A DNA stretch of 64,000 bases from Bacillus sp. DTU_2020_1000418_1_SI_GHA_SEK_038 (GTDB lineage: Bacteria; Bacillota; Bacilli; Bacillales; Cytobacillaceae): positions 620,001-684,000 of the forward strand of contig NZ_CP135435.1 of NCBI RefSeq assembly GCF_032341175.1, in the 5' to 3' direction. The position numbers and the translations under genes were made by a program. A model generated the notes under the pieces. It was not told where the DNA came from and ran no database searches. It saw only the letters and a list, made by a program, of their open reading frames with translations. Positions within the stretch are counted from its first letter, which is position 1, and every line of letters starts with the position of its first letter. Below, piece after piece: positions 1 to 64,000 of this stretch.

Positions 1-1
1 T

Positions 2-826
2 GTCATGATGTCATGGTGGCCCATTATTTTAATCGTTCTTGGCATTGAAATTTTAGTCTTTTTACTTTTAACAAAACAGGAGAAGCCTTTTTTGAAATAT
101 GATTTTCTCAGTATTTTCTTTGTTGGGGTGCTAGGAACCGTTGGAATTGGATTTGCGATCATTAGCTCCACAGGGCTCTTGGAAAAACTGAATGATGTTT
201 TGCAAAGAGAAGAGCGGACCTTGGAGCTTCCAGGCTTTGAGCAGAAAATTAGTGACAGCATTAAAAGAGTAGTAATAAATGCGGAGCGTTCCCCTCTTAC
301 GATTGAGGGTTCAAGCGAGAGCGAACTAGCGATATTTGGTACCTATCGTGCACTGTCAGGAAAAAACGAAGAACTGGTTTCTAAATCAGAGGATTACGTT
401 TCGATTACCGAAAAAGGGGATACCCTTTATATAAGCTTTAAGGGATTGCCTAGTGAATCTGTAGGGCCATTTGACAGGTTCGCAAGTTTATCTGCCACTA
501 TACTTATTCCTAGCAACGTAAAACTTGAGGTGAATGGAAATGATAACTCCATTACTCTCAAACCGCGTTCCCTTATGAGTGATTGGGCTGTTGACCGCGT
601 TTCCCATCTTTCAGTCCAAATTCAAAACTCGAGCAATGTAAAAGTTACTGCATCAGGGGTGCGGGAAATTCAAGGCGACCTTGAAAAATGGAACATTACA
701 AAAGAATCGGTGCAGAATGAATATGCAGATTCCGTCATTAAGCAAGCAACCTACCAAACTGGGAAAGGAAGTCACCAGCTTCAGATTTTAAATAGTTATC
801 AGGTGAGTTTAAATACAGTCGAGTAG
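2..826 (+). CDS. Membrane protein with LiaI/LiaF-like transmembrane region, 5' partial
   Basis: The reading frame is open to the left edge, so the true start is probably outside the window; the first ATG is at 5. The visible part begins with a Trp-Trp-Pro hydrophobic helix resembling the second half of the DUF5668/LiaF-type transmembrane region, then another hydrophobic segment (about residues 33-54). A soluble, beta-rich C-terminal part of about 200 residues follows, of the kind seen in DUF4097/LiaF-like proteins. Such proteins are often linked to envelope-stress signalling, but that role is only inferred here. A hairpin terminator follows at 845-872. Confidence 0.55.
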   Translation, partial: VMMSWWPIILIVLGIEILVFLLLTKQEKPFLKYDFLSIFFVGVLGTVGIGFAIISSTGLLEKLNDVLQREERTLELPGFEQKISDSIKRVVINAERSPLTIEGSSESELAIFGTYRALSGKNEELVSKSEDYVSITEKGDTLYISFKGLPSESVGPFDRFASLSATILIPSNVKLEVNGNDNSITLKPRSLMSDWAVDRVSHLSVQIQNSSNVKVTASGVREIQGDLEKWNITKESVQNEYADSVIKQATYQTGKGSHQLQILNSYQVSLNTVE

Positions 827-844
827 TCTTTATTACGAAATGCA

Positions 845-872
845 GGTACCCGGATAATCTGGGTATCTTTTT
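845..872 (+). terminator. Rho-independent terminator
   Basis: GGTACCC pairs with GGGTATC across a short loop and is followed by a run of five T. It lies 19 bp after the stop codon of the first gene. Confidence 0.7.
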
Positions 873-1066
873 CAAATGGTCAGCATTTATTAGTATTAGA
901 GAGCGGGATAATTAAGCTTGTATATTGGGAATAATGGATTCATGCATTTAGGTTTATTTTCCGATTAGGCAAAAAATTGATATGTTCATGCCTTTTCGAT
1001 ATTATGTTAGAGGGAATAAGAAAAAACGGATGAAACAACTAAAAGTTGAATAATAGGATGATGGGT

Positions 1067-1999
1067 ATGAAAAGAGCAAGAATAATTTATAATCCAACTT
1101 CCGGTCGGGAAATTTTCAAAAAACATTTGGCGGAAGTGTTGCAGAAGCTTGAAATAGCTGGCTATGAGACCTCTTGCCATGCGACAACAGGCCCAGGTGA
1201 TGCCACAAACGCAGCACGAATTGCTGTAGAACGTAAATATGACCTTGTGGTAGCCGCTGGGGGAGATGGTACGATTAATGAGGTCGTTAATGGACTGGCA
1301 GAACAAGCATACCGACCGAAGCTAGGAATTATACCTGTAGGAACGACTAATGATTTTGCAAGAGCCCTTCATATTCCAAGAGACATTGAAGCGGCAGCGG
1401 ATATTATCGCTAAAGGTGATACAATCCCTGTTGATATTGGACGGATTAATGATAAGTATTTTATAAATATTGCTGGTGGGGGCAGGCTGACAGAGCTTAC
1501 TTACGAAGTGCCAAGCAAGCTGAAAACAATGCTCGGGCAGCTCGCCTATTATTTAAAAGGGATTGAAATGCTTCCATCCATTCGATCAACGGAAGTGAGT
1601 ATTGAGTATGATGGAAAGCTTTTTGAAGGAGAGGCGATGCTTTTCCTTGTTGGGTTAACCAATTCAGTCGGGGGATTTGAAAAGCTCGCTCCAGATTCAT
1701 CGATTAATGATGGCCTGTTTTCCTTATTAATTTTGAAAAAGACAAACCTGGCTGATTTTATCAGAATTGCTACATTGGCAGTCCGCGGTGAGCATATTAA
1801 TGATCCGCAGGTTATTTATACACAGGCTAACCGGATAAAAGTGCAGTCAAGTGAAAAACTGCAGCTAAATCTCGATGGCGAATTCGGCGGATTGCTGCCA
1901 GCTGAATTTGTGAATCTCTATCGCCATTTAGAAGTCTTTGTTCCGATTGATCAAATCCGTGACGAAGACCGCCCGCGGGATTGGGAAAGTTCTATATAA
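1067..1999 (+). CDS. dagK: Diacylglycerol kinase DagK (YerQ type)
   Basis: Phosphorylates diacylglycerol to phosphatidic acid, recycling lipid left over from lipoteichoic acid synthesis. The catalytic DAGKc signature GGDGT is at about residues 65-69 and the N-terminal IIYNPTSG strand-loop is present. The protein is about 310 residues, usual for the family, and I recognise it as very close to B. subtilis DagK. I chose ATG 1067 (protein starting MKRARII) because known homologues start there. In-frame upstream starts at TTG 1046 and ATG 1058/1061 exist, and the AGGATG ribosome site around 1055 fits 1067 best. Followed by its own terminator. Confidence 0.95.
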   Translation: MKRARIIYNPTSGREIFKKHLAEVLQKLEIAGYETSCHATTGPGDATNAARIAVERKYDLVVAAGGDGTINEVVNGLAEQAYRPKLGIIPVGTTNDFARALHIPRDIEAAADIIAKGDTIPVDIGRINDKYFINIAGGGRLTELTYEVPSKLKTMLGQLAYYLKGIEMLPSIRSTEVSIEYDGKLFEGEAMLFLVGLTNSVGGFEKLAPDSSINDGLFSLLILKKTNLADFIRIATLAVRGEHINDPQVIYTQANRIKVQSSEKLQLNLDGEFGGLLPAEFVNLYRHLEVFVPIDQIRDEDRPRDWESSI

Positions 2000-2002
2000 A
2001 AA

Positions 2003-2035
2003 AGAGAAGCTCGTTCCGATTGGGGCGGGCTTTTT
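2003..2035 (+). terminator. Rho-independent terminator after dagK
   Basis: Imperfect GC-rich stem (AAGCTCGTTCC against GGGGCGGGCTT) followed by a T run, just downstream of the dagK stop. Confidence 0.7.
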
Positions 2036-2099
2036 GCATACCAAGCATATGAAATGTGATAAACTATAAGAGAATTACATAAAAGGGGTGATGTTAAAC

Positions 2100-2378
2100 A
2101 TGAGTATTAGTGAAAGGCTTGTGAACGAACTGATCACAAAGATGAATCAAATGAATCAGAACCACAGTGAAAGTGAAATCTTTGTCCCTGGAAAGGGAAA
2201 ATTCAAGATTATCTTACAGACAGAAAATGAAATATCTATAAACGAAGAGGTAATTGCTGATCCCACATTGGCGGAAAAGTTTGAGAAGAGTCGAGATGCC
2301 TATCGTCATCAAAGGTTTATGACATCCAAAGAATTAATAAACAGGATAAAAGAAACGGACTTTAATGATGAGAAATAA
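2100..2378 (+). CDS. Putative antitoxin, first gene of a type II toxin-antitoxin pair
   Basis: A 92-residue charged, soluble protein without recognisable enzymatic motifs. Its size, its position directly before a RelE/ParE-like gene, and the 14-bp overlap (its stop lies inside the next gene) are typical of type II antitoxins. I chose ATG 2100 because AAGGGGTGAT lies about 7 bp upstream; GTG 2088 and ATG 2091 sit inside that ribosome site. The C-terminal half, with Arg/His/Lys-rich segments, may wrap the toxin. The family is not identified, so the antitoxin role rests on context. Confidence 0.6.
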   Translation: MSISERLVNELITKMNQMNQNHSESEIFVPGKGKFKIILQTENEISINEEVIADPTLAEKFEKSRDAYRHQRFMTSKELINRIKETDFNDEK

Positions 2379-2658
2379 AAGAAGAGTCATATGGCCAGAA
2401 CCTATCTATGAAAAACTTTTTACCCTTCAAAGTATACATTTTACACCGGAAGAAACCCAAGATTTTTTAATAAACCTCGTACTAGAAATTGAAGACCTGT
2501 TACTAAATCCCATCCTATCTAAATCATATACTGAGGAATTTGGAGAATTCATTGGTATCTCTAGAGTTATTGTCAGGAAGTTTTGTATTTATTATGAGTT
2601 TCATGGCTCTGACATTGTTATATTGAACATTAAATTCCCAGGTGAATACTCCGGTTAA
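2365..2658 (+). CDS. RelE/ParE-superfamily toxin-like protein
   Basis: A 97-residue protein whose C-terminal half shows the ParE/RelE pattern: a strand with VIVRKF, then CIYYEF and a final strand ending in NIKFPGEYS. Members are mRNA interferases or gyrase poisons; which one cannot be told here. Start codons ATG 2365 and 2368 both lie inside the preceding gene, so translation is coupled. The pair sits between dagK and rlmCD, neighbours in B. subtilis, and so is probably an accessory insertion. An alternative is a non-toxic RelE-fold relative. Confidence 0.65.
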   Translation: MMRNKRRVIWPEPIYEKLFTLQSIHFTPEETQDFLINLVLEIEDLLLNPILSKSYTEEFGEFIGISRVIVRKFCIYYEFHGSDIVILNIKFPGEYSG

Positions 2659-2814
2659 TTTCTTACCTAATTTTCTTCGATTGCTAAGGTCCCTCAAAAA
2701 ACTAATAGTAATATCCTCTTTTGTTTCTAACACAAAAGATTCAACAGTATTTCGTATTCCCCCAATAATATGATACAATTTCCCTTATTAATGCTGAAAA
2801 AAAGGACGAAACGA

Positions 2815-4188
2815 ATGAGCAAAACATTACCAGTACAAAAAAATGATTATATAGATGTAATTTTTGAAGATTTAACTCATGATGGAGCTGGGGTAGCTAA
2901 GGTTGATGGCTATCCATTATTTATTCCGAACGGGCTTCCCGGTGAAAAGGCAAAAGTTAAAGTCATCAAGGTGAATAAAGGCTATGGATTCGGCCGGATT
3001 GTTGAAATGTATGAAAAGAGCCCCTATCGGGTTGAGGCGGCCTGTCCTATTTACAAAGAATGCGGTGGATGCCAGCTTCAACACTTAAGCTATGAAGGGC
3101 AGCTGAAAGCGAAGGAAAAGCAAGTTAGAGACGTACTAGAGCGGATTGGAAAACTCGAAAATGTTAAGGTTCACCCTGTCTTAGGCATGAAAGAGCCTTG
3201 GCGCTATCGCAATAAGGCCCAGGTTCCGGTTGGCGAGCAAGAGGGAGGCCTCATCGGCGGCTTTTATCAGCAGCGTACCCATCAAATCATTAATATGAAA
3301 GAATGCATCATTCAGCAGGAAAAAAATGATGAAGTTGTTCAGACTGTGATCGACATTTGCAGCCGTTATGGTGTTCGAGCGTATGATGAAGGCAAACATA
3401 AAGGCGATCTCCGTCATATTATGGCCCGACACGGACTCGTAACTGGAGAAGTAATGGTTGTTCTCATTACGAGAACGAATGACCTTCCGAATAAAAACAA
3501 AATTGTGGAAGAAATCACCTCACGAATAAAAGGCATCAAATCCATTGTTCACAACGTCAACTCAAAGAAAACGAATGTCATCTTTGGTGACCAGACAAAG
3601 GTTCTTTGGGGTGAGGAAGTCATCTATGATTTCATCGGAGATATTAAATTTGCTATTTCCGCGCGGTCCTTTTACCAGGTTAATCCGGAACAGACAAAAG
3701 TCCTTTATGATAAAGCTTTAGAATACGCGGATTTAAGCGGTGAAGAAAACGTGATTGACGCCTATTGCGGAATTGGAACCATTTCCTTATTCCTTGCTCA
3801 AAAGGCGAAGAAGGTTTTCGGTGTCGAAATTGTTCCAGAAGCAATTGAAGATGCAAAACGGAATGCGGAACTCAATGGGATTACTAATGCAGAGTTTGCT
3901 GTTGGGGAAGCAGAAGTAGTTATACCAAAATGGTATGAGCAGGGCAATTCTGCAGATGTGTTAGTCGTTGATCCTCCACGAAAGGGCTGCGATGAAGCAC
4001 TTTTGGACACAATTATTGAAATGAAGCCGAAGAAAGTTGTGTATGTCAGCTGCAATCCGGGAACGTTGGCGAGAGATTTGCGGATACTGGAGGATGGCGG
4101 GTATAAGACAGTGGAAGTGCAGCCGGTGGATATGTTTCCACAGACGATGCATTGTGAGGCGGTTGCTAAATTAGTTATGAAAATATAA
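2815..4188 (+). CDS. rlmCD: 23S rRNA (uracil-5-)-methyltransferase RlmCD
   Basis: SAM-dependent enzyme forming m5U in 23S rRNA (U747 and U1939 by the B. subtilis paradigm; formerly yefA). Domains: N-terminal TRAM (about 1-60), iron-sulfur cysteines at 77, 83 and 86 with a fourth near 165, and a Rossmann methyltransferase domain. The DPPRKG motif (386-391) and the catalytic cysteine in SCNPG (about 413) are visible. ATG 2815 is chosen over 2770 and 2791 because AAAGGAC precedes it and the product then starts like TRAM homologues. The 3' end (4153-4172) recurs as degenerate copies at 15951 and 17431, suggesting an insertion hot spot. Confidence 0.95.
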
Positions 4189-4261
4189 CCAAAAGCCCTT
4201 GACGAAGATGGAAGAGATTTGAATGTTAAATATTACAGAATAGCCCCAATCATTGTCAATA

Positions 4262-4437
4262 AAAATTAATGCAGAGCCTAATGCAAATGAGATTTATTTA
4301 GATCTGTATGAACGGTATATTATAGTAGGAATTCTTACTTATAATCCAATGAATTAACAACTGCGAAAACAACGTATATTGAGATTGTTAAAGAACTATG
4401 CGAGAAGTTTGATAGTATCTCTTTTGAGGAATATTAG
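4262..4437 (+). pseudogene. Decayed remnant of an unidentified gene
   Basis: One frame reads about 30 sense codons (from Glu-Pro-Asn-Ala-Asn at 4274 to a TAA at 4355). A second frame continues from 4363 with a coherent acidic/helical stretch ending in Phe-Glu-Glu-Tyr and a TAG at 4435-4437. No start codon or ribosome site is visible. The coding-like composition in two adjoining frames suggests a frameshifted gene tail. I do not recognise the family. Confidence 0.35.
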
Positions 4438-4458
4438 TGAGAGCAATTAATATATTTC

Positions 4459-4510
4459 AAGGTAGCTGCCATTGTCTAATTACAACGAATGGCAGCTACC
4501 TTTTCTTTTT
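4459..4510 (+). terminator. Strong rho-independent terminator
   Basis: A 15-bp perfect stem (AAGGTAGCTGCCATT pairing with AATGGCAGCTACCTT) with a 14-base loop, then TTCTTTTTT. It closes the remnant before the Wadjet operon. Between here and 4794 I see no gene, only AT-rich DNA containing the self-complementary GTTATATAATATAAC at 4709-4723, which could hold the -10 element for jetD. Confidence 0.85.
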
Positions 4511-4793
4511 TATTGGAAAACAGAGGGAAGGGAGTTTTCACAAAGGCTGTTTCTTCATCCCATCTATAACTCAAAATGGTGTGGCTAAGAACTATTGCTT
4601 TAAATCAACAGGTAATGCTCAAAGATGATTTGGTTGATGTTAGCGATGTCATATTTATAAAAGCTCTGCCCGTAAATAAAAAAATAACCATATAAGAGGA
4701 ATTTAGTTGTTATATAATATAACTATCGAAGTAAATACTAGACTATTATTTTATTTCAAATCACAAATTCCTTTCGAAAGTTGAGATGATGTT

Positions 4794-5816
4794 ATGAAAA
4801 GAAGATTAATCTCAATCCTTGAAATAGCCAAAAAATCCACGATAACACTAAGTGAATTAGAGAAGACTGCTGATTCTCGTGACACTTATGATGATTTTGC
4901 AACGACTATTCAAGCCTTAATAAATGAAGGTTTTATTACTGCTGTTAAAAGCCATGGAACCAATTGGAGGGGGCTGCCCAATAGCTTTCGTATTCAAAAA
5001 GGAAAAGTGAAGCAATCCTTAATTGAAGAGATTCTAGAGATGCAATTCAGAGTGCATCCTGTAATTGAGCTACAATCATATATATCTTCTTCTAAGAAGA
5101 AATGGATGGAGGATAAAGTATGGATCGAAATAATCGATGCGTATTTACAGAAAAACGGACTACCTACCACCTATACGAATAGCTCGGGGCGTTCTTACGA
5201 AATAATGAAGGATGAGAAATGGATTGATGAAAAGGGTGGAAAAACTCTTTTAGAAAAAATGAATCTGTGGGATAAGTTGAAAATCATGAAAACCCCAGAC
5301 CCTCTCATGTTTGCAATAAACCCGAACCATCTTCTGTCAAATCAAAGCGTACATAGACACCTCATTGTAGAAAATAAAGCAACTTATTCCGGACTAATAG
5401 ATTCATTATTAAATACCAGTTTCACTACACTAATATACGGTTCAGGATGGAAAATATCTTCGAGTCTAAACCAACTATCCAAGCAGCTTGGCCTCACTGA
5501 CAAGGAAATTCAACATGAAATCTATTATTTTGGAGACTTAGATTATGAAGGGATAAGTATTTTCCACCACCTCTACCAAAAATACAACGTAAAGCTGGCC
5601 ACCTCTTTTTATGAAGCCATGCTTAGAAAGCCCTACTATGAAGGGAAAGAAAATCAAACGAGGAATGAAATGGCGATTCAGCACTTTTTACACTATTTCA
5701 GTAAAAAAGGTCAAGAGGTCATTGCATCTATGTTTCAGGAAAATGGTTACTATCCTCAAGAATCGCTAATGAAGGAAGAGTTACATCATATATGGAGGAG
5801 CACGTTATGGACATAG
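4794..5816 (+). CDS. jetD: Wadjet system nuclease subunit JetD
   Basis: TOPRIM-family nuclease subunit of the Wadjet anti-plasmid SMC complex; in characterised systems JetD cleaves DNA after the SMC motor extrudes a small circle. The 340-residue protein has an N-terminal winged-helix-like region (1-75) and a C-terminal TOPRIM-like half. Visible acidic motifs are VENKATY (about 192) and GDLDYEG (about 247), matching the Glu and Asp-x-Asp metal ligands of the JetD/DUF2220 fold. It is the first gene of the operon and overlaps jetA by 10 bp. Type I loci carry jetD last, so this order indicates a different type (II or III); the exact type needs profile comparison. Confidence 0.85.
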   Translation: MKRRLISILEIAKKSTITLSELEKTADSRDTYDDFATTIQALINEGFITAVKSHGTNWRGLPNSFRIQKGKVKQSLIEEILEMQFRVHPVIELQSYISSSKKKWMEDKVWIEIIDAYLQKNGLPTTYTNSSGRSYEIMKDEKWIDEKGGKTLLEKMNLWDKLKIMKTPDPLMFAINPNHLLSNQSVHRHLIVENKATYSGLIDSLLNTSFTTLIYGSGWKISSSLNQLSKQLGLTDKEIQHEIYYFGDLDYEGISIFHHLYQKYNVKLATSFYEAMLRKPYYEGKENQTRNEMAIQHFLHYFSKKGQEVIASMFQENGYYPQESLMKEELHHIWRSTLWT

Positions 5817-7318
5817 AATTAAAAGGGATAACGGAAAATTATCGGGAACGAATGCAGCGATTAGCATTATTTGATCCGTTATTCCGATTAGAAAATAAGA
5901 GGGAAAAGGATGAGAATAACCAACCCATTGATTACTTCGGATATGGTCTATTAACCCTATTATTTTTCTTTGAAAACATGTTAATTAGAAACAAAAAAAC
6001 AAGTATACAAGATTTAGCTCAATATTTATATACGATAAATCGAGGTGAATACTCACTTTCCCTTGGAGGGTTTGAAAAGGTTGCTCGAACCATAGTCGAA
6101 ACCTTTCGTCCACCGAGTGGAAAGCGGAATGAAAAAACATTTTATAACTGGGAAACAAGGGAGTACGAATCTGTCCATTATTCCATTTTAAAAGCCGATC
6201 GAGCAGATGTTAGTTCCAATACCCAATATTATAAATTAGATGAACAAGGGCTAGAACTCGTTTTTGCAACGAAGGAGTATTTCACTGAGTTTCAACTTTC
6301 CATTAACCAGTTAGTCTTAAGGAAACAGCTTGAAAAAGGGGAATTTGTAGGTGCCTTAAGGCAAATTGATGAAATGCATATTGATGTGGAATCGTTAAGA
6401 AATCGAATGACCATTGTGAAACATGAAATTCAACGAAATATTATCTCGGATGAAACGTATGAACGTTATAAACAAATGGTAGAGGACATCAATTCCCGAT
6501 TAACAAGAGAAAATGAGGAATTCACTGAATTACATACTTTCGTAAAAGAAACAAAGAATCGCTTGGCCTACGATATGAACTCGGAAAAGGAGCAAAAAGC
6601 TTACGAATTAATTTTGCAAATTGATCGGGAGCTTGGGGAAGTGCATCATACTCATACAATGTTATTGAAGGAAAGTATCGATTTAAAAACAACAGCGTTA
6701 CATGCTGCACAAGAGGCTCTATATTTTGTAGGGATTGACTCTTTTAACTTTAAACAAGAAATTACAGCTCCGCTAGTAAGTAAACCTTTACCTCTAGTCG
6801 CATCAAAAAGATTAATAGAGCCATTTCTAAAAATTGAACAGAGCGAAACTTGGTCTCCGCTAGTGATTTTTTCAGAGCAACGAATTGAAACACAAGACGG
6901 GATCGAACGAACAAATGACTTTGATGAACTTTCAGACGAGGTATTACAGGAACTAGAAAATGCTCAGGTTCGGAAATTATTTGGGGATATTATGACTCTC
7001 CTTCTAAAGATAATGGAAGGGAAAGATGCCATAACATTAAAAGAAGTGGTCGAACGAATTCGTGTAGAGGATCCTGACTGGTTGAATCGAAGACTATTTT
7101 ATCAATTCTGGTATTGTCTCCATCAACGATCACCCATTATTCATGAAAAAAGAGAGGAAAGTAATGAGTCACTATTTGAAGAAGTTTTAGAGTTAATTAA
7201 ACATCAATATTCCTCTATAGAAGTAGAAGAATTACCTGAAATTATAACAGTGACAGAGCGGTTTTCTATTCAAAATATGAAGCTGCGTTTAATAGTAGGT
7301 GAAGAAGATGGATTATAG
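5807..7318 (+). CDS. jetA: Wadjet kleisin subunit JetA
   Basis: MukF-like kleisin that bridges the SMC heads of the Wadjet complex. The protein has about 503 residues. It has an N-terminal helical winged-helix region and a central helical segment (about 165-310) with long charged heptad-like stretches. An acidic C-terminal part probably contacts JetB and the SMC head. ATG 5807 is chosen because GGAGG lies about 8 bp upstream; the in-frame ATG 5792 overlaps that ribosome site. It overlaps jetD by 10 bp and jetB by 11 bp, so the three are translationally coupled. Assignment rests on family resemblance plus operon position. Confidence 0.8.
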   Translation: MDIELKGITENYRERMQRLALFDPLFRLENKREKDENNQPIDYFGYGLLTLLFFFENMLIRNKKTSIQDLAQYLYTINRGEYSLSLGGFEKVARTIVETFRPPSGKRNEKTFYNWETREYESVHYSILKADRADVSSNTQYYKLDEQGLELVFATKEYFTEFQLSINQLVLRKQLEKGEFVGALRQIDEMHIDVESLRNRMTIVKHEIQRNIISDETYERYKQMVEDINSRLTRENEEFTELHTFVKETKNRLAYDMNSEKEQKAYELILQIDRELGEVHHTHTMLLKESIDLKTTALHAAQEALYFVGIDSFNFKQEITAPLVSKPLPLVASKRLIEPFLKIEQSETWSPLVIFSEQRIETQDGIERTNDFDELSDEVLQELENAQVRKLFGDIMTLLLKIMEGKDAITLKEVVERIRVEDPDWLNRRLFYQFWYCLHQRSPIIHEKREESNESLFEEVLELIKHQYSSIEVEELPEIITVTERFSIQNMKLRLIVGEEDGL

Positions 7319-8042
7319 ACAAGAAGAAGTAATAAAGGCTTTTCAAATTTACGCAAAAATTAGTCAAAAGGGTTATAGTGAGGGCGATGAGCTCAGATTG
7401 TATTTGGCAGAAGACAAGGTTAGAGGGCTCGTTGATCAATTTGCCAAGGAAGTTGATTGTACGATTTTCTCAGTGGGGGAACGCCTCTACTTTGTACCAT
7501 TGGCTTTGAATTCCCCCTTTCATATTTCTAATGATACATTGAAAAAAACTTATTTTACGGGAAAAACAGTTAATGCAGATATTTATTTTATGTATGTGAC
7601 CATTATTATCCTTATTGGAGAATTTTACGATAGTTATCAAACGACAGAGCCTACGCGGGATTTCATTTCGATGAATGACTGGCTAGAGCAAGTGAATGAA
7701 AGGCTAGAAACATTGCAAGCAATCGGGGAAGAAGAATTAAAAGAGCTCGAAAAGGAATACGAGTATAGCTGGAGTGCCATTATTGGAAAATGGGCAGATA
7801 TGGATGATTTAAAAGAAACGGCCAAATCCCAATCTGGAAGAACTATTAGCAGACTTAGTTTTCTTCATACGGTGAAAAGGTTTTTGATTGCGCAAGAATT
7901 AGTGCAAGACATCGGGAACGATGAATTGCAATTAACAGAAAAAGCAAAAGTGATTGTCCAAAGGTATTTTATGGAGTTGGAGTATAATCGGGGTATTTTA
8001 GAGTTTATTTATTCGATTGACCGACAAAAGGAGGAGGTATAA
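7308..8042 (+). CDS. jetB: Wadjet KITE subunit JetB (MukE-like)
   Basis: Small MukE/KITE-type winged-helix protein of about 244 residues that dimerises on the kleisin. It resembles the DUF6063-type JetB proteins: an N-terminal helical domain, a central segment with the hydrophobic FMYVTIIILIGEFY, and a C-terminal winged helix (about 170-230). ATG 7308 is preferred over GTG 7299 because AGGTGAAG precedes it. Its stop codon TAA abuts the jetC ATG directly. Confidence 0.8.
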   Translation: MDYRQEEVIKAFQIYAKISQKGYSEGDELRLYLAEDKVRGLVDQFAKEVDCTIFSVGERLYFVPLALNSPFHISNDTLKKTYFTGKTVNADIYFMYVTIIILIGEFYDSYQTTEPTRDFISMNDWLEQVNERLETLQAIGEEELKELEKEYEYSWSAIIGKWADMDDLKETAKSQSGRTISRLSFLHTVKRFLIAQELVQDIGNDELQLTEKAKVIVQRYFMELEYNRGILEFIYSIDRQKEEV

Positions 8043-11000
8043 ATGCCTTCCATTTCAAAAATTAGGTTCACCAATGTCGTGTATGAAGGTGGAGCAAAAC
8101 GTTACAATGACGATATTTTCCTATTTGATAGCCGTAATGGGGCGATCTTACTTGAAAATGGTGGAGGAAAGACCGTATTTATTCAAACGGCCATTCAGGC
8201 GATTTTACCCAATGCAGAACTGGCAGAACGCAAAATAAAGGAAACCCTTTCCCTGGAGTCTTCAAGTTCTCATATCGCGATTGAATGGATTATAAATGAA
8301 CGACCACGACGTTATGGGCTTACCGCTGTTACCTTATTTATGGAAAAAGAAGGGGTCAAATCATATCGTTATACCTATGAGTATGATGAAGGGGACAAGC
8401 ATCGAATTGAGAAATTACCCTTTGTCCGACCAACTCCAAATGGAAAGCTTCGACCTGCGAATCGTGATGAGATGTATGAATATTATCTGACAATGAAGTC
8501 ATCACATCCTTTAAAAGCGAGTACGTTTGTCACGGTAAAAAGCTATCATCAACATTTAGAAGATCGATTTAAAATTATCGCTTCGGAGTGGAAAAAAATC
8601 GCCATCATTAATAGTTCGGAAGGTGGAGTGGAAAGTTTCTTTGATGGCTGTAAAACGACATCCCAACTTGTGGACCAGCTGCTTATTCCAACCGTAGAAG
8701 AGGCAATCGCCGGAAAAGGCTCGACCGATTTTGTCCAAACATTTGAAAAACAGCGTGAGCATTTTAAAGCCCATAAAAGGTTACGACGCGTAATAGAAGA
8801 GAATAAACAAGTAGAAAAACAAATTGAAAGTTATGTATCTTCCTTTAAGCAATTAGATCTAGTAGAGAGACAACTAGAGGAACAGAAGGCAAATGCAAAA
8901 GCACTGTACAATCATACAAAAGTTGAGCAAGAAGAGACAAGTGAAACTTTAAGGGAAATTCAAACTAGTATAGAAAATTGGCAAGCTGAGCAGGAAGAAT
9001 GGGAGCGGAAGAACAAATCCTATGAAATCTCCTTGTTGCAGCAAAAGAAAGATGCCGCATTTGATAAGTATAAAGTGGAAAAAGAGGAATTCGATCAATT
9101 CATACATGAGCAAAAAGAAAAGAATAGCCGATTAACCCAATTAAAGGTTGCGAAAGTTCTTGAGGATATAAAGAAAAATGAGGAATTACGCCTTCATTAT
9201 GAAGAACAACTTAGCTCCCTAGAAAAAGATGAAGAAACCATCGATCTAGAGGAGCAATTAGCCGACAATACTGCTTTTTTGAAAGGGTATTTCACCCATG
9301 AAGAAGAAAAGATAGAACGAAATATAAAGCAAGTGGATCTTCAAAATAGCAGGAAGCAGGATGAGATAGCGCAAGAGAAAAGGGCGTTTTCTAGTCTTAA
9401 AGATGAGGCTGAAACGAGAAAGCTAAAGGAAACAGAGCTAAATGGTAAAAAAGAGCTTTTAGAAAAAGATATGAAAGAAATTGCGAAGGAAATTTTGGCT
9501 AACCCTCTCAAAGAAAGTGTAGAGGAAGAGTTTCCGAAATGGGAGCGTGATTATCAACGCTGTGATGAAGAAATTGTTGCTTTTGAAAGTCATCTAAAAG
9601 AATTGGAGCAATCGAAAAGGGAACTAAAGGAAGCGATCCCAAATGTGCAAGTGGAGTATTATAAATTTCGGGATGAAGCAACTACTTACAGGCAACAAAT
9701 AAAAGTTATCGAAGACCAACAAAACGAGATTTTATCAGATCTAGTTGTACGAATGCCCCAATGGATGTATTACAATTCGATTTATGAAAAAGAAGAAACC
9801 ATTATCGTTCAGCTCGAAGAAAGGGTTGAAAAGCTTACAATAGAAAAAGAAGACCTATTATTCAAAGAAAGACAGGCAACGAGATTCGCTGATGACTATC
9901 AAAATAACACATCGTTTACCGCAGACCCTAAACTTGAGCTATGGAAAAATCGTTGGCGAAATCAGTTTACCTATCTTGAACTAGGAACTGATTTCGTTCA
10001 GCAGGCAGCCCGATCTTTAGAAGGATCAGTGGAGGATTATTTTCTCAAATATCAGTATTGGGCTATTACGTTTATTGTGACGGAAGCAGAAGTGATGAAG
10101 CTGTGTGATAAGCTACATAGTGTTGAATTGGAGATGTCTCATCCAATTTACATTTGTACGGAGGAAGAAGCTCGGACATTGATTCGGGAAGAGGGAAAAT
10201 CAAATGATCAACAGATTTTTCCTCGTATATGGAAAGAAAACCTCTCTATAGAAAAGTTCCATAACTGGAAGAGTGAGGTCGAAAGGCAAGCGAAGGAATC
10301 AAAGAATGAGCGGACGAATAAAGAATCAGAGCTCCAAAACTGGAAAAGCGTTTTATCGAAGGTTCGTGAATTTATTCTGAAATATCCATTTGAGCAGTAT
10401 GCTCACTTAAAAGAACAATTAAAAGTAGCCTCGGAGGAAGAAGGAAAACAAAAACGAGTGTTGCATGAGCTTAATTCGAAGGTCGACCACAAAGAAAAAG
10501 AGATAACAGACTATACTAAGCGATTAGCCGATACTAAAAGCATTTATACTGGATTAGAGTCCATGCTCTCTAAAGGAAGAAATTATTTTACGAAAAAGAA
10601 GGAATGGGAGTTCTATCAGAAAGAGCTTATAAGAATTCGTGTAGAATTGGATGAAGTAACTAAAAGAATAGAGAAAAAGGGAAGGCTTCTGACTAAACTT
10701 ACGAAAGAACTTGATGAATTAGGCGAGCAATTAAAGTTAGCTAAAGAGCCATTATATGATTTAAGGGGCGATACGTATTATAAAGAGGTAGTACAGGAGA
10801 TTCCAAAATTCTCATCAAAAGGTTATGAGCTATTAGTAAATGAACGGAAATCATTGAGAAGAAAGTTAGAAGATAAGCAAGAAGGCAGGGAGTTATTAGT
10901 AGAAAGAATAGGCACAGTGAATAAGAAACTTGAAGAATTAATCGGGGAAAAGGACCTGTTAGAGCAACAATATGGATTAGTCGATGTGATTGAATTTCCA

Positions 11001-12470
11001 GCTCATGGGAAAGAAGAAATTACTCAGCTAAGCAAGTCGAATAGGGAATTAGAAGGAAAAATCGAAACTTTAAGGCCAACTGTTGAGAGACTTCAAGAGC
11101 AGTGGTCTAAAGCAAGTAATGAATATGAAATTCGTAAAAGTGATTTTCAAAAATTATACCAGGATATCGAAATCTTTAATATTTACCTTACCGAGGTAAA
11201 GGAACAACTTAATTTAGAGCGGGAAAAGCTTCAGGAAAAATATGTTTTTTTAACTAGTGAACAAAAAAGATATGAGTCATTGGCGAAAGAAATCGAAAAA
11301 GCCATTAATGAATTAGAGAAGCAGGATTTTCGCTTTGCCTTCTTACATGAAAGTGTTCCGAAACGTCTTTTAGATGAGCAAATCAAACAAGATAATGCTT
11401 ATAAGCGGATGGAGATTGTGTCTCATTCAGTTGAAGCCCTGTCATCTGTAAAAGAAAAAGTGGTTTCTTTGCAGAAAAGGCGGGATGTTGAAAAGACACA
11501 ATTTATCAGGTTTTGCCACGAGAAAATCATTGATATAAAGTTACGGAATACTTGCATTACAGGAATAGAGCATAAACTTACGTATAGCGATGTAATCGAA
11601 TGGCAAGAAAAAATGAGCGATCGAATTCATCGAACTGTGAAAATTGCTGAAGAAGATATGAGGGAGCATGACAAGCAATTACAACAATTTATCTCCCATC
11701 TCCATCTTTACTTGCGAACGATTGCTGATGAATTAAGGTTAATTCCAAAGCAGACTCGTGTAAAAGTAGAAGATAAATCAAAAGACATTTATATCTTTAC
11801 AGTTCCTGATTGGGATGAACAAGAAGGGAAAGAGGCCCTTCGTCATCATATTGATTGGATGGTCATACAGCTAGACAAGGATGAGTATAAAGATGATGAA
11901 GGAAAAGAAGACGAGTCACTCGTTCGCAAACAGATCGAAAAGTGGCTCCATACGAAACAGCTGCTGAAAAATGTCATGAAAGAAAAAGATATAAGTGTTA
12001 AGTGTAGAAAAGTCAGCAATGATGGTAAAGTAAGTGGTGCTCTTACTAGTTGGGAAAAGTCAAATGCTTGGTCTGGTGGAGAAAAATGGAGTAAGAACAT
12101 GACACTATTCCTCGGTATTCTTAACTATTTGGCCGAAAAAAGAGTACCTCTTCAAGGAAACCAAAAGAGACACCGGACGGTCATAGTCGACAATCCATTT
12201 GGAAAAGCTTCGAGTGATCACGTATTAGAACCTGTCTTTTTTATTGCAGAACAATTAGGTTTTCAAATGATCGCTTTAACGGCCCATGCAGAAGGAAAAT
12301 TTATTCGAAAATACTTCCCTGTTGTTTATAGCTGTCGCCTGAAAGAATCTGCAAGCGGAGAAACACAAATCATGACCAAAACTAAAGAAATTAGAACAGC
12401 TTACTTTAAAGACAATGACCCTGAAGCAATGGTGAGGCTTGGAGAAGAAGAGCAATTAGCGCTGTTTTAA
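8043..12470 (+). CDS. jetC: Wadjet SMC ATPase JetC (MukB-like)
   Basis: Motor subunit that extrudes DNA loops by ATP hydrolysis. It has 1475 residues: an N-terminal head half with the Walker A-like loop ENGGGKT (38-44), long coiled coils (about 250-1230, very rich in Glu/Lys), a probable hinge near the middle, and a C-terminal head half. That half holds the ABC signature SGGEKWS (about 1345) and the Walker B strand VIVDN (about 1380). The residue after the Walker B Asp is Asn rather than the usual Glu. The start has a strong AAAGGAGG site at 8028-8036. A 40-bp palindrome follows 20 bp after the stop. Confidence 0.9.
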   Translation: MPSISKIRFTNVVYEGGAKRYNDDIFLFDSRNGAILLENGGGKTVFIQTAIQAILPNAELAERKIKETLSLESSSSHIAIEWIINERPRRYGLTAVTLFMEKEGVKSYRYTYEYDEGDKHRIEKLPFVRPTPNGKLRPANRDEMYEYYLTMKSSHPLKASTFVTVKSYHQHLEDRFKIIASEWKKIAIINSSEGGVESFFDGCKTTSQLVDQLLIPTVEEAIAGKGSTDFVQTFEKQREHFKAHKRLRRVIEENKQVEKQIESYVSSFKQLDLVERQLEEQKANAKALYNHTKVEQEETSETLREIQTSIENWQAEQEEWERKNKSYEISLLQQKKDAAFDKYKVEKEEFDQFIHEQKEKNSRLTQLKVAKVLEDIKKNEELRLHYEEQLSSLEKDEETIDLEEQLADNTAFLKGYFTHEEEKIERNIKQVDLQNSRKQDEIAQEKRAFSSLKDEAETRKLKETELNGKKELLEKDMKEIAKEILANPLKESVEEEFPKWERDYQRCDEEIVAFESHLKELEQSKRELKEAIPNVQVEYYKFRDEATTYRQQIKVIEDQQNEILSDLVVRMPQWMYYNSIYEKEETIIVQLEERVEKLTIEKEDLLFKERQATRFADDYQNNTSFTADPKLELWKNRWRNQFTYLELGTDFVQQAARSLEGSVEDYFLKYQYWAITFIVTEAEVMKLCDKLHSVELEMSHPIYICTEEEARTLIREEGKSNDQQIFPRIWKENLSIEKFHNWKSEVERQAKESKNERTNKESELQNWKSVLSKVREFILKYPFEQYAHLKEQLKVASEEEGKQKRVLHELNSKVDHKEKEITDYTKRLADTKSIYTGLESMLSKGRNYFTKKKEWEFYQKELIRIRVELDEVTKRIEKKGRLLTKLTKELDELGEQLKLAKEPLYDLRGDTYYKEVVQEIPKFSSKGYELLVNERKSLRRKLEDKQEGRELLVERIGTVNKKLEELIGEKDLLEQQYGLVDVIEFPAHGKEEITQLSKSNRELEGKIETLRPTVERLQEQWSKASNEYEIRKSDFQKLYQDIEIFNIYLTEVKEQLNLEREKLQEKYVFLTSEQKRYESLAKEIEKAINELEKQDFRFAFLHESVPKRLLDEQIKQDNAYKRMEIVSHSVEALSSVKEKVVSLQKRRDVEKTQFIRFCHEKIIDIKLRNTCITGIEHKLTYSDVIEWQEKMSDRIHRTVKIAEEDMREHDKQLQQFISHLHLYLRTIADELRLIPKQTRVKVEDKSKDIYIFTVPDWDEQEGKEALRHHIDWMVIQLDKDEYKDDEGKEDESLVRKQIEKWLHTKQLLKNVMKEKDISVKCRKVSNDGKVSGALTSWEKSNAWSGGEKWSKNMTLFLGILNYLAEKRVPLQGNQKRHRTVIVDNPFGKASSDHVLEPVFFIAEQLGFQMIALTAHAEGKFIRKYFPVVYSCRLKESASGETQIMTKTKEIRTAYFKDNDPEAMVRLGEEEQLALF

Positions 12471-12490
12471 TGGAAACTAACCCTTTGAAT

Positions 12491-12530
12491 TGCACATCAA
12501 TTGTTATACGTATATAACAATTGATGTGCA
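12491..12530. repeat. 40-bp perfect palindrome after jetC
   Basis: Two 18-base arms (TGCACATCAATTGTTATA and its exact complement) separated by CGTA. There is no T run on either side, so it is not a standard terminator. It could stabilise the 3' end of the jet mRNA or bind a dimeric protein. The stretch from here to 12914 holds no gene that I can see. Confidence 0.8.
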
Positions 12531-12913
12531 GGTTTACTTAGGGCGTTACTCATTCATGTATTTCGTTAAGGACATTTGTCGAAAAGTCTACTTTGACAAA
12601 TTTAGCAGACTATGAAACTATTAAATAAAATACCTCATATTACCACTTCACATTCTCTTTAACACCTCTATGTAAGTCCTTACGTATTTTGAATTCCTTT
12701 TAAAATTTACTACTATGAAGTTTTTTGAGCACCGTCATAATGGTATCTTCGCCATTTTACACTTTGACCTTTTTTCAACCACACTATTTTCAGCCAAAAT
12801 CAATCATAAAATTCTACTCGAAGGGAGTGATGTCCCATGTAAACTATAGATCCTCATACATAAATCTTTTCTTAGACTGGATAGTAAAGAATTAAATAAA
12901 AAGGAGCATGATT

Positions 12914-13243
12914 ATGGGTCACGATATTTCAGGATTTAATAAAGCAGGACAAGAAATTGCTTATGCACGTTTCAGTATGGGGAATTATAATGCTTTAATA
13001 CTGTATAGGCTGCTTAATGCGCATAAATATTATGCAGGAGTTAGTGGGTCAGGAGGAAGTACTTCCTTTTCGATCCAACAAATTGAAAAAGCAATAGATG
13101 ATTACAAGCAATTTTATAATCATGGTGATTCATCAGCAGAAAACGATTCCTCAAATTGGGATCAAAAACAAATACTGGACTTTATTCAAAACTGTTTAGA
13201 GACGGCACGAATAGAGGGGCGAGTTAGAGTATATTTTGGTTAG
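12914..13243 (+). CDS. Hypothetical protein, 109 residues
   Basis: A soluble protein with a Gly/Ser-rich loop near the middle (Val-Ser-Gly-Ser-Gly-Gly-Ser), helical flanks and no signal peptide. I do not recognise a domain with confidence. ATG 12914 is chosen over 12908 because AAAAGGAG lies 8 bp before it. It stands alone, 440 bp after the Wadjet operon. It could be a phage-related or island cargo gene, but nothing in the sequence proves that. Confidence 0.55.
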   Translation: MGHDISGFNKAGQEIAYARFSMGNYNALILYRLLNAHKYYAGVSGSGGSTSFSIQQIEKAIDDYKQFYNHGDSSAENDSSNWDQKQILDFIQNCLETARIEGRVRVYFG

Positions 13244-13525
13244 TTTTTTAATGCCTGTGTATAGGTTTACTTGGTCCAGTACTTTCTCTTTGCGAACACC
13301 ATGCTCTACAATAAAATCCCCGGATCTTTTTGTAACAAAAGTGCTTCTGCCATATTTCCTCTTTTCCATTCAAAAAAATTAAAACCAATACTCCATATGA
13401 TCACCTCGGTTTCCATTAATATTAATTTCAAGAATAGTTTTCAAAGCGTATAGAAAATAATAAATTATCAAATCTAAGCATGTTATAATTTATGGCAAAT
13501 TGAACTGAAACGGAGGCGCAAGTAA

Positions 13526-13786
13526 ATGAAATGGTCTGAAGTACGTCAGCATTTTCCAGAACGTTGTGTCCTAGTTGAAGCATTAAAATCAGAAACAAGA
13601 GGAAACGAAAGAACCATTGAGGAAATGTCAGTGATTGATGATTTTGAGAACGGCAATGCAGCATGGAAGGTATACAAAAAGTTACATGCAGAAAATCAAA
13701 ACCGTGAATTATATATCTTTCACACGAATAAAAAGGAAATAAAGGTAATTGAGCAGCCATATATAGGAGTGCGAAGAAGAGTATGA
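13526..13786 (+). CDS. Hypothetical protein upstream of retropepsin-like gene
   Basis: An 86-residue soluble protein starting MKWSEVRQHFP, with a CGGAGGCG ribosome site. It overlaps the next gene by 4 bp (ATGA), which implies translational coupling with the aspartic-protease-like gene. It has a helix, an acidic middle and a C-terminal beta hairpin. I recall small proteins of this type beside retropepsin-like genes in other Bacilli but know no function. Its partner is broken, so this may be a relic. Confidence 0.55.
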   Translation: MKWSEVRQHFPERCVLVEALKSETRGNERTIEEMSVIDDFENGNAAWKVYKKLHAENQNRELYIFHTNKKEIKVIEQPYIGVRRRV

Positions 13787-14162
13787 AATTTGAAATGGTT
13801 GAGCAATTGCCTCTAGTTTCTGTTGAGATTGAATACAATGGAATGAAGAAGACATTTAGCAACGTGCTGCTTGATACTGGCTGTGCTTCAACCATTTTAG
13901 ATACGGACCTATGTGAAGAAATAGGACTGTTGCTGGATTTAGAAAACCCATTACAAGAAAGATGTATGGAATTGGCGGAACTGATATCTGAATTGAACAA
14001 AAAGTGAGCGGAATAAAAATTGAAGAGTTTCAACTTAATAATTTTACTATACAGCTTGGCGATGTTCGGGAAATGCATGGATTTGACGGGATTATTGGCA
14101 GTGATTTTTTTCTTGCTAATAAATTAAATATTGATTTTGAAAATATGGAAGTGCGGAAGTAA
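13783..14162 (+). pseudogene. Retropepsin-like aspartic protease, frameshifted
   Basis: The first frame gives VLLDTGCASTILD, the catalytic Asp-Thr-Gly loop of retroviral-type aspartic proteases (Asp at 31). It then runs out at a TGA at 14005-14007. The correct continuation is in another frame from about 13963: YGIGGTDI, an in-frame TGA, then a sense stretch ending in GIIGSDFFLANKLNIDFENMEVRK and TAA at 14160-14162. One base lost at about 13961 (AGA-TG-TAT) and one nonsense codon explain the damage. The bacterial family is single-domain and probably dimeric. Degradation makes it unlikely to be active. Confidence 0.8.
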
Positions 14163-14340
14163 GTACTAAGTTAAGGTATACTTTACTACACCCATATCCA
14201 TCTGCCATCAACATCCAAGCCATTATCGCATTTAGTTATAACAGAAAAAACAGGTTTCCGATAAGGGATGTGGGTTATTTAAAAGTTTAATCGTGGAATC
14301 AATCCACTTATCACCGGTAATAACAAGTAGTTAATTATAG

Positions 14341-14386
14341 GGGCTTTCCAGAAGTTTCGCGACTTTTGGGAGGCCTTTATTTCATA
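14341..14386 (+). terminator. Hairpin resembling a terminator
   Basis: GCTTTCC-AGAAGT pairs imperfectly with ACTT-GGGAGGC around the loop TTCGCG and is followed by TTTATTTC. The rest of the gap 14163-14694 contains no gene that I can recognise. Confidence 0.4.
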
Positions 14387-14457
14387 GCGGATTTGAATAA
14401 GTGCAGAGAATAAAGTTTTATTTTACCCCACAATAAAATGTGTTGTCAATAAGAAAT

Positions 14458-14485
14458 TTGTGGTTTTTTCAAAAAATGTTATAAT
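14458..14485 (+). promoter_or_regulatory. Possible SigA promoter for the 14694 gene
   Basis: TTGTGG and a perfect TATAAT separated by 16 bp. It lies about 210 bp before the next start codon, implying a long leader if used. Confidence 0.35.
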
Positions 14486-14693
14486 AGTCTTATAATTGTT
14501 TTTTTAATCGTATTCCGAATTCCGCTGTATTTTTTCGCAGATAGAATGATGGATACGTTTTTTTAATATCCTTTTCTAAACCAAAGGAAAATTCAAACAG
14601 TCGTGTGAGCTTTGAAGGAAGTTAGTTGAATAAAATTATCAATTTACTATCTAATAGTAACCGAGTTTTTATTCTACAAGGAGGACTAGAATA

Positions 14694-15548
14694 ATGAATC
14701 TAATCAATGAGAAAGTTACACACAAGCGTTTTGGCACGGGTAGTATCGTTAATCATAATGATTCTAGTATTGAAATACATTTCGCATCGGAAAATAAAAA
14801 GTTTGTTTTCCCCGATGTATTTGGAAAGCACTTAACACTGCATGATAAAAGGATTGCAAATTCACTAGAAAAAATAATACAAAAAAAGGAAATGGAACGA
14901 AAAGAGGAAGAATGGAAGAAGGAAGAGGAAAAAAAGCTGCAACAAAAAAATCTGGAACTTCGTTTGGAACATGAAAAACTGATGAAAAATCATAAACTTC
15001 ATCCCGAATCACAAATGGTATATTGGTGTGACACAGAAGAACAGAATAGTTCTTTGTCGGAGTGGAAGGTTTTTTCAGGCTTAATAAAAAGCGGTAATAA
15101 CAAGGGGAAGCCAAACAAACCCATTCGCTTGCACCAAAATAGCGCTGTCCTGTTAACGGCAATAGATCCCAGCATGCCAGAAAAAGACAGACGTATCTTA
15201 GGTGTCTATATGGTGAATGAAAATTTTGTCGGTAAGCTTTGTGAAGATGGATATATTCCTGCTCATTCAAAATACAAACTCCAACTTACAGAACAGGAAT
15301 CGGATCAAATGCTTTTCTGGAAATACTATGTAAATAAAAAATTCCCCCACAAAATGACATGGAATACAGGTAAATACCGTTATTTTGATAATTCTTGGAT
15401 GGCTCAAATTTTGCTTGATATCGTTTCGTTGAAAAGTGATCCAAAGGAACGGGAGCTGGGACAACAATTTTTTGAACATTTTTGTAAAATGAATCAGATA
15501 ACAGATCAAGAGTTACCAAAGCCTAATGGCGCACTCATGCGTATTTAG
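14694..15548 (+). CDS. Hypothetical protein with UvrD/PcrA C-terminal-like Tudor motif and coiled coil
   Basis: The N-terminus (1-45) reads VTHKRFGTGSIV followed by a beta-rich segment, close to the 'VxHxxFGxGxV' Tudor-like module at the C-terminus of PcrA/UvrD helicases, which contacts RNA polymerase or DNA. A very charged coiled coil (about 58-100, Lys/Glu) and a soluble domain of about 180 residues follow. There is no helicase or nuclease motif. The ribosome site AAGGAGG lies 8 bp before ATG 14694. Function unknown; a nucleic-acid or polymerase interaction is an inference from the first module only. Confidence 0.6.
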   Translation: MNLINEKVTHKRFGTGSIVNHNDSSIEIHFASENKKFVFPDVFGKHLTLHDKRIANSLEKIIQKKEMERKEEEWKKEEEKKLQQKNLELRLEHEKLMKNHKLHPESQMVYWCDTEEQNSSLSEWKVFSGLIKSGNNKGKPNKPIRLHQNSAVLLTAIDPSMPEKDRRILGVYMVNENFVGKLCEDGYIPAHSKYKLQLTEQESDQMLFWKYYVNKKFPHKMTWNTGKYRYFDNSWMAQILLDIVSLKSDPKERELGQQFFEHFCKMNQITDQELPKPNGALMRI

Positions 15549-15667
15549 ACGTTAGCCTAAAGATAATAAGAATGACAGGGGACTGACACATTTTTCCCAC
15601 CCTTCACTAATGGCGAACAGTTCCTGGCTATTAAGAGCGGTCGCGGTGGTTGGAGTTGGTATTATAG

Positions 15668-15716
15668 AAAAGCAGTTGATATAGAAAAAATCTATACCAA
15701 CTGCTTTTTTGTTTTA
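15668..15716 (+). terminator. Rho-independent terminator
   Basis: AAAGCAGTTG and CAACTGCTTTTTT form a stem extended by TATAGA/TCTATA, followed by TTGTTTT. The DNA before it (15600-15665) reads like a short coding relic in one frame. Confidence 0.7.
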
Positions 15717-15950
15717 AAAATACTATTCATGGCCGATTTTCATTTTTACCTGATCATTCATCAATATTCCTAATATTCATCGTATTTCTTCCGCAACCTC
15801 TGACCAAGTTTATTCCAACCGATCAATGAAAGAGTGACAGGGCGAGAAGCTAAATAGTAACCGCCGCCATCAATAACTGATGACAACCGAGGCACATATA
15901 AATCCTGTAACCTTCAGCACCCATCATATGTTGCCACACTACGCGCACAC

Positions 15951-15987
15951 TGTGAGGCGGTTGCGAAGATAATTTTCTAACCCATTG
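15951..15987 (+). pseudogene. Remnant of an rlmCD-like 3' end, copy 2
   Basis: TGTGAGGCGGTTGCGAAGAT at 15951-15970 matches the end of rlmCD (4153-4172) at 17 of 20 bases and encodes the same Cys-Glu-Ala-Val-Ala-Lys. It continues to a TAA after Ile-Ile-Phe. ATGTTGCCACAC at 15929 parallels the ATGTTTCCACAG just before it in rlmCD. The upstream body of the gene is missing. The gap 15717-16108 contains no intact gene. Confidence 0.55.
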
Positions 15988-16107
15988 GGTGTTTCCTATT
16001 ATTTTTTTGAAATTAGATTTACGATGAGGTAGTATGATATTTATCAATTGGTCAGTACCTTTGTTGGAACAAAGGATTGACACTAATTTTTTATATGGAG
16101 GTTTATT

Positions 16108-16605
16108 GTGGATAATAACGATATTTTAATCCGCTTGAGATATGCGCTGGAAATTAAAAATAAAGAAATGGCTGAGATCTTTAAACTTGGGGGAGTGGAT
16201 GTAACAGTACCAGAAGTAATAAAGATTCTTACAAAATCAGACGTGTATGAAGAAGAAAATGACGATCAAATCAAATGTAATAACAGTATGTTAGATTCAT
16301 TTTTAAATGGTTTTATTATTTATAAAAGAGGAAGGCAAGAGCCGAAACCAGGGCAGTCTGCTGCGCCAGAACCGTCTGTAACTAAAAGTGCAAATGTTAA
16401 TAATCTCCTATTAAAGAAAGTAAAAATAGCATTAGCCTTAACGACTGAGGATATGTTGGATCTATTCGATAGTGCAGGAATCACTGTTACAAAAGGAGAG
16501 CTGGGCGCTTTATTAAGAAAAGAAGGGCATAAGAATTATAAGGAGTGCGGAGATAAATTTGCCAGGAACTTCTTAAAAGGATTGGCGACCAAATACAGGG
16601 GATAA
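16108..16605 (+). CDS. DUF1456 family protein (YehS-like)
   Basis: A 165-residue protein made of two copies of the DUF1456 helical repeat. Copy 1 (about 3-55) contains RLRYALEIKNKEMAEIFKLGG and copy 2 (about 97-150) contains KVKIALALTTEDMLDLFDSAG. A Pro/Ala linker joins them. Function in bacteria is unknown. The start is GTG 16108 after ATGGAGG. It is one base from the next gene, so the two form an operon. Both lie between two rlmCD-tail remnants and look like one inserted cassette. Confidence 0.85.
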   Translation: MDNNDILIRLRYALEIKNKEMAEIFKLGGVDVTVPEVIKILTKSDVYEEENDDQIKCNNSMLDSFLNGFIIYKRGRQEPKPGQSAAPEPSVTKSANVNNLLLKKVKIALALTTEDMLDLFDSAGITVTKGELGALLRKEGHKNYKECGDKFARNFLKGLATKYRG

Positions 16606-16606
16606 C

Positions 16607-17314
16607 ATGATACATACATACTTAGGTGAGACAATCCGTTTGGAAATCAAGTACAAAAATCGTACCTCTATAGGAATGACAATCGATAGTTATGGAAATG
16701 TTGAAGTCCAGGCTCCAAAAGGGACACCTGATGATATAGTGCTTCAATTAGTAGAAGAAAAATGGGATCTTATACAGCTAAAATTAAACGAAATGAAGGA
16801 TAGGCTGCTGGGGCCACAGAAAAAAGTTTATGAATATGGTGAGAGTTTTCTTTATTTAGGAAACCATTATCCTATACAGATCTTCCAAGATACCAATATT
16901 ACGCAAGAAAATGTAGTGTTTGAAAACGGTAAGCTCCATATTTATGTAAAGGAGCCTGACATTGAAAAAATAAAACAGGCTTTGAAACGATTTTATTACA
17001 AGCAGTGTAAGGCTTTAGTGGAAAAGAGTATTTCCGCTTATCAAAGCAACTTCAAAACAAAACCACGTTCTATTCGCATCTCGGATAGCAAAACGACATG
17101 GGGAACTTGCGATTCAAAGCTGCAGTTAACATTTAATTGGAGACTGGCAATGGCACCACGGGAGGTTATTGACTATGTAGTCGTTCACGAAATGTGCCAT
17201 ATGGTGCATCTGAATCACGACCGATCCTTCTGGCGACTTGTCGGAAAAATAATGCCTGACTATAAGGAAAAGGAAAACTGGCTGACCTTATCAAGTTGGA
17301 AAATGACTGTTTAG
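16607..17314 (+). CDS. YgjP-type M48/DUF45 metallopeptidase
   Basis: A 235-residue zinc peptidase-like protein of the YgjP/WSS1-like family. The HExxH zinc motif is in VVHEMCHMVHLNHDRSFW (about 194-211), including the third-ligand histidine. RISDSKTTWGTCDSK before it is the family hallmark. The N-terminal 75 residues form the usual beta domain. No signal peptide is present, so it acts in the cytoplasm; substrates are unknown, and related SprT/WSS1 proteins act on protein-DNA adducts. It is coupled to the DUF1456 gene. Confidence 0.9.
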   Translation: MIHTYLGETIRLEIKYKNRTSIGMTIDSYGNVEVQAPKGTPDDIVLQLVEEKWDLIQLKLNEMKDRLLGPQKKVYEYGESFLYLGNHYPIQIFQDTNITQENVVFENGKLHIYVKEPDIEKIKQALKRFYYKQCKALVEKSISAYQSNFKTKPRSIRISDSKTTWGTCDSKLQLTFNWRLAMAPREVIDYVVVHEMCHMVHLNHDRSFWRLVGKIMPDYKEKENWLTLSSWKMTV

Positions 17315-17348
17315 TTGTCTTGAAACGAGTGTCGAAATTTAACAAGAA

Positions 17349-17458
17349 GACATTTTTCTCATTAATAAATTCATCATCGACTTTGAAAAACACTACTACA
17401 TTTATATAATCTGCCATCCATCTATGCCATTGTGAGGCGATTGCGAAGATTAATTTAG
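17349..17458 (+). pseudogene. Fused relics: retropepsin tail then rlmCD-like tail
   Basis: 17349-17393 encodes FLINKFIIDFE, 8 of 11 identical to the FLANKLNIDFE end of the broken retropepsin at 14.1 kb (26 of 34 bases). It is followed at 17431-17450 by TGTGAGGCGATTGCGAAGAT, 19 of 20 identical to the rlmCD-like relic at 15951. Both pieces lack their 5' parts. They mark the right border of the DUF1456-peptidase cassette. Confidence 0.6.
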
Positions 17459-17469
17459 TTGATAGAAGA

Positions 17470-17501
17470 AGCTCAAATCCTTAATGATTGGGCTTTTTTT
17501 G
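17470..17501 (+). terminator. Rho-independent terminator
   Basis: GCTCAAATC pairs with GATTGGGC and is followed by seven T. The stretch 17502-17853 has only short coding-like scraps with stops and no recognisable gene. Confidence 0.65.
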
Positions 17502-17853
17502 TGTGTTATTCTTGTGAAACATCTATGGAACAAGACTTTTCGAGGCGTGACAGCCACAATATCTAATGCAAAACTCATTATTGAATTATTCTAGTGTGTA
17601 CAATGGAATGAAGAATCGTATTTATCATGAATCTCTGGAATTGGAGAATGAAAATATGGATTATAAGGACACAATTGCTGTTGAATAGGCGAAAGTCGAA
17701 GGAAAATGGCTGATCTAGGATAGGCAGTAGTATTAAGCTTTGGGAAGAATTACCGATTCCCCTTGTGTCGCCGCATAAAATCTGGACATAGGGTGCATCT
17801 CAGCCTAACTTGAAATATTAATAAAGTCTAAAAAGAATTCTTTGTTTCTTCAC

Positions 17854-18495
17854 TCAATATTCATAAGATGAAGCTGAGATCATTTGATTCAACCATTCTT
17901 TTTTTGCTTGTACCTTCTTGAAATTATCCAATAGATGGATTTTGTCTATTTGATTTCCAAACACAACAGGAATAACCGAATAAAATTGATTGGACAGATG
18001 AATAACATCTGTGTTGCCATTTTGTATCTTCTCTTCAATTTCAGTTAGTATTTGAATCCCTCTATAAAGCTGAATCTCTGAAAGTTTCCCTAATTGGGTA
18101 TGAATAGAAAAAAGGGGGGCTTGGGAAATCGGGTGAGTTGTTTTTCTTTGAAAAGGAGCTCTGATTGGTATGAGAGAAGATTCGTCCCATTCTTCATCTA
18201 TCACAATTAATTCATACCCTTTTTTCCGTTTAGAAGAAAGAATCTTTTCAAATGCATTCTTAGCTTCCAAGCGAGTTAGAAAATACCTCTCTTGTTTTCT
18301 TGGAGAACTTCCCATCCGTCCGTATTCAGTATAAATGCGGTAAGAGTATTCTCCTACCCCTTCCTGAAATTCTATCAAATAAAATTTATTGGAGTTAGCT
18401 TGGATTGAAACATAATTTAGTACAACTCGTTGTTCTACTTCCTTCAACGCAAATAAAGGGGTGTCGTTCGTATAAAGAGAAATTGCTTTTGTCAT
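17854..18495 (-). CDS. WGR domain plus PARP regulatory-like domain protein, no catalytic domain
   Basis: 213 residues. Residues about 22-100 form a WGR domain (YRIYTEYGRMGSSPRKQERYF, then a helix AKNAFEKIL), known in PARPs and bacterial MolR-like proteins to bind DNA ends or nucleic acid. Residues about 134-190 (GKLSEIQLYRGIQIL ... LSNQFYSVIP) match the PARP regulatory/helical domain pattern GKLSxxQ...LSNxFYxxIP. The ADP-ribosyltransferase domain that should follow is absent in all frames to 17700. ATG 18495 is chosen over 18519 because GGAAGGA lies 6 bp upstream. Either a truncated bacterial PARP or a stand-alone DNA-end-sensing partner. Confidence 0.75.
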   Translation of the reverse strand: MTKAISLYTNDTPLFALKEVEQRVVLNYVSIQANSNKFYLIEFQEGVGEYSYRIYTEYGRMGSSPRKQERYFLTRLEAKNAFEKILSSKRKKGYELIVIDEEWDESSLIPIRAPFQRKTTHPISQAPLFSIHTQLGKLSEIQLYRGIQILTEIEEKIQNGNTDVIHLSNQFYSVIPVVFGNQIDKIHLLDNFKKVQAKKEWLNQMISASSYEY

Positions 18496-18569
18496 AAGAA
18501 TTCCTTCCGGTTTTAGCATGTTAAGTGATTTTTTAAAAGGTATTGATTATCGGTTAATTTAATCTACCA

Positions 18570-18699
18570 TATTGTACATATAGAATCTACCATTGAAGAT
18601 GAAGATTCAGGAACAACAAATGAATTTGTCTTCAAATTTAGAAGAACTTTTTCCAAACTATTTAACGCTTTAGAGATCGGATTACGTTGCTCTAATTTT
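18570..18699 (+). other. Coding-like relic in an otherwise empty gap
   Basis: One frame stays open for about 40 codons (Ile-Glu-Ser-Thr-Ile-Glu-Asp-Glu...Arg-Arg-Thr-Phe-Ser-Lys-Leu-Phe) and ends at a TGA, without start codon or ribosome site. I do not recognise it. No other feature is visible between 18496 and 18923. Confidence 0.25.
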
Positions 18700-18922
18700 T
18701 GATGGATTTGGACTGAATTACCAGATTAATCCATTATAAAGGTTTTTTTCTTTGGATAAAATGAAAAAAATGAAAATTTGGACGTTCAAGAAAATCAAAT
18801 CAAATTAATGTAACACTAGTGAAAAAACTATTTAAAATACTGGAATTGCCCCCCTTCATTGTATGGTATTGGTAGGATAGTAGTGTTAATATGATTAAAG
18901 ACCTAAAAACAGGAGGTTTAGT

Positions 18923-19444
18923 ATGGATTTTCTAGAAACTTTATACCCGCAAAAAAAACTAGGTTTGTTATTAAAAACAATGGATGAACAGACTGTCAAT
19001 GTATATCCATGGATTAACGAAGAACTTTTAATAACAGATGAATTGGGGAATACGTTAGGATTTATATCAGAAACGTCCAATGATTATACGCTTTATAACG
19101 AACATATGAACATGATTGCTGCTACTAATGAAGTGCAGGATTTTTCAATTCTGCATGATTTTAGTGGGAATACAATTTCTTATGTGCATGATATGCCGAA
19201 TGGCTTTACGGAACTAGCTTTTACCGGAGAACAAATTGATGCTTTTTCTAATGTGTTTGGCGGTTATGACTTCATTTCATCTGGTGAGGTAATAGGTCAA
19301 TCTAAATTAGCCAGTGATCATTTTACTTTTACATATAATCCAATTGAAACACATTTTAGTTCATTTGATTTTGCTGGTTTTAATACCATCTTGTTTGATG
19401 CTTTCGATTATTATGAAGCACAAGCTTTATTTGACTTCTTATAG
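18923..19444 (+). CDS. Hypothetical beta-rich protein, first gene of a two-gene module
   Basis: A 173-residue acidic, aromatic-rich protein without signal peptide or membrane segment. It seems built of repeated short beta units (ITDELGNTLGFI, LHDFSGNTISYV, GEVIGQSKLAS), reminiscent of beta-propeller or LURP-like repeats, but no family is recognised. AGGAGG lies 7 bp before ATG 18923. The next gene starts 12 bp after its stop, so the two are co-transcribed and probably act together. Confidence 0.6.
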   Translation: MDFLETLYPQKKLGLLLKTMDEQTVNVYPWINEELLITDELGNTLGFISETSNDYTLYNEHMNMIAATNEVQDFSILHDFSGNTISYVHDMPNGFTELAFTGEQIDAFSNVFGGYDFISSGEVIGQSKLASDHFTFTYNPIETHFSSFDFAGFNTILFDAFDYYEAQALFDFL

Positions 19445-19455
19445 GTGGTGTTGAT

Positions 19456-22400
19456 TTGGAACTTATTAAGGCGGAAGATCTTGTTGTAGGATTATATGAT
19501 ATTCGATTTGAAAGACCAACATTATCAGAACAGCAGTTGAAAAATATAGAATTACTCGTTCAAATTGAAGTGGATGCAATATATGATGAGTTAATGAAAA
19601 ATTGGCGAGCATACAGTCAAAATATTACGCAATCGTTTACCTCTTTGCAGCAAATGAAGGAAACGATAAAAGATGCTCAGAAATTTTCGACAGCTCTTCA
19701 ATCCATTGAACCTAGTAAGATAGCAAGTAGTTTAAACCAAACTTTTCACGCCAAACGTTTAATAAAAATACAAGAGCATTATACATATACATTTAATCAA
19801 TTAACGTCCAGCGGCATAGCTGATATTGCAGAACGATATCGTTTGTCGCATCAAGTATTTCAAGTACTTGCAGATGATTTGCTTCAATGGAATGATGAAC
19901 TCATTCGAAAAATTGAAACTTACAATACAAGCTATAAGCAATTATTCGAGGTTTTAAATAAAGGCAATGCCACTAACTCTGAAGATGAAATATTTATCTT
20001 TGGGGCAGGACTGTTAGCTTCGATGCTTGCTGGTCCGCTTGGAGGAATAGCGACTCGAACAGCTTTACGTTCAGCAAATAACCCGTCTTCTCAAGTAGAG
20101 CAAGCTGTATGGCATGTATTACAGTCTCTTAATGAAATAGATAATTTTGTTCATGCGTATACAGCCTCTATTGGGAAATATTTAATTTATTTCTTTAGCC
20201 ATACATACATAGGATTGATGGAATATCTAAAGGGTGATTTACCACAAATTGGTTGGGGATTTATTGATGTTAATCCAATTGAGAAAACGATCATTGTGAA
20301 AAAGAATCATCAATATGAGAAAGATAGCGAGCGTTATATTCAACAGTTAAAAAGGCAAGCAAAGGAAGCTGTTGATCAGAATGATTGGGTTCATGCAGAA
20401 AAGAATTATGCTGCTTTATTGAAAGCGGCAAATACCGATTTTGATTTAGCGAAAGTACTTGGCATTGATAGTGCTGCTCAAACATTCCATAGTATTGCGA
20501 AACAAATTGAGGCGTTGCCCGAACAGAAAAAGCATTTTGCATATAGCAAATTATTTCAAAATACCTATGTAGGAATGGGGCAGATCCCATACTTCGAGGT
20601 AAATGATGTTATTATACGTTATATTTTATGTACTGAACATGCTGTAAGTAAGGAACCAGAAAAAGCGATTGCACTTCGAGGTTCGACAGTAAGTCACTTT
20701 ACAAAATATATTCAAAATTTTTTATCCATTGAAAAGAGATCAAGAGTTTATCGAACAAAAGATGAAGTGATTTCAGGGACAACATTAGCAATCATTCATA
20801 CATATACACAGTTTGTTTCATCTCAGGGCTTAAACGTACCAAATAAATTGTTAGATACGTTAACGAATTCTAGTAATTGTACGCAACTTGTATATGAACA
20901 ATTTTTCAAAAAGTATATTAACTCATTTACGTTATATTTAAAAAATAAACCGAGTAACAATCCCTTTCCACAAGACTTAAAGAAAAAAATAATGCCAAGC
21001 TCAATGCCTGAAAAACAGCTGCCTTTAATTGATTTTTACATAACGTATGAGTTTAATGAATTAATCCATTTAAATAAACTTGAAGATTCGGATCAAAGCT
21101 ATCACGAATTCAAGGAGAATATTGACCAGTATGTTTCATTCCGTCATTTAATAAGCGACGTAAGTAACGGGAAGAACGATAAAGATCGATTATTTAATAT
21201 TGCAGAGCACTATTATTATGGATTAGGTATTGCCCAAAACTATCAGAAAGCGATGGAGTGGTTAAAAAAGGCGGATCAACAAGGACATCAAGATGCAGTG
21301 TCTCTCATGGTTGATTTATACAATAACAATAAAATTGCTATTAACCAAAATCACCACAAACATATATTAGAGCGTTTCGTTAAAGAAAACGAAGATACCA
21401 TATCTCATTATCTTCTCGGTACGTACTATTTACATTCAGAACGTGAAAAAGCCCGACACCATTTTGAAATTGCTGCAAGTGGAGGACATATAGTATCGGC
21501 TTACGAATCAGGACTACTTAATGAAATAAAGAAAAATAAAAGAAAAGCGTATGACTATTTCCTTCAAGCAGCTGAAAAAGGGCATGATGAAGCAAAGAAT
21601 AAAGTAAACCAATACCGAAAAATCAAGTTTATGCAAATAATGCTGTTTGTAGTAGCGCCTGTTACGATTCTGATTATTGCTTTTGTAATCTATAATCAAC
21701 AACAGGAACAGAAAGAAGCTCTGCAGCGGGAAATTGAATTTGAGGAGTTTAAAAAGGAACAGGAAGCTGAACACCAGGCGTGGCTAGATGCAAACGAACC
21801 TTTTACAATTAATGTACATGTTACGCCATATTGCAGCTATTTATCAGATTATCTAGAAAACTTTGCTGAACCACCACTCCCTACTAATGGTGATAAAAAA
21901 ACGATAGAAATTATCGTCTATCCTCAAACTCAAATAAAATATGAAATGTACGAGTATTATTATTTGAAAAAAGAGGTAGATTGTGTAGTTAATACAATTG
22001 ATGGAAACATATTAGAGAATGGATTTATTAATAATTTAGATCACCGTCACACATTAGAACTATTAGAAATTATTAATGAGGAATTGGCTTCGGGTGAGTA
22101 CCGAGAAGGATTTCGTCAATTGATAAATTCTATAGACATTAATTATGTTCGTAATATTGATCAATGGAATGAAGCCATTTCTTTAATGCAGTCAGCAAGT
22201 AAAAAACTCGATGACTACTTCAAAGAAAAAGGAATACACGAGCAAAATAATGAGAAGACTACGTCAGAACAAAACAATGATGAATACGTATTGTCTGGCC
22301 CAGCTAATAATCCGAATATGATAGGGTATCTTTATGTGAATAGTGAATCTAATTATTTTGAATATATAATTAGTCCAAATTGGGAAGAAGTATTGCCAGG

Positions 22401-22731
22401 AAAAACAAAATGGGAAGTAGTAGATGAAATGGCTGATGGTTCGGTATTATTAGCAAATGGATATGTTGTTAGTATTGCCGGGGATCAGGATGTGAAGTTT
22501 GAACGTACAAAAAGGGAATATCCGCAAGAGAGTTTTAATGGAGTTGCAACCGTAAATGTGTTTTTTGCTAATATACCAGTATATAAAGGTAAAAATATTG
22601 AAACAGAATATTATTTAGGAGATGGAGGTGTTTACGAAGTTTCAGAGATTTATTCTGATGGACGAATAAGAATTAGTGAAGATTATTGGGTATATTACGA
22701 TGAAAATCACATGGGAATTGAATATAATTAA
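19456..22731 (+). CDS. Large Sel1-repeat membrane protein of unknown function
   Basis: 1091 residues. An N-terminal helical part (1-175) is followed by a Gly/Ala-rich hydrophobic segment (about 183-200, GAGLLASMLAGPLGG) that could insert in a membrane. A helical mid region leads to Sel1-like repeats (about 588-720: HYYYGLGIAQNYQKAMEWLKKA; KAYDYFLQAAEKGHDEAK). A clear transmembrane helix lies at about 728-750, followed by a Glu-rich coiled segment and an outer C-terminal half of about 310 residues. Sel1 repeats mediate protein binding. The start is TTG 19456 with TAGGTGGTG upstream. I do not recognise the whole architecture. Confidence 0.7.
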   Translation: MELIKAEDLVVGLYDIRFERPTLSEQQLKNIELLVQIEVDAIYDELMKNWRAYSQNITQSFTSLQQMKETIKDAQKFSTALQSIEPSKIASSLNQTFHAKRLIKIQEHYTYTFNQLTSSGIADIAERYRLSHQVFQVLADDLLQWNDELIRKIETYNTSYKQLFEVLNKGNATNSEDEIFIFGAGLLASMLAGPLGGIATRTALRSANNPSSQVEQAVWHVLQSLNEIDNFVHAYTASIGKYLIYFFSHTYIGLMEYLKGDLPQIGWGFIDVNPIEKTIIVKKNHQYEKDSERYIQQLKRQAKEAVDQNDWVHAEKNYAALLKAANTDFDLAKVLGIDSAAQTFHSIAKQIEALPEQKKHFAYSKLFQNTYVGMGQIPYFEVNDVIIRYILCTEHAVSKEPEKAIALRGSTVSHFTKYIQNFLSIEKRSRVYRTKDEVISGTTLAIIHTYTQFVSSQGLNVPNKLLDTLTNSSNCTQLVYEQFFKKYINSFTLYLKNKPSNNPFPQDLKKKIMPSSMPEKQLPLIDFYITYEFNELIHLNKLEDSDQSYHEFKENIDQYVSFRHLISDVSNGKNDKDRLFNIAEHYYYGLGIAQNYQKAMEWLKKADQQGHQDAVSLMVDLYNNNKIAINQNHHKHILERFVKENEDTISHYLLGTYYLHSEREKARHHFEIAASGGHIVSAYESGLLNEIKKNKRKAYDYFLQAAEKGHDEAKNKVNQYRKIKFMQIMLFVVAPVTILIIAFVIYNQQQEQKEALQREIEFEEFKKEQEAEHQAWLDANEPFTINVHVTPYCSYLSDYLENFAEPPLPTNGDKKTIEIIVYPQTQIKYEMYEYYYLKKEVDCVVNTIDGNILENGFINNLDHRHTLELLEIINEELASGEYREGFRQLINSIDINYVRNIDQWNEAISLMQSASKKLDDYFKEKGIHEQNNEKTTSEQNNDEYVLSGPANNPNMIGYLYVNSESNYFEYIISPNWEEVLPGKTKWEVVDEMADGSVLLANGYVVSIAGDQDVKFERTKREYPQESFNGVATVNVFFANIPVYKGKNIETEYYLGDGGVYEVSEIYSDGRIRISEDYWVYYDENHMGIEYN

Positions 22732-22840
22732 TTTTCCTGTAAGCTCAAATAATTTATGCACAAACATTATTAGTGTTTCACTAATTTAATACAATAGATA
22801 GGAACGGATTCTGTTATCTGTCAAAACTAAAAAAATGTAT

Positions 22841-22890
22841 AGAAAATAGACCACTAAATTGTTACTATATTTGATGGTCTATTTTCTTTG
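22841..22890 (+). terminator. Rho-independent terminator
   Basis: A 13-bp stem (AGAAAATAGACCA with TGGTCTATTTTCT) and a weak T run, ending the Sel1 module. From here to 23343 there is only a 36-codon open frame (22963-23073) with weak start signals, which I do not call a gene. Confidence 0.7.
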
Positions 22891-23342
22891 TTTATTAGCA
22901 TTATAGTAATGAAACAACAGCCATTTATTGTAGTACATGATAGATACTTTTAGAGGAAATCGATGGATTCAATTATTTTAGACATTAGAGGAAAAAGAGC
23001 GGGGTATAAATCATTTAAATTTAATATGGGTACAGTTGTATTTTTACAGTTGCTTTTTGAAATAGTAGAATAAAACGCAGCATTTTAGTGATTATCTTTC
23101 TCCAAAATTTAGATATCTTTTATAACAAAATTCATAATGTACGGTACCAGTTTTTGTCATACAAATAATATAAGTCTTCCGGGATAATGAAATTGTCAAC
23201 GAAGGCAACTATAGATATTATAGTATAGGTATACTATTAGGTTTACTTATTCATTGGATTATGTGTAGAAGAAGCATGAGTTTTTTGCCATTTAATTTAG
23301 AGACGAGAGTTTGACTCTTATAAGAGAGGTTTGAGTTTATAT

Positions 23343-24308
23343 ATGAAAGAAAATTTTTGGAACGAATTACCAAGGCCGTTTTTTGTACTTGCACCAATGG
23401 AAGATGTGACGGATGTTGTTTTTCGCCATGTAGTGAGTAAAGCGGCCAGACCGGATGTGTTTTTTACTGAGTTTACAAACAGCGAGAGTTATTGTCACCC
23501 AGATGGGAAGCAAAGTGTGCGTGGGCGTTTGACTTTTACAGAGGATGAACAACCTATTGTGGCTCATATATGGGGGGATAGGCCAGAAAACTTTCGGAAA
23601 ATGAGTATCGGTATGGCTGAACTAGGATTTCGGGGGATCGATATCAATATGGGCTGTCCTGTACCTAATGTGACATCGAATGGGAAGGGAGCCGGTCTGA
23701 TTCTTCGTCCGGAAGTTGCAGCAGATTTAATACAAGCAGCAAAAGCAGGAGGATTGCCTGTAAGTGTGAAAACAAGGCTTGGTTACACGGATGTAGAAGA
23801 GTGGCAGGACTGGCTAACACATATATTGAAACAAGATATTGCCAATCTTTCTATTCATTTGCGTACAAGACAAGAAATGAGCCAAGTCGAAGCTCATTGG
23901 GAGCTGATTCCGGAGATAAAGAAACTTCGTGACGCGATTGCACCAGATACGCTTTTGACGATCAATGGTGATATTCCTGACCGTCAAACTGGCTTGCAGC
24001 TGGCTGAACAATATGGTATTGATGGAGTTATGATCGGGCGAGGTATTTTTAAAAATCCTTTTGCTTTTGAAAAAGAGCCAAAAGAACATAGCAGTAAAGA
24101 ATACCTAGATCTTTTAAGACTGCAGCTTGATCTTCAAGATCAATATGCGGAAGAACTGCCACGTTCAATCTCAGGCCTTCATCGCTTTTTCAAAATTTAT
24201 GTCAAAGGATTCCGTGGAGCTGGTGAATTAAGAAATCAATTGATGAACACGAAATCAACAGATGAAGTACGTGCATTGCTTGATAACTTTATGCTAGAGA
24301 ATGAATAA
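23343..24308 (+). CDS. tRNA-dihydrouridine synthase (DusC/DusB-like)
   Basis: FMN-dependent enzyme reducing uridine to dihydrouridine in tRNA. The TIM-barrel signature [15 protein letters not shown] is near residue 15. The active-site Cys is in [19 protein letters not shown] (about 100-118), and the flavin-binding INGDIPD and [14 protein letters not shown] strands follow. 321 residues, normal length. ATG 23343 gives the start typical for Bacilli; TTG 23331 sits almost on the GAGAGG site. The gene has its own terminator. Confidence 0.92.
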
Positions 24309-24387
24309 TAAAACCATACTACCTGCGATCACTATTAAAGTCATGTGGTAAATGTCGCAGTGTTGGAGTTGAAAAATAAATAAGGTG

Positions 24388-24419
24388 AAAAAAGAAGTCT
24401 AGCGATAGACTTCTTTTTT
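24388..24419 (+). terminator. Rho-independent terminator after dus
   Basis: A 14-bp perfect stem AAAAAAGAAGTCTA/TAGACTTCTTTTTT with a 4-base loop. The A run on one side and T run on the other allow use in both directions. Confidence 0.85.
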
Positions 24420-24536
24420 ATGGTGAAACAACAATCAAACCTGTTTAACTACCTGTATGAAGAAGGTATTTATTTTTATTTCTTGAATTTCTAAGTTAAA
24501 TGGAAAAATCAAATTAGAGATTGGAGCGAGTTTATT

Positions 24537-24887
24537 ATGATGATTAAAGGTTTCGGGGGAATATTTTGGAGGACTAAAAATCTAGAAGCTGTAAAAAAAT
24601 GGTACAGTGAAGTGCTAAAGATTGAAATGGAAAATTGGAATGGGACCATTATAAAACCCCATACGGAAAATGAAACTATCTTTTCCTTATTTACTGAAGA
24701 TAACAGTTATTTCCCAACAGAACAGCAAGTGATGTTAAATTTCCAAGTTTATAATCTAAACGAGACGATTAAGCATCTTGAACAAGTTGGTGTACCTCTT
24801 GTAATGGAAAAAAAGATTAATGAATATGGTAAGTTTATTTGGATTAAAGATCCTGAAGGCAGACTGGTTGAGCTATGGGAGAAATAA
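24537..24887 (+). CDS. VOC/glyoxalase-like protein
   Basis: 116 residues with one vicinal-oxygen-chelate repeat pair: FWRTKNLEAVKKWYSEVLKI at the N-terminus and FIWIKDPEGRLVELWEK at the C-terminus, with the metal-ligand Glu in VELWE. The substrate cannot be told. It may be a small-molecule detoxification or antibiotic-binding protein. It starts at ATG 24537 or 24540 after GGAGCGAG. The phzF-like gene begins 39 bp downstream and may be co-transcribed. Confidence 0.8.
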   Translation: MMIKGFGGIFWRTKNLEAVKKWYSEVLKIEMENWNGTIIKPHTENETIFSLFTEDNSYFPTEQQVMLNFQVYNLNETIKHLEQVGVPLVMEKKINEYGKFIWIKDPEGRLVELWEK

Positions 24888-24926
24888 GCGGGTTTAGTTT
24901 AAATGAACAACAAGGAGATTAAGAAA

Positions 24927-25706
24927 ATGAGAATCCCAATTTATCAGATTGATGCTTTTACAAACGAACAATTTAAAGGAAACCCAGCGGCAGTATGTCC
25001 ATTAAACGAATGGATAGAGGATGACTTAATGCAAAAGATTGCAGCAGAAAATAATTTATCTGAAACCGCCTTTTTTGTAAAAAAAGATGCTGAATATGAG
25101 TTAAGATGGTTCACTCCAATAGGGGAAATAGACTTATGTGGACACGCCACATTAGCGTCTGCTTATGTAATCTGCACATATTTAGATGAAAATATAAAGA
25201 ATGTAAAGTTTTATACAAAAAGTGGACTTTTAGAAGTATCGAAGGATGGCGGTCTATTTACATTGAGTTTTCCTTCTAGGGAAGGAGAAAAATGTGATAC
25301 TCCAGAGGAACTGATTAAAGGTTTAGGCAAAGAACCTAAAGAGGTCTATAAGGCAAGAGATTATTTGGCGGTATTTGATGCAGAACAAGATATTTTAGAT
25401 CTTGAACTAAATATGGATGAACTAAAAAAACTGGACGGTTTTGGTGTAATAGTGACAGCTAAAGGAAAAGAAGCAGATTTCGTATCAAGATTTTTTGCAC
25501 CAAAGGCAGGAATAGATGAAGACCCCGTTACTGGTTCAGCTCATTGTACGTTAGTTCCGTATTGGAAGAATAAATTGAATAAAAATGAATTTGTCGCATT
25601 GCAATTATCAGAAAGAGGCGGAAAGCTATTTTGTACTGATTTAGGTGAAACGGTAAAAATGTCTGGAGAAGCTGTATCTTATTTAGAAGGATATATAAAT
25701 GTTTAA
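24927..25706 (+). CDS. PhzF family isomerase/epimerase-like protein
   Basis: 259 residues, a complete PhzF fold with two duplicated halves. QIDAFTNEQFKGNPAAV lies at the start with the conserved GNPAAV. ENNLSETAF carries the catalytic Glu (about residue 46), and LCGHATLASA and DEDPVTGSAHC are the other two signatures. PhzF relatives isomerise small carboxylic acids; only some act in phenazine synthesis, and no phenazine genes are nearby. ATG 24927 is chosen because AAGGAGATT precedes it, over ATG 24903. Confidence 0.9.
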   Translation: MRIPIYQIDAFTNEQFKGNPAAVCPLNEWIEDDLMQKIAAENNLSETAFFVKKDAEYELRWFTPIGEIDLCGHATLASAYVICTYLDENIKNVKFYTKSGLLEVSKDGGLFTLSFPSREGEKCDTPEELIKGLGKEPKEVYKARDYLAVFDAEQDILDLELNMDELKKLDGFGVIVTAKGKEADFVSRFFAPKAGIDEDPVTGSAHCTLVPYWKNKLNKNEFVALQLSERGGKLFCTDLGETVKMSGEAVSYLEGYINV

Positions 25707-25746
25707 GAAAATTTGTTCAACAATATAAAAATTTATTGACGGGTGG

Positions 25747-25780
25747 TGCTATTCTTCAAGAAAGAGAATAGCATTTCTTA
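25747..25780 (+). terminator. Rho-independent terminator
   Basis: TGCTATTCT pairs with AGAATAGCA around a short A-rich loop and is followed by TTTCTTATT, 40 bp after the phzF-like gene. Confidence 0.65.
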
Positions 25781-25927
25781 TTGAAGGGGCAGGTTTATTC
25801 AATAATAAATCACAACAGGGATCTGCATTTACCGTAAAATATTGTTAATTTTTCATAAAATAAATCCATACAAGAAACAATCGTGTTATATAAAGAAAAA
25901 ATTATTATGGGGGAGGATAGGGTAATC

Positions 25928-26263
25928 ATGGCAAAGTATGAAAAGACAATTGTTGGTCAATTTGAGAAAGTCGTTAATCAATTGCAAAACGATATTGGTA
26001 ATAATGGAATAAGTATGAGATTAGTTGATGAAAGCAACTACACTATTGGAGAGACAAAAATAGCAGTTCGGGTTTATGATAAATATTTTATGAGAAATGG
26101 AAACAGAGCAAGTTTGAGCCTTACTGTGGTAGGTTATAACAGTAATATTTTTATTTCAGCAATTGGTGCTGGCGGGGGACAAGGTGTTTTTTTAAACTTT
26201 AGTCTTGGTGCCGAAGATGATATGGTGGCAATAGTGCAAAAAAGTATAGAACAAATGGAATAA
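25928..26263 (+). CDS. DUF6054-like protein
   Basis: 111 residues from ATG 25928, selected because GGGGGAGG and GGGTAATC lie just before; ATG 25907 is inside that ribosome site and 25883 has none. The pattern MAKYEKTIVGQFEKVVNQLQ...IRVYDKYFMRNGNRASLSLTVVG, with a Gly-rich SAIGAGGGQGVF turn, resembles DUF6054 proteins of Bacilli. Function unknown. It stands alone. Confidence 0.65.
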   Translation: MAKYEKTIVGQFEKVVNQLQNDIGNNGISMRLVDESNYTIGETKIAVRVYDKYFMRNGNRASLSLTVVGYNSNIFISAIGAGGGQGVFLNFSLGAEDDMVAIVQKSIEQME

Positions 26264-26509
26264 TACTTAATTTTATTTCTAATTGCAGTTTCCTCGTAAT
26301 TCGATTCCTGCTTAACTGTGTCGTGAAAAGATGAACTTAAATTAACGCAGCATTTCTGTAATATTGAGGAAAGCTTTTTCACTTAAGGAGCAGGATTATT
26401 TAATAGGGGTGGCAATGTCCCCCAGACCGGTGGATAGGTAATTTGAAAGATTACATACATACCCCTTGTTACACCTCAAATCAAAAATCTAATCGCGGGA
26501 GTTTTCTAA

Positions 26510-27136
26510 ATGAAATATGAATGGAGAAAGAACGAGAAAGATCTATATATGCCTAAGCAAAAACCTGAATTGGTCACAGTCTCAAAGCAAAACTTCCTTA
26601 TGATAAAGGGAAAAGGGGATCCCAATAAAGAGGATTTTTCCGAAAGAATAGGAGTTCTTTATTCGTTAGCTTACGCTATTCGAATGATGCCGAAACAAGG
26701 ATATACTCCGGACGGCTATTTCGAATATACTGTTTACCCTTTAGAAGGGATATGGGATTTGACAGAGAAAGGAAGAATAATAGAAACTTTAGATAAAAAT
26801 GAATTGCTGTATACGATTATGATCAGACAACCAGACTTTGTAACGGAAGAAGTTGTAGAGAGAGCGATGGAAAGGGTGAGGAAAAAGAAACCACATCCGC
26901 TGCTAAATGAAGTGACATTCGATTCAGTTGAAGACGGTCTGTCTGTACAAATGCTCCATGTAGGCTCATATGATGAAGAACCACAAACTTTTGAGAAAAT
27001 GAATGAGTTTGTAATCACGAATCAACTTGAAAGAGCTTGTTTAACACATCGAGAAATTTATCTATCCGATTTCAGAAGAGTAGAACCGGATAAATTAAGA
27101 ACAGTTCTCAGATATAAGGTAAAGCTAACGAAATGA
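26510..27136 (+). CDS. GyrI-like small-molecule-binding protein
   Basis: 208 residues of the GyrI/AraC effector-binding type without a DNA-binding domain. It contains KQNFLMIKGKGDPN, the central YFEYTVYPLEGIWDL strand pair and the C-terminal VQMLHVGSYDEEPQTFEKM motif carrying the conserved Glu of the ligand pocket. Relatives bind or hydrolyse drugs and cyclopropanoid compounds. The gene is preceded by a weak CGGGAG site and stands alone. Confidence 0.85.
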   Translation: MKYEWRKNEKDLYMPKQKPELVTVSKQNFLMIKGKGDPNKEDFSERIGVLYSLAYAIRMMPKQGYTPDGYFEYTVYPLEGIWDLTEKGRIIETLDKNELLYTIMIRQPDFVTEEVVERAMERVRKKKPHPLLNEVTFDSVEDGLSVQMLHVGSYDEEPQTFEKMNEFVITNQLERACLTHREIYLSDFRRVEPDKLRTVLRYKVKLTK

Positions 27137-27384
27137 TAGGTATCATAAACCTTATCCCAATTCCGTAAAAAATACTAAATAATTTTGTTCTAAATGTGTT
27201 TTACATTAAATTAAAATGATTTTTTATTCCCTCAGACAATCGTTTTGAGGGATTTTTTAATTGGGATATAATGTGTTTTACTTAAAATTTAGGATTTTAC
27301 GTGTTTTGGCAATCGAAAAATGCTGTTCATGGCAGTATTAGAAAATGATGTAACCGTCAAGTAGTTTTGAACACTTTTTGCTAA

Positions 27385-28158
27385 TTAATTTTGAACACTT
27401 TCTTTGCTAAAAATGGTAGTTCGATGCTTAATTCTATAGCTGTCATTTTCATTTAGTTGAATAACCTCTACTCGATGGAGAAGTCGGTCAAGAATGGCTG
27501 TTGTAATTCCTTGATCACCCATTAACTCACCCCATTGTTCTGGTCCCTTATTAGAGGTCAAAATGACTGAGCTGCGCTCATAAAGATGATTAATCAAATG
27601 GAAAAATAGGTTAGCTTCTCTTTGATCCATTGCCATATACATTAAATCATCAATAATAACCAAATCTGCTTCTTTTAATCTTTTTAGCTGCGTTTGGGAC
27701 TTACGAATATACTCTTCCGTTTTCAATAGTTGAACAAGCTCACCCATTGTAGAAAACGATACTTTATATCCTTTTTGAATAGCTTCATAGCCAAGTCCGA
27801 TACTAATATGAGTTTTTCCAGTCCCAGGCGGGCCCAATAAAATCATATTATACTGTTGTTCAAGCCAATTTAGTTCTTTCAATTGATTTAATTGACGGGC
27901 ACTTACGGATATTTGGTCCTCCACATTAAATTCATCAAGTGTCTTGAGATAAGGGAATTTAGCCCATTTTAGACGCTTTTCCATATTTTTTTCTTCGCGT
28001 CGTGTCAATTCATGGTGAAGCAGCTTTTCAAGAAACTCCAGATAAGTCCAGGACGATTTTTCGGCATTCCGAAGAAGCATTGGCAGCTCATCAGCCGTTT
28101 CCACCATCCGAAGATGGCGGAATTGTTCTTGCAGTGTATGTACAGAAACTGTCATCAT
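27385..28158 (-). CDS. istB: IS21 helper ATPase IstB
   Basis: 257-residue DnaA/DnaC-like AAA+ ATPase that helps the IstA transposase choose targets. Walker A is in LLGPPGTGKTHISIGLG (about 106-122) and Walker B in LVIIDDLMYM (about 167-176). It overlaps istA by 4 bp. The 3' end runs into the left internal repeat of the element. Confidence 0.95.
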   Translation of the reverse strand: MMTVSVHTLQEQFRHLRMVETADELPMLLRNAEKSSWTYLEFLEKLLHHELTRREEKNMEKRLKWAKFPYLKTLDEFNVEDQISVSARQLNQLKELNWLEQQYNMILLGPPGTGKTHISIGLGYEAIQKGYKVSFSTMGELVQLLKTEEYIRKSQTQLKRLKEADLVIIDDLMYMAMDQREANLFFHLINHLYERSSVILTSNKGPEQWGELMGDQGITTAILDRLLHRVEVIQLNENDSYRIKHRTTIFSKESVQN

Positions 28159-29708
28159 GATACGCCTCCCATTGCACTTGTGTAATAATCCATTCCTCTA
28201 GTTACTGCAGTAGCTTTTATTGCGGGGCTGTCAATTTTTGATTTTTTCATTGACTGATCGGATGGGGCCTTTTCTTCTTTTAATCTTGTAAAGTGAAGTG
28301 CAATATCGCGGAAATCATTTGCACTCCACAGCTGCTTTTCGATACAAACAGCGAGGGCTTCCTCTATTTCGGAACGGAAGTGAGTAATGACGTATTGGAT
28401 GATTTGTAACTGGTCCCTGATATATCTTGGATACCTTTGGGCTACTTCATTAATAAACTTTTGGGCTTTTTCCTGATCATCAAACTGGCGTACAATGGTT
28501 TCCTTATAAGCTTGGATTCCTTTTGATCGATCTCTTGAATGTTGTCGGTTCTTAATCAATTCACCTTTTCCGTGACTAAGCGTATGTTTAGCCAGTACCT
28601 CGCCTTCAAGATCTGCCCTTATAATTAGTTCTTCGCCTTTTACCTCTAAATAAACCTTATTATCTCCTCTAGGACGATAAGTTCCTAGCGGAACGGAATA
28701 TCGATTTGATTTATATTTGATAATATTGTCCTTATGAACAGTTCTTGTTATACTTGAACCAAGGTTGTTTTCGTAAGAAAACAGGGCGGAGACAGGTTTT
28801 AAGTGTTGCTTTTCGAGGGCGTGCACTTCAACCGGTCTCTTTTTCGTTGTGTGATGAACATTATAATTACCCGTTCGTTTTAGCCACGCTAAACATTTTT
28901 CATTCCAAGAATCAAGATTAGGAAATACTCTATTTTTCGCGAAGTTCATTTTTACGAACTTTACCACATTTTCTACCTTACCTTTACTTTGGGGATCAGC
29001 TTTCCTACATAAATAGATTCGAAATCCACGCTCTTGTTTATATGATTGAAAATCTCCAGTCAATATTATATCTCCCGCATTTTCACTTACAGTTATTAGG
29101 TGGTCCAGATCATAAACAATTTCCTTTGGAATTCCTCCGAAAAATTGAAATGCTTTTTCATGGCACCGAATCGTATCTCTTGTGGTAAATGGTCTATCTT
29201 GCCATTCCACATATTTAAAGCGAGAATGAGAGAGTACAAAAGTAATAAAGTACAATTTCACAAATGTTTTATCCTGCTTCTTAACCGTTATTTCTCCCCA
29301 ATCCACTTGAACCTGCTGTCCGAGTGGCAACTCCTCCACAGCTTCATGATCACGAATACGAACCACTTTAGGTATGTGATAAAAATCCCTGATTTCACTT
29401 ACATAACCTCTCACAGTACTACCTCCAACAGCTAGTTGAGGTTGGTGCTCTTTTAGCCAATCCTCCACTTGCGCAGAAGATAAATCTGGGTGTTCCTTTA
29501 ACCAACCTAATATTTGATCACGATAGGGATCAAGCTTCTTATGCCGGCTTTGAGAAGATATCACCCAATCAGAAGCTTCCTTAAAAGTCATTTTCAAAAA
29601 CTTATAAACTGTGTTCCTTGAAATCCCTAACTTTTTTGCAATAGCTGCAATCTTAAACCCTTGATCTTTTAATTGATGAATCTCGATGAATAACTGCAAT
29701 TTTTCCAC
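28155..29708 (-). CDS. istA: IS21 transposase IstA
   Basis: About 517 residues. It has an N-terminal helix-turn-helix (IAAIAKKLGISRNTVYKFLK) and a DDE integrase core starting with VQVDWGEITV. The second Asp is in EIVYDLDHLITV and the catalytic Glu in GKVENVVKFVK, followed by the C-terminal beta domain. GTG 29708 gives the usual start MEKLQLFIEIHQL; TTG 29732 is an in-frame alternative. Confidence 0.94.
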   Translation of the reverse strand: MEKLQLFIEIHQLKDQGFKIAAIAKKLGISRNTVYKFLKMTFKEASDWVISSQSRHKKLDPYRDQILGWLKEHPDLSSAQVEDWLKEHQPQLAVGGSTVRGYVSEIRDFYHIPKVVRIRDHEAVEELPLGQQVQVDWGEITVKKQDKTFVKLYFITFVLSHSRFKYVEWQDRPFTTRDTIRCHEKAFQFFGGIPKEIVYDLDHLITVSENAGDIILTGDFQSYKQERGFRIYLCRKADPQSKGKVENVVKFVKMNFAKNRVFPNLDSWNEKCLAWLKRTGNYNVHHTTKKRPVEVHALEKQHLKPVSALFSYENNLGSSITRTVHKDNIIKYKSNRYSVPLGTYRPRGDNKVYLEVKGEELIIRADLEGEVLAKHTLSHGKGELIKNRQHSRDRSKGIQAYKETIVRQFDDQEKAQKFINEVAQRYPRYIRDQLQIIQYVITHFRSEIEEALAVCIEKQLWSANDFRDIALHFTRLKEEKAPSDQSMKKSKIDSPAIKATAVTRGMDYYTSAMGGVS

Positions 29709-30001
29709 CTTTCCAATCCCCCAGTTAAGCAATGATTACAAGAATCATATTATCCCAACTGTTGATCTTTTTGGTAAAAAAGTGTTCATTTCTATCTGGC
29801 GGAAACTGTTGATTTTAGTTTAGCAGTTACAAATGAGCCTATAAATACAAGAAATGTATAGAAACTTGCATATTTAAGGCTCTTTAACTTGTATTCCTTG
29901 TTGTGTTAATGCACCTATTCGTTTAAGTACATTTCTGCACAATCTTTATCTACTTGATATTGGAAAGAAAGCGACTCTCCCCCTAAATAATAGCAATAAA
30001 A

Positions 30002-30391
30002 TTATTCCTTCTTTTTTATTTTCCCTTCAGCTTTACTTTTGTTTTCGTCAACTCTAAATTTCACGATTTTACTAATTAATCCATAAGGGATGGGTTTTCC
30101 TATAGGAAATTGCACTGCGCCTTTCGATGTCTTATATCCCGATAATTCCTGTTTAAATGTATTAATTCCGCTTGGAGTTGGATAAAACCCTATATGGTTT
30201 TTGTATGCAGCAAAATGTACCAGATTTCCATTTAAAACAAAAGTAGGCATTGCATAACTTATTTTTTCCTCAGCATTTGGCGCTGATTCCTTTATAACCT
30301 TTCTTAATGTTTTTAGTATTTCTTGAATCTCTTGAGGAAATTGTAAAATATATTCATCAATTGATTTCGGAATGATGGTTTGTTGTTCCAT
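30002..30391 (-). CDS. DUF1801 / YdhG-like protein
   Basis: 129 residues with the DUF1801 signatures SIDEYILQFP, KISYAMPTFVLNG and HIGFYPTPSGI, then FPIGKPIPYGLISKIVKFR. The family includes B. subtilis Fra (YdhG), proposed as an iron chaperone. Whether this copy handles iron is unknown. ATG 30391 is chosen because AGGAGA lies 6 bp before it; ATG 30409 is upstream of that site. It has a basic tail (KIKKKE). Confidence 0.87.
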   Translation of the reverse strand: MEQQTIIPKSIDEYILQFPQEIQEILKTLRKVIKESAPNAEEKISYAMPTFVLNGNLVHFAAYKNHIGFYPTPSGINTFKQELSGYKTSKGAVQFPIGKPIPYGLISKIVKFRVDENKSKAEGKIKKKE

Positions 30392-30747
30392 AGTATTTCT
30401 CCTATTCATAAATAAAGTTTTTATAGTATTTCAAACCATTTTATCATAAGGCTCTGTTAACGTTTAATGTTGATATATAACGAGAAAAAATAGAACATCC
30501 AATTATCTGGAGGTTCTTTTTTCGTAGTATTTATTTGTAGACGAATAAAAATACGAAACAAATCGGGATCTACACGGTGAACAGGGACCATAAAGAATAG
30601 AGGGATTCGAAGTAGCTAGACTAGGTAAAATGCTGCATTAACTGTGGCTACGATCACTATTCCAGCCATGGGAAGTGCTGATCACTACTCGTAAGAGATA
30701 TAAGTAATGAGCCTCCCTATTAAGGAAAGGCTCTTTCTCATAATTTA

Positions 30748-31317
30748 TTAATTTCTATTCAAATGATAGATTAGTTGCACAACGCCAGAAGAGAAGGTTC
30801 TTGTATTAACCATTTTTAAATTAATTCTCTCGTTTATATTTATAAACATCGGTTTTCCTTCTCCCAAAATAACAGGGTGAACAGATAATCTAAATTCATC
30901 AACAAGCCCTAAATTGATAAAAGTTGTTATAAGACTTGCTCCACCATATAGCCAGATATCTTTACCAGACTTATTCTTTAATTTATTTACTTCTTCAAAA
31001 ATATTATCATTTATGAGTATTGCTTTATTATCTGTCCATTTTTGCGATTTGGAAAACACGTATTTTTCTTTACTATGAACTAATTCCCAAATTTCTTTTT
31101 CAGTATCAGTAACTTCAACTTCTGGAGTAAATTGTCCCCATAAGTCGTAGCTTTTTCTTCCATATAAAATAGTATCAATTTGATTTAAGAAATTAACAAA
31201 ACCCATCTCAGAGTCCATGATACACCAGTCAACTTCCCCATTTTTCCCCTCAATAAATCCATCTAAAGTTACTGCTAAATCTAAAATTATTCTTCTTGGT
31301 CCTACGTTTTGGGACAT
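30748..31317 (-). CDS. Dihydrofolate reductase / RibD C-terminal family protein
   Basis: 189 residues of the RibD_C fold: IILDLAVTLDGFIEGKNGEVDW at the start, DTILYGRKSYDLWG in the middle, GKDIWLYGGASLITTFINLGLVDEFRLSVHPVILGEGKPMF for the NADPH site. These stand-alone proteins are common in Bacilli and may reduce pterin-like or other substrates; none is proven here. ATG 31317 has AAAGGAGGAAG 5 bp upstream, which decides it over ATG 31374. It lies downstream of the methyltransferase gene on the same strand. Confidence 0.87.
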   Translation of the reverse strand: MSQNVGPRRIILDLAVTLDGFIEGKNGEVDWCIMDSEMGFVNFLNQIDTILYGRKSYDLWGQFTPEVEVTDTEKEIWELVHSKEKYVFSKSQKWTDNKAILINDNIFEEVNKLKNKSGKDIWLYGGASLITTFINLGLVDEFRLSVHPVILGEGKPMFININERINLKMVNTRTFSSGVVQLIYHLNRN

Positions 31318-31384
31318 AAATCTTCCTCCTTTGTAATGCCTCATCAAACTGCATTTCTTTTCGTAATATGGCAATGTTTCAGCA

Positions 31385-32005
31385 TTATAGTATGTAAATA
31401 TGCTTATTTGGTTTGGCCCATACTAAATGAACTGTACCAGTCAGATAATGTTCCATCCTCTCAACGTGAATGTCAGAGTGCTCTATGATGTGAAGGATAT
31501 CACGATTTAATTCGCAACCTACGATCTTTCTATAAAGTGGATTTAACATCGTTTGAATGCAACCAATCATAGTATTTGAGCTTTTTCCATGTTCTAATAA
31601 AAGAATTTTCCCGTCAGGTTTACACCACTTATTAAATGAATTTAGTACTTTCGTAGGATTTTCATATCCACACATCGATAATGTAGAGATAACCGTATCA
31701 AATGAATTGTCCTCAAACGAAAAGGATTCAACATCAGAAAGTATAAATTGGGCGTCTATGCCTTCTTCAATCGCAGCTTCTTGTGCTTTCTTTAACATTT
31801 CCTCACTGAAGTCAACTCCAGTCACTTTCAATCCTTGAGGATAATAATGAAAGTTTGCTCCTGCACCAACTGCTACCTCCAGCACATTCCCTCTTGTAGA
31901 TGAGAGCAATCTTTCTCTCCATTTTCTTTCCGACCGTATCCTTCTTCTCTTTTCATATATTTTTGCTTGTTTATCAAAAGTTCTAATGATCTTATCTTTG
32001 TTCAT
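31385..32005 (-). CDS. Class I SAM-dependent methyltransferase
   Basis: 206 residues, Methyltransf_11 type: VLEVAVGAGANFHYYP (motif I, about 40-55), TGVDFSEEMLKKAQ (motif II), FDTVISTLSMCGYENP (motif post-I) and KILLLEHGKS (motif III). The N-terminal basic helix and the ELNRDILHIIEHS stretch resemble phospholipid or quinone-type methyltransferases of the UbiE-like PmtA group. The substrate is not assignable. The start codon is ATG 32005 with AAAGGTGTG upstream. Confidence 0.85.
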   Translation of the reverse strand: MNKDKIIRTFDKQAKIYEKRRRIRSERKWRERLLSSTRGNVLEVAVGAGANFHYYPQGLKVTGVDFSEEMLKKAQEAAIEEGIDAQFILSDVESFSFEDNSFDTVISTLSMCGYENPTKVLNSFNKWCKPDGKILLLEHGKSSNTMIGCIQTMLNPLYRKIVGCELNRDILHIIEHSDIHVERMEHYLTGTVHLVWAKPNKHIYIL

Positions 32006-32527
32006 TAGCTACACACCTTTTATCCCCATTTTCATATTGAAGATATTTTATTTAAAACCATTTATTTTTCGATACCTACACTTTTGCAGTACCTATGTTT
32101 CAGAAAAGCGCCGTTTAATGGAAGATCGTACTTGCTCATTGCTACTAATAAGAAGATGATTAATATAAGACAACTTGAATTATTAATTGCAGCAACTGAT
32201 GGGGCAATGCGTTAAAAATTGCACCTTGCACTCACATTAATTCATGTATTGTTCGTGGAATTTCATTGTTATGGTGTAGCATGATGTACATTGATTTTTA
32301 TAAGCATTTATCTTTATTAAGTCTAATTCGTAAGCTGTAATATCTTCTTTATTGTATACGAAAAACGCCTTTTGACGAATACAAGTAAGTCATGCGTCAA
32401 CCATATATTACGGTGAAGAGCCATATTAAAAAGCTTCGTTACGCGCTGATCCTTGTTATGATATGCTCTCCTTATAGTAGACATGTTTTAAAAAGTGCAT
32501 TAATCTGTCTACTAGGGGGCGTTTTTT

Positions 32528-32728
32528 ATGGAGAAAAAAGTAGAGACTTATGCAGTGGATTTATATCATCAAACAAAGAATTTTGCAGTTGTTTCCAAAG
32601 AATTAAACACTCATCGAAAAAACATACAAGGATGGGTTAAACAGTTTAGTGAAGATGGGATGGTTGGTTTTATAGAAAAACATGGCAGAAAAAGTGGGGC
32701 TATACTCTATAAATCGAAATTTGACTAA
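32528..32728 (+). pseudogene. Truncated IS3-type transposase OrfA-like fragment
   Basis: A 66-residue open frame with a transposase-like helix-turn-helix: YAVDLYHQTKNFAVVSKELN, then RKNIQGWVKQFSEDG, followed by a basic segment where it stops. OrfA proteins are about 100 residues and need OrfB; no OrfB is present. Likely a relic. The 520 bp upstream (32006-32527) holds no other recognisable gene. Confidence 0.55.
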
Positions 32729-32732
32729 TGAA

Positions 32733-33134
32733 TTAACTACTAATTTGTTGCGAAAAACTTAACAAATAACCATCTGGATCTTGAACGAGAAATTCAAGTT
32801 TTTTGATTACTGTCTCATTACTTTTATATTCATTAACAGTAGGTTCTCTGAATAGCAAAATTTCATTTTGAATTAACCTTTCTGCAATGGTTTGAATATC
32901 ATCAGTAAGTATTTGAAAGTTAATGCCTCTGCCAAATGGATATTCTAACAACCCGGTATTCCAAAATCCGTTAATTTCTTCAATTATAATCTGCGCTCTG
33001 TTAAGTGATAGAAAAGCAAATTTAGCATCTGCTCTCTCATATTCTAATTGAAAACCAAGTATCTCTATATAAAACCACTTCGACCTTTTAATGTCCTTAA
33101 CTGATAATTCCGGAACTAAAGCATTGAATTTCAT
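32733..33134 (-). CDS. VOC family bleomycin-resistance-like protein
   Basis: 133 residues with two VOC half-modules: LVPELSVKDIKRSKWFYIEILGF at the start and KLEFLVQDPDGYLLSFSQ at the end. The middle GRGINFQILTDDI is typical of BLMT/bleomycin-binding-like members. The function may be drug sequestration but is not proven. AAGGAAGGCG and GAGGG precede ATG 33134. A tiny membrane ORF lies 17 bp upstream on the same strand. Confidence 0.82.
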   Translation of the reverse strand: MKFNALVPELSVKDIKRSKWFYIEILGFQLEYERADAKFAFLSLNRAQIIIEEINGFWNTGLLEYPFGRGINFQILTDDIQTIAERLIQNEILLFREPTVNEYKSNETVIKKLEFLVQDPDGYLLSFSQQISS

Positions 33135-33151
33135 TCCCTCACTCGCCTTCC

Positions 33152-33292
33152 TTATTGTAGTAAACTGCTGCTTTCTATGGATTGGGTAGCAGAACTTTGA
33201 AGGACCTCAGTTTCCATATTTCTTGTTATAAAAGCAAGAATAACAAATCCGATTATGATGAACCCAACAGCTATCCAAGATAATAAATCCAC
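33152..33292 (-). CDS. Small single-span membrane protein (46 residues)
   Basis: GTG start at 33292 with AAAGGGGAT 5 bp upstream. The N-terminal 20 residues form one hydrophobic helix (LLSWIAVGFIIIGFVILAFI), followed by Thr-Arg-Asn and a polar, Ser-rich tail. Too short for most gene callers. It lies 17 bp before the VOC gene and may be co-transcribed. Function unknown; chance cannot be excluded. Confidence 0.4.
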   Translation of the reverse strand: MDLLSWIAVGFIIIGFVILAFITRNMETEVLQSSATQSIESSSLLQ

Positions 33293-33543
33293 TTTTTATC
33301 CCCTTTGTTGTGAATTATCTTCTAAACCTGTTACGTAGTTCAAATACATTCCTTCGCAATTTTTATACGTCGAACACTTAATCAACAACATGGCCCTTTA
33401 ATGGAATATGTTAAAATTCCATTGTCAAATAGAAATGCCCTCCATATAAACAGAGGGCATTAGTAAAGGACTTTTTTATTAATTTTTTCAAATAGAGAGC
33501 TTACTTTTAATACCATAGAGCCTATTACACTTTTAATACTGTA

Positions 33544-34398
33544 TTACATTTTATTGTTTATTTTGAACACTGATATAGATTGATTCAAATTATTTACCAA
33601 TAATTGTAATTCGGTGATTGCCTCATATACTTTATTGTTAATATTATTTTGTTCTTCGATTGTCGCACTGATTTCTTCAGAAGCTGCTGCTGTTTCTTCT
33701 GATATATTAGCAATAGATTCGACTTCTTTTACTAGAGAATCTTTTTGATTTTTCATATCTATAAAGGCATTAGATATCGATTTAATCTCATCTGTAATTT
33801 CATCTATTCTTTTGACGATAGAATCGAAAATTTCTTGTGTTTCTTTCATGTTACTCTTATTATTTTGTACGATTATATCTGTTATCTTAACGGCTTCAAA
33901 GGTTTTTTCGATTTCATTTTGAATATCTTTAACAATATTAGAAATTTCTGATGTAGAGTTAATTGATTGATCAGATAATTTTTTCACTTCGTCCGCCACA
34001 ACAGCAAACCCTTTTCCGTGTTCACCAGCTCTTGCAGCTTCAATAGCTGCATTGAGTGATAATAGTCTTGTTTTATCTGATATTTCATCTATAACTCCAA
34101 CAATATCCCCTATGTCTTTTGATTTGTTCTGTAAAGTTGTAATCATATTAATAATTGAATGAAATGATTGTGTGATTTCTTCATTTTTAATATATAAATT
34201 CTTCATTGTAATATTACCTTGCTCACTAAGGTCTTTCGTATCCATCGAACGGCTCTCAATTTGTTTTGAATACTCACTTGCATGTTCAATTTTTTCAGAT
34301 AAGCTATCTATCTCTTCTGCCAAATGATTGGTGTTGTGAGCTTGCTCTGTTGCACCGGTAGAAACCTCATTCACTGATATTGTGATTTCATTATTTGC
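33544..34398 (-). pseudogene. Methyl-accepting chemotaxis protein, signalling domain only
   Basis: About 280 residues of a cytoplasmic MCP hairpin. The highly conserved tip ([38 protein letters not shown]) is intact, with coiled coils on both sides. The frame is open at the 5' end to about 34398 (NNEITISVNEVSTGATEQ), where the sequence changes to a different gene on the other strand. Sensor, transmembrane and HAMP parts are missing, so it cannot sense ligands as a normal receptor. GTG 34374 could start a soluble fragment. Confidence 0.7.
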
Positions 34399-34807
34399 AA
34401 CAAAACAGTCTTCAGCCGTGCAGGAGGCCTCAGCTGCTTCAGAAAATAATTACGGATTTTGGATTCGAGCAATTTTTCTGGGGCTGCTTTCCGGTCTGAT
34501 GGAAGGGTCTTTCGGTATCGGAGCTGCACCATTTATCCAGCTTGGATTAATGATCTTTTTAGGATTATCTGTCCGTCACTCTATCGGAACCACGATGCTG
34601 GTCATTCTTCCAATTGCGATTGGCGGCGGCCTTGGATTTAGTACGGGCGGATATGTTGATGTGATTCTTCTTATACAAATATTAGTCGGTTCGATGACTG
34701 GTGCCTATATTGGCGCGAAATTCACCAACTTTGCCCCAAAACCAGTTTTAAAAATAACGATGATTTCAACGCCCGCAGCAGCCGGGTTTTTACTCCTCTT
34801 GGGATAA
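34396..34807 (+). pseudogene. TauE/SafE family permease, N-terminally truncated
   Basis: The frame from about 34396 (ATKQSSAVQEASAAS) encodes the C-terminal half of a TauE/SafE (DUF81) transporter. It has four hydrophobic helices, with GLLSGLMEGSFGIGAAPFIQLGL being the second of the two family repeats. About 130 residues remain of roughly 260-290. The apparent start GTG 34382 lies in sequence belonging to the antisense chemotaxis gene. Family members export sulfite or sulfonates; this one is unlikely to work. Confidence 0.72.
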
Positions 34808-35247
34808 TAAAATGCAATTTATTTTAGCTTATGCAAATGTAAACTAAAACCTTAAAACAGCTCAAACTAAATTGGCAGATATATTACTCGATAAATATTA
34901 TTGGATATAATTGGATATCAAGACGTTGAAATTCTCAAAGAAAAACGGGTTCGAAGGTAGTAAGGATTTTAATATTGAAATTGATTTTCCTCATAGGTAT
35001 TAATTCTCTAATCATACTTGCTGCCCATTTTATAACAAAATAGGTACTAAAAAGAAAAGCATAGATGAAGATATATAGTTTGTCAGTTTATAAGCTTTAA
35101 AGAATACTAGGTTAAGGATGGTTACAATTACCTAATTAGGTACAGAAGAAAAACTACCTAAATTATGTATAATTAATACAAGATAGTATGGATATTGAAT
35201 CTAAAATACTAAACTAAAGGTATTGCTCTTTAGGAGGTTTTTCTTGA
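34808..35247. other. Intergenic stretch without recognisable gene
   Basis: AT-rich DNA with many stops in all frames. Only the AGGAGG ribosome site at 35232 for the next gene stands out. Confidence 0.4.
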
Positions 35248-37053
35248 ATGACTAGTGCAGTTGTGACAAAACAAACTTGGATGAGTTTTGTACAAGAAGG
35301 TTCGATCGATGAACGAAATTTGTCATATGAAATTCTCCAGTCTTGGCAATTATGCAGACAACATAACGTGAATCCGTATGATGGAGTTGCCACGAAAATT
35401 TTAAATAGAGAAGACTTCGAAAAAAAAATAAAAGAGAATCAACTATTGATCAGTTTGACAAAACAGACTCTTCCACAACTACAAAGATTTTTAAAGGCTT
35501 CCAATTATGTAACCATTTTAACGGACTCTGATGGATGTATTTTGTATAGAGCGGGTAAAAGTTCCATTGTAAATGCAGCAGAGCGTATTTCCTTTAAAGA
35601 GGGAGTAACATGGATTGAGGAGGAAGTAGGTACAAATGCGATTGGGCTGGTAAAACGATGGCTAAAACCGATAAACGTTAATGGCTATGAGCATTTTGCT
35701 AGAGCCTCTCAGTCTTGGAACTGCTTTGCTGCTCCGATTCTCAATCAAAATCAAGAACTGTTAGGGGTGCTCAATATTTCAAGCATGACTCCTCCTAGTA
35801 ATGTTCATTATGTATTATCATCTGTACAGTTAGCTGCCGACACCATTTCATTGGCTTGGCGAAAGAAGGTACAAGAAGATATTGAATGGTTATCAATAAA
35901 TGACTTCTATTCAGATAGTCCTTCTATTATATGTTCATGGGATAAAACCATTTGTGCTTTATCGCCTCAACTTATTCCTAATTATCAAGGTTTGATAGGT
36001 TTATCGCTTACAGAAGTAGATAAAGGAGACTTAAACCTATCAAATACACTTATTCCCATCTTAAGAGAAAATAGAGTAATTGGTTATCGCATTCCAATTT
36101 CTGGGGAAAAAGAACAAACCTCAAATTTGAGATTTGATGGAGTCAAAGGAGTAAGTAAAAAATATCATAATCTGTTAGAAGAAGTAGAAAAAGTGGCTCC
36201 CACAGAAGCTCCTGTTCATATACTTGGTGAAACAGGTGTAGGAAAAGAATTAATTGCAGAGGCCATTCATCATAATAGTCATCGTCGGGCAGGTCCTATT
36301 GTTAAGGTAAATTGTGCTGCTATACCTGAACAGTTGTTAGAAAGTGAACTTTTTGGTTATGAACCAGGTGCCTTTACAGGAGCGAATAAAAAAGGCTTCA
36401 AAGGTAAGTTTGAACAAGCAGAAGGTGGTACTCTATTTCTTGATGAGATTGGCGATATTTCTCATTCGATGCAAAAAGCTTTATTGAGAGTTCTTCAGCA
36501 AAAAGAGTTAACGCGTTTAGGCGGTACAGAGGTAAGAAAGGTAAATGTCCGTCTCATTACAGCGGCCAATATCGATATAAGGGACTTAGTGAAACAAGGA
36601 AAAATGAGAGAAGACTTTTTTTATCGAATTTACGTGTATCCTATGACCATACCTCCATTACGCGAAAGAAAAGAAGATATAAAAAGTTTAATAGAAAGCT
36701 TTTTTCTGAAAGAACAATGGTTTCCGCGTTGGAGAGAAAGGTTAATCAGTATCTTTACCGAGGGCCAATGGCAGGGGAATGTCCGTGAATTACAAAACTC
36801 ACTCGAACGATGCAAACTACTATATGAATATAAAGTTCCTACAGATGATGAATTGTTACAATTGACATCAACTTTGGGCGAAATATCATTAACAAATACT
36901 TATACAGAAGCGAATAACTTTAGAGAAGAAGTAGAAATCAACAAGATTAAAAACGCACTCATCAAAAATAACGGGCATGTATCCAATGCAGCAAAGGAAT
37001 TACAAATATCGAGAGCCACTTTATATCGAAAAATGAAAAAATATGATTTGTAA
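35248..37053 (+). CDS. Sigma-54-dependent activator, AcoR-like
   Basis: 601 residues with an N-terminal GAF-like sensor (about 75-190), an AAA+ domain and a Fis-type helix-turn-helix at the C-terminus (about 560-600, VSNAAKELQISRATLYRKM). The AAA+ domain shows Walker A GETGVGKE (about 327-334), the sigma-54 contact loop GAFTGA (about 374) and Walker B GGTLFLDEIGD. It belongs to the AcoR/AcxR group that senses acetoin-type or other small molecules. The adjacent butanediol dehydrogenase gene with a -24/-12 promoter is the obvious target. Confidence 0.92.
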   Translation: MTSAVVTKQTWMSFVQEGSIDERNLSYEILQSWQLCRQHNVNPYDGVATKILNREDFEKKIKENQLLISLTKQTLPQLQRFLKASNYVTILTDSDGCILYRAGKSSIVNAAERISFKEGVTWIEEEVGTNAIGLVKRWLKPINVNGYEHFARASQSWNCFAAPILNQNQELLGVLNISSMTPPSNVHYVLSSVQLAADTISLAWRKKVQEDIEWLSINDFYSDSPSIICSWDKTICALSPQLIPNYQGLIGLSLTEVDKGDLNLSNTLIPILRENRVIGYRIPISGEKEQTSNLRFDGVKGVSKKYHNLLEEVEKVAPTEAPVHILGETGVGKELIAEAIHHNSHRRAGPIVKVNCAAIPEQLLESELFGYEPGAFTGANKKGFKGKFEQAEGGTLFLDEIGDISHSMQKALLRVLQQKELTRLGGTEVRKVNVRLITAANIDIRDLVKQGKMREDFFYRIYVYPMTIPPLRERKEDIKSLIESFFLKEQWFPRWRERLISIFTEGQWQGNVRELQNSLERCKLLYEYKVPTDDELLQLTSTLGEISLTNTYTEANNFREEVEINKIKNALIKNNGHVSNAAKELQISRATLYRKMKKYDL

Positions 37054-37115
37054 TCATAAAGATAGAATCGATGGACTTCTTTTTTCGATATATTTTCTAG
37101 AGCAACCACTTTTAG

Positions 37116-37161
37116 TGAGACAAAACGAGTCAACATGAGACGGAATGAAACAATTTGAGAA
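37116..37161 (+). promoter_or_regulatory. Candidate upstream activating sequences, 20-bp spacing
   Basis: TGAGAC at 37116 and 37136 and TGAGAA at 37156 are spaced exactly 20 bp, about two helical turns. They lie roughly 75-120 bp before the -24 element, where sigma-54 enhancers are usual. The second and third overlap the terminator of the activator gene. Confidence 0.5.
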
Positions 37162-37187
37162 TAATTGTTTCATTCCGTCTTTTTTTT
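37138..37187 (+). terminator. Rho-independent terminator of the activator gene
   Basis: An 18-bp perfect stem (37138-37155 with 37163-37180), a 7-base loop and eight T. Confidence 0.9.
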
Positions 37188-37232
37188 CAATATAAAGGAG
37201 TTAGAAACTATATCAATGTAGCAATTTTGAAG

Positions 37233-37250
37233 TTGGCACGAAACTTGCAT
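37233..37250 (+). promoter_or_regulatory. Sigma-54 (-24/-12) promoter of the butanediol dehydrogenase gene
   Basis: TTGGCACGAAACTTGCAT is a near-perfect match to the SigL consensus TGGCAC-N5-TTGCA with GG and GC 12 bp apart. It lies 60 bp before the start codon. Confidence 0.92.
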
Positions 37251-37309
37251 TTAAAGAAGTGTGTAGAAAAAATACACCAAAGAATGACGTAAGATAGGGG
37301 ATGGGTTGA

Positions 37310-38359
37310 ATGAAAGCATTAAGATGGCATAACGCAAAGGATTTAAGACTAGACAATATTGATGAACCGGCAGCAAAAAAAGGGGAAGTAAAAATTAAAG
37401 TGGAGTGGTGTGGAATTTGTGGAAGTGATTTACATGAATACACCGCAGGTCCTATTTTTATTCCAGCGGAAACACCACATCCATTAACGGGTGATAAAGC
37501 CCCTATTGTCATGGGACATGAGTTTTCTGGACAAGTGGTTGAAGTCGGTGAAGGGGTAACAAAGGTACAAGTGGGTGACCGAGTTGCAGTAGAACCAATT
37601 TATTCTTGTGGAAAATGCGAAGCTTGTAAACAAGGAAAATATAATCTTTGCTCAAAAATGGGATTCTATGGCCTTGCAGGAGGCGGAGGCGGATTTTCTG
37701 AATTCGCTTCAATCCCAGAACATATGATTCATAAGCTTCCGGAAAATGTATCTTATGAACAAGGGGCACTAGTGGAGCCATCAGCTGTTGCTCTTCATGC
37801 TGTTAAACAAAGTAAAGTCCAAGTCGGCGATAAAGTAGCTGTATTTGGAACGGGTCCGATCGGTTTATTGGTTATTGAAGCATTAAAAGCTGCGGGTGCA
37901 GCGGAAATTTATGCAGTTGAATTATCTGAACAACGCAGACAAAAAGCAGAAGAACTTGGGGCGATCGGGATTGACCCGAATAATGGTGACGTTGTAGAGC
38001 AAATCCACCAGTTTACAAATGGCGGAGTGCATGTTTCTTTTGAAGTGACTGGAGTACCAGTAGTTTTAACACAAGCCATTAACTCTACGAAATTCAATGG
38101 AGAAACGATGATTGTAAGTATTTTTGAGAAAGAAGCATCCATTCATCCTCAAAATATCGTTCTGAAGGAACGTACAGTAACGGGGATCATTGGATATCGT
38201 GATGTCTTCCCAGCTGTCATCAGTTTAATGGCACAAGGATACTTCCCTGCGGATAAACTTGTAACGAAACGTATCACTCTTGATGAAGTAATTGATGAAG
38301 GCTTTGAAGGACTGTTAAAAGAAAGAAACCATATAAAAATCTTAGTAAAAGCTGAATAA
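37310..38359 (+). CDS. bdhA: (R,R)-butanediol dehydrogenase, zinc-dependent MDR family
   Basis: Interconverts acetoin and 2,3-butanediol with NAD(H). 349 residues. Catalytic zinc ligands lie in CGICGSDLHE (Cys37) and GHEFSG. The structural-zinc cysteines are in CGKCEACKQGKYNLC (about 103-117), and the Rossmann GTGPIGLL motif is near 183. The FIPAETPHPLTGDKAPIVMGHE segment is typical of B. subtilis BdhA (YdjL). ATG 37310 has GGGATGGG upstream. Transcription is predicted to need SigL and the AcoR-like activator encoded just before. Confidence 0.92.
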   Translation: MKALRWHNAKDLRLDNIDEPAAKKGEVKIKVEWCGICGSDLHEYTAGPIFIPAETPHPLTGDKAPIVMGHEFSGQVVEVGEGVTKVQVGDRVAVEPIYSCGKCEACKQGKYNLCSKMGFYGLAGGGGGFSEFASIPEHMIHKLPENVSYEQGALVEPSAVALHAVKQSKVQVGDKVAVFGTGPIGLLVIEALKAAGAAEIYAVELSEQRRQKAEELGAIGIDPNNGDVVEQIHQFTNGGVHVSFEVTGVPVVLTQAINSTKFNGETMIVSIFEKEASIHPQNIVLKERTVTGIIGYRDVFPAVISLMAQGYFPADKLVTKRITLDEVIDEGFEGLLKERNHIKILVKAE

Positions 38360-38436
38360 TTGTTTGAGAAGATATTTATCTTCGAATTATATCTAGCTTT
38401 AAGATATAGGCTTCATGAGTCCTGCTTCAGGATAAA

Positions 38437-38470
38437 AAATACTCACGGTGCGGGAGCACTGTGAGTATTT
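38437..38470. terminator. Bidirectional terminator
   Basis: A 15-bp stem (AAATACTCACGGTGC with GCACTGTGAGTATTT, one G-U) with a 4-base loop, between two convergent genes. Confidence 0.75.
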
Positions 38471-38533
38471 CATTGAAACTTATGGACAGTTAATTTAAAA
38501 ATGATCGACCAAGTTCTGAAAAATTCGCAGCTA

Positions 38534-39259
38534 CTAATCTGTTGTGTAATCAATCTCAATTAAGTCCCAAGCAGTGACGATCCCAAGAGGTTTTTCATTT
38601 CTGAGTCCGTTTTCAGTGATGATAACCATTTCTAAATCTTTTTTCTCTTTATGATACTCTTCAAAGACATCTTCTATTTCAAATATCGTATAAGATTTTG
38701 GGGCAAAAGATATAGGGTGATCTATTTCTTCGCAAGTTAATATATCTCTTACTTTAATGTTCTCTAGATCTACAATATGATTTACCATATTTTTAGCTAG
38801 CCATTTAACAATAGCAGAATTACTTAAAAGACCAACACAATCTTTTCCTTCATAGATCGGGTACTGAGAATAGTTATGTTGATTCATTCCTAAGATTACA
38901 TCCTGTATCGTATCTTCTACATCGTAAGAAATCGGCTTTTTTGTTGCAATAGTTAGAACGTAATTAGGGTTATTAAATAAATCTGATATTTGTTCTAAGC
39001 GTTTCACAACATTTTCATGGGGTTCAGCAATATAAAACCCTAGTTCTGTCTTTTCATGAACCATTGCATTACGAAGCTTAGCGTATTGCAGCAGCTCGTC
39101 AGAATACTTATTGATTACTTGATGATGCGGGGAACCAATACGAACAAGCTCTGTAAAACTATTGGTGAATGCTTTTACCTTTTTCTTTAAAACCCCGTGA
39201 ATTTGATTAAAGGCGACTTCGAAGCGTTCAGATAATTTTTTTTCAGTATTAATCATCAT
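38534..39259 (-). CDS. CBS-domain protein with helical N-terminal domain
   Basis: 241 residues. The N-terminal 100 residues are helical and contain LRNAMVHEKTE, a pattern seen in HEPN-like or RiboL-PSP-associated domains. Two CBS motifs follow (about 105-235), including YSQYPIYEGKDCVGLLSNSAIVKWL and the C-terminal PLGIVTAWDLIEID. CBS pairs bind adenine nucleotides. The role is unknown. The gene converges on bdhA, separated by a bidirectional terminator. Confidence 0.8.
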   Translation of the reverse strand: MMINTEKKLSERFEVAFNQIHGVLKKKVKAFTNSFTELVRIGSPHHQVINKYSDELLQYAKLRNAMVHEKTELGFYIAEPHENVVKRLEQISDLFNNPNYVLTIATKKPISYDVEDTIQDVILGMNQHNYSQYPIYEGKDCVGLLSNSAIVKWLAKNMVNHIVDLENIKVRDILTCEEIDHPISFAPKSYTIFEIEDVFEEYHKEKKDLEMVIITENGLRNEKPLGIVTAWDLIEIDYTTD

Positions 39260-39584
39260 TATAATTTAGATCCTTTCTATCGCAATCATGCTTATTGTAA
39301 TTTTAACTTGTATTTTAATAGTTAAATATTACTATGTATATATATGTAATTATAGCAAAATAAAGGCGCAAAGTAGGTTAGAAGAATTTAAAAAAGCGAT
39401 ATAGGCAGTTGGTTTAGTTAATTCTATTAAAAAAATTAAAGTAAATGGTAAAATATTAATATGAAAAGTAATCAGAGGAAAATGTGGTGGGAAAATCCAA
39501 AGATATGGGGATGAAGATGGATTCTTAGAAGAAGCTCTTTGCATAGGAAGAGTATGAAGAAGGTCTTGTTTGGAGAGGTGAAAT

Positions 39585-42047
39585 ATGGGAGAGAGTAATA
39601 TAACTGCGGTTTTGGAAGTAGAAGAAAGAAATACGGGTCGACCAAAAAGGACTAGAAAAGGTATAGCTACGCTATTAAAAGATAAAGAAGATAAATATAC
39701 GGGTCGACAAAATGAACTGGATTTATTTAATAATGCCTTAGAGAGCAAAAGGTGGGATGAATATAAAATACTTTCCTATTACGGAGTCGGCGGGATTGGT
39801 AAAACGGAATTACGCAAAAAGATAATGAAGAAACTGGAGAGTCGATCCGAAGTTGAATTCACTTTTATTGACTTTGAAACCGGTGAATTGCAACAAGTAG
39901 AAAAAGCGCTTATCCATTTAAGAACGGAAATTGGTAAAAAGTATCCCGTAGCGTTTACTCTATTTGATGCTGCATACATCATTTATATGGGAAAAACAAA
40001 TAATGCTATTAACCTTAATGAAAAGACTCTGCCCTTTGTTGAAAAGGGAACATGGGTCGCGGATTTTGTTAATATCATAGCGGAAAACCCTTATGTATCA
40101 ATTGCAACTAAACTGATTAACGTTATCTCAAAACGAATAGTACATGCTCTGCCTAAAGAAGATATGGATTTAATACGGAATTTCGAATCATTGGAAGTGC
40201 GTGAGCTACAAGAACTTTTGCCGCAGATTTTTGCAGAAGACTTGGAAAGATACTTACTAAAAACGAATAATAAATTCGTCATTTTTATTGATACATATGA
40301 AGCATTATGGACTGACAAGAGAATGAAGGCTTATGATGGTGCGGTAGATGAATGGATACGAGATCTGGTTCTTGAACTTCCTAATGTTTTTTGGGTAGTA
40401 TTTGGCCGGGAACCTATTGATTGGGGACTTTATGAGGAAACAGAGGATATTGATATTTCCTATGTGCCACTTGACGCATTATCAGAAGCCGAAACAAAAG
40501 AATTATTGGAAAAGCACGAAATTCTTGATATAGCCATTCAAGATGAGATTTATCGAAATTCTGAAGGGCACCCTTATTCTATAAAACTATCCATTGATAC
40601 ATATAATAATATACCTAATCCAGTTGTATCCGATTTTATTGGATTAAGAACGCCAGTTAAATTATTTAATAGATTTATAAAATATCTCTTAGAGCCTGAA
40701 AAACAGGCGTTAGAGTTATTAGCCTTAACGCAAGGTTGGGACATTGATACATATGAACATTTAATGGATTCGTTCCGTATACTGCTGAACGAGGATGACC
40801 ATCATAAACTAACTCGATTTTCATTTATTACACAATTAGATGGTAATACATGGGACATGCATCGGTTAATGCGAGATAGCCTGATTGACTATCAGCGCTA
40901 TGAAAAAATGGTGAAAGGAAGATCTTTTTTATTTAATTATTATAAAAAGGGGCTTTCAAAAGAACTAGTTAGAAAAGAGACTCATTACGCCGGCAAACTC
41001 ATCAATCAAGCATTTTACCAAGGTTTTATGTTAATGGAACAAGGAGAAATTTCAAAAGCGTATTTTATTGATTGGTTTAGAGAGTACGATATCGTCTTTT
41101 TAAATAGCAAGGCAAATTATTTAACATTGCCTCTCTTACATCAGCTAAGAACATTCTTAGAGAACGGAGCTAGTAGAGAGGATGAGAAATATTTAGGTGT
41201 TATTCTTTATGATATTGCTTTTGTCTATATGGATGAAAATCGGGATTACAAGAGAGCAGAGCGTTTATTTAAAGAGGTTTTGGAGCTTCGTGAACAGAAA
41301 TTCTCTGATGATAAAATAATGCTCGCAAAATCTTATTTTGGTTTAGCCACTCTATATCAACGAATGGGACGAAATCAAGAAGCTGAAGTGCTCCATGAAA
41401 AGGCGTTTTCACTGCGCAAACAATACTGTGATTCATCAAATATAATAGGACTAGCATATTCAGCTAATGGACTAGCCATGCTTTATCAAAATAGGAAGGA
41501 TTATGAAAAAGCATTAGAGTATTATGGAATAGCGCTTAGCATCTATGAAAACCTTGATAAATCTCACTATGGCAAAATTTCTACCAGCATGATGAACTTA
41601 ATTAGCTGCTATCATGAATTCCATCAGTACGATAAGGCTTATGAATTTTCCATCAAAGTTATGGACATTGTTAAGAATGACGAGCATTTTAATCAAATTA
41701 GATATGCAGAGGTGCTAAATGTATTTGCTGTCACTAAAACGGCTTTAGGCCAGTATGAAGAGGCACTCGAGCTACTTCAAGAATCTTATGACATCTTTAA
41801 AGACCGGTTAGGTGAAGAAAGTATATATGTGTCAAAGGTATTGCATAACTCTGCTATAACATTTAAGCTGCTGCAAAACGACACCGAAAGCATCAATACA
41901 ATGAATAAGTGCTTAGAAATAAAAAATAAAATGGTCAGCATCGGAACGTTAAAAGAGGAAAATATAAACTACAGCTATAGCCAGGAAATGCAAAGGTTTT
42001 TACAACAAGACACGATCGAATATGACCAATTGAAGTTTAATTTTTAG
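39585..42047 (+). CDS. STAND (NB-ARC-like) ATPase with C-terminal TPRs
   Basis: 820 residues. A short N-terminal basic tail (1-36) leads to a STAND NTPase: GRQNELDLF before the P-loop GVGGIGKTEL (67-76), Walker B KFVIFIDTYEAL (about 229-240), sensor-type FWVVFGREP, and a winged helix ending in WDMHRLMRDSL (about 421-431). That last motif resembles the MHD/IHRL motif of NLR and Apaf-1 relatives. Residues about 545-790 carry five or so tetratricopeptide repeats, the usual ligand-sensing part. No N-terminal effector domain is visible. The amidase gene follows 12 bp later. Confidence 0.88.
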   Translation: MGESNITAVLEVEERNTGRPKRTRKGIATLLKDKEDKYTGRQNELDLFNNALESKRWDEYKILSYYGVGGIGKTELRKKIMKKLESRSEVEFTFIDFETGELQQVEKALIHLRTEIGKKYPVAFTLFDAAYIIYMGKTNNAINLNEKTLPFVEKGTWVADFVNIIAENPYVSIATKLINVISKRIVHALPKEDMDLIRNFESLEVRELQELLPQIFAEDLERYLLKTNNKFVIFIDTYEALWTDKRMKAYDGAVDEWIRDLVLELPNVFWVVFGREPIDWGLYEETEDIDISYVPLDALSEAETKELLEKHEILDIAIQDEIYRNSEGHPYSIKLSIDTYNNIPNPVVSDFIGLRTPVKLFNRFIKYLLEPEKQALELLALTQGWDIDTYEHLMDSFRILLNEDDHHKLTRFSFITQLDGNTWDMHRLMRDSLIDYQRYEKMVKGRSFLFNYYKKGLSKELVRKETHYAGKLINQAFYQGFMLMEQGEISKAYFIDWFREYDIVFLNSKANYLTLPLLHQLRTFLENGASREDEKYLGVILYDIAFVYMDENRDYKRAERLFKEVLELREQKFSDDKIMLAKSYFGLATLYQRMGRNQEAEVLHEKAFSLRKQYCDSSNIIGLAYSANGLAMLYQNRKDYEKALEYYGIALSIYENLDKSHYGKISTSMMNLISCYHEFHQYDKAYEFSIKVMDIVKNDEHFNQIRYAEVLNVFAVTKTALGQYEEALELLQESYDIFKDRLGEESIYVSKVLHNSAITFKLLQNDTESINTMNKCLEIKNKMVSIGTLKEENINYSYSQEMQRFLQQDTIEYDQLKFNF

Positions 42048-42059
42048 AGGGTGACCAAC

Positions 42060-42545
42060 ATGTTTACGATTAAGCCTAACAACTTCCATTTTGTAGAGCC
42101 GCTTGAGGAATTAGAAAAAATTGAAAAATTGATTATTCATCATACATCACGAGTGGATTTTACAGCAGAAGATACCCATCGATTTCATCAAAATGAAAGA
42201 GGCTGGAGCGGTATCGGATATAACTATTTCATAGAGAAAGATGGATCCATTTCCGAAGGCAGAGGACTCCATGTGGGTGCCCATACCTACGGTTATAATC
42301 GTAAAACGATTGGAATTTGTGCTACAGGCGATTTCGATATTGAAAATCCTACAAATGCACAGATCAAATCATTAATTGATATTTGTCATTATTTTATGGG
42401 GAAATATCAACTAAAACCGAAGGATGTTCTTGGACACCGAGAACTGGATGGCTTCGACTACACTACATGTCCGGGAAAGTTATTTAACATGAATGAATTT
42501 CGAACGTTGCTAGAAAAGGTACAAGTAGGTGCTTCAAAAGCTTAG
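42060..42545 (+). CDS. PGRP-type N-acetylmuramoyl-L-alanine amidase, no signal peptide
   Basis: 161 residues, nearly all one Amidase_2/PGRP domain. The zinc ligands are visible: His in LIIHHTS (about 27), His in GHREL (126) and Cys in TTCPGKLF (137); the catalytic Tyr is in GYNYFIEKDG. This zinc amidase cleaves the bond between muramic acid and L-alanine in peptidoglycan. There is no signal peptide, transmembrane segment or cell-wall-binding module, so the protein stays in the cytoplasm unless released. ATG 42060 follows GAGGGTGA. Tight linkage to the STAND gene suggests a joint function. Confidence 0.88.
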   Translation: MFTIKPNNFHFVEPLEELEKIEKLIIHHTSRVDFTAEDTHRFHQNERGWSGIGYNYFIEKDGSISEGRGLHVGAHTYGYNRKTIGICATGDFDIENPTNAQIKSLIDICHYFMGKYQLKPKDVLGHRELDGFDYTTCPGKLFNMNEFRTLLEKVQVGASKA

Positions 42546-42601
42546 CTTTTGGACATATTTTTGGGCTAGACGTGAATTTAATAAGATGAAATGATAAGAG
42601 A

Positions 42602-42645
42602 GTCAATAAAGTCACAAAACCTATCATTGTGGTAACTTTATTGAC
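42602..42645 (+). terminator. Hairpin after the STAND-amidase operon
   Basis: An 11-bp perfect stem GTCAATAAAGT/ACTTTATTGAC with a 22-base loop and no T run. Possibly a weak terminator or mRNA-stabilising structure. Confidence 0.4.
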
Positions 42646-42798
42646 AAACACCATATACAAAATTAACATAGAAATAATACAGTAATTCTGATACATTCAT
42701 AGAGTTTTTAATAGAATGAAAATCATGAAAAGTGGTAATCCTATCAGCTGAAAATGTAATAAATAGAGTAGAGTTTTAAGTGGAATGGAGGAAAAAGG

Positions 42799-43182
42799 AT
42801 GACTCCGAAAGAAGAAACATTTGAAGAATTCCTGAAGAACTCATTTGCCAATGATGTGTATTTTCGGGAATTAAGGTTATCACAGGAAGAAGCAGACTAT
42901 GTTTCGAAGAAGTACCCAACAGCTAGCTTGAAAAAGTGCTCAGCAGAATCACCAGATGGAAAGTGCTGGTATGAGGTAAATCTATTGCCTTCTACTTTGA
43001 ATGAACCGGAAACCCTTGAATCTGAAAATCAGCGATTAAAAGAGGAACTCAAAGCATTAAAACTTGAATCTGAAAATCAGCGATTAAAAGAGGAACTCGA
43101 AGCATTAAAGCTCGTATCTGAAAATGAACGTTTAAAAGAGGAACTTGAAGCATTAAGGAAATCCCTTTCTCCTATAAAATAA
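42799..43182 (+). CDS. Hypothetical protein with three-fold 16-residue coiled-coil repeat
   Basis: 127 residues. The first 70 form a small acidic domain with two cysteines. The rest is an almost ideal coiled coil built from three copies of L(E/V)SEN(Q/E)RLKEEL(K/E)AL(K/R) encoded by tandem 48-bp repeats (43015-43158). It probably oligomerises. The copy number of such repeats often varies between strains. The family is not recognised. ATG 42799 has ATGGAGGAAAAAGG upstream. Confidence 0.65.
   Translation: MTPKEETFEEFLKNSFANDVYFRELRLSQEEADYVSKKYPTASLKKCSAESPDGKCWYEVNLLPSTLNEPETLESENQRLKEELKALKLESENQRLKEELEALKLVSENERLKEELEALRKSLSPIK
43015..43158 (+). repeat. Three tandem 48-bp direct repeats
   Basis: Units 43015-43062, 43063-43110 and 43111-43158. 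The first two differ by only a few bases and the third is more diverged. Each encodes one 16-residue coiled-coil unit. Confidence 0.9.
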
Positions 43183-43429
43183 TTTATTTTTGAAGGAATT
43201 CGTACAAGTAATGTTTGGACGAGTTTCTTTTTTTTGCAATGTTTCTTCTGGACTTAAGCAGCTATTAAGTAGAAGAAAATAGGTGAAATTAATTGTAATT
43301 TTTAATCAAAAGACTCAAAGTGAAAAGATAAAAATAAAAAGCCAAAAACTTGATTTGGTAATCACAATAAGCTTGTTATAATAGCAATCATATAGTGACG
43401 GAAATCAGGACAGGAGTATTAATTTACCT

Positions 43430-45373
43430 ATGAACAAAACAATTGGAATTTTAGCACATGTCGATGCAGGGAAAACGACTTTTTCTGAACAGTTGCTTTA
43501 TCATACAAGCAGTATTAAAAAGCGCGGGCGTGTGGATCATCAAAGCGCCTTTCTTGACAGCCATGAGATAGAGAAGCAGAGGGGGATTACGGTATTTGCG
43601 GATCAAGGCATCTTTGATTTTGGGGAGTCTACTTATTATTTAATTGATACCCCAGGTCATGTTGATTTTTCTCCGGAAATGGAGCGGGCCATCCAAGTGA
43701 TGGATGTTGCGGTTATTGTAGTTAGTGCAGTAGAGGGAGTTGAAGGGCATACGGAAACCGTTTGGAATCTATTAAAAAAGCACCACATCCCAACATTTTT
43801 CTTCATTAATAAAACTGACAGAACAGGGGCAGATATTAATCGGGTATTGGATGAGATTCGCCTTCATTTAACAGAGGATGTTTATGATATTTCTGCGTCA
43901 TTTACAGATGGAATAATGGATGAAGAATTAATAGAATTCATTGCAGAACGTGATGAGGAATTGTTGGAGATTTATATGGAAAAAGGATATGACCCTGATC
44001 TATGGCTGCAAAAAATGCAAGCGATGATTCAATCAGTTCAACTTTTCCCATCCTCAAATGGATCTGCACTCCAGGATATCGGTGTAAAATCCTTTTTAGA
44101 AAAGCTCGAATTATTGTCAGAATCTCATTATCCAATGGATGAACCTTTTGGCGGGCGGGTATATAAAGTTCGATATGAAGAAAGTGGAACAAGAGTTACT
44201 TTTATAAAGGCGCTTAGCGGCGTGTTAAATGTGCGTGATGAGCTTTGTTATGAAGATGGAAACACTGAGAAAGTGACACAAATCCGCCGATATAATGGAA
44301 GTCAATATGAACAAGTTAATCAGGTTAGGGCTGGCGAGCTTTTTGCAGTTACCGGGCTCGCAAACGCCTCTGTAGGTGATGGAGTTGGTACGCTAAAGGA
44401 AAAGGCGTTTTTCGAAATGGTTCCTACTCTACGATCGAAAGTAGTGTTTGAATCTGGAGTGAACGTAAAAGAGGCTTTGCGATTTTTTCGTATGCTGGAA
44501 GCGGAAGATCCTTCTCTCCAAGTTATCTGGGTGGAGCGTTTACAGGAAATCCATCTTCATGTAATGGGAGCGATTCAGCTAGAAGTGTTAGTGCAAGTAG
44601 TTCGAGATCGGTTTCATTTACACATAGCTTTTGAAAAGCCTGAGATTGTTTATAAGGAAACGATTGAAGATGAGGTTATTGGGTATGGTCACTTTGAGCC
44701 GCTTCGTCATTATGCAGAGGTTCATGTGAAATTAGAGCCTGGAATTAGAAATAGTGGGATTGTTTTTGAAAGTGTGTGCCATCCAGATGATTTATCGATT
44801 GGATTACAAAACTTAGTTGGTCAGCATCTTTATGAACGGGAGCTTCACGGATTGCTTACTGGCTCATCACTAACAGATTTAAAAGTGACATTGTTAAAGG
44901 GGAGGGCCCACAATCAGCATACACATGGCGGCGATTTTCGAGAAGCCACCTACCGTGCTTTAAGACAAGGATTAGAAAAGGCTAGAAACATTCTGCTCGA
45001 ACCATGCTATCAATTCAAAATTAAAGTAGATCTGGATCAGATGGGGCGAGTATTAGCGGATATCCAATCAGCCTATGGTCATTTTGAGCCGCCAGTTACA
45101 GATGGAGAAAAAGCGATTATATCTGGGATCGTTCCTGTTGCTACCTTTATGGAATACAGCACAGTACTTGCTTCTTTTACACAAGGCAAAGGTCGCATAA
45201 GTTTGACATTCGGAGGTTATCAACGCTGCCATAACGAGCAAGAAGTGATTGATCGTATCGAATATGATAAAAATGCCGATCCAGACTTTACTTCTTCTTC
45301 AATATTTTGTGCAAAGGGTCAAGGATTTTCTGTTAAATGGGACGAAGCTGAAGGGATGATGCATTGTTTATAA
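43430..45373 (+). CDS. TetM-like ribosomal protection protein (EF-G-type GTPase)
   Basis: 647 residues. G1 is AHVDAGKTTF (9-18), G2 has RGITV, G3 is DTPGHVDF and G4 is NKTD, followed by EF-G domains II to V. The overall plan matches TetM/TetO/OtrA proteins that free the ribosome from tetracycline. Chromosomal relatives are common in Bacillus and do not all give clinical resistance; the C-terminal loop residues that contact the drug site cannot be judged by eye. The upstream region has an AATTTACCT spacing without a clear leader peptide such as tetM carries. Confidence 0.85.
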   Translation: MNKTIGILAHVDAGKTTFSEQLLYHTSSIKKRGRVDHQSAFLDSHEIEKQRGITVFADQGIFDFGESTYYLIDTPGHVDFSPEMERAIQVMDVAVIVVSAVEGVEGHTETVWNLLKKHHIPTFFFINKTDRTGADINRVLDEIRLHLTEDVYDISASFTDGIMDEELIEFIAERDEELLEIYMEKGYDPDLWLQKMQAMIQSVQLFPSSNGSALQDIGVKSFLEKLELLSESHYPMDEPFGGRVYKVRYEESGTRVTFIKALSGVLNVRDELCYEDGNTEKVTQIRRYNGSQYEQVNQVRAGELFAVTGLANASVGDGVGTLKEKAFFEMVPTLRSKVVFESGVNVKEALRFFRMLEAEDPSLQVIWVERLQEIHLHVMGAIQLEVLVQVVRDRFHLHIAFEKPEIVYKETIEDEVIGYGHFEPLRHYAEVHVKLEPGIRNSGIVFESVCHPDDLSIGLQNLVGQHLYERELHGLLTGSSLTDLKVTLLKGRAHNQHTHGGDFREATYRALRQGLEKARNILLEPCYQFKIKVDLDQMGRVLADIQSAYGHFEPPVTDGEKAIISGIVPVATFMEYSTVLASFTQGKGRISLTFGGYQRCHNEQEVIDRIEYDKNADPDFTSSSIFCAKGQGFSVKWDEAEGMMHCL

Positions 45374-45491
45374 TCGATTGGCTTGTCTCTTCGTATAAAT
45401 GTACGTGTGTTAATTTTCATTGACCATATATTAAGAGGAAATCAACTTAATTCATGAACTAAAACCATTAATCGAATCGGAGGGAAAGTAT

Positions 45492-45698
45492 ATGGGGCTT
45501 TCACTGGAGGATACTTCATTTGCAAGATATTTTCGAAAGGAAGGCTTTGAGGAAGGAAAAGCTGAAGGAAAAGAAGAAGGTGAAAAACAAAAAACGATTG
45601 AGATCGCAAAAAACCTTTTGAAAATGAATATAAGTATAGAATCTATTTGTGAGGCCACTGGTTTAACTTTAGAAGAGGTAAAGGGATTATTAAAATAA
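45492..45698 (+). pseudogene. C-terminal fragment of an Rpn/PD-(D/E)XK transposase-like nuclease
   Basis: 68 residues. FEEGKAEGKEEGEKQKTIEIAKNLLKMNISIESICEATGLTLEEV is the typical tail of Rpn family recombination-promoting nucleases, which have about 270-300 residues. The nuclease domain is absent. A GGAGGG ribosome site precedes ATG 45492, so a short peptide may still be made; rpn genes are known to produce such C-terminal products internally. Confidence 0.65.
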
Positions 45699-45740
45699 TG
45701 TAAGCTACAAAATTTCCACTTTCTTAAGAAGTATAAAGAA

Positions 45741-45771
45741 GAAGAACACAGTAGTCTGTTCTGTGTTCTTC
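45741..45771 (+). terminator. Hairpin terminator
   Basis: GAAGAACACAG and CTGTGTTCTTC form an 11-bp perfect stem after the Rpn fragment. No clear T run follows. Confidence 0.5.
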
Positions 45772-45862
45772 TCAAAAGAAACTATTAGAAAAAACTCCAA
45801 ATAGAAAATGAATAATTGAAAAAATTATATAACGATTCATTAACTATTATATTGTTAAAATA

Positions 45863-46102
45863 TTACGGAAATAAGCTTTCTTCTTCAAGACCTTCATCTA
45901 ATTTCTGATCACTGACATCAGGGTCTATATAATTTGTGCATGAAATACCAGTTGATGTCATGACCCATCCTCCAACATTTTTTGACCCGCCTCCAGATGG
46001 ATCTTTTACAGCAGATTTAGGTGAGATAGACATTGTATTACCGAAATTAACAATGCCTCCCGTTACTTTGTGTATCTGAATTTCTCCGAAAATTGATGCC
46101 AT
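45863..46102 (-). CDS. GerPA/GerPF-family spore germination protein
   Basis: 79 residues: EIQIHKVTGGIVNFGNTMSISPKSAVK, then GSGGSKNVGG-like linker and ending SCTNYIDPDVSDQ, the GerPA/PF pattern (GGVVNFGD...ATNTFDPDVNDQ). These proteins sit in the inner coat and help germinants through it. ATG 46102 is chosen because AAAAGGATG precedes it. The open frame extends upstream to 46309, but that part encodes unrelated hydrophobic sequence. It is a lone gene, not in a gerP operon. The C-terminal Glu-rich tail is longer than usual. Confidence 0.8.
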   Translation of the reverse strand: MASIFGEIQIHKVTGGIVNFGNTMSISPKSAVKDPSGGGSKNVGGWVMTSTGISCTNYIDPDVSDQKLDEGLEEESLFP

Positions 46103-46379
46103 CTTTATTAACATCCTTTTGAAAAAATATTTATTAGCATCATATGTTTCATTCATCAAATTGAAACTTGGTTTAGCGAGAGAAAATGACAGGAGTGCAG
46201 CATAAATGCCGAATGCCAATATGTCATAATTTTTATAGACTAAAGCTAGTGGCAGTCCCAATAAGTGAGTAGTCCAATCTTGGGCGAACCAAATCATCGT
46301 ACTTCTCATATTTTATGAATAGTAGGACAAACACAATGTGATCTTCTAATCATAAATTTCTTTTAAGAGGGGATAACGA

Positions 46380-47402
46380 TTGACGATAAAACCATTGACA
46401 TACAAAGTTTCTAAAAACCTCACGAAGGAGCTAAGTATCTTTTTAGGCGGAGATACGATGTTAGGTGATGCGGCACAAAAAATATTAGACAGGGAAGGGT
46501 ATGTCTACCCCTTTAAATACCTGGATCGAATATATAAATCAGCGGATGTACGGTCATTTAATCTTGAGACTCCAATCAGCAAACATGCAAAAAGGCTCGA
46601 AGTGGAAAAAGAATATATTTATAACATGCCCCCTCAAGTGCTTGATGTATTTAAACAAAAGGGGTTCAACGTTTTTTATTTAGCTAATAATCATATGACT
46701 GATTTCGGACATGAAGGCTTATTGGAAACAATTTCGCATATAAATAATAATTCAATGCTAGCGATCGGTACCGGAAGGAATAAAGAAGAAGCAAGAAGAG
46801 CACTCGTCATTAGGAAAGGAAATGTTAAGGTCGCACTAGTAAATTACATGAGCTTCAGGAAAAGCTATCACGAGAAATATCAACACTTTGCGTCTACTAA
46901 TCATAGTGGTGTAGCGGCTTTGTCTCGAAAAGCAGTATCCGATGATATTAAGGCCTTAAGAAATATAGGGATAAACACGATTGTTGTGTCCATTCATTGG
47001 GGAAATAATTATGAACCCGTATCAGAAGAGCAATTAAAACAGGCAAAAATGATTGTGAAAGCCGGTGCTGACATTATCGTTGGACATGGATCACACCAGT
47101 ATCAGCCAATAAGCATATTGGATGGAGTCCCCGTTTTTTACAGTGTTGGAAATTTTATTTTCAATACACCTGGTCGATCCTCTCTCACCTATGGATTTCC
47201 CATTACTTTACACTTTAACGAAAGTGGATTAATAAGGGCTGATATTTGGCCACTCCATACAAATAATAAAGTCGTTAAGTTCCAACCTCGGCATTTATCT
47301 GGTAAAGAAGCGTATGAGGCCATTCATGAGTTATATACAAACTCCAAATTAGATGGATTGAAAAAAGAAATCGATATGGATAAAGGTGTTTTATTTTTTT
47401 AA
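46380..47402 (+). CDS. CapA/PgsA family protein (putative poly-gamma-glutamate-linked metallophosphatase)
   Basis: 340 residues with the CapA signatures FLGGDTMLG (about 21-29), FNLETPIS (about 60), FYLANNHMTDFGHEGL (about 99-114), VSIHWGNNYEP and DIIVGHGSHQYQPI. The metal-binding Asp/Asn/His residues are present. No signal peptide or membrane anchor is seen, unlike PgsA of capsule operons, and no capB/capC neighbours exist, so a capsule role is unlikely. The start is TTG 46380 after GAGGGGATAA. Confidence 0.87.
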   Translation: MTIKPLTYKVSKNLTKELSIFLGGDTMLGDAAQKILDREGYVYPFKYLDRIYKSADVRSFNLETPISKHAKRLEVEKEYIYNMPPQVLDVFKQKGFNVFYLANNHMTDFGHEGLLETISHINNNSMLAIGTGRNKEEARRALVIRKGNVKVALVNYMSFRKSYHEKYQHFASTNHSGVAALSRKAVSDDIKALRNIGINTIVVSIHWGNNYEPVSEEQLKQAKMIVKAGADIIVGHGSHQYQPISILDGVPVFYSVGNFIFNTPGRSSLTYGFPITLHFNESGLIRADIWPLHTNNKVVKFQPRHLSGKEAYEAIHELYTNSKLDGLKKEIDMDKGVLFF

Positions 47403-47633
47403 TCAAAGCTATATTAGCGATTATTGTTGATTACCAGCCTTATGCATGCGAACGGGTTATATTCGGACGAATAACGTAGAGAGCAGGTGTGCATAAGACG
47501 GTCTGACCGCAAAATTCATTAAACAAAAAACGATTAGCTGGGTTTAATTTGAAATAAATTAAGGAAAATCCCAAAAAATAGGTGTTTGAATCACTTCACA
47601 TAAGTTACAATTAAGGTAAAAAAAGGTGACTTT

Positions 47634-48679
47634 ATGCTAGTTAAGCAGATTCTTAGGAAAAGCTATGTATGGATGCTGATATTAATACTTAGTTCAAATT
47701 TCATATTGTATCGAACGCCCCTTTCTCCATTGGTTCTTACGGATGAAACGAAATGGTTGTTCTAGGGTCTCTGCTAGATTTAGCAATTATTTCACCATTA
47801 TTAGTATTAGCCATAAATAAGAAAAAGGGTTCCTTCGTTAAGCGTTTTATTATTTTGATGGCAGGTGGACTAATACTAGCCAAATTCTTAATCCCCATGA
47901 AATATTTTGAACCATTTATCTGGATCTCCTATATTGGTTTTGGGGTTGAGGGACTATTGATTCTGGTAGAATTGTCGTTGCTTTTTATGCTAGTTCGATA
48001 TATGCCTGACATCATTCAAAAAGTGCGCAACAGTGATGAAACACTATTATTCTCCTTTCCTGCTGTGAGGGAAAAAGTACGAAGTCATCCCATTGTAAAA
48101 GTTTTTTCCTCTGAATTACTTATTTTTTACTATGCCTTTGCGTCATGGAGGAAAAGTCCCCCGAAAGGAAAGGGATTTTTCACTCTACATACAAAATCTA
48201 GCTTACTGGCATTTCATATTATGTTGATTCATGCGATTGTGATTGAAACACTGGGACTTCATTGGTGGCTGCACGATAAGTCCATCGTTTTGTCGATTGT
48301 TCTCCTTATCTTAAATATATATTCAATTATATTTTTTCTTGGCGAAATTCAGGCTGTCCGTCTAAACCCAGTCAATTTAACAGATAATCGGTTATACTTA
48401 TCCCTTGGCTCAGCAAAGAAAATGGTCGTTTCACTTGATGATATTGCTGCTGTTACAACGGACCAACAAGTATTAGAACAAAAAATAAATAGTAAAACAA
48501 CAATTGATTTTATTGCACGGGATTTTGAAGAGGTTCATCCCCATATGATCCTAGAATTAAAGAAACCTTGCCGTGCGACACTCATTCTAGGAATAGAAAA
48601 GTCATTTACTAAAGTGGCTATCCGCTTGGACGATCCGATAAAATTTCATCAAGAGTTGAAAAAGCGAATCAATATGTAA
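47634..48679 (+). pseudogene. Multi-pass membrane protein, frameshifted near its start
   Basis: ATG 47634 with AAAAAAAGGTGA upstream starts a frame of 42 codons with a hydrophobic helix (WMLILILSSNFIL) ending at TAG 47763. The main frame takes over at 47753 (MVVLGSLLDLAIISPLL) and runs 308 codons with about seven hydrophobic segments and a soluble C-terminal part. Loss of one A in the AAA at about 47751 would explain it. If ATG 47753 is used, a shortened protein could be made, but no ribosome site precedes it. Function unknown. Confidence 0.65.
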
Positions 48680-48697
48680 GCCTAAGTGAAATAAAGA

Positions 48698-48746
48698 TAA
48701 AAGAAATGCGATCCCCTAGTCAGAGAATCGCATTTCTTTTATTTCA
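48698..48746 (+). terminator. Rho-independent terminator
   Basis: A 15-bp perfect stem (TAAAAGAAATGCGAT with ATCGCATTTCTTTTA) and TTTCATTTT following. Confidence 0.85.
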
Positions 48747-48763
48747 TTTTAGTAGTCAATTCA

Positions 48764-48819
48764 TTTTCAATGGTTGCCGGATAGTATAGTAGTATTAATT
48801 TAATTGGTCCAGGTGGTAC
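48764..48819 (+). repeat. Partial copy of the anti-sigma gene 3' end, left of the endonuclease gene
   Basis: 56 bases that match 50011-50066 at 49 positions with no gaps. The matching part at 50 kb is the C-terminal coding end of the DUF4179 gene (on the minus strand). The two copies are direct repeats 1247 bp apart that bracket the endonuclease I gene. Confidence 0.85.
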
Positions 48820-48970
48820 TGCAGAAATTGATACGAATAATGGGAAAATTAATATAAATGAAAAATTTAATTAATGTTTAGGTTATATAATTATGTGAGA
48901 GTGGAATAATCAATTACTGCTAGCTTGAGAGAATTTAAGCTGGAATAAACTGGGGAGGGGGAACAAAATA

Positions 48971-49888
48971 TTGAACATGAAAAATAAAGAATCACATAAA
49001 AATGCAGACTTTAATGCGGCATTGTTGGAGCTGGAGTTTAACAAAAAGAGGTTTAAAAATGGAAAAGAGTATTATGATGAAGAACAGGATCAAAAGGAAA
49101 TCAAAGATTATTATCATCAAATTGATTTTAATGAAGTGGACAAAAAAGAGTTATATAAGAAACTTAATCAGCTAATTACGAGTACACATGAAAATCAGCT
49201 GCCTTATAACGCTAAAACCCGGAATTATCTCTATTCAAGAATTGACCTCCATATAGACGGGAAGTTGAAGAGCATCTATTCCGGAAAAGAAAGAGATCCT
49301 GAACAAGTCATAAAAGATGATTATGAGGCAGAAAGAAAAAGAATAGAAGCCTATGCCAAGTTGCAAAAAAGCGGCTCGAAAACCGATTATGAAATACAGA
49401 TGGCGATGGCGTCCATTGAAAGTGAAAATATGTATAATTGTGAACATGCCGTTCCTCAGTCATGGTTTGATAAGGATAATCCAATGAGAGGAGATTTACA
49501 TCATCTTTTTACGTGTGAAATAGATTGCAATTCATTAAGGTCCAATCATCCTTATTTTGATTTTGTGGACTATTCTCCTCAAATGGAGACGGAAGCGATC
49601 AGAGCACAGTGCGGGAAATATGAAGAGGGTAAGTTTGAACCTGAAAGCGGAAAAGGTGAGGCTGCCAGGGCAACATTGTATTTTTTGTTAAGATATCCAG
49701 GAGAAATTAGCCGATATAGCAGTAAGGACATTGAGATGCTGCTAAAATGGCATCGTGAATATAAAATATCCATTTATGAAAAACATCGCAACAAAGAGAT
49801 CTTCCATATTCAAAAGAACAGAAATCCTCTAATTGATTTTCCTCAATATGCCGACATAATCGATTTTACGTTAGGTTTATCATTGTGA
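48971..49888 (+). CDS. Endonuclease I family protein without signal peptide
   Basis: 305 residues with the EndA/NucM/Bsn fold: SRIDLHIDGKLKSIYSG, then the His-Me finger motif CEHAVPQSWF (about 157-166) with catalytic His, and GDLHHLFTCEIDCNSLRSNHPYFDF carrying the metal-binding Asn. The usual members are secreted non-specific nucleases; this one has a charged N-terminus and no export signal, so it acts inside the cell or in another context. TTG 48971 fits the GGGGAGGGGG ribosome site better than ATG 48977. Confidence 0.88.
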   Translation: MNMKNKESHKNADFNAALLELEFNKKRFKNGKEYYDEEQDQKEIKDYYHQIDFNEVDKKELYKKLNQLITSTHENQLPYNAKTRNYLYSRIDLHIDGKLKSIYSGKERDPEQVIKDDYEAERKRIEAYAKLQKSGSKTDYEIQMAMASIESENMYNCEHAVPQSWFDKDNPMRGDLHHLFTCEIDCNSLRSNHPYFDFVDYSPQMETEAIRAQCGKYEEGKFEPESGKGEAARATLYFLLRYPGEISRYSSKDIEMLLKWHREYKISIYEKHRNKEIFHIQKNRNPLIDFPQYADIIDFTLGLSL

Positions 49889-49939
49889 TTAATAGATGAA
49901 GCTATTTTTATTATATGGGTATTATTAAAATGGAGAGGG

Positions 49940-49984
49940 CTCCCAAAAGTCAGTTAGGCTGACTTAAAGGATAGCCCCTTTTCT
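49940..49984. terminator. Bidirectional terminator
   Basis: GGGCTCCCAAAAGTCAG and CTGACTTAAAGGATAGCCCC form an imperfect stem followed by TTTTCTG. It lies between the convergent endonuclease and anti-sigma genes. Confidence 0.6.
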
Positions 49985-49985
49985 G

Positions 49986-51296
49986 TTATTTGATTTTTAT
50001 ATTCACTTTCTTATCAATAGTTGCCGGATAGTCTATAAGTTTTAATTTGATTGGTCCAGGTGGTACAATTTCAGAAGGATATGGAATTTGATATATAATA
50101 AAATCTTTATCAGGTGATCTAGATACTCCTTCATTTTCACCAATAATATTACCATTCTTATCGATAGCATGTGTGAATATTAAATCGACATTGGAGTCAG
50201 TTTTGGTTTCTAACTTTAATTGAATTATATCTCCCCATGCTTCGATCTCTGTAAATTTCCCGTCTTTAGGTGACTTAAGGATTTTTTTGTTAACTGGATC
50301 GATTTCGAGCCATAGTTCATCTTTATCAAGTGCCCGAAGAGAACTGAATTGCAAATTTAACTTTTTCGGGTTGGAGAAGTAGTTACTTTGCAAATGTATG
50401 ATGTATTCGTCTTCATTAATAGGATAATTTCCTTTTACACTTAAACCCCAAACCTCTCCCGTTTCGTCAATTAACCGAAGATCATTAAAACCGAAAATTT
50501 GCTTACTATTTTGTGGATTAATTGAAACATGTACATCTGTCTGTGATGGATAAACTGCGACCTCTTTAATTGTAATCTCTTGACCTTCAATTACTACTGT
50601 CTCATTCAGATCAAACACTTTCTTTTCTACAAACTTGCTTTCATCTAAATGCAACGGAATTTCCCAAACATCTTTCTGGGCTACCCTATCAATACTAAAT
50701 TGGGCTGAAAAAATAAGATCCTTCGGAAGCTGTTTTTGCTCATTAAGGACCATCCTTAATTCTAAAAGCGAATTTTTATCTATTGTCCACCATTCTCCAT
50801 ATGTTTGAATGGGAAGCTCTTCGCCTTTATGATTTAAGAGTTTAAAATTATCTGCCACGACATGAAGATCTTCATTTTCAGCATGATAGTTATAAAACAA
50901 AATTAATCCTTTTTCATCATGGATGACAGAATCTATCGTTAGGTGTATACCGGCGTGTTCGACAGTAGCATTCACTTTTTGTATGTAATCATTTTCTGCC
51001 GCTGCCAACAGCCCTTTGTCATAGCGGACAAATTCTATAACCTTGTCCATTCCTGGAATATTTTTCATATAAGTAGCCATTGTTTCGGAAACATTCACTG
51101 TTGTGAAAAAGGAAATAATGATCATGCTTGCCGTTAAAAGAATTTTCAACGGGCGTAATTTTCTCTTTTTTATTTTTAGTTCTTTTCCGCGTTTCATGCC
51201 TTCTAAGATTGCCGAATCAGCCCGATCATCAGAAAAAACAATCTCATTATAAAAATCTCTTGATTTCTCCAATTCTTTTTCTTCTTTTTCAAACAT
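49986..51296 (-). CDS. DUF4179 anti-sigma factor-like membrane protein
   Basis: 436 residues. A cytoplasmic N-terminal part (1-49), one transmembrane helix (about 50-68, ILLTASMIIISFFTTV) and a large extracytoplasmic domain containing the DUF4179 region (NVSETMATYMKNIPGM...) plus an immunoglobulin-like tail. Co-encoded with an ECF sigma factor, overlapping it by 8 bp, it most likely holds the sigma factor at the membrane until a signal arrives. It belongs to the same broad group as RsiV/YxiM-type proteins. Confidence 0.85.
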   Translation of the reverse strand: MFEKEEKELEKSRDFYNEIVFSDDRADSAILEGMKRGKELKIKKRKLRPLKILLTASMIIISFFTTVNVSETMATYMKNIPGMDKVIEFVRYDKGLLAAAENDYIQKVNATVEHAGIHLTIDSVIHDEKGLILFYNYHAENEDLHVVADNFKLLNHKGEELPIQTYGEWWTIDKNSLLELRMVLNEQKQLPKDLIFSAQFSIDRVAQKDVWEIPLHLDESKFVEKKVFDLNETVVIEGQEITIKEVAVYPSQTDVHVSINPQNSKQIFGFNDLRLIDETGEVWGLSVKGNYPINEDEYIIHLQSNYFSNPKKLNLQFSSLRALDKDELWLEIDPVNKKILKSPKDGKFTEIEAWGDIIQLKLETKTDSNVDLIFTHAIDKNGNIIGENEGVSRSPDKDFIIYQIPYPSEIVPPGPIKLKLIDYPATIDKKVNIKIK

Positions 51297-51807
51297 TCAG
51301 CCCACTCCTATCCTCCATTTGATTTCTCAGCGCTTTGAGTCCTTTGTATAACCATGTTTTTATCGTGGATTCAGGACGTTCCAATATTTCTGCGATATCT
51401 TTTATCCGGAGATCGTGGTAATACTTGAGAATAATCACTTCACGGCAGCGAGAGTCGATTTTCTGCAGAGCTTCTTGGATTTCTATCGATTGGCTGTGAT
51501 CAATTGTTTCCGCAAGGCTATCTAACAGGTCTGTATCGGCTATTCTCTTTTTCCTTCGGCTTTGATCATGGCAGTAATTCAGCATAATCCGAATGAGCCA
51601 TGTGGAGAAATATTCCGGTTCCTTTACTTTTTTAATAGAACGATAGGCACGAAAAGTTACCTCCTGCAAAGCTTCCAGTGCATCCGCTTCATTACGCAAA
51701 TAGGAGTAGGAAACTTTTAGTAGACGAATTTTATGAATTTGCATAAGTTCATAGAATGCTTCGTCATCTCCCTTTTTTGCTTTCTGTAGAAGTTTACTTA
51801 CTTCCAA
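51289..51807 (-). CDS. ECF-type RNA polymerase sigma factor
   Basis: 172 residues with sigma region 2 (about 18-85: AFYELMQIHKIRLLKVSYSYLRNEADALEALQEVTFRAYRS) and sigma region 4 (about 115-165: REVIILKYYHDLRIKDIAEILERPESTIKTWLYKGLKAL). It resembles SigV/SigI-like group members of Bacillus. ATG 51807 has GGGGAGGATC upstream. It is the first gene of the operon with its anti-sigma gene. Targets cannot be named. Confidence 0.92.
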   Translation of the reverse strand: MEVSKLLQKAKKGDDEAFYELMQIHKIRLLKVSYSYLRNEADALEALQEVTFRAYRSIKKVKEPEYFSTWLIRIMLNYCHDQSRRKKRIADTDLLDSLAETIDHSQSIEIQEALQKIDSRCREVIILKYYHDLRIKDIAEILERPESTIKTWLYKGLKALRNQMEDRSGLNV

Positions 51808-52015
51808 GAAGATCCTCCCCTTTTTCTTTTCTATACGTTAGACATAGAAATCGCGTAAAAAGACTTAAAAATTTACATTTTGATAGTGATCCTTTGGTAA
51901 TAGGTAAAATTTCATAAAATAATCTAAAAATTAACACGTATTTTACGAACAATTAACATTCCTGCAGTAAATTATAGTTAAAAGTGATTAATTATTGGGA
52001 ATTGGGGGTGAGTAT

Positions 52016-52996
52016 GTGCACATCGTAATTGGAGAAATATCACAAGACAATGTCATTGTAGCACCTTCAACCTTATGTGAGGTTGTTTATTCAATATTTA
52101 CTGAAGACCCATCCTTGGAAGGGATTGTCGTGTGTAATGAAGAACGGCCAATTGGATTAGTAATGAGAACTCACTTTTTTCAAAAACTATCAACAAAATA
52201 CGGATTTGACCTTTTTATGAAGCGGACGATTGAACTCGTTATGGAGCAAGAGTTCCTAATGGTTGAATATTCAGTCCCCATTACTGAGGTCAGTGCGCTA
52301 GCGATGGGCAGGAAGCAGGAGCATCTTTATGATTATGTCATTATCACGAAGCAGGACCGTATCCATGGAGTTGTAAGCATTAGAGAATTAATTATTAAAT
52401 TATCAGAGATTCAAATTACTATTGCCCGTTTTTCAAATCCTCTCAGCGGACTTCCTGGAAATAATGTCATCGAAGAAACACTGAACGAAGTGTTGTCATA
52501 TAAAAGATTTAGTGTGTTTTACATAGATATTGATTTGTTCAAATCCTTCAATGATACATTTGGATTTAGTAAGGGCGATGAATTAATTAATGAGACAGCC
52601 AAGATTATTAAGAAGGTAATTGACATCGAGGAGAATGCTCCCTCCTTTGTTGGACATATTGGAGGCGATGATTTTATTGCTGTTATCCCTCATTACAGCC
52701 ATGAGCCATTATCACGACAAATTATCACACTCTTCGAGCATGCTACGAAACGTTATTACTCTGAGGATGAATGGAAAAATGGCAGAATTCAAGCAAGGAC
52801 AAGGCAGGGGCAGATTGAAAATATTCCATTAGTAACGATATCCATAGCGATTGTACAAAATAAAAACTGTGAATTTACATCAGTAGAGGAAATAAGTAAA
52901 GTGGCTGCTAGAATAAAAAGCATATGCAAAGCTATTAAAGAGAGTGTATTTCTAACGTTAGAGGATGTCGGTGAAGAAGAAGCTTTGCATCAATAG
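52016..52996 (+). CDS. CBS-pair plus GGDEF protein
   Basis: About 326 residues. The N-terminus (1-135) has two CBS-like units (GIVVCNEERPIGLVMRTHFF and YVIITKQDRIHGVVSIREL). The GGDEF domain follows (about 150-315) with the active-site variant GGDDF (positions about 216-220) and an intact metal-binding Asp in FYIDIDLFKSFNDTFGFSKGDE. GGDDF enzymes can make c-di-GMP, so activity is plausible. No inhibitory RxxD site is obvious. GTG 52016 follows GGGGGTGA. It converges with an EAL gene. Confidence 0.85.
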   Translation: MHIVIGEISQDNVIVAPSTLCEVVYSIFTEDPSLEGIVVCNEERPIGLVMRTHFFQKLSTKYGFDLFMKRTIELVMEQEFLMVEYSVPITEVSALAMGRKQEHLYDYVIITKQDRIHGVVSIRELIIKLSEIQITIARFSNPLSGLPGNNVIEETLNEVLSYKRFSVFYIDIDLFKSFNDTFGFSKGDELINETAKIIKKVIDIEENAPSFVGHIGGDDFIAVIPHYSHEPLSRQIITLFEHATKRYYSEDEWKNGRIQARTRQGQIENIPLVTISIAIVQNKNCEFTSVEEISKVAARIKSICKAIKESVFLTLEDVGEEEALHQ

Positions 52997-53001
52997 AGGT
53001 A

Positions 53002-53039
53002 AAAAAGCCATGTAGTTTTGATAAACTACATGGCTTTTT
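53002..53039. terminator. Bidirectional terminator
   Basis: A 17-bp perfect stem AAAAAGCCATGTAGTTT with its complement and a 4-base loop, shared by the convergent GGDEF and EAL genes. Confidence 0.9.
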
Positions 53040-53070
53040 AAGTTTTACATTAACACATTTGTCTATCAGT

Positions 53071-53940
53071 CTAGGCGAATTGTGTTCGTAAAATGGGATT
53101 GGCGTGTGGTAATTTTCCATTAATTAATTCAGGATTTGGTTTCCCGAGAGCAAATCCCTGCCCCATGTGGACGCCTAGTTTTCGTAAGTATTTTAGCTCC
53201 GAAAGTGATTCTATTCCTTCTGCAACGATTTGAGTATTTGATTGTATAGCAAAATCAAATAGGAGCTCTACTAAATGCTGCTTCTCAGGATGCTCATCAA
53301 TTTTGCGGATAAGAGATTTATCCAATTTAATAAATTCGGGTTTTATGTAAATGAGGGTTTGTAAGCTGTTATAGCCGGTTCCAGCATCGTCAACGGCAAT
53401 ACGAAATCCCTGTTGCCGATAATGGTCTATGATTCGTTCGAACTGGCTATAATTGGTTACTGCCTCTTTTTCAGTAAGCTCTAAAACGATTTGCTCAGGG
53501 CAAAGATTATATATTTCCAATAATTCCAGCGTTATTCCACTTCGATAGGCGGGATCCGCTAATACTTGTGGCTGGATATTGAGAAATACGAGTGGGGTCG
53601 AAGTGTGTTGAAACCCCTTGACCTGATCCGAGAATCGTTCAAGAGAAAGATTCCGCAGAAACCGTTCTATCATAAAAACATCATTGCTTTTACCGACATA
53701 TTCATAAAATTTTTCGGTTGTCGGAAACAATTCTGTCGGTTGAGGACGATTTAAAATCTCAAATCCTAATGTCATACCTTCCTTCAGGGAGAGAATTGGC
53801 TGAAAAACTGTATCCACCTTCCCTTTTTGCATGAGCTCCTGAAGCTCTATACTCTTTCTATATTCTTGATAAAGGCTTCCCTTTTTAGCATTTAAAAAGG
53901 CAAGAAAATTAATAATATTTGTCAATCGGTTATTTTTCAT
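53071..53940 (-). CDS. EAL-domain c-di-GMP phosphodiesterase
   Basis: 289 residues, mostly one EAL domain. The signature is degenerate (GFEILNRP instead of EALLR) but keeps the metal-ligand Glu. VFLNIQP with its Asn, VLELTEKE, AVDDAGTGYNSL and LDKSLIR provide the other catalytic residues, and AEGIESLSELKYLRKLGVHMGQGFALGKPNP closes the barrel. Likely active. No membrane segment is present. ATG 53940 starts the gene. It is convergent with the GGDEF gene, suggesting a pair that sets local c-di-GMP. Confidence 0.88.
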   Translation of the reverse strand: MKNNRLTNIINFLAFLNAKKGSLYQEYRKSIELQELMQKGKVDTVFQPILSLKEGMTLGFEILNRPQPTELFPTTEKFYEYVGKSNDVFMIERFLRNLSLERFSDQVKGFQHTSTPLVFLNIQPQVLADPAYRSGITLELLEIYNLCPEQIVLELTEKEAVTNYSQFERIIDHYRQQGFRIAVDDAGTGYNSLQTLIYIKPEFIKLDKSLIRKIDEHPEKQHLVELLFDFAIQSNTQIVAEGIESLSELKYLRKLGVHMGQGFALGKPNPELINGKLPHANPILRTQFA

Positions 53941-54059
53941 AGGCCACCTATTGTAGAAATTTGTCGTAAATCTATCTCCATTATAATAGGTTTATTTAGA
54001 TCATAATGATAAGTGTTTGTAAATTTTATGTAAAAGCAGGGTACTTAGTGGTATATGTC

Positions 54060-55322
54060 CTATATTTCTTCTTCAACGTTTATTCTAGCCTTGATTTTAT
54101 TGAAAGTTTCATTCGCAAATTCTTTAAGTGAATTGAATGGAAGCGGTTCAAAATTCCTCACCGCTTGTTTCGCTAATTGAAAGGCATTATCCAAGTTTTT
54201 TAGATTCAGATGACAAAGTGATTTGTATGAATCCATCACATAAAAGAGAGACAAATCAAATGGATGATGGATATAGGATGGAATCGCTATTTTTTCAAAG
54301 CTATGAAGTGCTTCTTCATAACGATTTAGCTTATATAGGGCTTTCCCTTCTTCAAGGAAGAAGTAATATTTAAAAGAATTCGAAAGGTTTGGATCTGTTA
54401 TGCACTGCTTGATTTTCTCGATGGCTTCTTCGTATTGCTGCTGTTCCGATATGAGAGTGTCAATCATCATAAATTCATAAAACAGAATAGAAATCGTATC
54501 ATCAGCAAACTCACCGTATTGTTTAAGTTTTTTGGAGTAGTACAATTTTCTTTCTTCATCTTTTGTAATCATGGCATACCCAGCGGCGAGTCTATACACG
54601 TCATCGATGTGATAGAAAATCCGATGCTTTTTTGAATAAGCGAATGCGTTCTCCAGAACTTGTGCAGCTTCTTTTGAGTGACCTGCGGAAAAATATAAAA
54701 CCGCTTCATGATAATCTAGATCAAGACGGGTCTTTGGATCTATATAGGCATGGTGTGCTTCGATTTTCGCCCGCTCACTTAAGAAAATGGTTAATGATTG
54801 CTCATAGTCCAGTTCAATGAATTTCTCGAGTGCACGGAAGATGCCAATGTCTGCTCGCCTTGATGTGAGGTTCATCTGATCGTAAATAACTGCCGCTTGT
54901 TCAGAAAATTTCTGCCAGCCACTAATCTTTTCTTTGTACAGACAACGGCTGTAAATGTCTAATAACCTCGCTGACACATAGCCGTTAGTTAGGTTTGAGA
55001 CATACGGCTCAATTAACGCAATAATTTTACTTACTTTTGCCGTATTTAATATTGTAGTTTCTGAGTCACTTAATTCATCTTCACTATATAGTTCTTCTGC
55101 CTGTTCTAGAACCGCACTTAATTCAGAAAAACTAACTTCCTCCAATAAATCAGTTACTTCAACACCTAGCTGTTCAGCGATATAATGCAAGCTTTCTATC
55201 GAGGGATTTGCCTTATTATTTTCAATTAGACTTAGCATCCCTTTCGTAAGAGCCTCACCGGCAAGCTCCTCGAGTGTCATTTTTCTCTGTTTTCTTAATT
55301 TCCGAATTCGTTCCCCTAACAT
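54060..55322 (-). CDS. XRE-family regulator with TPR-like C-terminal domain
   Basis: 420 residues. The helix-turn-helix is at the N-terminus (about 1-65, MLGERIRKLRKQRKMTLEELAGEALTKGMLSLIENNKANPSIESLHYIAEQL). The rest is TPR-like helical repeats (about 95-400), the arrangement of Rgg/PlcR/NprR-type and SinR-TPR regulators that often sense peptides. ATG 55322 is chosen since the domain begins there; TTG 55349 is the upstream alternative. It diverges from the MFS gene with two palindromes between. Confidence 0.85.
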   Translation of the reverse strand: MLGERIRKLRKQRKMTLEELAGEALTKGMLSLIENNKANPSIESLHYIAEQLGVEVTDLLEEVSFSELSAVLEQAEELYSEDELSDSETTILNTAKVSKIIALIEPYVSNLTNGYVSARLLDIYSRCLYKEKISGWQKFSEQAAVIYDQMNLTSRRADIGIFRALEKFIELDYEQSLTIFLSERAKIEAHHAYIDPKTRLDLDYHEAVLYFSAGHSKEAAQVLENAFAYSKKHRIFYHIDDVYRLAAGYAMITKDEERKLYYSKKLKQYGEFADDTISILFYEFMMIDTLISEQQQYEEAIEKIKQCITDPNLSNSFKYYFFLEEGKALYKLNRYEEALHSFEKIAIPSYIHHPFDLSLFYVMDSYKSLCHLNLKNLDNAFQLAKQAVRNFEPLPFNSLKEFANETFNKIKARINVEEEI

Positions 55323-55377
55323 TTTGAATAGGCACGCTCCTAAAATCAATTTTGCCTTAGCGAAATTGCCCCCAGAT

Positions 55378-55495
55378 TTTTATCGAGTTAGCTCGATAAC
55401 TAACTTCCTCTTTAAAATCTGAGGCATCCGCCGGAGACTTAGCTTTATTCAGCCGGGTATTGCCCCTCTGAATTAGATACTTCATTTGCATTCAT
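55378..55495 (-). repeat. Structured intergenic element of the kind repeated in Bacillus genomes
   Basis: Read on the minus strand, TAAGTCTCCGGCGGATGCC, then AGTTAGTTATCGAGCTAACT (a self-complementary arm) and AAATCTGGGGGCAATTT. I recall closely similar intergenic copies in Bacillus genomes, but a search is needed. A short open frame inside it has no ribosome site. Confidence 0.4.
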
Positions 55496-55544
55496 CTCCC
55501 CTTATAGAAGTGGAAGACTTCTGCTTAATAAAGTTATTTCATTT

Positions 55545-55561
55545 GTTTAATTATATTAAAC
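55545..55561. promoter_or_regulatory. Operator-like palindrome 1
   Basis: GTTTAATTATATTAAAC, a 17-bp palindrome in the regulator-MFS intergenic region. It belongs to a pair spaced 55 bp with the site at 55600. Confidence 0.6.
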
Positions 55562-55599
55562 TTTCTCTTGAATGGGAAGGGAAGGATATGGTAAGATTT

Positions 55600-55616
55600 G
55601 TTTAATTAAATTAAAC
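55600..55616. promoter_or_regulatory. Operator-like palindrome 2
   Basis: GTTTAATTAAATTAAAC, differing from palindrome 1 by one base, and flanked like it by TTT on both sides. It lies 21 bp before the MFS start codon, where a repressor would block transcription or translation start. Confidence 0.65.
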
Positions 55617-55637
55617 TTTTTAGAGTGGAGGATTCAC

Positions 55638-56939
55638 ATGGAAGAAGTTTATAAGATCAAAAAAGCAACATACCATCTTTGGACATTTACCGTTAGCAAA
55701 CTGATTTCCACTTTCGGAGCACAGGTTTATTCATTTGCCATTAGCTTTTATATTTTACAAATGACGGGTTCTGCAACGAGTTTTGCAACTAACCTTATTT
55801 GCAGTATACTGCCGCGTACTCTTATATCTCCTTTTACAGGATATGCTGCGGATAGGTATTCAAGGAAGAAGATCGTAATCATTGCACAAATTGGTACAAC
55901 GCTTGCCATTGGGGGATTGCTCATTATCATCTTATCATCAGGTTTATCACTCGGTGCCATTTATGCAACAACCTGCATCTTGTCCATTACATCAACCTTT
56001 TCCGGAGTAACCTTCACATCATCCATTACAGGCCTTGTAGACAAGGAAAGAATTCAGAGAGCCATGTCGCTCAATCAAATGTCCATTTCTTTCGCTTCTA
56101 TTGGAAGTCCGGCAGTTGGCGGACTATTATACGGTACAGTCTCAATGCCAGTATTTTTAATTTTGTACATGGCCGCTTCCTCCATTGCTGTTATTCTTGA
56201 ATCAACGATGAATTTCAATCTCTTCGCCAATCGTAAGAAGGATGACAATGCCGAGCAAAAGGAATCGATGTGGCAAAGTATGAGAGCAGGAATTCATTAT
56301 TTGAAATTGCAGCCAATCGTTATGTCGATGATCTGGATCGGCCTGCTAGTAAATTTCTTATTCGGAGCGTTTGAGGTGGGCTATTCATTCATCCTAATTG
56401 AAAAATTGAAAATGTCATCCATTCATTTTGGCTTAACAGAGGGTGCTTTTGCATTTGGAATGCTGTTGCTGTCTATTTATTTAACAGTAAGAAAAGAAGT
56501 GAGGTTTCCATTTCTCTTATCCAAAAGAGGAATTATTGGGATGGGAATCACGATGGCGGGAGTAGGATTTCCGTTGCTAGTTTCTTTATCCTATAACATC
56601 GTATTTGCTTATTATATGTTCATTATGTTTGGTTTTGGCTTATTAGTCATAATCGTCAATACACCATTGCAGGTGATGATGCAAAAATTGATTGATGATG
56701 ATTTTAAGGGGCGGGTTTTTTCCATTCTTGAAACAATGGCCATGGCACTTATGCCATTAGGAATGGTCATCTACGGATTTATGTATGATATTTTTCCGGC
56801 ACAATGGATATTGTTTTTGTCTTCGGCTTTACTAATTGGAGTTGTACTTTTTCTTGCGAGACCTTCTGTTATTCGACAAGTGCATCCGGAGTTAAGAGGA
56901 GTTAAAGGAGTTAAGAATCATACGGAATCTTTTTCATAG
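55638..56939 (+). CDS. MFS transporter (drug exporter-like, MFS_3)
   Basis: 433 residues with about 12 hydrophobic helices and the loop 2-3 motif AADRYSRKK (motif A of major facilitators). It resembles macrolide/enterobactin-type exporters of the MFS_3 group. The substrate is unknown. ATG 55638 follows GTGGAGGA; the open frame extends further upstream to 55572 but that part contains the operator. Two palindromes and a divergent XRE regulator suggest inducible control. Confidence 0.87.
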   Translation: MEEVYKIKKATYHLWTFTVSKLISTFGAQVYSFAISFYILQMTGSATSFATNLICSILPRTLISPFTGYAADRYSRKKIVIIAQIGTTLAIGGLLIIILSSGLSLGAIYATTCILSITSTFSGVTFTSSITGLVDKERIQRAMSLNQMSISFASIGSPAVGGLLYGTVSMPVFLILYMAASSIAVILESTMNFNLFANRKKDDNAEQKESMWQSMRAGIHYLKLQPIVMSMIWIGLLVNFLFGAFEVGYSFILIEKLKMSSIHFGLTEGAFAFGMLLLSIYLTVRKEVRFPFLLSKRGIIGMGITMAGVGFPLLVSLSYNIVFAYYMFIMFGFGLLVIIVNTPLQVMMQKLIDDDFKGRVFSILETMAMALMPLGMVIYGFMYDIFPAQWILFLSSALLIGVVLFLARPSVIRQVHPELRGVKGVKNHTESFS

Positions 56940-57032
56940 AATCTTTGAAAAAGAGATTAATAGAACAAAGGAATTTTCCTTTCGAATAACGAAATAAAGT
57001 AAGGAGATTTAAGAAAAGGGGAGAAACTAACC

Positions 57033-58418
57033 ATGTCATTACAAGCTAGCATTTTATTTTCCAATGATGCGCGCATTCAAGAAAATAATCACATTAAACA
57101 ATATGTTGAAAATAGCAAGGCAGCTTTCACAGCCTTGTTTCTTGGGAAAGAGTTGACAGTTGTTATAAAAGAAATTGAGCGAGAGAAGCAGTCTCTTGAA
57201 AAAATCCGGATGGTAGCAGGAGCTATTGCACGTGAATTAGGCAGCCGCCAAGTATTAAAGGCAGTTATTCATGCAGATCCAATGAAAGAGGCATTGCCAA
57301 GCCTGCAGCCAGATGAGTTAGTCACTGCCTTTGTGGAAGGCTGGCATTTAGGCGCATATAAATTTGTTATTTACAAGTCTAAGGAAGACCTTACTCATAC
57401 TGAATTAATAGTAGGAGGAGGAGCGGAATTTCAGCCATTTATTGAAACGGGAAAAATTCGTGCGGCTGCAACAAATTTTTCCCGTGATCTGATGAATGAG
57501 GTTCCTAATGTTTTGAACCCAGAAACATTTCCTTTGATCTTACAGGATGAGTTTTCCGAAACAAATGTTCAGGTGAATGTATTCGATAAAGAAAAACTCG
57601 AGGAAATGGAAATGAACGGCGTTTTAACCGTTGGACGCGGAAGTAAATACATGCCATCCTTTGTTGAGCTTGTTTATAAGGGAGATGAGTCAAAGCCGCT
57701 TGTAGCTCTTGTTGGAAAGGGAGTTACGTTTGATACAGGGGGAATAAGCCTGAAGAGTGGCAGAGATTTAAGCGATATGAGAATGGACATGGGAGGGGCG
57801 GCTGCTGTTGCAGGAGCCATGAAGTTATTGGCTGCATCAAATGCAAAGGTCAATGTGGTGGCATTGATTCCAATCGTTGAAAACTCACCAGATAATACGT
57901 CAGTGCTTCCAGGGGAAATTATCCGTTATAAAAACGGTCATACCGTCCAGGTTGGGAACACGGATGCAGAAGGACGCCTCATCCTAGCTGACGGCCTTAT
58001 TCGTGCAGGTGAATGGGGAGCTGACCATGTTGTTAATATTGCCACTTTGACAGGGGCGATTGTGAATGCACTTGGAACTAAATTAGCCGGAGTCTTTGGC
58101 GATGAGCAGCTTTCTAACGAAATAAGGATGCTGGGCAAGGAAAATGGCGACTTTGTTTGGCCAATGCCATTAGTGGATGAATATGATAGTTACTTAAGAA
58201 GTAATTATGCAGATTTCAGCAATATTAGCTCTAAAGGAGAAGCGGGATCAATTACGGCAGGTTTATTTCTCCGCCGTTTTGTACCCCAATCATGCAAATG
58301 GCTTCATGTGGATATGGCGGGGGTAATGGAAAGTGAAGAAAACGGTTATTATCCGAAAACCGCAACAGGATTTGGTGCGAGATTACTTGCAGATTTTACA
58401 GTTCATGTTTCAAAGTAA
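57033..58418 (+). CDS. M17 leucyl aminopeptidase family protein
   Basis: 461 residues. The signature NTDAEGRLILADGL (about 309-322) and the metal ligands in KGVTFDTGGISLK (about 229-241) and MDMGGAAAVAGAM are intact, so a two-zinc exopeptidase is expected. The N-terminal domain (1-150) is the usual macrodomain-like part. ATG 57033 has GGGGAGAAACTAACC upstream. It follows the MFS gene by 93 bp. Confidence 0.92.
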   Translation: MSLQASILFSNDARIQENNHIKQYVENSKAAFTALFLGKELTVVIKEIEREKQSLEKIRMVAGAIARELGSRQVLKAVIHADPMKEALPSLQPDELVTAFVEGWHLGAYKFVIYKSKEDLTHTELIVGGGAEFQPFIETGKIRAAATNFSRDLMNEVPNVLNPETFPLILQDEFSETNVQVNVFDKEKLEEMEMNGVLTVGRGSKYMPSFVELVYKGDESKPLVALVGKGVTFDTGGISLKSGRDLSDMRMDMGGAAAVAGAMKLLAASNAKVNVVALIPIVENSPDNTSVLPGEIIRYKNGHTVQVGNTDAEGRLILADGLIRAGEWGADHVVNIATLTGAIVNALGTKLAGVFGDEQLSNEIRMLGKENGDFVWPMPLVDEYDSYLRSNYADFSNISSKGEAGSITAGLFLRRFVPQSCKWLHVDMAGVMESEENGYYPKTATGFGARLLADFTVHVSK

Positions 58419-58596
58419 ATGTAATATGGCTATAAGAGACACTTACTTTTCTATATAATAACTAAATTGTCGTTGGATTCAGCAGAACTTGTCCTTGATG
58501 TACGGAGTAATCACCAGCGCAGAGAAATGAAGCCAACGACATTTACATACTGAGTTGAGATTGCTTAATCATGAATTTATTTTGGGAGGAACCCGT

Positions 58597-59409
58597 TTGT
58601 TAACTAGCGAACAATTAATAGACATTAAAGAACTTCAGCAAGCATGTGAGGCTTCAGAAACATTTGACCTTAAGCTCAATTGGGATATGCTGAAAACTCG
58701 GACAGGAAAAGATAGAGAGGATTTTTTCTATTACGAGGATGAAAAATTAGTAGGTTTTATCGGTCTATATGGCTTTGGAAATAAGGTTGAAATATGTGGA
58801 ATGGTTCATCCAGATTTCCGCCGAAAAGGAATCTTTACTGGGCTTTTTCATGAAGCCCTTCACGAAGTAAAAGAAAAAGGCTATAGGAAGGTTCTTTTAA
58901 ATGCCCCTTCTAATTCAAAATCAGCAAAAGATTTTCTAGAAAGGATCCCATGTAAGTATTCTTTTTCGGAATATCAAATGAAGTGGGAAGAAACAGAGAT
59001 GGACAAATCCGAGGATGTGACTCTTAGACTATCAACTCCAGACGATTTTGAACTAGAAGTTCAATTGGAGGTTCAATGCTTTGGATTTGAAGAAGAGGAA
59101 GCGAGAGCCTACAATACTCAAAGATATGTTGATGACCAATATTATATAATTTTGTCTAGTGGAAAGGCGGTAGGGAAAATTCGAGTTTCTCACCTTGGTG
59201 GTGAAGCTTGGATTTATGGTTTTGCCGTACTTCCCGAGTTTCAAGGAAAAGGAATTGGGCGGAAGGCCTTAACAAATATTGTCCTAAAGGAACATAAGGC
59301 AGGTTTTCCTATTTTCCTAGAGGTGGAAGCGAAAAACGCTCATGCGTTACGATTATATGAATCATGCGGATTTAGAGCCTATCACTCCCAGGATTATTAT
59401 GAGATTTAA
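58597..59409 (+). CDS. Tandem GNAT acetyltransferase
   Basis: 270 residues with two GNAT domains. The first (about 45-135) has VEICGMVHPDFRRKGIFTGLFHEAL. The second (about 150-270) has AWIYGFAVLPEFQGKGIGRKALTNIVL (acetyl-CoA binding R/QxxGxG/A) and NAHALRLYESCGFRAYHSQDYYEI. Both pyrophosphate loops are intact. The substrate is unknown. TTG 58597 is chosen since TTGGGAGGAA lies 7 bp upstream; an open frame continues to 58555 without a better site. Confidence 0.82.
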   Translation: MLTSEQLIDIKELQQACEASETFDLKLNWDMLKTRTGKDREDFFYYEDEKLVGFIGLYGFGNKVEICGMVHPDFRRKGIFTGLFHEALHEVKEKGYRKVLLNAPSNSKSAKDFLERIPCKYSFSEYQMKWEETEMDKSEDVTLRLSTPDDFELEVQLEVQCFGFEEEEARAYNTQRYVDDQYYIILSSGKAVGKIRVSHLGGEAWIYGFAVLPEFQGKGIGRKALTNIVLKEHKAGFPIFLEVEAKNAHALRLYESCGFRAYHSQDYYEI

Positions 59410-59458
59410 GATTGTATGATAAAGGATAGGTGTTTCCTTCCATATGAATCTAGGTAAC

Positions 59459-59487
59459 TTGACATATTTTATCGTATATTGTAGACT
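59459..59487 (+). promoter_or_regulatory. Promoter of the lysine-riboswitch operon
   Basis: TTGACA, 17 bp, TAGACT. It lies just upstream of the L-box. Confidence 0.6.
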
Positions 59488-59504
59488 ACATGTAACAATT
59501 TAAT

Positions 59505-59705
59505 AAGGCCTCACTTTTACTAGTGAGGTAGAGGCGCGATATTTAATAGTCTTTAGTGGAGCTTGAGAAGCAATGATGCTAGAGAGAAGGAAATTTCGCC
59601 GAAGCTTGTAATATTCTCAGTATTACCGGCTGGGTCTGCAGTTAAGAGCTGCAGGACTGTCTCAATAAACTTCCCGGTTTATTGAGGGGTGCTATCTCAT
59701 TTAGG
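59505..59705 (+). ncRNA. Lysine riboswitch (L-box)
   Basis: The conserved L-box core is present in order: GAGGTAGAGGCGCGAT at 59525, TAATAGTC, AAGGAAATTTCGCCGAAGC at 59587-59605, GGCTGGGTCTGC at 59628, a GACTGTCTC element, and GCTATCTCAT at 59691. P1 is formed by 59523-59531 with 59692-59700. A hairpin CCTCAC...GTGAGG at 59510-59528 could compete with P1. It is followed by a terminator, so lysine most likely ends transcription before the transporter genes. Confidence 0.93.
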
Positions 59706-59739
59706 GAAAAGAAGAGGACTTAAGGGCAACGAATGTAAC

Positions 59740-59775
59740 GAGACCTGAGTTTATCCCAGGTCTCTTTTTATTTTG
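59740..59775 (+). terminator. Riboswitch-controlled terminator
   Basis: GAGACCTG and CAGGTCTC form the stem, followed by TTTTTATTTT. It lies about 35 bp after the riboswitch aptamer and 107 bp before the first gene. Confidence 0.88.
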
Positions 59776-59881
59776 TGAATTACCAAAATAAATGGAATAT
59801 TGCCATTATTAAGAGGTGGCAGTCATACCTAGTTAAATGGAAAAATATACTAAACTATTATAGCAAAAGGGGAGTATGATC

Positions 59882-60739
59882 ATGAGGAAAAAATTATCAT
59901 TATTTTTAGTAATGTCTTTATCTATGATTTTGCTTTTAGCAGGATGTGGTACAAGCGGTGATACTGAAAAAGCAAAAGACTCAGGCAGCGCAGGCGATGA
60001 TTCTAAGGGAACTTTTAAGGTCGGTATGGAAGCAGGATATGCACCATTCAACTGGACACAAATAGATGATTCCAATGGCGGTGTGAAAATCGATGGCAAT
60101 GCAGAGTATGCAGGCGGATACGATGTGGAAATTGCAAAAAAGATTGCTGAAGGCTTAGGAAAAGAACTAGTCATTGTGAAAACAGAATGGGACGGCCTTG
60201 TTCCAGCCTTACAATCAGGCAAATTAGATGCCATTATTGCAGGTATGTCACCGACAGAAGAACGTAAACAGACAATTGATTTCTCAGAAAACTATTATAC
60301 ATCACATTTTGTAATGGTTGTTAAAAAGGGTGGTCCTTTTGAAGGGGCAACTTCTATTCAAGACTTTAAGGGTGCCAAAATTACTGGTCAGTTAAATACA
60401 TCTCACTACGCTGTAATCGACCAAATTGAAGGCGTACAGAAAAAGCCGGCTATGGATAATTTCCCTGCGATGCGTGTAGCTTTAGAATCAGGAATAATTG
60501 ATGGATATGTTTCAGAACGTCCTGAAGGAATCAGTGCTTCTTCGGCTAATGCTAACTTTGCAATGGTAGAATTTGAAGATGGATTTGAAGCAGATGAGGC
60601 AGATACAGCGGTAGCAGTTGGACTAGTTAAAGGCAGTGACTTAACAGAGAAAATCAATGAAATTTTAGCAGGCATCTCTGAAGAAGAGCGCCAAAATATT
60701 ATGGATACTGCGGTCAAAAATCAACCAGCAGCAGAATAA
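59882..60739 (+). CDS. Amino-acid ABC transporter substrate-binding lipoprotein, probably lysine
   Basis: 285 residues. It begins with a lipoprotein signal peptide with lipobox LLAGC (Cys about 21), then a Gly/Ser/Asp linker and an SBP_bac_3 fold (FKVGMEAGYAPFNW, AGGYDVEIAKKIAEGLGKEL, WDGLVPALQSGKLDAIIAGMSPTEERK). The Arg and Asp residues that grip the amino-acid backbone are present. ATG 59882 follows AAGGGGAG. Specificity for lysine is inferred from the riboswitch. Confidence 0.9.
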   Translation: MRKKLSLFLVMSLSMILLLAGCGTSGDTEKAKDSGSAGDDSKGTFKVGMEAGYAPFNWTQIDDSNGGVKIDGNAEYAGGYDVEIAKKIAEGLGKELVIVKTEWDGLVPALQSGKLDAIIAGMSPTEERKQTIDFSENYYTSHFVMVVKKGGPFEGATSIQDFKGAKITGQLNTSHYAVIDQIEGVQKKPAMDNFPAMRVALESGIIDGYVSERPEGISASSANANFAMVEFEDGFEADEADTAVAVGLVKGSDLTEKINEILAGISEEERQNIMDTAVKNQPAAE

Positions 60740-60750
60740 TGTAGAAGTGA

Positions 60751-60785
60751 ATACCGGCTGCATCCCATTGCAGCCGGTATTTAGA
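60751..60785 (+). terminator. Intra-operon attenuator hairpin
   Basis: A 12-bp perfect stem ATACCGGCTGCA/TGCAGCCGGTAT with a 6-base loop and a TTAGATTTT tail between the binding-protein and permease genes. Such hairpins let the binding protein be made in excess. Confidence 0.7.
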
Positions 60786-60823
60786 TTTTGTCTAGCTTCC
60801 GCATTTCTATTAGGGGGGAAAGT

Positions 60824-61546
60824 ATGAGCTTAGAGTGGATTTTAACAATGATTTCAAACAACTGGCCGATGTTCCTTCGTGGAGCAGGGATGACACTCTT
60901 TGTTTCCATAATTGGTACAGTCATTGGAGGAATTATAGGGTTATTGGCAGGAGTCATACGAACAATTCCTGTGCCTGAAAATAAATTCAAACGAATATTT
61001 TTAAAAGCAGTAAATGCCATTCTTTCTATTTATATAGAATTTTTCCGAGGAACACCGATGATTGTACAGGCCATGGTTATTTTTTATGGTTCTGCATTAG
61101 CATTTGGCATAGATATGAATGTAACAGTTGCAGCAATCGTGATCGTATCGATTAATACGGGGGCATATATGGCCGAAATTGTTCGAGGTGGTGTTATTTC
61201 AATCGATCGAGGACAGTTTGAAGCTGCTCAAGCGGTTGGGATGAATCATGTGCAAACGATGCTCAATGTCGTATTGCCGCAAGTCATTCGCAATATTTTA
61301 CCGGCAACTGGTAATCAATTTATAATTAATATTAAAGATACATCCGTACTGAACGTCATTGGCGTAACAGAACTGTATTTCCAAACAAAAACAGTGGCTG
61401 GAATCAGCTTCAAATACTTTGAACCATTCTTTGTTGCGTGTGTTCTGTATTTCGTCATGACTTTTACGGTAACACTCATTCTGCGCTACTGGGAAAGAAA
61501 ATTAGATGGACCGGAAAATTACAGCATGACTGAATCAAAAGCTTAG
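60824..61546 (+). CDS. Amino-acid ABC transporter permease
   Basis: 240 residues of the HisMQ type: five predicted membrane helices, EFFRGTPMIVQAMVIF in the middle and the coupling EAA loop EAAQAVGMNHVQTMLNVVLPQVIRN. ATG 60824 follows GGGGGGAAAG; in-frame ATG 60788 is upstream of this. It sits between binding protein and ATPase in the lysine-regulated operon. Confidence 0.9.
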   Translation: MSLEWILTMISNNWPMFLRGAGMTLFVSIIGTVIGGIIGLLAGVIRTIPVPENKFKRIFLKAVNAILSIYIEFFRGTPMIVQAMVIFYGSALAFGIDMNVTVAAIVIVSINTGAYMAEIVRGGVISIDRGQFEAAQAVGMNHVQTMLNVVLPQVIRNILPATGNQFIINIKDTSVLNVIGVTELYFQTKTVAGISFKYFEPFFVACVLYFVMTFTVTLILRYWERKLDGPENYSMTESKA

Positions 61547-61556
61547 TAATCAGAAA

Positions 61557-61690
61557 AGCGCGATGTCCTACCAAAAGCTACGCTTTTGGTCGTGCGATGT
61601 ATCACTGACGATGCATTCCTTGTCCTGTCGCATTGTCAACACTAGTACGTCCTGTACGTCGGGGCTAGGCGCTAAAGCTAGACAAAAACG
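61557..61690 (+). repeat. Intergenic repeat element between permease and ATPase genes
   Basis: 134 bp with hairpins (AAAAGCTACGCTTTT) and the string CACTAGTACGTCCTGTACGTCGGGGCTAGGCGCTAAAGCTAGACA in parts. I recall such 'GTCTAGCT..GCGCCTAGCCCC' elements as abundant intergenic repeats in many Bacillus species. A short piece (TTTTGTCTAGCTTCCGC) also lies at 60785. Confidence 0.65.
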
Positions 61691-61704
61691 AAGGAGGAGC
61701 ACTT

Positions 61705-62439
61705 TTGGAAAAAGTAATTGAAGTACAGCATTTAAGCAAATCCTTTGGATCACATGAAGTATTAAAAGATATCGATTTTTCCGTAAATAAAGGGGAAGTT
61801 GTTTGTATTATTGGTTCATCCGGTTCCGGTAAATCGACTCTTCTTCGTTGTATAAATCTTTTAGAAAAGCCAAGCGGCGGTCAAATTATTTATCATGGTG
61901 AAAATATTTTAGACGATAAACATGATATTCATGCTTACCGCACAAAGCTTGGAATGGTTTTTCAGCAATTTAATCTTTTTAATAATCACACTGTTCTCAG
62001 CAATTGTGTTGTCGGCCAGGTGAAGGTATTAAAGCGCTCAAAAGAAGAAGCGGAAAAAATTGCTATGAAATATTTAAAGGTCGTTGGCATGGACCAATAT
62101 GTAAATGCAAAGTCTAAGCAGTTATCTGGAGGGCAAAAACAGCGGGTAGCCATTGCACGAGCACTTTCTATGGAGCCGGATGTTATGTTATTTGATGAAC
62201 CGACTTCAGCCCTTGATCCGGAGATGGTTGGAGAGGTTCTTAAAGTCATGAAGGAGCTCGCTGAAACAGGTCTTACCATGTTGATTGTTACGCATGAAAT
62301 GGAGTTTGCCCGGGAAGTTTCAGATCGTATCGTATTTATGGATAAAGGGGTTATTGCCGAGGAGGGAACGCCAGAGCAAATCTTTAATCACCCAACGCAA
62401 GAACGTACGAGAGAATTCTTGAAACGTACATTAAAATAA
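61705..62439 (+). CDS. Amino-acid ABC transporter ATPase
   Basis: 244 residues: Walker [10 protein letters not shown] (37-45), Q-loop [11 protein letters not shown] signature [15 protein letters not shown] (about 139), Walker [14 protein letters not shown] and H-loop VTHEM. Typical GlnQ/ArtR-type ATPase. The start is TTG 61705 with AAGGAGGAG 5 bp upstream. Confidence 0.94.
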
Positions 62440-62498
62440 ACCTAGTGTACAGATATTGGAACAAGTAGGGTTCCAACGGTCCACGCTTAATACAAGAA

Positions 62499-62545
62499 AG
62501 GCGTTCATAAAGTATCCAATTAACTTTATGAACGCCTATTTTCGG
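62499..62545 (+). terminator. Rho-independent terminator of the ABC operon
   Basis: A 15-bp perfect stem AGGCGTTCATAAAGT with its complement, then ATTTTCGG. Confidence 0.75.
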
Positions 62546-62616
62546 TGTCATTTTATACTGGCTGAATGATATGAGAAAGAGAAGTCATGCTTTGAGAGAG
62601 TATTTCTACAAAACAG

Positions 62617-62647
62617 AAAGCCGGTTGTCAGCGTGGACAATCGGCTT
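62617..62647 (-). terminator. Terminator of the HxlR gene
   Basis: AAAGCCGATTGTCC pairs with the downstream GGTTGTC-CGGCTTT part around a short loop, abutting the stop codon on the minus strand. Confidence 0.65.
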
Positions 62648-62971
62648 TTATTCGTCAGATTCTGCATCTAACCACGTTTGTGACCATTTTTCTATTTCCT
62701 TCATAATTGGCTCCAAGGCTAGACCTTTTTCAGTTAAGGAATACTCGATTCGCACTGGTGTTTCCGGGTAGACTTCACGTTTGACGATTCCTTGGTTTTC
62801 AAGATCCTTCAGTCGTTCTGAAAGGACTCTTCCGCTTATGCCAATTGAGGATTCTAACGCACAGAAACGTTTTGTCCCTGTTAGAAGCTGGTAAATCACG
62901 AGGCCAGTCCAGCGTTGACTCAAGATACTCATGGCATTCTCGAATCGAGGACAAACAAGAGATTTATTCAT
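62648..62971 (-). CDS. HxlR-family transcriptional regulator
   Basis: 107 residues with a winged helix: CPRFENAMSILSQRWTGLVIYQLLTGTKRF, GISGRVLSERLKDLENQGIVKREVYPETPVRIEYSLTEKG. The conserved N-terminal cysteine (Cys7), which senses reactive aldehydes or disulfide stress in HypR/YodB relatives, is present. ATG 62971 starts the gene. It is divergent from an FAD monooxygenase that it most likely represses. Confidence 0.9.
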   Translation of the reverse strand: MNKSLVCPRFENAMSILSQRWTGLVIYQLLTGTKRFCALESSIGISGRVLSERLKDLENQGIVKREVYPETPVRIEYSLTEKGLALEPIMKEIEKWSQTWLDAESDE

Positions 62972-63044
62972 CGTCCATCACCCCTGTATTTATATAATAA
63001 CATATTGCGATAATCATTATAATTACCTTACATCATAAATTCAC

Positions 63045-63073
63045 TTGACACAAGTGCCTTTGAAAAATATAAT
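63045..63073 (+). promoter_or_regulatory. Consensus SigA promoter of the monooxygenase gene
   Basis: TTGACA and TATAAT, both perfect, with a 17-bp spacer. Confidence 0.9.
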
Positions 63074-63089
63074 TACTTACATAAAGTAA
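63073..63089. promoter_or_regulatory. Operator-like inverted repeat next to the promoter
   Basis: TTACTT-ACATA-AAGTAA starts at the last base of the -10 element, where a bound HxlR dimer would block transcription. A related half-site string ATTACCTTACAT is at 63021. Confidence 0.55.
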
Positions 63090-63178
63090 CTAACTTATAA
63101 AACTGAAATTTAGGATCATTATTTTAAAATATACGAATTACGAAATGGGATTTAATTTGGGATAAATGGAGGGTTAGC

Positions 63179-64000
63179 ATGAATCTTGAAGCGGATGTAT
63201 GCATCGTTGGTGCTGGCCCTGGCGGAGCGCTATTAGGGTATTTGCTGGCGAAGAATAATATTTCAACGATTGTTGTCGAGCGTCATGACGGGATTGATAA
63301 AGAATTCCGAGGAGAACATTTAAATAAGGATGGAGAAGCCATTTTAAAAAAATATGGCCTATATGAAAAGGTTGAAAATGAAGGACTTCTTCTAATGGAA
63401 CGAATCGAATATTGGCATCATGGTCAAGTGATTAAGACGATTACTCCTGCTGATGGAGATAAACATGTGGGAATCCATGTCCCGCAGCGGAATTTATTAA
63501 GCGTGCTGATCGGAGAATCCGAACTATATCATAATTACAAGCTCATGATGGGCACGAAGGTTACTGAATTAATCAAAGATGAAAATGGCCGTATTACGGG
63601 AGTAAAAGCCATAAATGACGATCAGGAAGTGACCATTAACAGCTCCGTTGTTGTGGGTGCGGATGGGCGGTTTTCTACAGTAAGAAAATTGGCGGAAATG
63701 CCGTTTCGGACGATCAAACATGGCTATGACCTCCTTTGGGCCAAAATAACAAGCCCGGCAGGATGGGAGCCAACGATTAAACAGACATTGGTTGGAGAAA
63801 GGCAGCTAGCCTTATTTACCCAGGCAGGCGGATTTATACAAATCGGCTGGAATATCGAAGAGGGTTCGTATCCCTTTTTGAAAAAGCAGTCCTTTGAACC
63901 GTTTATTAAGCAAGTGATAGATGCATTTCCGGAATTGACAGAAACGGTTCAGCAGCATGTTCAATCATGGAATGATTTTATTTTATTAAAAGTTCAAAGC
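63179..64000 (+). CDS. FAD-dependent monooxygenase, 3' partial
   Basis: 274 codons visible; the frame runs off the right edge. The N-terminal Rossmann motif VGAGPGGALLGYLLA (about 10-24), the NAD(P)H/FAD motif VVGADGRFSTVRKL (about 159-172) and EFRGEHL near 42 show a UbiH/PHBH-like aromatic hydroxylase. The second FAD motif (GD...P) lies beyond the window. ATG 63179 follows TGGAGGG. It has a strong promoter and a divergent HxlR regulator, so induction by a toxic aromatic or quinone is a reasonable inference. Confidence 0.88.
   Translation, partial: MNLEADVCIVGAGPGGALLGYLLAKNNISTIVVERHDGIDKEFRGEHLNKDGEAILKKYGLYEKVENEGLLLMERIEYWHHGQVIKTITPADGDKHVGIHVPQRNLLSVLIGESELYHNYKLMMGTKVTELIKDENGRITGVKAINDDQEVTINSSVVVGADGRFSTVRKLAEMPFRTIKHGYDLLWAKITSPAGWEPTIKQTLVGERQLALFTQAGGFIQIGWNIEEGSYPFLKKQSFEPFIKQVIDAFPELTETVQQHVQSWNDFILLKVQS

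What the first reader, a model, noticed from the sequence alone, without database searches (positions are those of the whole stretch)
39585..42545. STAND ATPase with TPRs in tandem with a cytoplasmic PGRP-type peptidoglycan amidase
The sequence shows a complete NB-ARC-like core (GVGGIGKT, a Walker B, an MHD-like MHRLMRDSL) and a TPR sensor, but no effector domain at its N-terminus. A one-domain zinc amidase with all ligands follows 12 bp later, and it lacks any export signal. STAND proteins in bacteria commonly act as immune sensors that switch on an effector. Here the effector may be encoded in trans and may attack the cell wall, giving lysis on infection. The parallel with animal PGRP and NLR proteins is striking, though possibly only formal. 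I do not know a described system with this pairing.
Basis: partly seen in the sequence, partly recalled or inferred. Interest (0 to 1): 0.8.

Follow-up and report, generated by a model that had tools for sequence, protein, structure and literature searches.

The report
Immune-like ATPase paired with wall-cutting enzyme
A bacterial sensor protein built like animal and plant immune switches is encoded together with a small enzyme of a kind that cuts the bacterial cell wall, and the pair recurs in several genera of bacilli, which suggests a sensor-and-weapon unit whose purpose is not yet tested.

Summary
ORF 39585-42047 is an 820-aa STAND ATPase with a TPR sensor; an intact 161-aa zinc amidase follows 12 nt later (best start ATG 42060). 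Neither shows a signal peptide or membrane stretch. The pairing is not chance: the same STAND lies directly upstream of the amidase in 7 of 46 amidase loci (Fredinandcohnia, Neobacillus, Paenibacillus, Lysinibacillus), at STAND identities down to 33%. From the STAND side, 5 of 5 loci of this clade have the amidase, 0 of 14 related STAND loci do. Not in the finding: in 8 of 8 pairs the STAND stop is TAG, in or just before the amidase ribosome-binding region; and clade members share a tail, (L/V/C)-x-(F/L)-(N/D)-F-COOH (I for N/D in one of 15). The amidase often lacks the STAND, but no tailed STAND of seen context (8) lacks the amidase, so the STAND probably controls the amidase. A prophage relic is very unlikely. 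An anti-phage lysis role is plausible but unproven: a clear defence gene adjoins the pair in 1 of 6 contexts scanned, and how a cytoplasmic amidase would reach peptidoglycan is unknown. New variant of a known kind.

The parts
39585..42047 (+). STAND ATPase with TPR sensor, 820 aa; probable regulator
   Evidence: ORF; TPR and weak AAA_16/NACHT/NB-ARC matches; AlphaFold2 mean pLDDT 85.7
39783..39806 (+). P-loop GVGGIGKT (residues 67-74)
   Evidence: G67, G69, G70, G72, K73 invariant in 14 aligned homologues, T74 nearly invariant
40275..40310 (+). Walker B-like FVIFIDTYEALW (residues 231-242)
   Evidence: F234, D236, T237, Y238, E239 and W242 invariant
40857..40883 (+). MHD-like MHRLMRDSL (residues 425-433)
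   Evidence: M425, H426, L428, M429 invariant
41175..41939 (+). TPR superhelix (about residues 531-785)
42030..42044 (+). C-terminal tail LKFNF-COOH (residues 816-820), hallmark of the amidase-linked clade
   Evidence: tail pattern in P0001-P0012 and in none of the other 108 of the 120 homologues listed (of 125 found); codons vary; block 811-820 has pLDDT 88
42045..42059 (+). STAND stop TAG and the amidase ribosome-binding region (likely translational coupling)
   Evidence: stop is TAG in 8 of 8 pairs, gap 10-13 nt to the likeliest amidase start
42060..42545 (+). One-domain zinc amidase (Amidase_2 / PGRP-type N-acetylmuramoyl-L-alanine amidase), 161 aa, no signal peptide
   Evidence: Pfam; AlphaFold2 pLDDT 93.7; nearest PDB LysC 6srt/6ssc, then 7f5i and PGRP-LB 7nsx; T7 lysozyme 1lba further down; catalytic residues
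42799..43182 (+). Small coiled-coil protein, 127 aa, beside the pair also in F. onubensis although the outer flanks differ; not seen beside the other pairs, so probably not essential
   Evidence: 68% in L036, L037; homologues in 14 of 101 genomes including own; neighbours

Best explanation
A two-gene STAND/amidase module. The STAND is probably made in step with the amidase, through a stop codon that lies at the amidase ribosome-binding region (sequence shown, coupling inferred). At rest the STAND is probably ADP-bound and monomeric, held shut by contacts between its nucleotide-binding core and its TPRs as in MalT/PH0952, with the C-terminal F-x-F tail perhaps docked on the TPRs (a hint from the model). 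A trigger bound by the TPRs, most likely something made or disturbed during phage infection, opens the core. ATP binding and oligomerisation follow, and the assembly recruits or switches on the co-made amidase. The amidase then cuts the MurNAc-L-Ala bond, either in wall reached from inside through a damaged membrane or in precursors at the inner face. Growth stops or the cell lyses. Shown: anatomy, conserved tandem, catalytic residues, purifying selection, and that the tailed STAND was seen only with the amidase while the amidase is often alone. Inferred: everything about trigger, contact and outcome.
For: Tandem in 7 of 46 amidase loci found without using the STAND. Found from the STAND side, 5 of 5 loci of this clade and 0 of 14 related STAND loci have the amidase. 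One STAND clade (100/100); lineage order in the amidase tree is alike, with weak support there. TAG stop at the amidase ribosome-binding region in 8 of 8, and dN/dS 0.09-0.22 in both genes. Active-site residues kept in 10 of 10. Patchy: tailed STAND in 1 of 36 genus genomes and 3 of 193 family genomes, with unlike flanks in F. onubensis. Wadjet JetC next door in F. onubensis. A relative (27%) on a mobilizable Priestia plasmid follows a gene annotated HEPN, with a restriction endonuclease near. Precedents: LypB, an ATPase-TPR NLR-like protein needed for cell lysis (PMC13236601); peptidoglycan-attacking domains proposed as effectors in systems some of which hold a STAND (PMC7159879).
Against: No functional data. 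No holin, pore or export signal seen beside the pair, so access to wall is unexplained. Lone amidases in Ureibacillus, Lysinibacillus, Neobacillus and Clostridium persist without a STAND, so this enzyme family has another role too. Only one of six contexts scanned holds a clear core defence gene. HEPN on the Priestia plasmid was not confirmed by Pfam or NCBIfam. The nearest solved enzyme, LysC, owed its killing by external addition to a charged N-terminal extension rather than its active site (PMC7404271 abstract), and no such extension is seen here.
Confidence: 0.45

Rival explanations
1. Muropeptide sensing. The STAND is a bacterial NOD-like receptor for peptidoglycan fragments in the cytoplasm, and the amidase trims or destroys the ligand, as amidase PGRP-LB quenches immune signalling in flies (recalled). 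The output would be another, unlinked protein.
For: The amidase fold is nearest to LysC, a clostridial endolysin and then animal PGRPs, PGRP-LB first among them. The enzyme appears cytoplasmic like AmpD, which is a more distant match. Tailed STANDs of seen context always have the amidase, the amidase often lacks the STAND.
Against: No conserved third gene to carry the output. No evidence that the TPRs bind sugars; the solved TPR domains most like them (Rap, NprR, KLC1, LGN) are complexes with peptides or proteins in many rows.
Confidence: 0.2
2. Programmed autolysis or wall remodelling in sporulation or another developmental step, not defence. The amidase acts when the mother cell opens, and the STAND licenses it.
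For: The hosts of the closer relatives are Bacilli and clostridia, groups known for spores (recalled). Cytoplasmic amidases without signal peptides are known in mother-cell lysis (recalled, no call).
Against: Very patchy presence, 1 of 36 genomes of the genus with the tailed STAND, and different neighbours in each lineage do not fit a core developmental gene.
Confidence: 0.15
3. The amidase works as a binding protein, as T7 lysozyme does when it inhibits T7 RNA polymerase; its wall-cutting activity is secondary.
For: T7 lysozyme and its RNA polymerase complex are among fold matches (1lba, 1aro).
Against: Zinc ligands and Tyr54 are fully kept; a pure binder would not need them.
Confidence: 0.05
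4. Chance neighbours, or the amidase is a leftover prophage lysin.
For: Amidase_2 enzymes are common in phages (107 relatives in viral contigs; 1541 phage records).
Against: Tandem kept over several genera with the stop codon at the ribosome-binding region. Viral relatives are 40-42% over most of the protein, bacterial ones reach 86%. Purifying selection on both genes.
Confidence: 0.02

Closest known systems
MalT / PH0952-type STAND ATPases with TPR sensor
   Different: No DNA-binding domain found by Pfam; neighbour is an enzyme gene; conserved C-terminal F-x-F tail
CARD-NLR-like systems (LypABC; Lysobacter gasdermin system)
   Same: NLR-like ATPase with TPR-like repeats encoded with separate enzymes; LypB needed for lysis (PMC13236601)
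   Different: Those have CARD adaptors and peptidases; here no adaptor domain seen and a peptidoglycan amidase
EAD1 / STAND conflict systems with peptidoglycan-attacking domains (Kaur et al. 2020, PMC7159879)
   Same: Idea of peptidoglycan attack by separately encoded effectors in systems some of which hold a STAND
   Different: Those are mostly alphaproteobacterial, with lysozyme-like and papain-like domains joined by EAD1; here Bacilli, an Amidase_2 enzyme, and no N-terminal domain on the STAND
LysC of Clostridium intestinale (6srt, 6ssc) and PGRP amidases
   Same: Closest solved folds, 34% identity for 6srt, same type of zinc site (PMC7404271 abstract)
   Different: LysC has a charged antibacterial N-terminal extension and was studied as a lytic enzyme

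Membership tests
STAND ATPase | P-loop, Walker B, GxP and MHD-like motifs plus a repeat sensor | tested here: met
   motifs conserved in 14 homologues; TPRs; NACHT, NB-ARC and AAA_16 below curated cut-offs
STAND ATPase | nucleotide-dependent oligomerisation | not testable with these tools
   needs protein work
Amidase_2 / PGRP-type amidase | fold and zinc ligands H, H, C with catalytic Tyr | tested here: met
Known anti-phage STAND systems (Avs and others in PADLOC 2.0.0) | match to a defence-system profile | tested here: inconclusive
   only a generic TPR model, E 1.7e-6; library of 2023
CARD-NLR system | CARD adaptor or N-terminal interaction domain | tested here: not met
   residues 1-34 low confidence, core begins at about residue 36; no third gene shared by all pairs
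FxSxx-COOH TPR system (NF040586) | score above 300 bits | tested here: not met
   57 bits, TPR region only
Phage endolysin / prophage relic | phage neighbours or phage-like sequence | tested here: not met
   no phage genes among the neighbours examined; viral relatives 40-42% over most of the protein. PHROGs lysis families do match it, E down to 7.8e-33, as expected for an amidase of this fold (inference)
Anti-phage defence system | protects against phage | not testable with these tools
   needs plating assay

The most novel reading that the evidence does not exclude
A family of bacterial NLR-like ATPase-TPR sensors each coupled to a separately encoded hydrolase through a short C-terminal tail that doubles as self-lock and docking code: F-x-F-COOH with a PGRP-type amidase here, and L-(M/L/P)-(F/Y)-L-COOH in a second clade, where one locus examined (and its near-copy in the same genus) has a metallo-hydrolase gene downstream. 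The amidase is then an intracellular wall-attacking immune effector.
Probability: 0.2. Interest if true: 0.8.

Novelty: new variant of a known kind. Interest (0 to 1): 0.6.

Why it matters
If the amidase is the output of the STAND, this is an immune-like switch whose weapon is a peptidoglycan amidase of the PGRP fold, in one bacterial tandem of two genes. It would be small enough to reconstitute, would show how a trans-encoded effector is chosen by a short tail, and would ask how a cell keeps a wall-cutting enzyme harmless in its own cytoplasm.

Tried and rejected
Prophage-lysin relic: rejected. No phage record matched the STAND; the one viral-contig relative was 26%. Plasmid carriage of the pair: none seen; best plasmid amidase 41%, best plasmid STAND 27.5% (followed). 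First genome scan with the single STAND found nothing. Defence island: PADLOC on 58 neighbour proteins (window and 5 of the 7 loci; L037 and L053 left out because their neighbours resemble those of L036 and L052) gave JetC as the one clear core defence gene. The other 14 families listed there besides JetC and DrmD (such as RtcR, WYL, Csa3, mad2, RmrA) were not traced to single members; I took them for generic regulators or chance. The 'DrmD' match is an IS21 IstB protein by Pfam. Coiled-coil gene as third component: weakened, because homologues occur in genomes without the pair and it was not seen beside the Neobacillus, Paenibacillus and Lysinibacillus pairs. Stop-codon read-through fusion: in frame in the window and F. 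onubensis only, not in the other pairs (coordinates), so not pursued. Tail as a by-product of the ribosome-binding site: rejected because codons differ while residues stay. Resemblance of the STAND tail to the amidase N-terminal segment (LKFNF against NNFHF): seen, but lone amidases have it too, so not used. Solved-structure sequence search with the STAND core gave nothing meaningful. The structure comparison tested mainly residues 441-820, so the absence of NLR chains there says nothing. Papers: searches listed no description of this pair; several lists were capped (for example 20 of 778 papers) and the library holds open-licence papers only.
Full report
What is there. The window carries an intact 820-aa ORF at 39585-42047 (+) and an intact amidase ORF ending at 42545. 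The first has TPR repeats well above the curated cut-off and only weak AAA_16, NACHT and NB-ARC matches, but the STAND signature is complete by eye and by conservation: GVGGIGKT, FVIFIDTYEALW, GHP and MHRLMRDSL (motif names recalled). AlphaFold2 gives mean pLDDT 85.7 with residues 1-34 under 50, so no N-terminal effector domain is predicted. The TPR part resembles MalT domain III, Rap/NprR peptide sensors and kinesin light chain TPRs. The second ORF is an Amidase_2 enzyme, modelled at pLDDT 93.7, nearest to LysC of Clostridium intestinale, then a C. perfringens endolysin and PGRP-LB, with T7 lysozyme and AmpD further down. Its start is best placed at ATG 42060. Neither protein has a hydrophobic stretch typical of export or membrane insertion.

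Is the pairing real? Amidase relatives were sought without using the STAND. Of 46 loci from GTDB representative genomes, 7 have the same STAND gene directly upstream on the same strand: two Fredinandcohnia onubensis, Neobacillus citreus and N. rhizophilus, Paenibacillus auburnensis and Paenibacillus sp. DMB5, and Lysinibacillus endophyticus. In the other 39 no STAND was detected; four of these hold under 1.6 kb upstream (L061, L062, L064, L068) and one gave no amidase ORF over the threshold (L081). From the STAND side, profile searches of 193 family and 397 order genomes gave 5 loci of the tailed clade, own included, all 5 with the amidase. They also gave 14 loci of related tail-less STANDs scoring over 200 bits, none with it; L122, a TPR-only fragment, and weaker matches were left out, and these loci hold only about 210 to 1260 bases downstream. 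Four of the five tailed loci appear to be the same as four of the seven above, judged from ORF lengths and ends, so together there are 8 pairs. Two more are suggested by equal contig lengths, 5530 and 12940, but their gene order was not seen. For the remaining tailed homologues the context is unknown.

Coupling and selection. In 8 of 8 pairs the STAND ends in TAG, and the likeliest amidase start follows after 10-13 nt, with a purine-rich stretch that includes or follows the stop. The site is weak in L. endophyticus, whose likeliest amidase start is a TTG. Pairwise dN/dS is 0.09-0.22 for both genes. The zinc ligands and Tyr54 are unchanged in 10 of 10 amidases compared (8 from seen pairs, 2 from inferred pairs); the residue two before the zinc Cys is Thr in 5 and Lys in 5, and residue 29 is Ala instead of Thr in both Neobacillus.

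The tail. The 15 tailed STANDs printed end in (L/V/C)-x-(F/L)-(N/D)-F-COOH, with I for N/D in one (P0002). Among the 120 homologues listed (of 125 found) the tail is in the first 12 and in none of the other 108. The tailed proteins form one clade (100/100). Because they are one clade, tail and amidase may mark common descent as much as a working link; what argues for function is that the tail stays while the rest falls to about 33% identity. Codons differ at these positions while residues stay. In the model, block 811-820 has pLDDT 88. In the comparison with two KLC1 TPR structures that carry a fused cargo peptide, the last model residue (820) aligns with chain residues 707/708, which lie beyond the TPR domain and so should be the peptide (chimera design from passages of PMC6214655). 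That hints at a tail in the TPR groove.

One-way dependence. The amidase tree needs 5 changes of the paired label (at least 4 forced), and lone amidases of Ureibacillus/Lysinibacillus and N. niacini lie beside paired ones from L. endophyticus and Neobacillus. Six rows there are proteins whose context was not seen and were counted as unpaired. The STAND tree has the order ((Neobacillus, Paenibacillus), (Lysinibacillus, Fredinandcohnia)) with strong support. The amidase tree shows the same order with weak support (83/66 and 91/83). Simplest reading: an old pair, from which the STAND was lost several times while the amidase stayed. Lone amidases lie behind other genes: a PP2C-like phosphatase gene in 7 of 7 loci of the N. 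niacini group, 15-16 nt away in the four measured, and a TetR-type gene 41-49 nt away in L041-L044, though not in L038 or L039. So the amidase is probably not a toxin that needs the STAND to be tolerated; the STAND looks like an added control. Three of the 8 seen pairs were found through the amidase, so the one-way dependence rests mainly on the 5 of 5.

Mobility. Within the genus only the window genome has the tailed STAND (1 of 36; a second genome, G021, has a tail-less relative). The window and F. onubensis share STAND (77%), amidase (86%) and a small coiled-coil gene (68%), while none of the nine other window genes tested was found in the 7-kb F. onubensis flanks: JetC lies upstream there and a CBS-domain gene here. 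The apparent F. onubensis genomes belong to another family of the order. This suggests horizontal movement as a block. The coiled-coil gene was not seen beside the other pairs.

Defence link. JetC3 of Wadjet abuts the pair in both F. onubensis genomes. Of 58 neighbour proteins from six contexts (the window and five of the seven loci) no other clear core defence gene was identified. A 27% relative of the STAND on a mobilizable Priestia megaterium plasmid follows 32 nt after a gene the record calls HEPN domain-containing, with a restriction endonuclease near; Pfam and NCBIfam did not confirm HEPN. In a second STAND clade the tail is of the type LLFL, LMFL, LMYL or LPFL, and one locus of it (L120, with near-copy L121) has a metallo-beta-lactamase-fold gene 26 nt downstream. 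This may point to a wider pattern of STANDs with trans partners; it was not followed further.

How it most likely works. From STAND biology (PMC6468293, abstract and one section read) the resting protein should be a closed ADP form held by sensor-core contacts; an inducer on the TPRs opens it and it multimerises. The co-encoded amidase is the only partner shared by all pairs seen, so it is the best candidate output. The main difficulty is access: no pore, holin or signal peptide. Either the membrane is breached by something else, such as a phage holin, or the substrate is a precursor at the inner face. This is inference.

What is known. Kaur et al. 2020 proposed lysozyme-like and papain-like peptidoglycan-attacking domains joined by EAD1 in systems some of which hold a STAND (PMC7159879, passages and one section read). 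In the 2021 follow-up (PMC8195603) the words amidase, peptidoglycan, cell wall, PGRP and lysozyme do not occur in the main text (word search with passages). LypABC shows an ATPase-TPR NLR-like protein driving lysis (PMC13236601, abstract and one section read). LysC is known to me here from its abstract and outline only. I found no paper describing this pair in the searches, several of whose lists were capped.

Verdict. Real, conserved and under selection; immune role plausible but untested. New variant of a known kind.

Noticed in passing
L045-L051, about 6141-7474: Lone amidases of the Neobacillus niacini group lie directly behind a PP2C-like phosphatase gene in 7 of 7 loci, another possible regulator-enzyme tandem.
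   Followed up: partly
L041-L044, about 6367-7459: In one Lysinibacillus and three Ureibacillus loci the lone amidase follows a TetR-family gene by 41-49 nt.
   Followed up: partly
P0076, P0079, P0082, P0084, P0086, P0090, L120: A second clade of STAND-TPR proteins ends in L-(M/L/P)-(F/Y)-L-COOH; L120 has a metallo-beta-lactamase-fold gene 26 nt downstream. P0086 was not in the tree.
   Followed up: partly
L148:3745-8078: Priestia megaterium mobilizable plasmid: a STAND-TPR relative 32 nt after a gene annotated HEPN, near a restriction endonuclease and a DUF87 protein.
   Followed up: partly
L036:3-4340 and L037:3-4322: Wadjet type III JetC gene immediately upstream of the STAND-amidase pair in both F. 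onubensis genomes; other Jet genes were not looked for.
   Followed up: partly
window 43430-45373: EF-G-like GTPase that resembles tetracycline ribosomal protection proteins but scores below their curated cut-off (416.8 against 775 bits).
   Followed up: no
window 43015-43158: Three tandem 48-nt repeats in the small coiled-coil ORF 42799-43182; a second copy, 52% identical over the matched part, lies elsewhere in the genome, G000:C1:422891-423169.
   Followed up: partly
window 27388-29732: IS21-type IstB gene with a 525-aa ORF beside it, about 10 kb from the pair; PADLOC calls the IstB protein DrmD, apparently a false label.
   Followed up: partly
window 45863-46309: 148-aa ORF with a gerPA spore-germination domain only at residues 70-136, behind an N-terminal stretch without a Pfam match.
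   Followed up: no
L121:496-2991: A related tail-less STAND in one genome is split by an in-frame stop.
   Followed up: no
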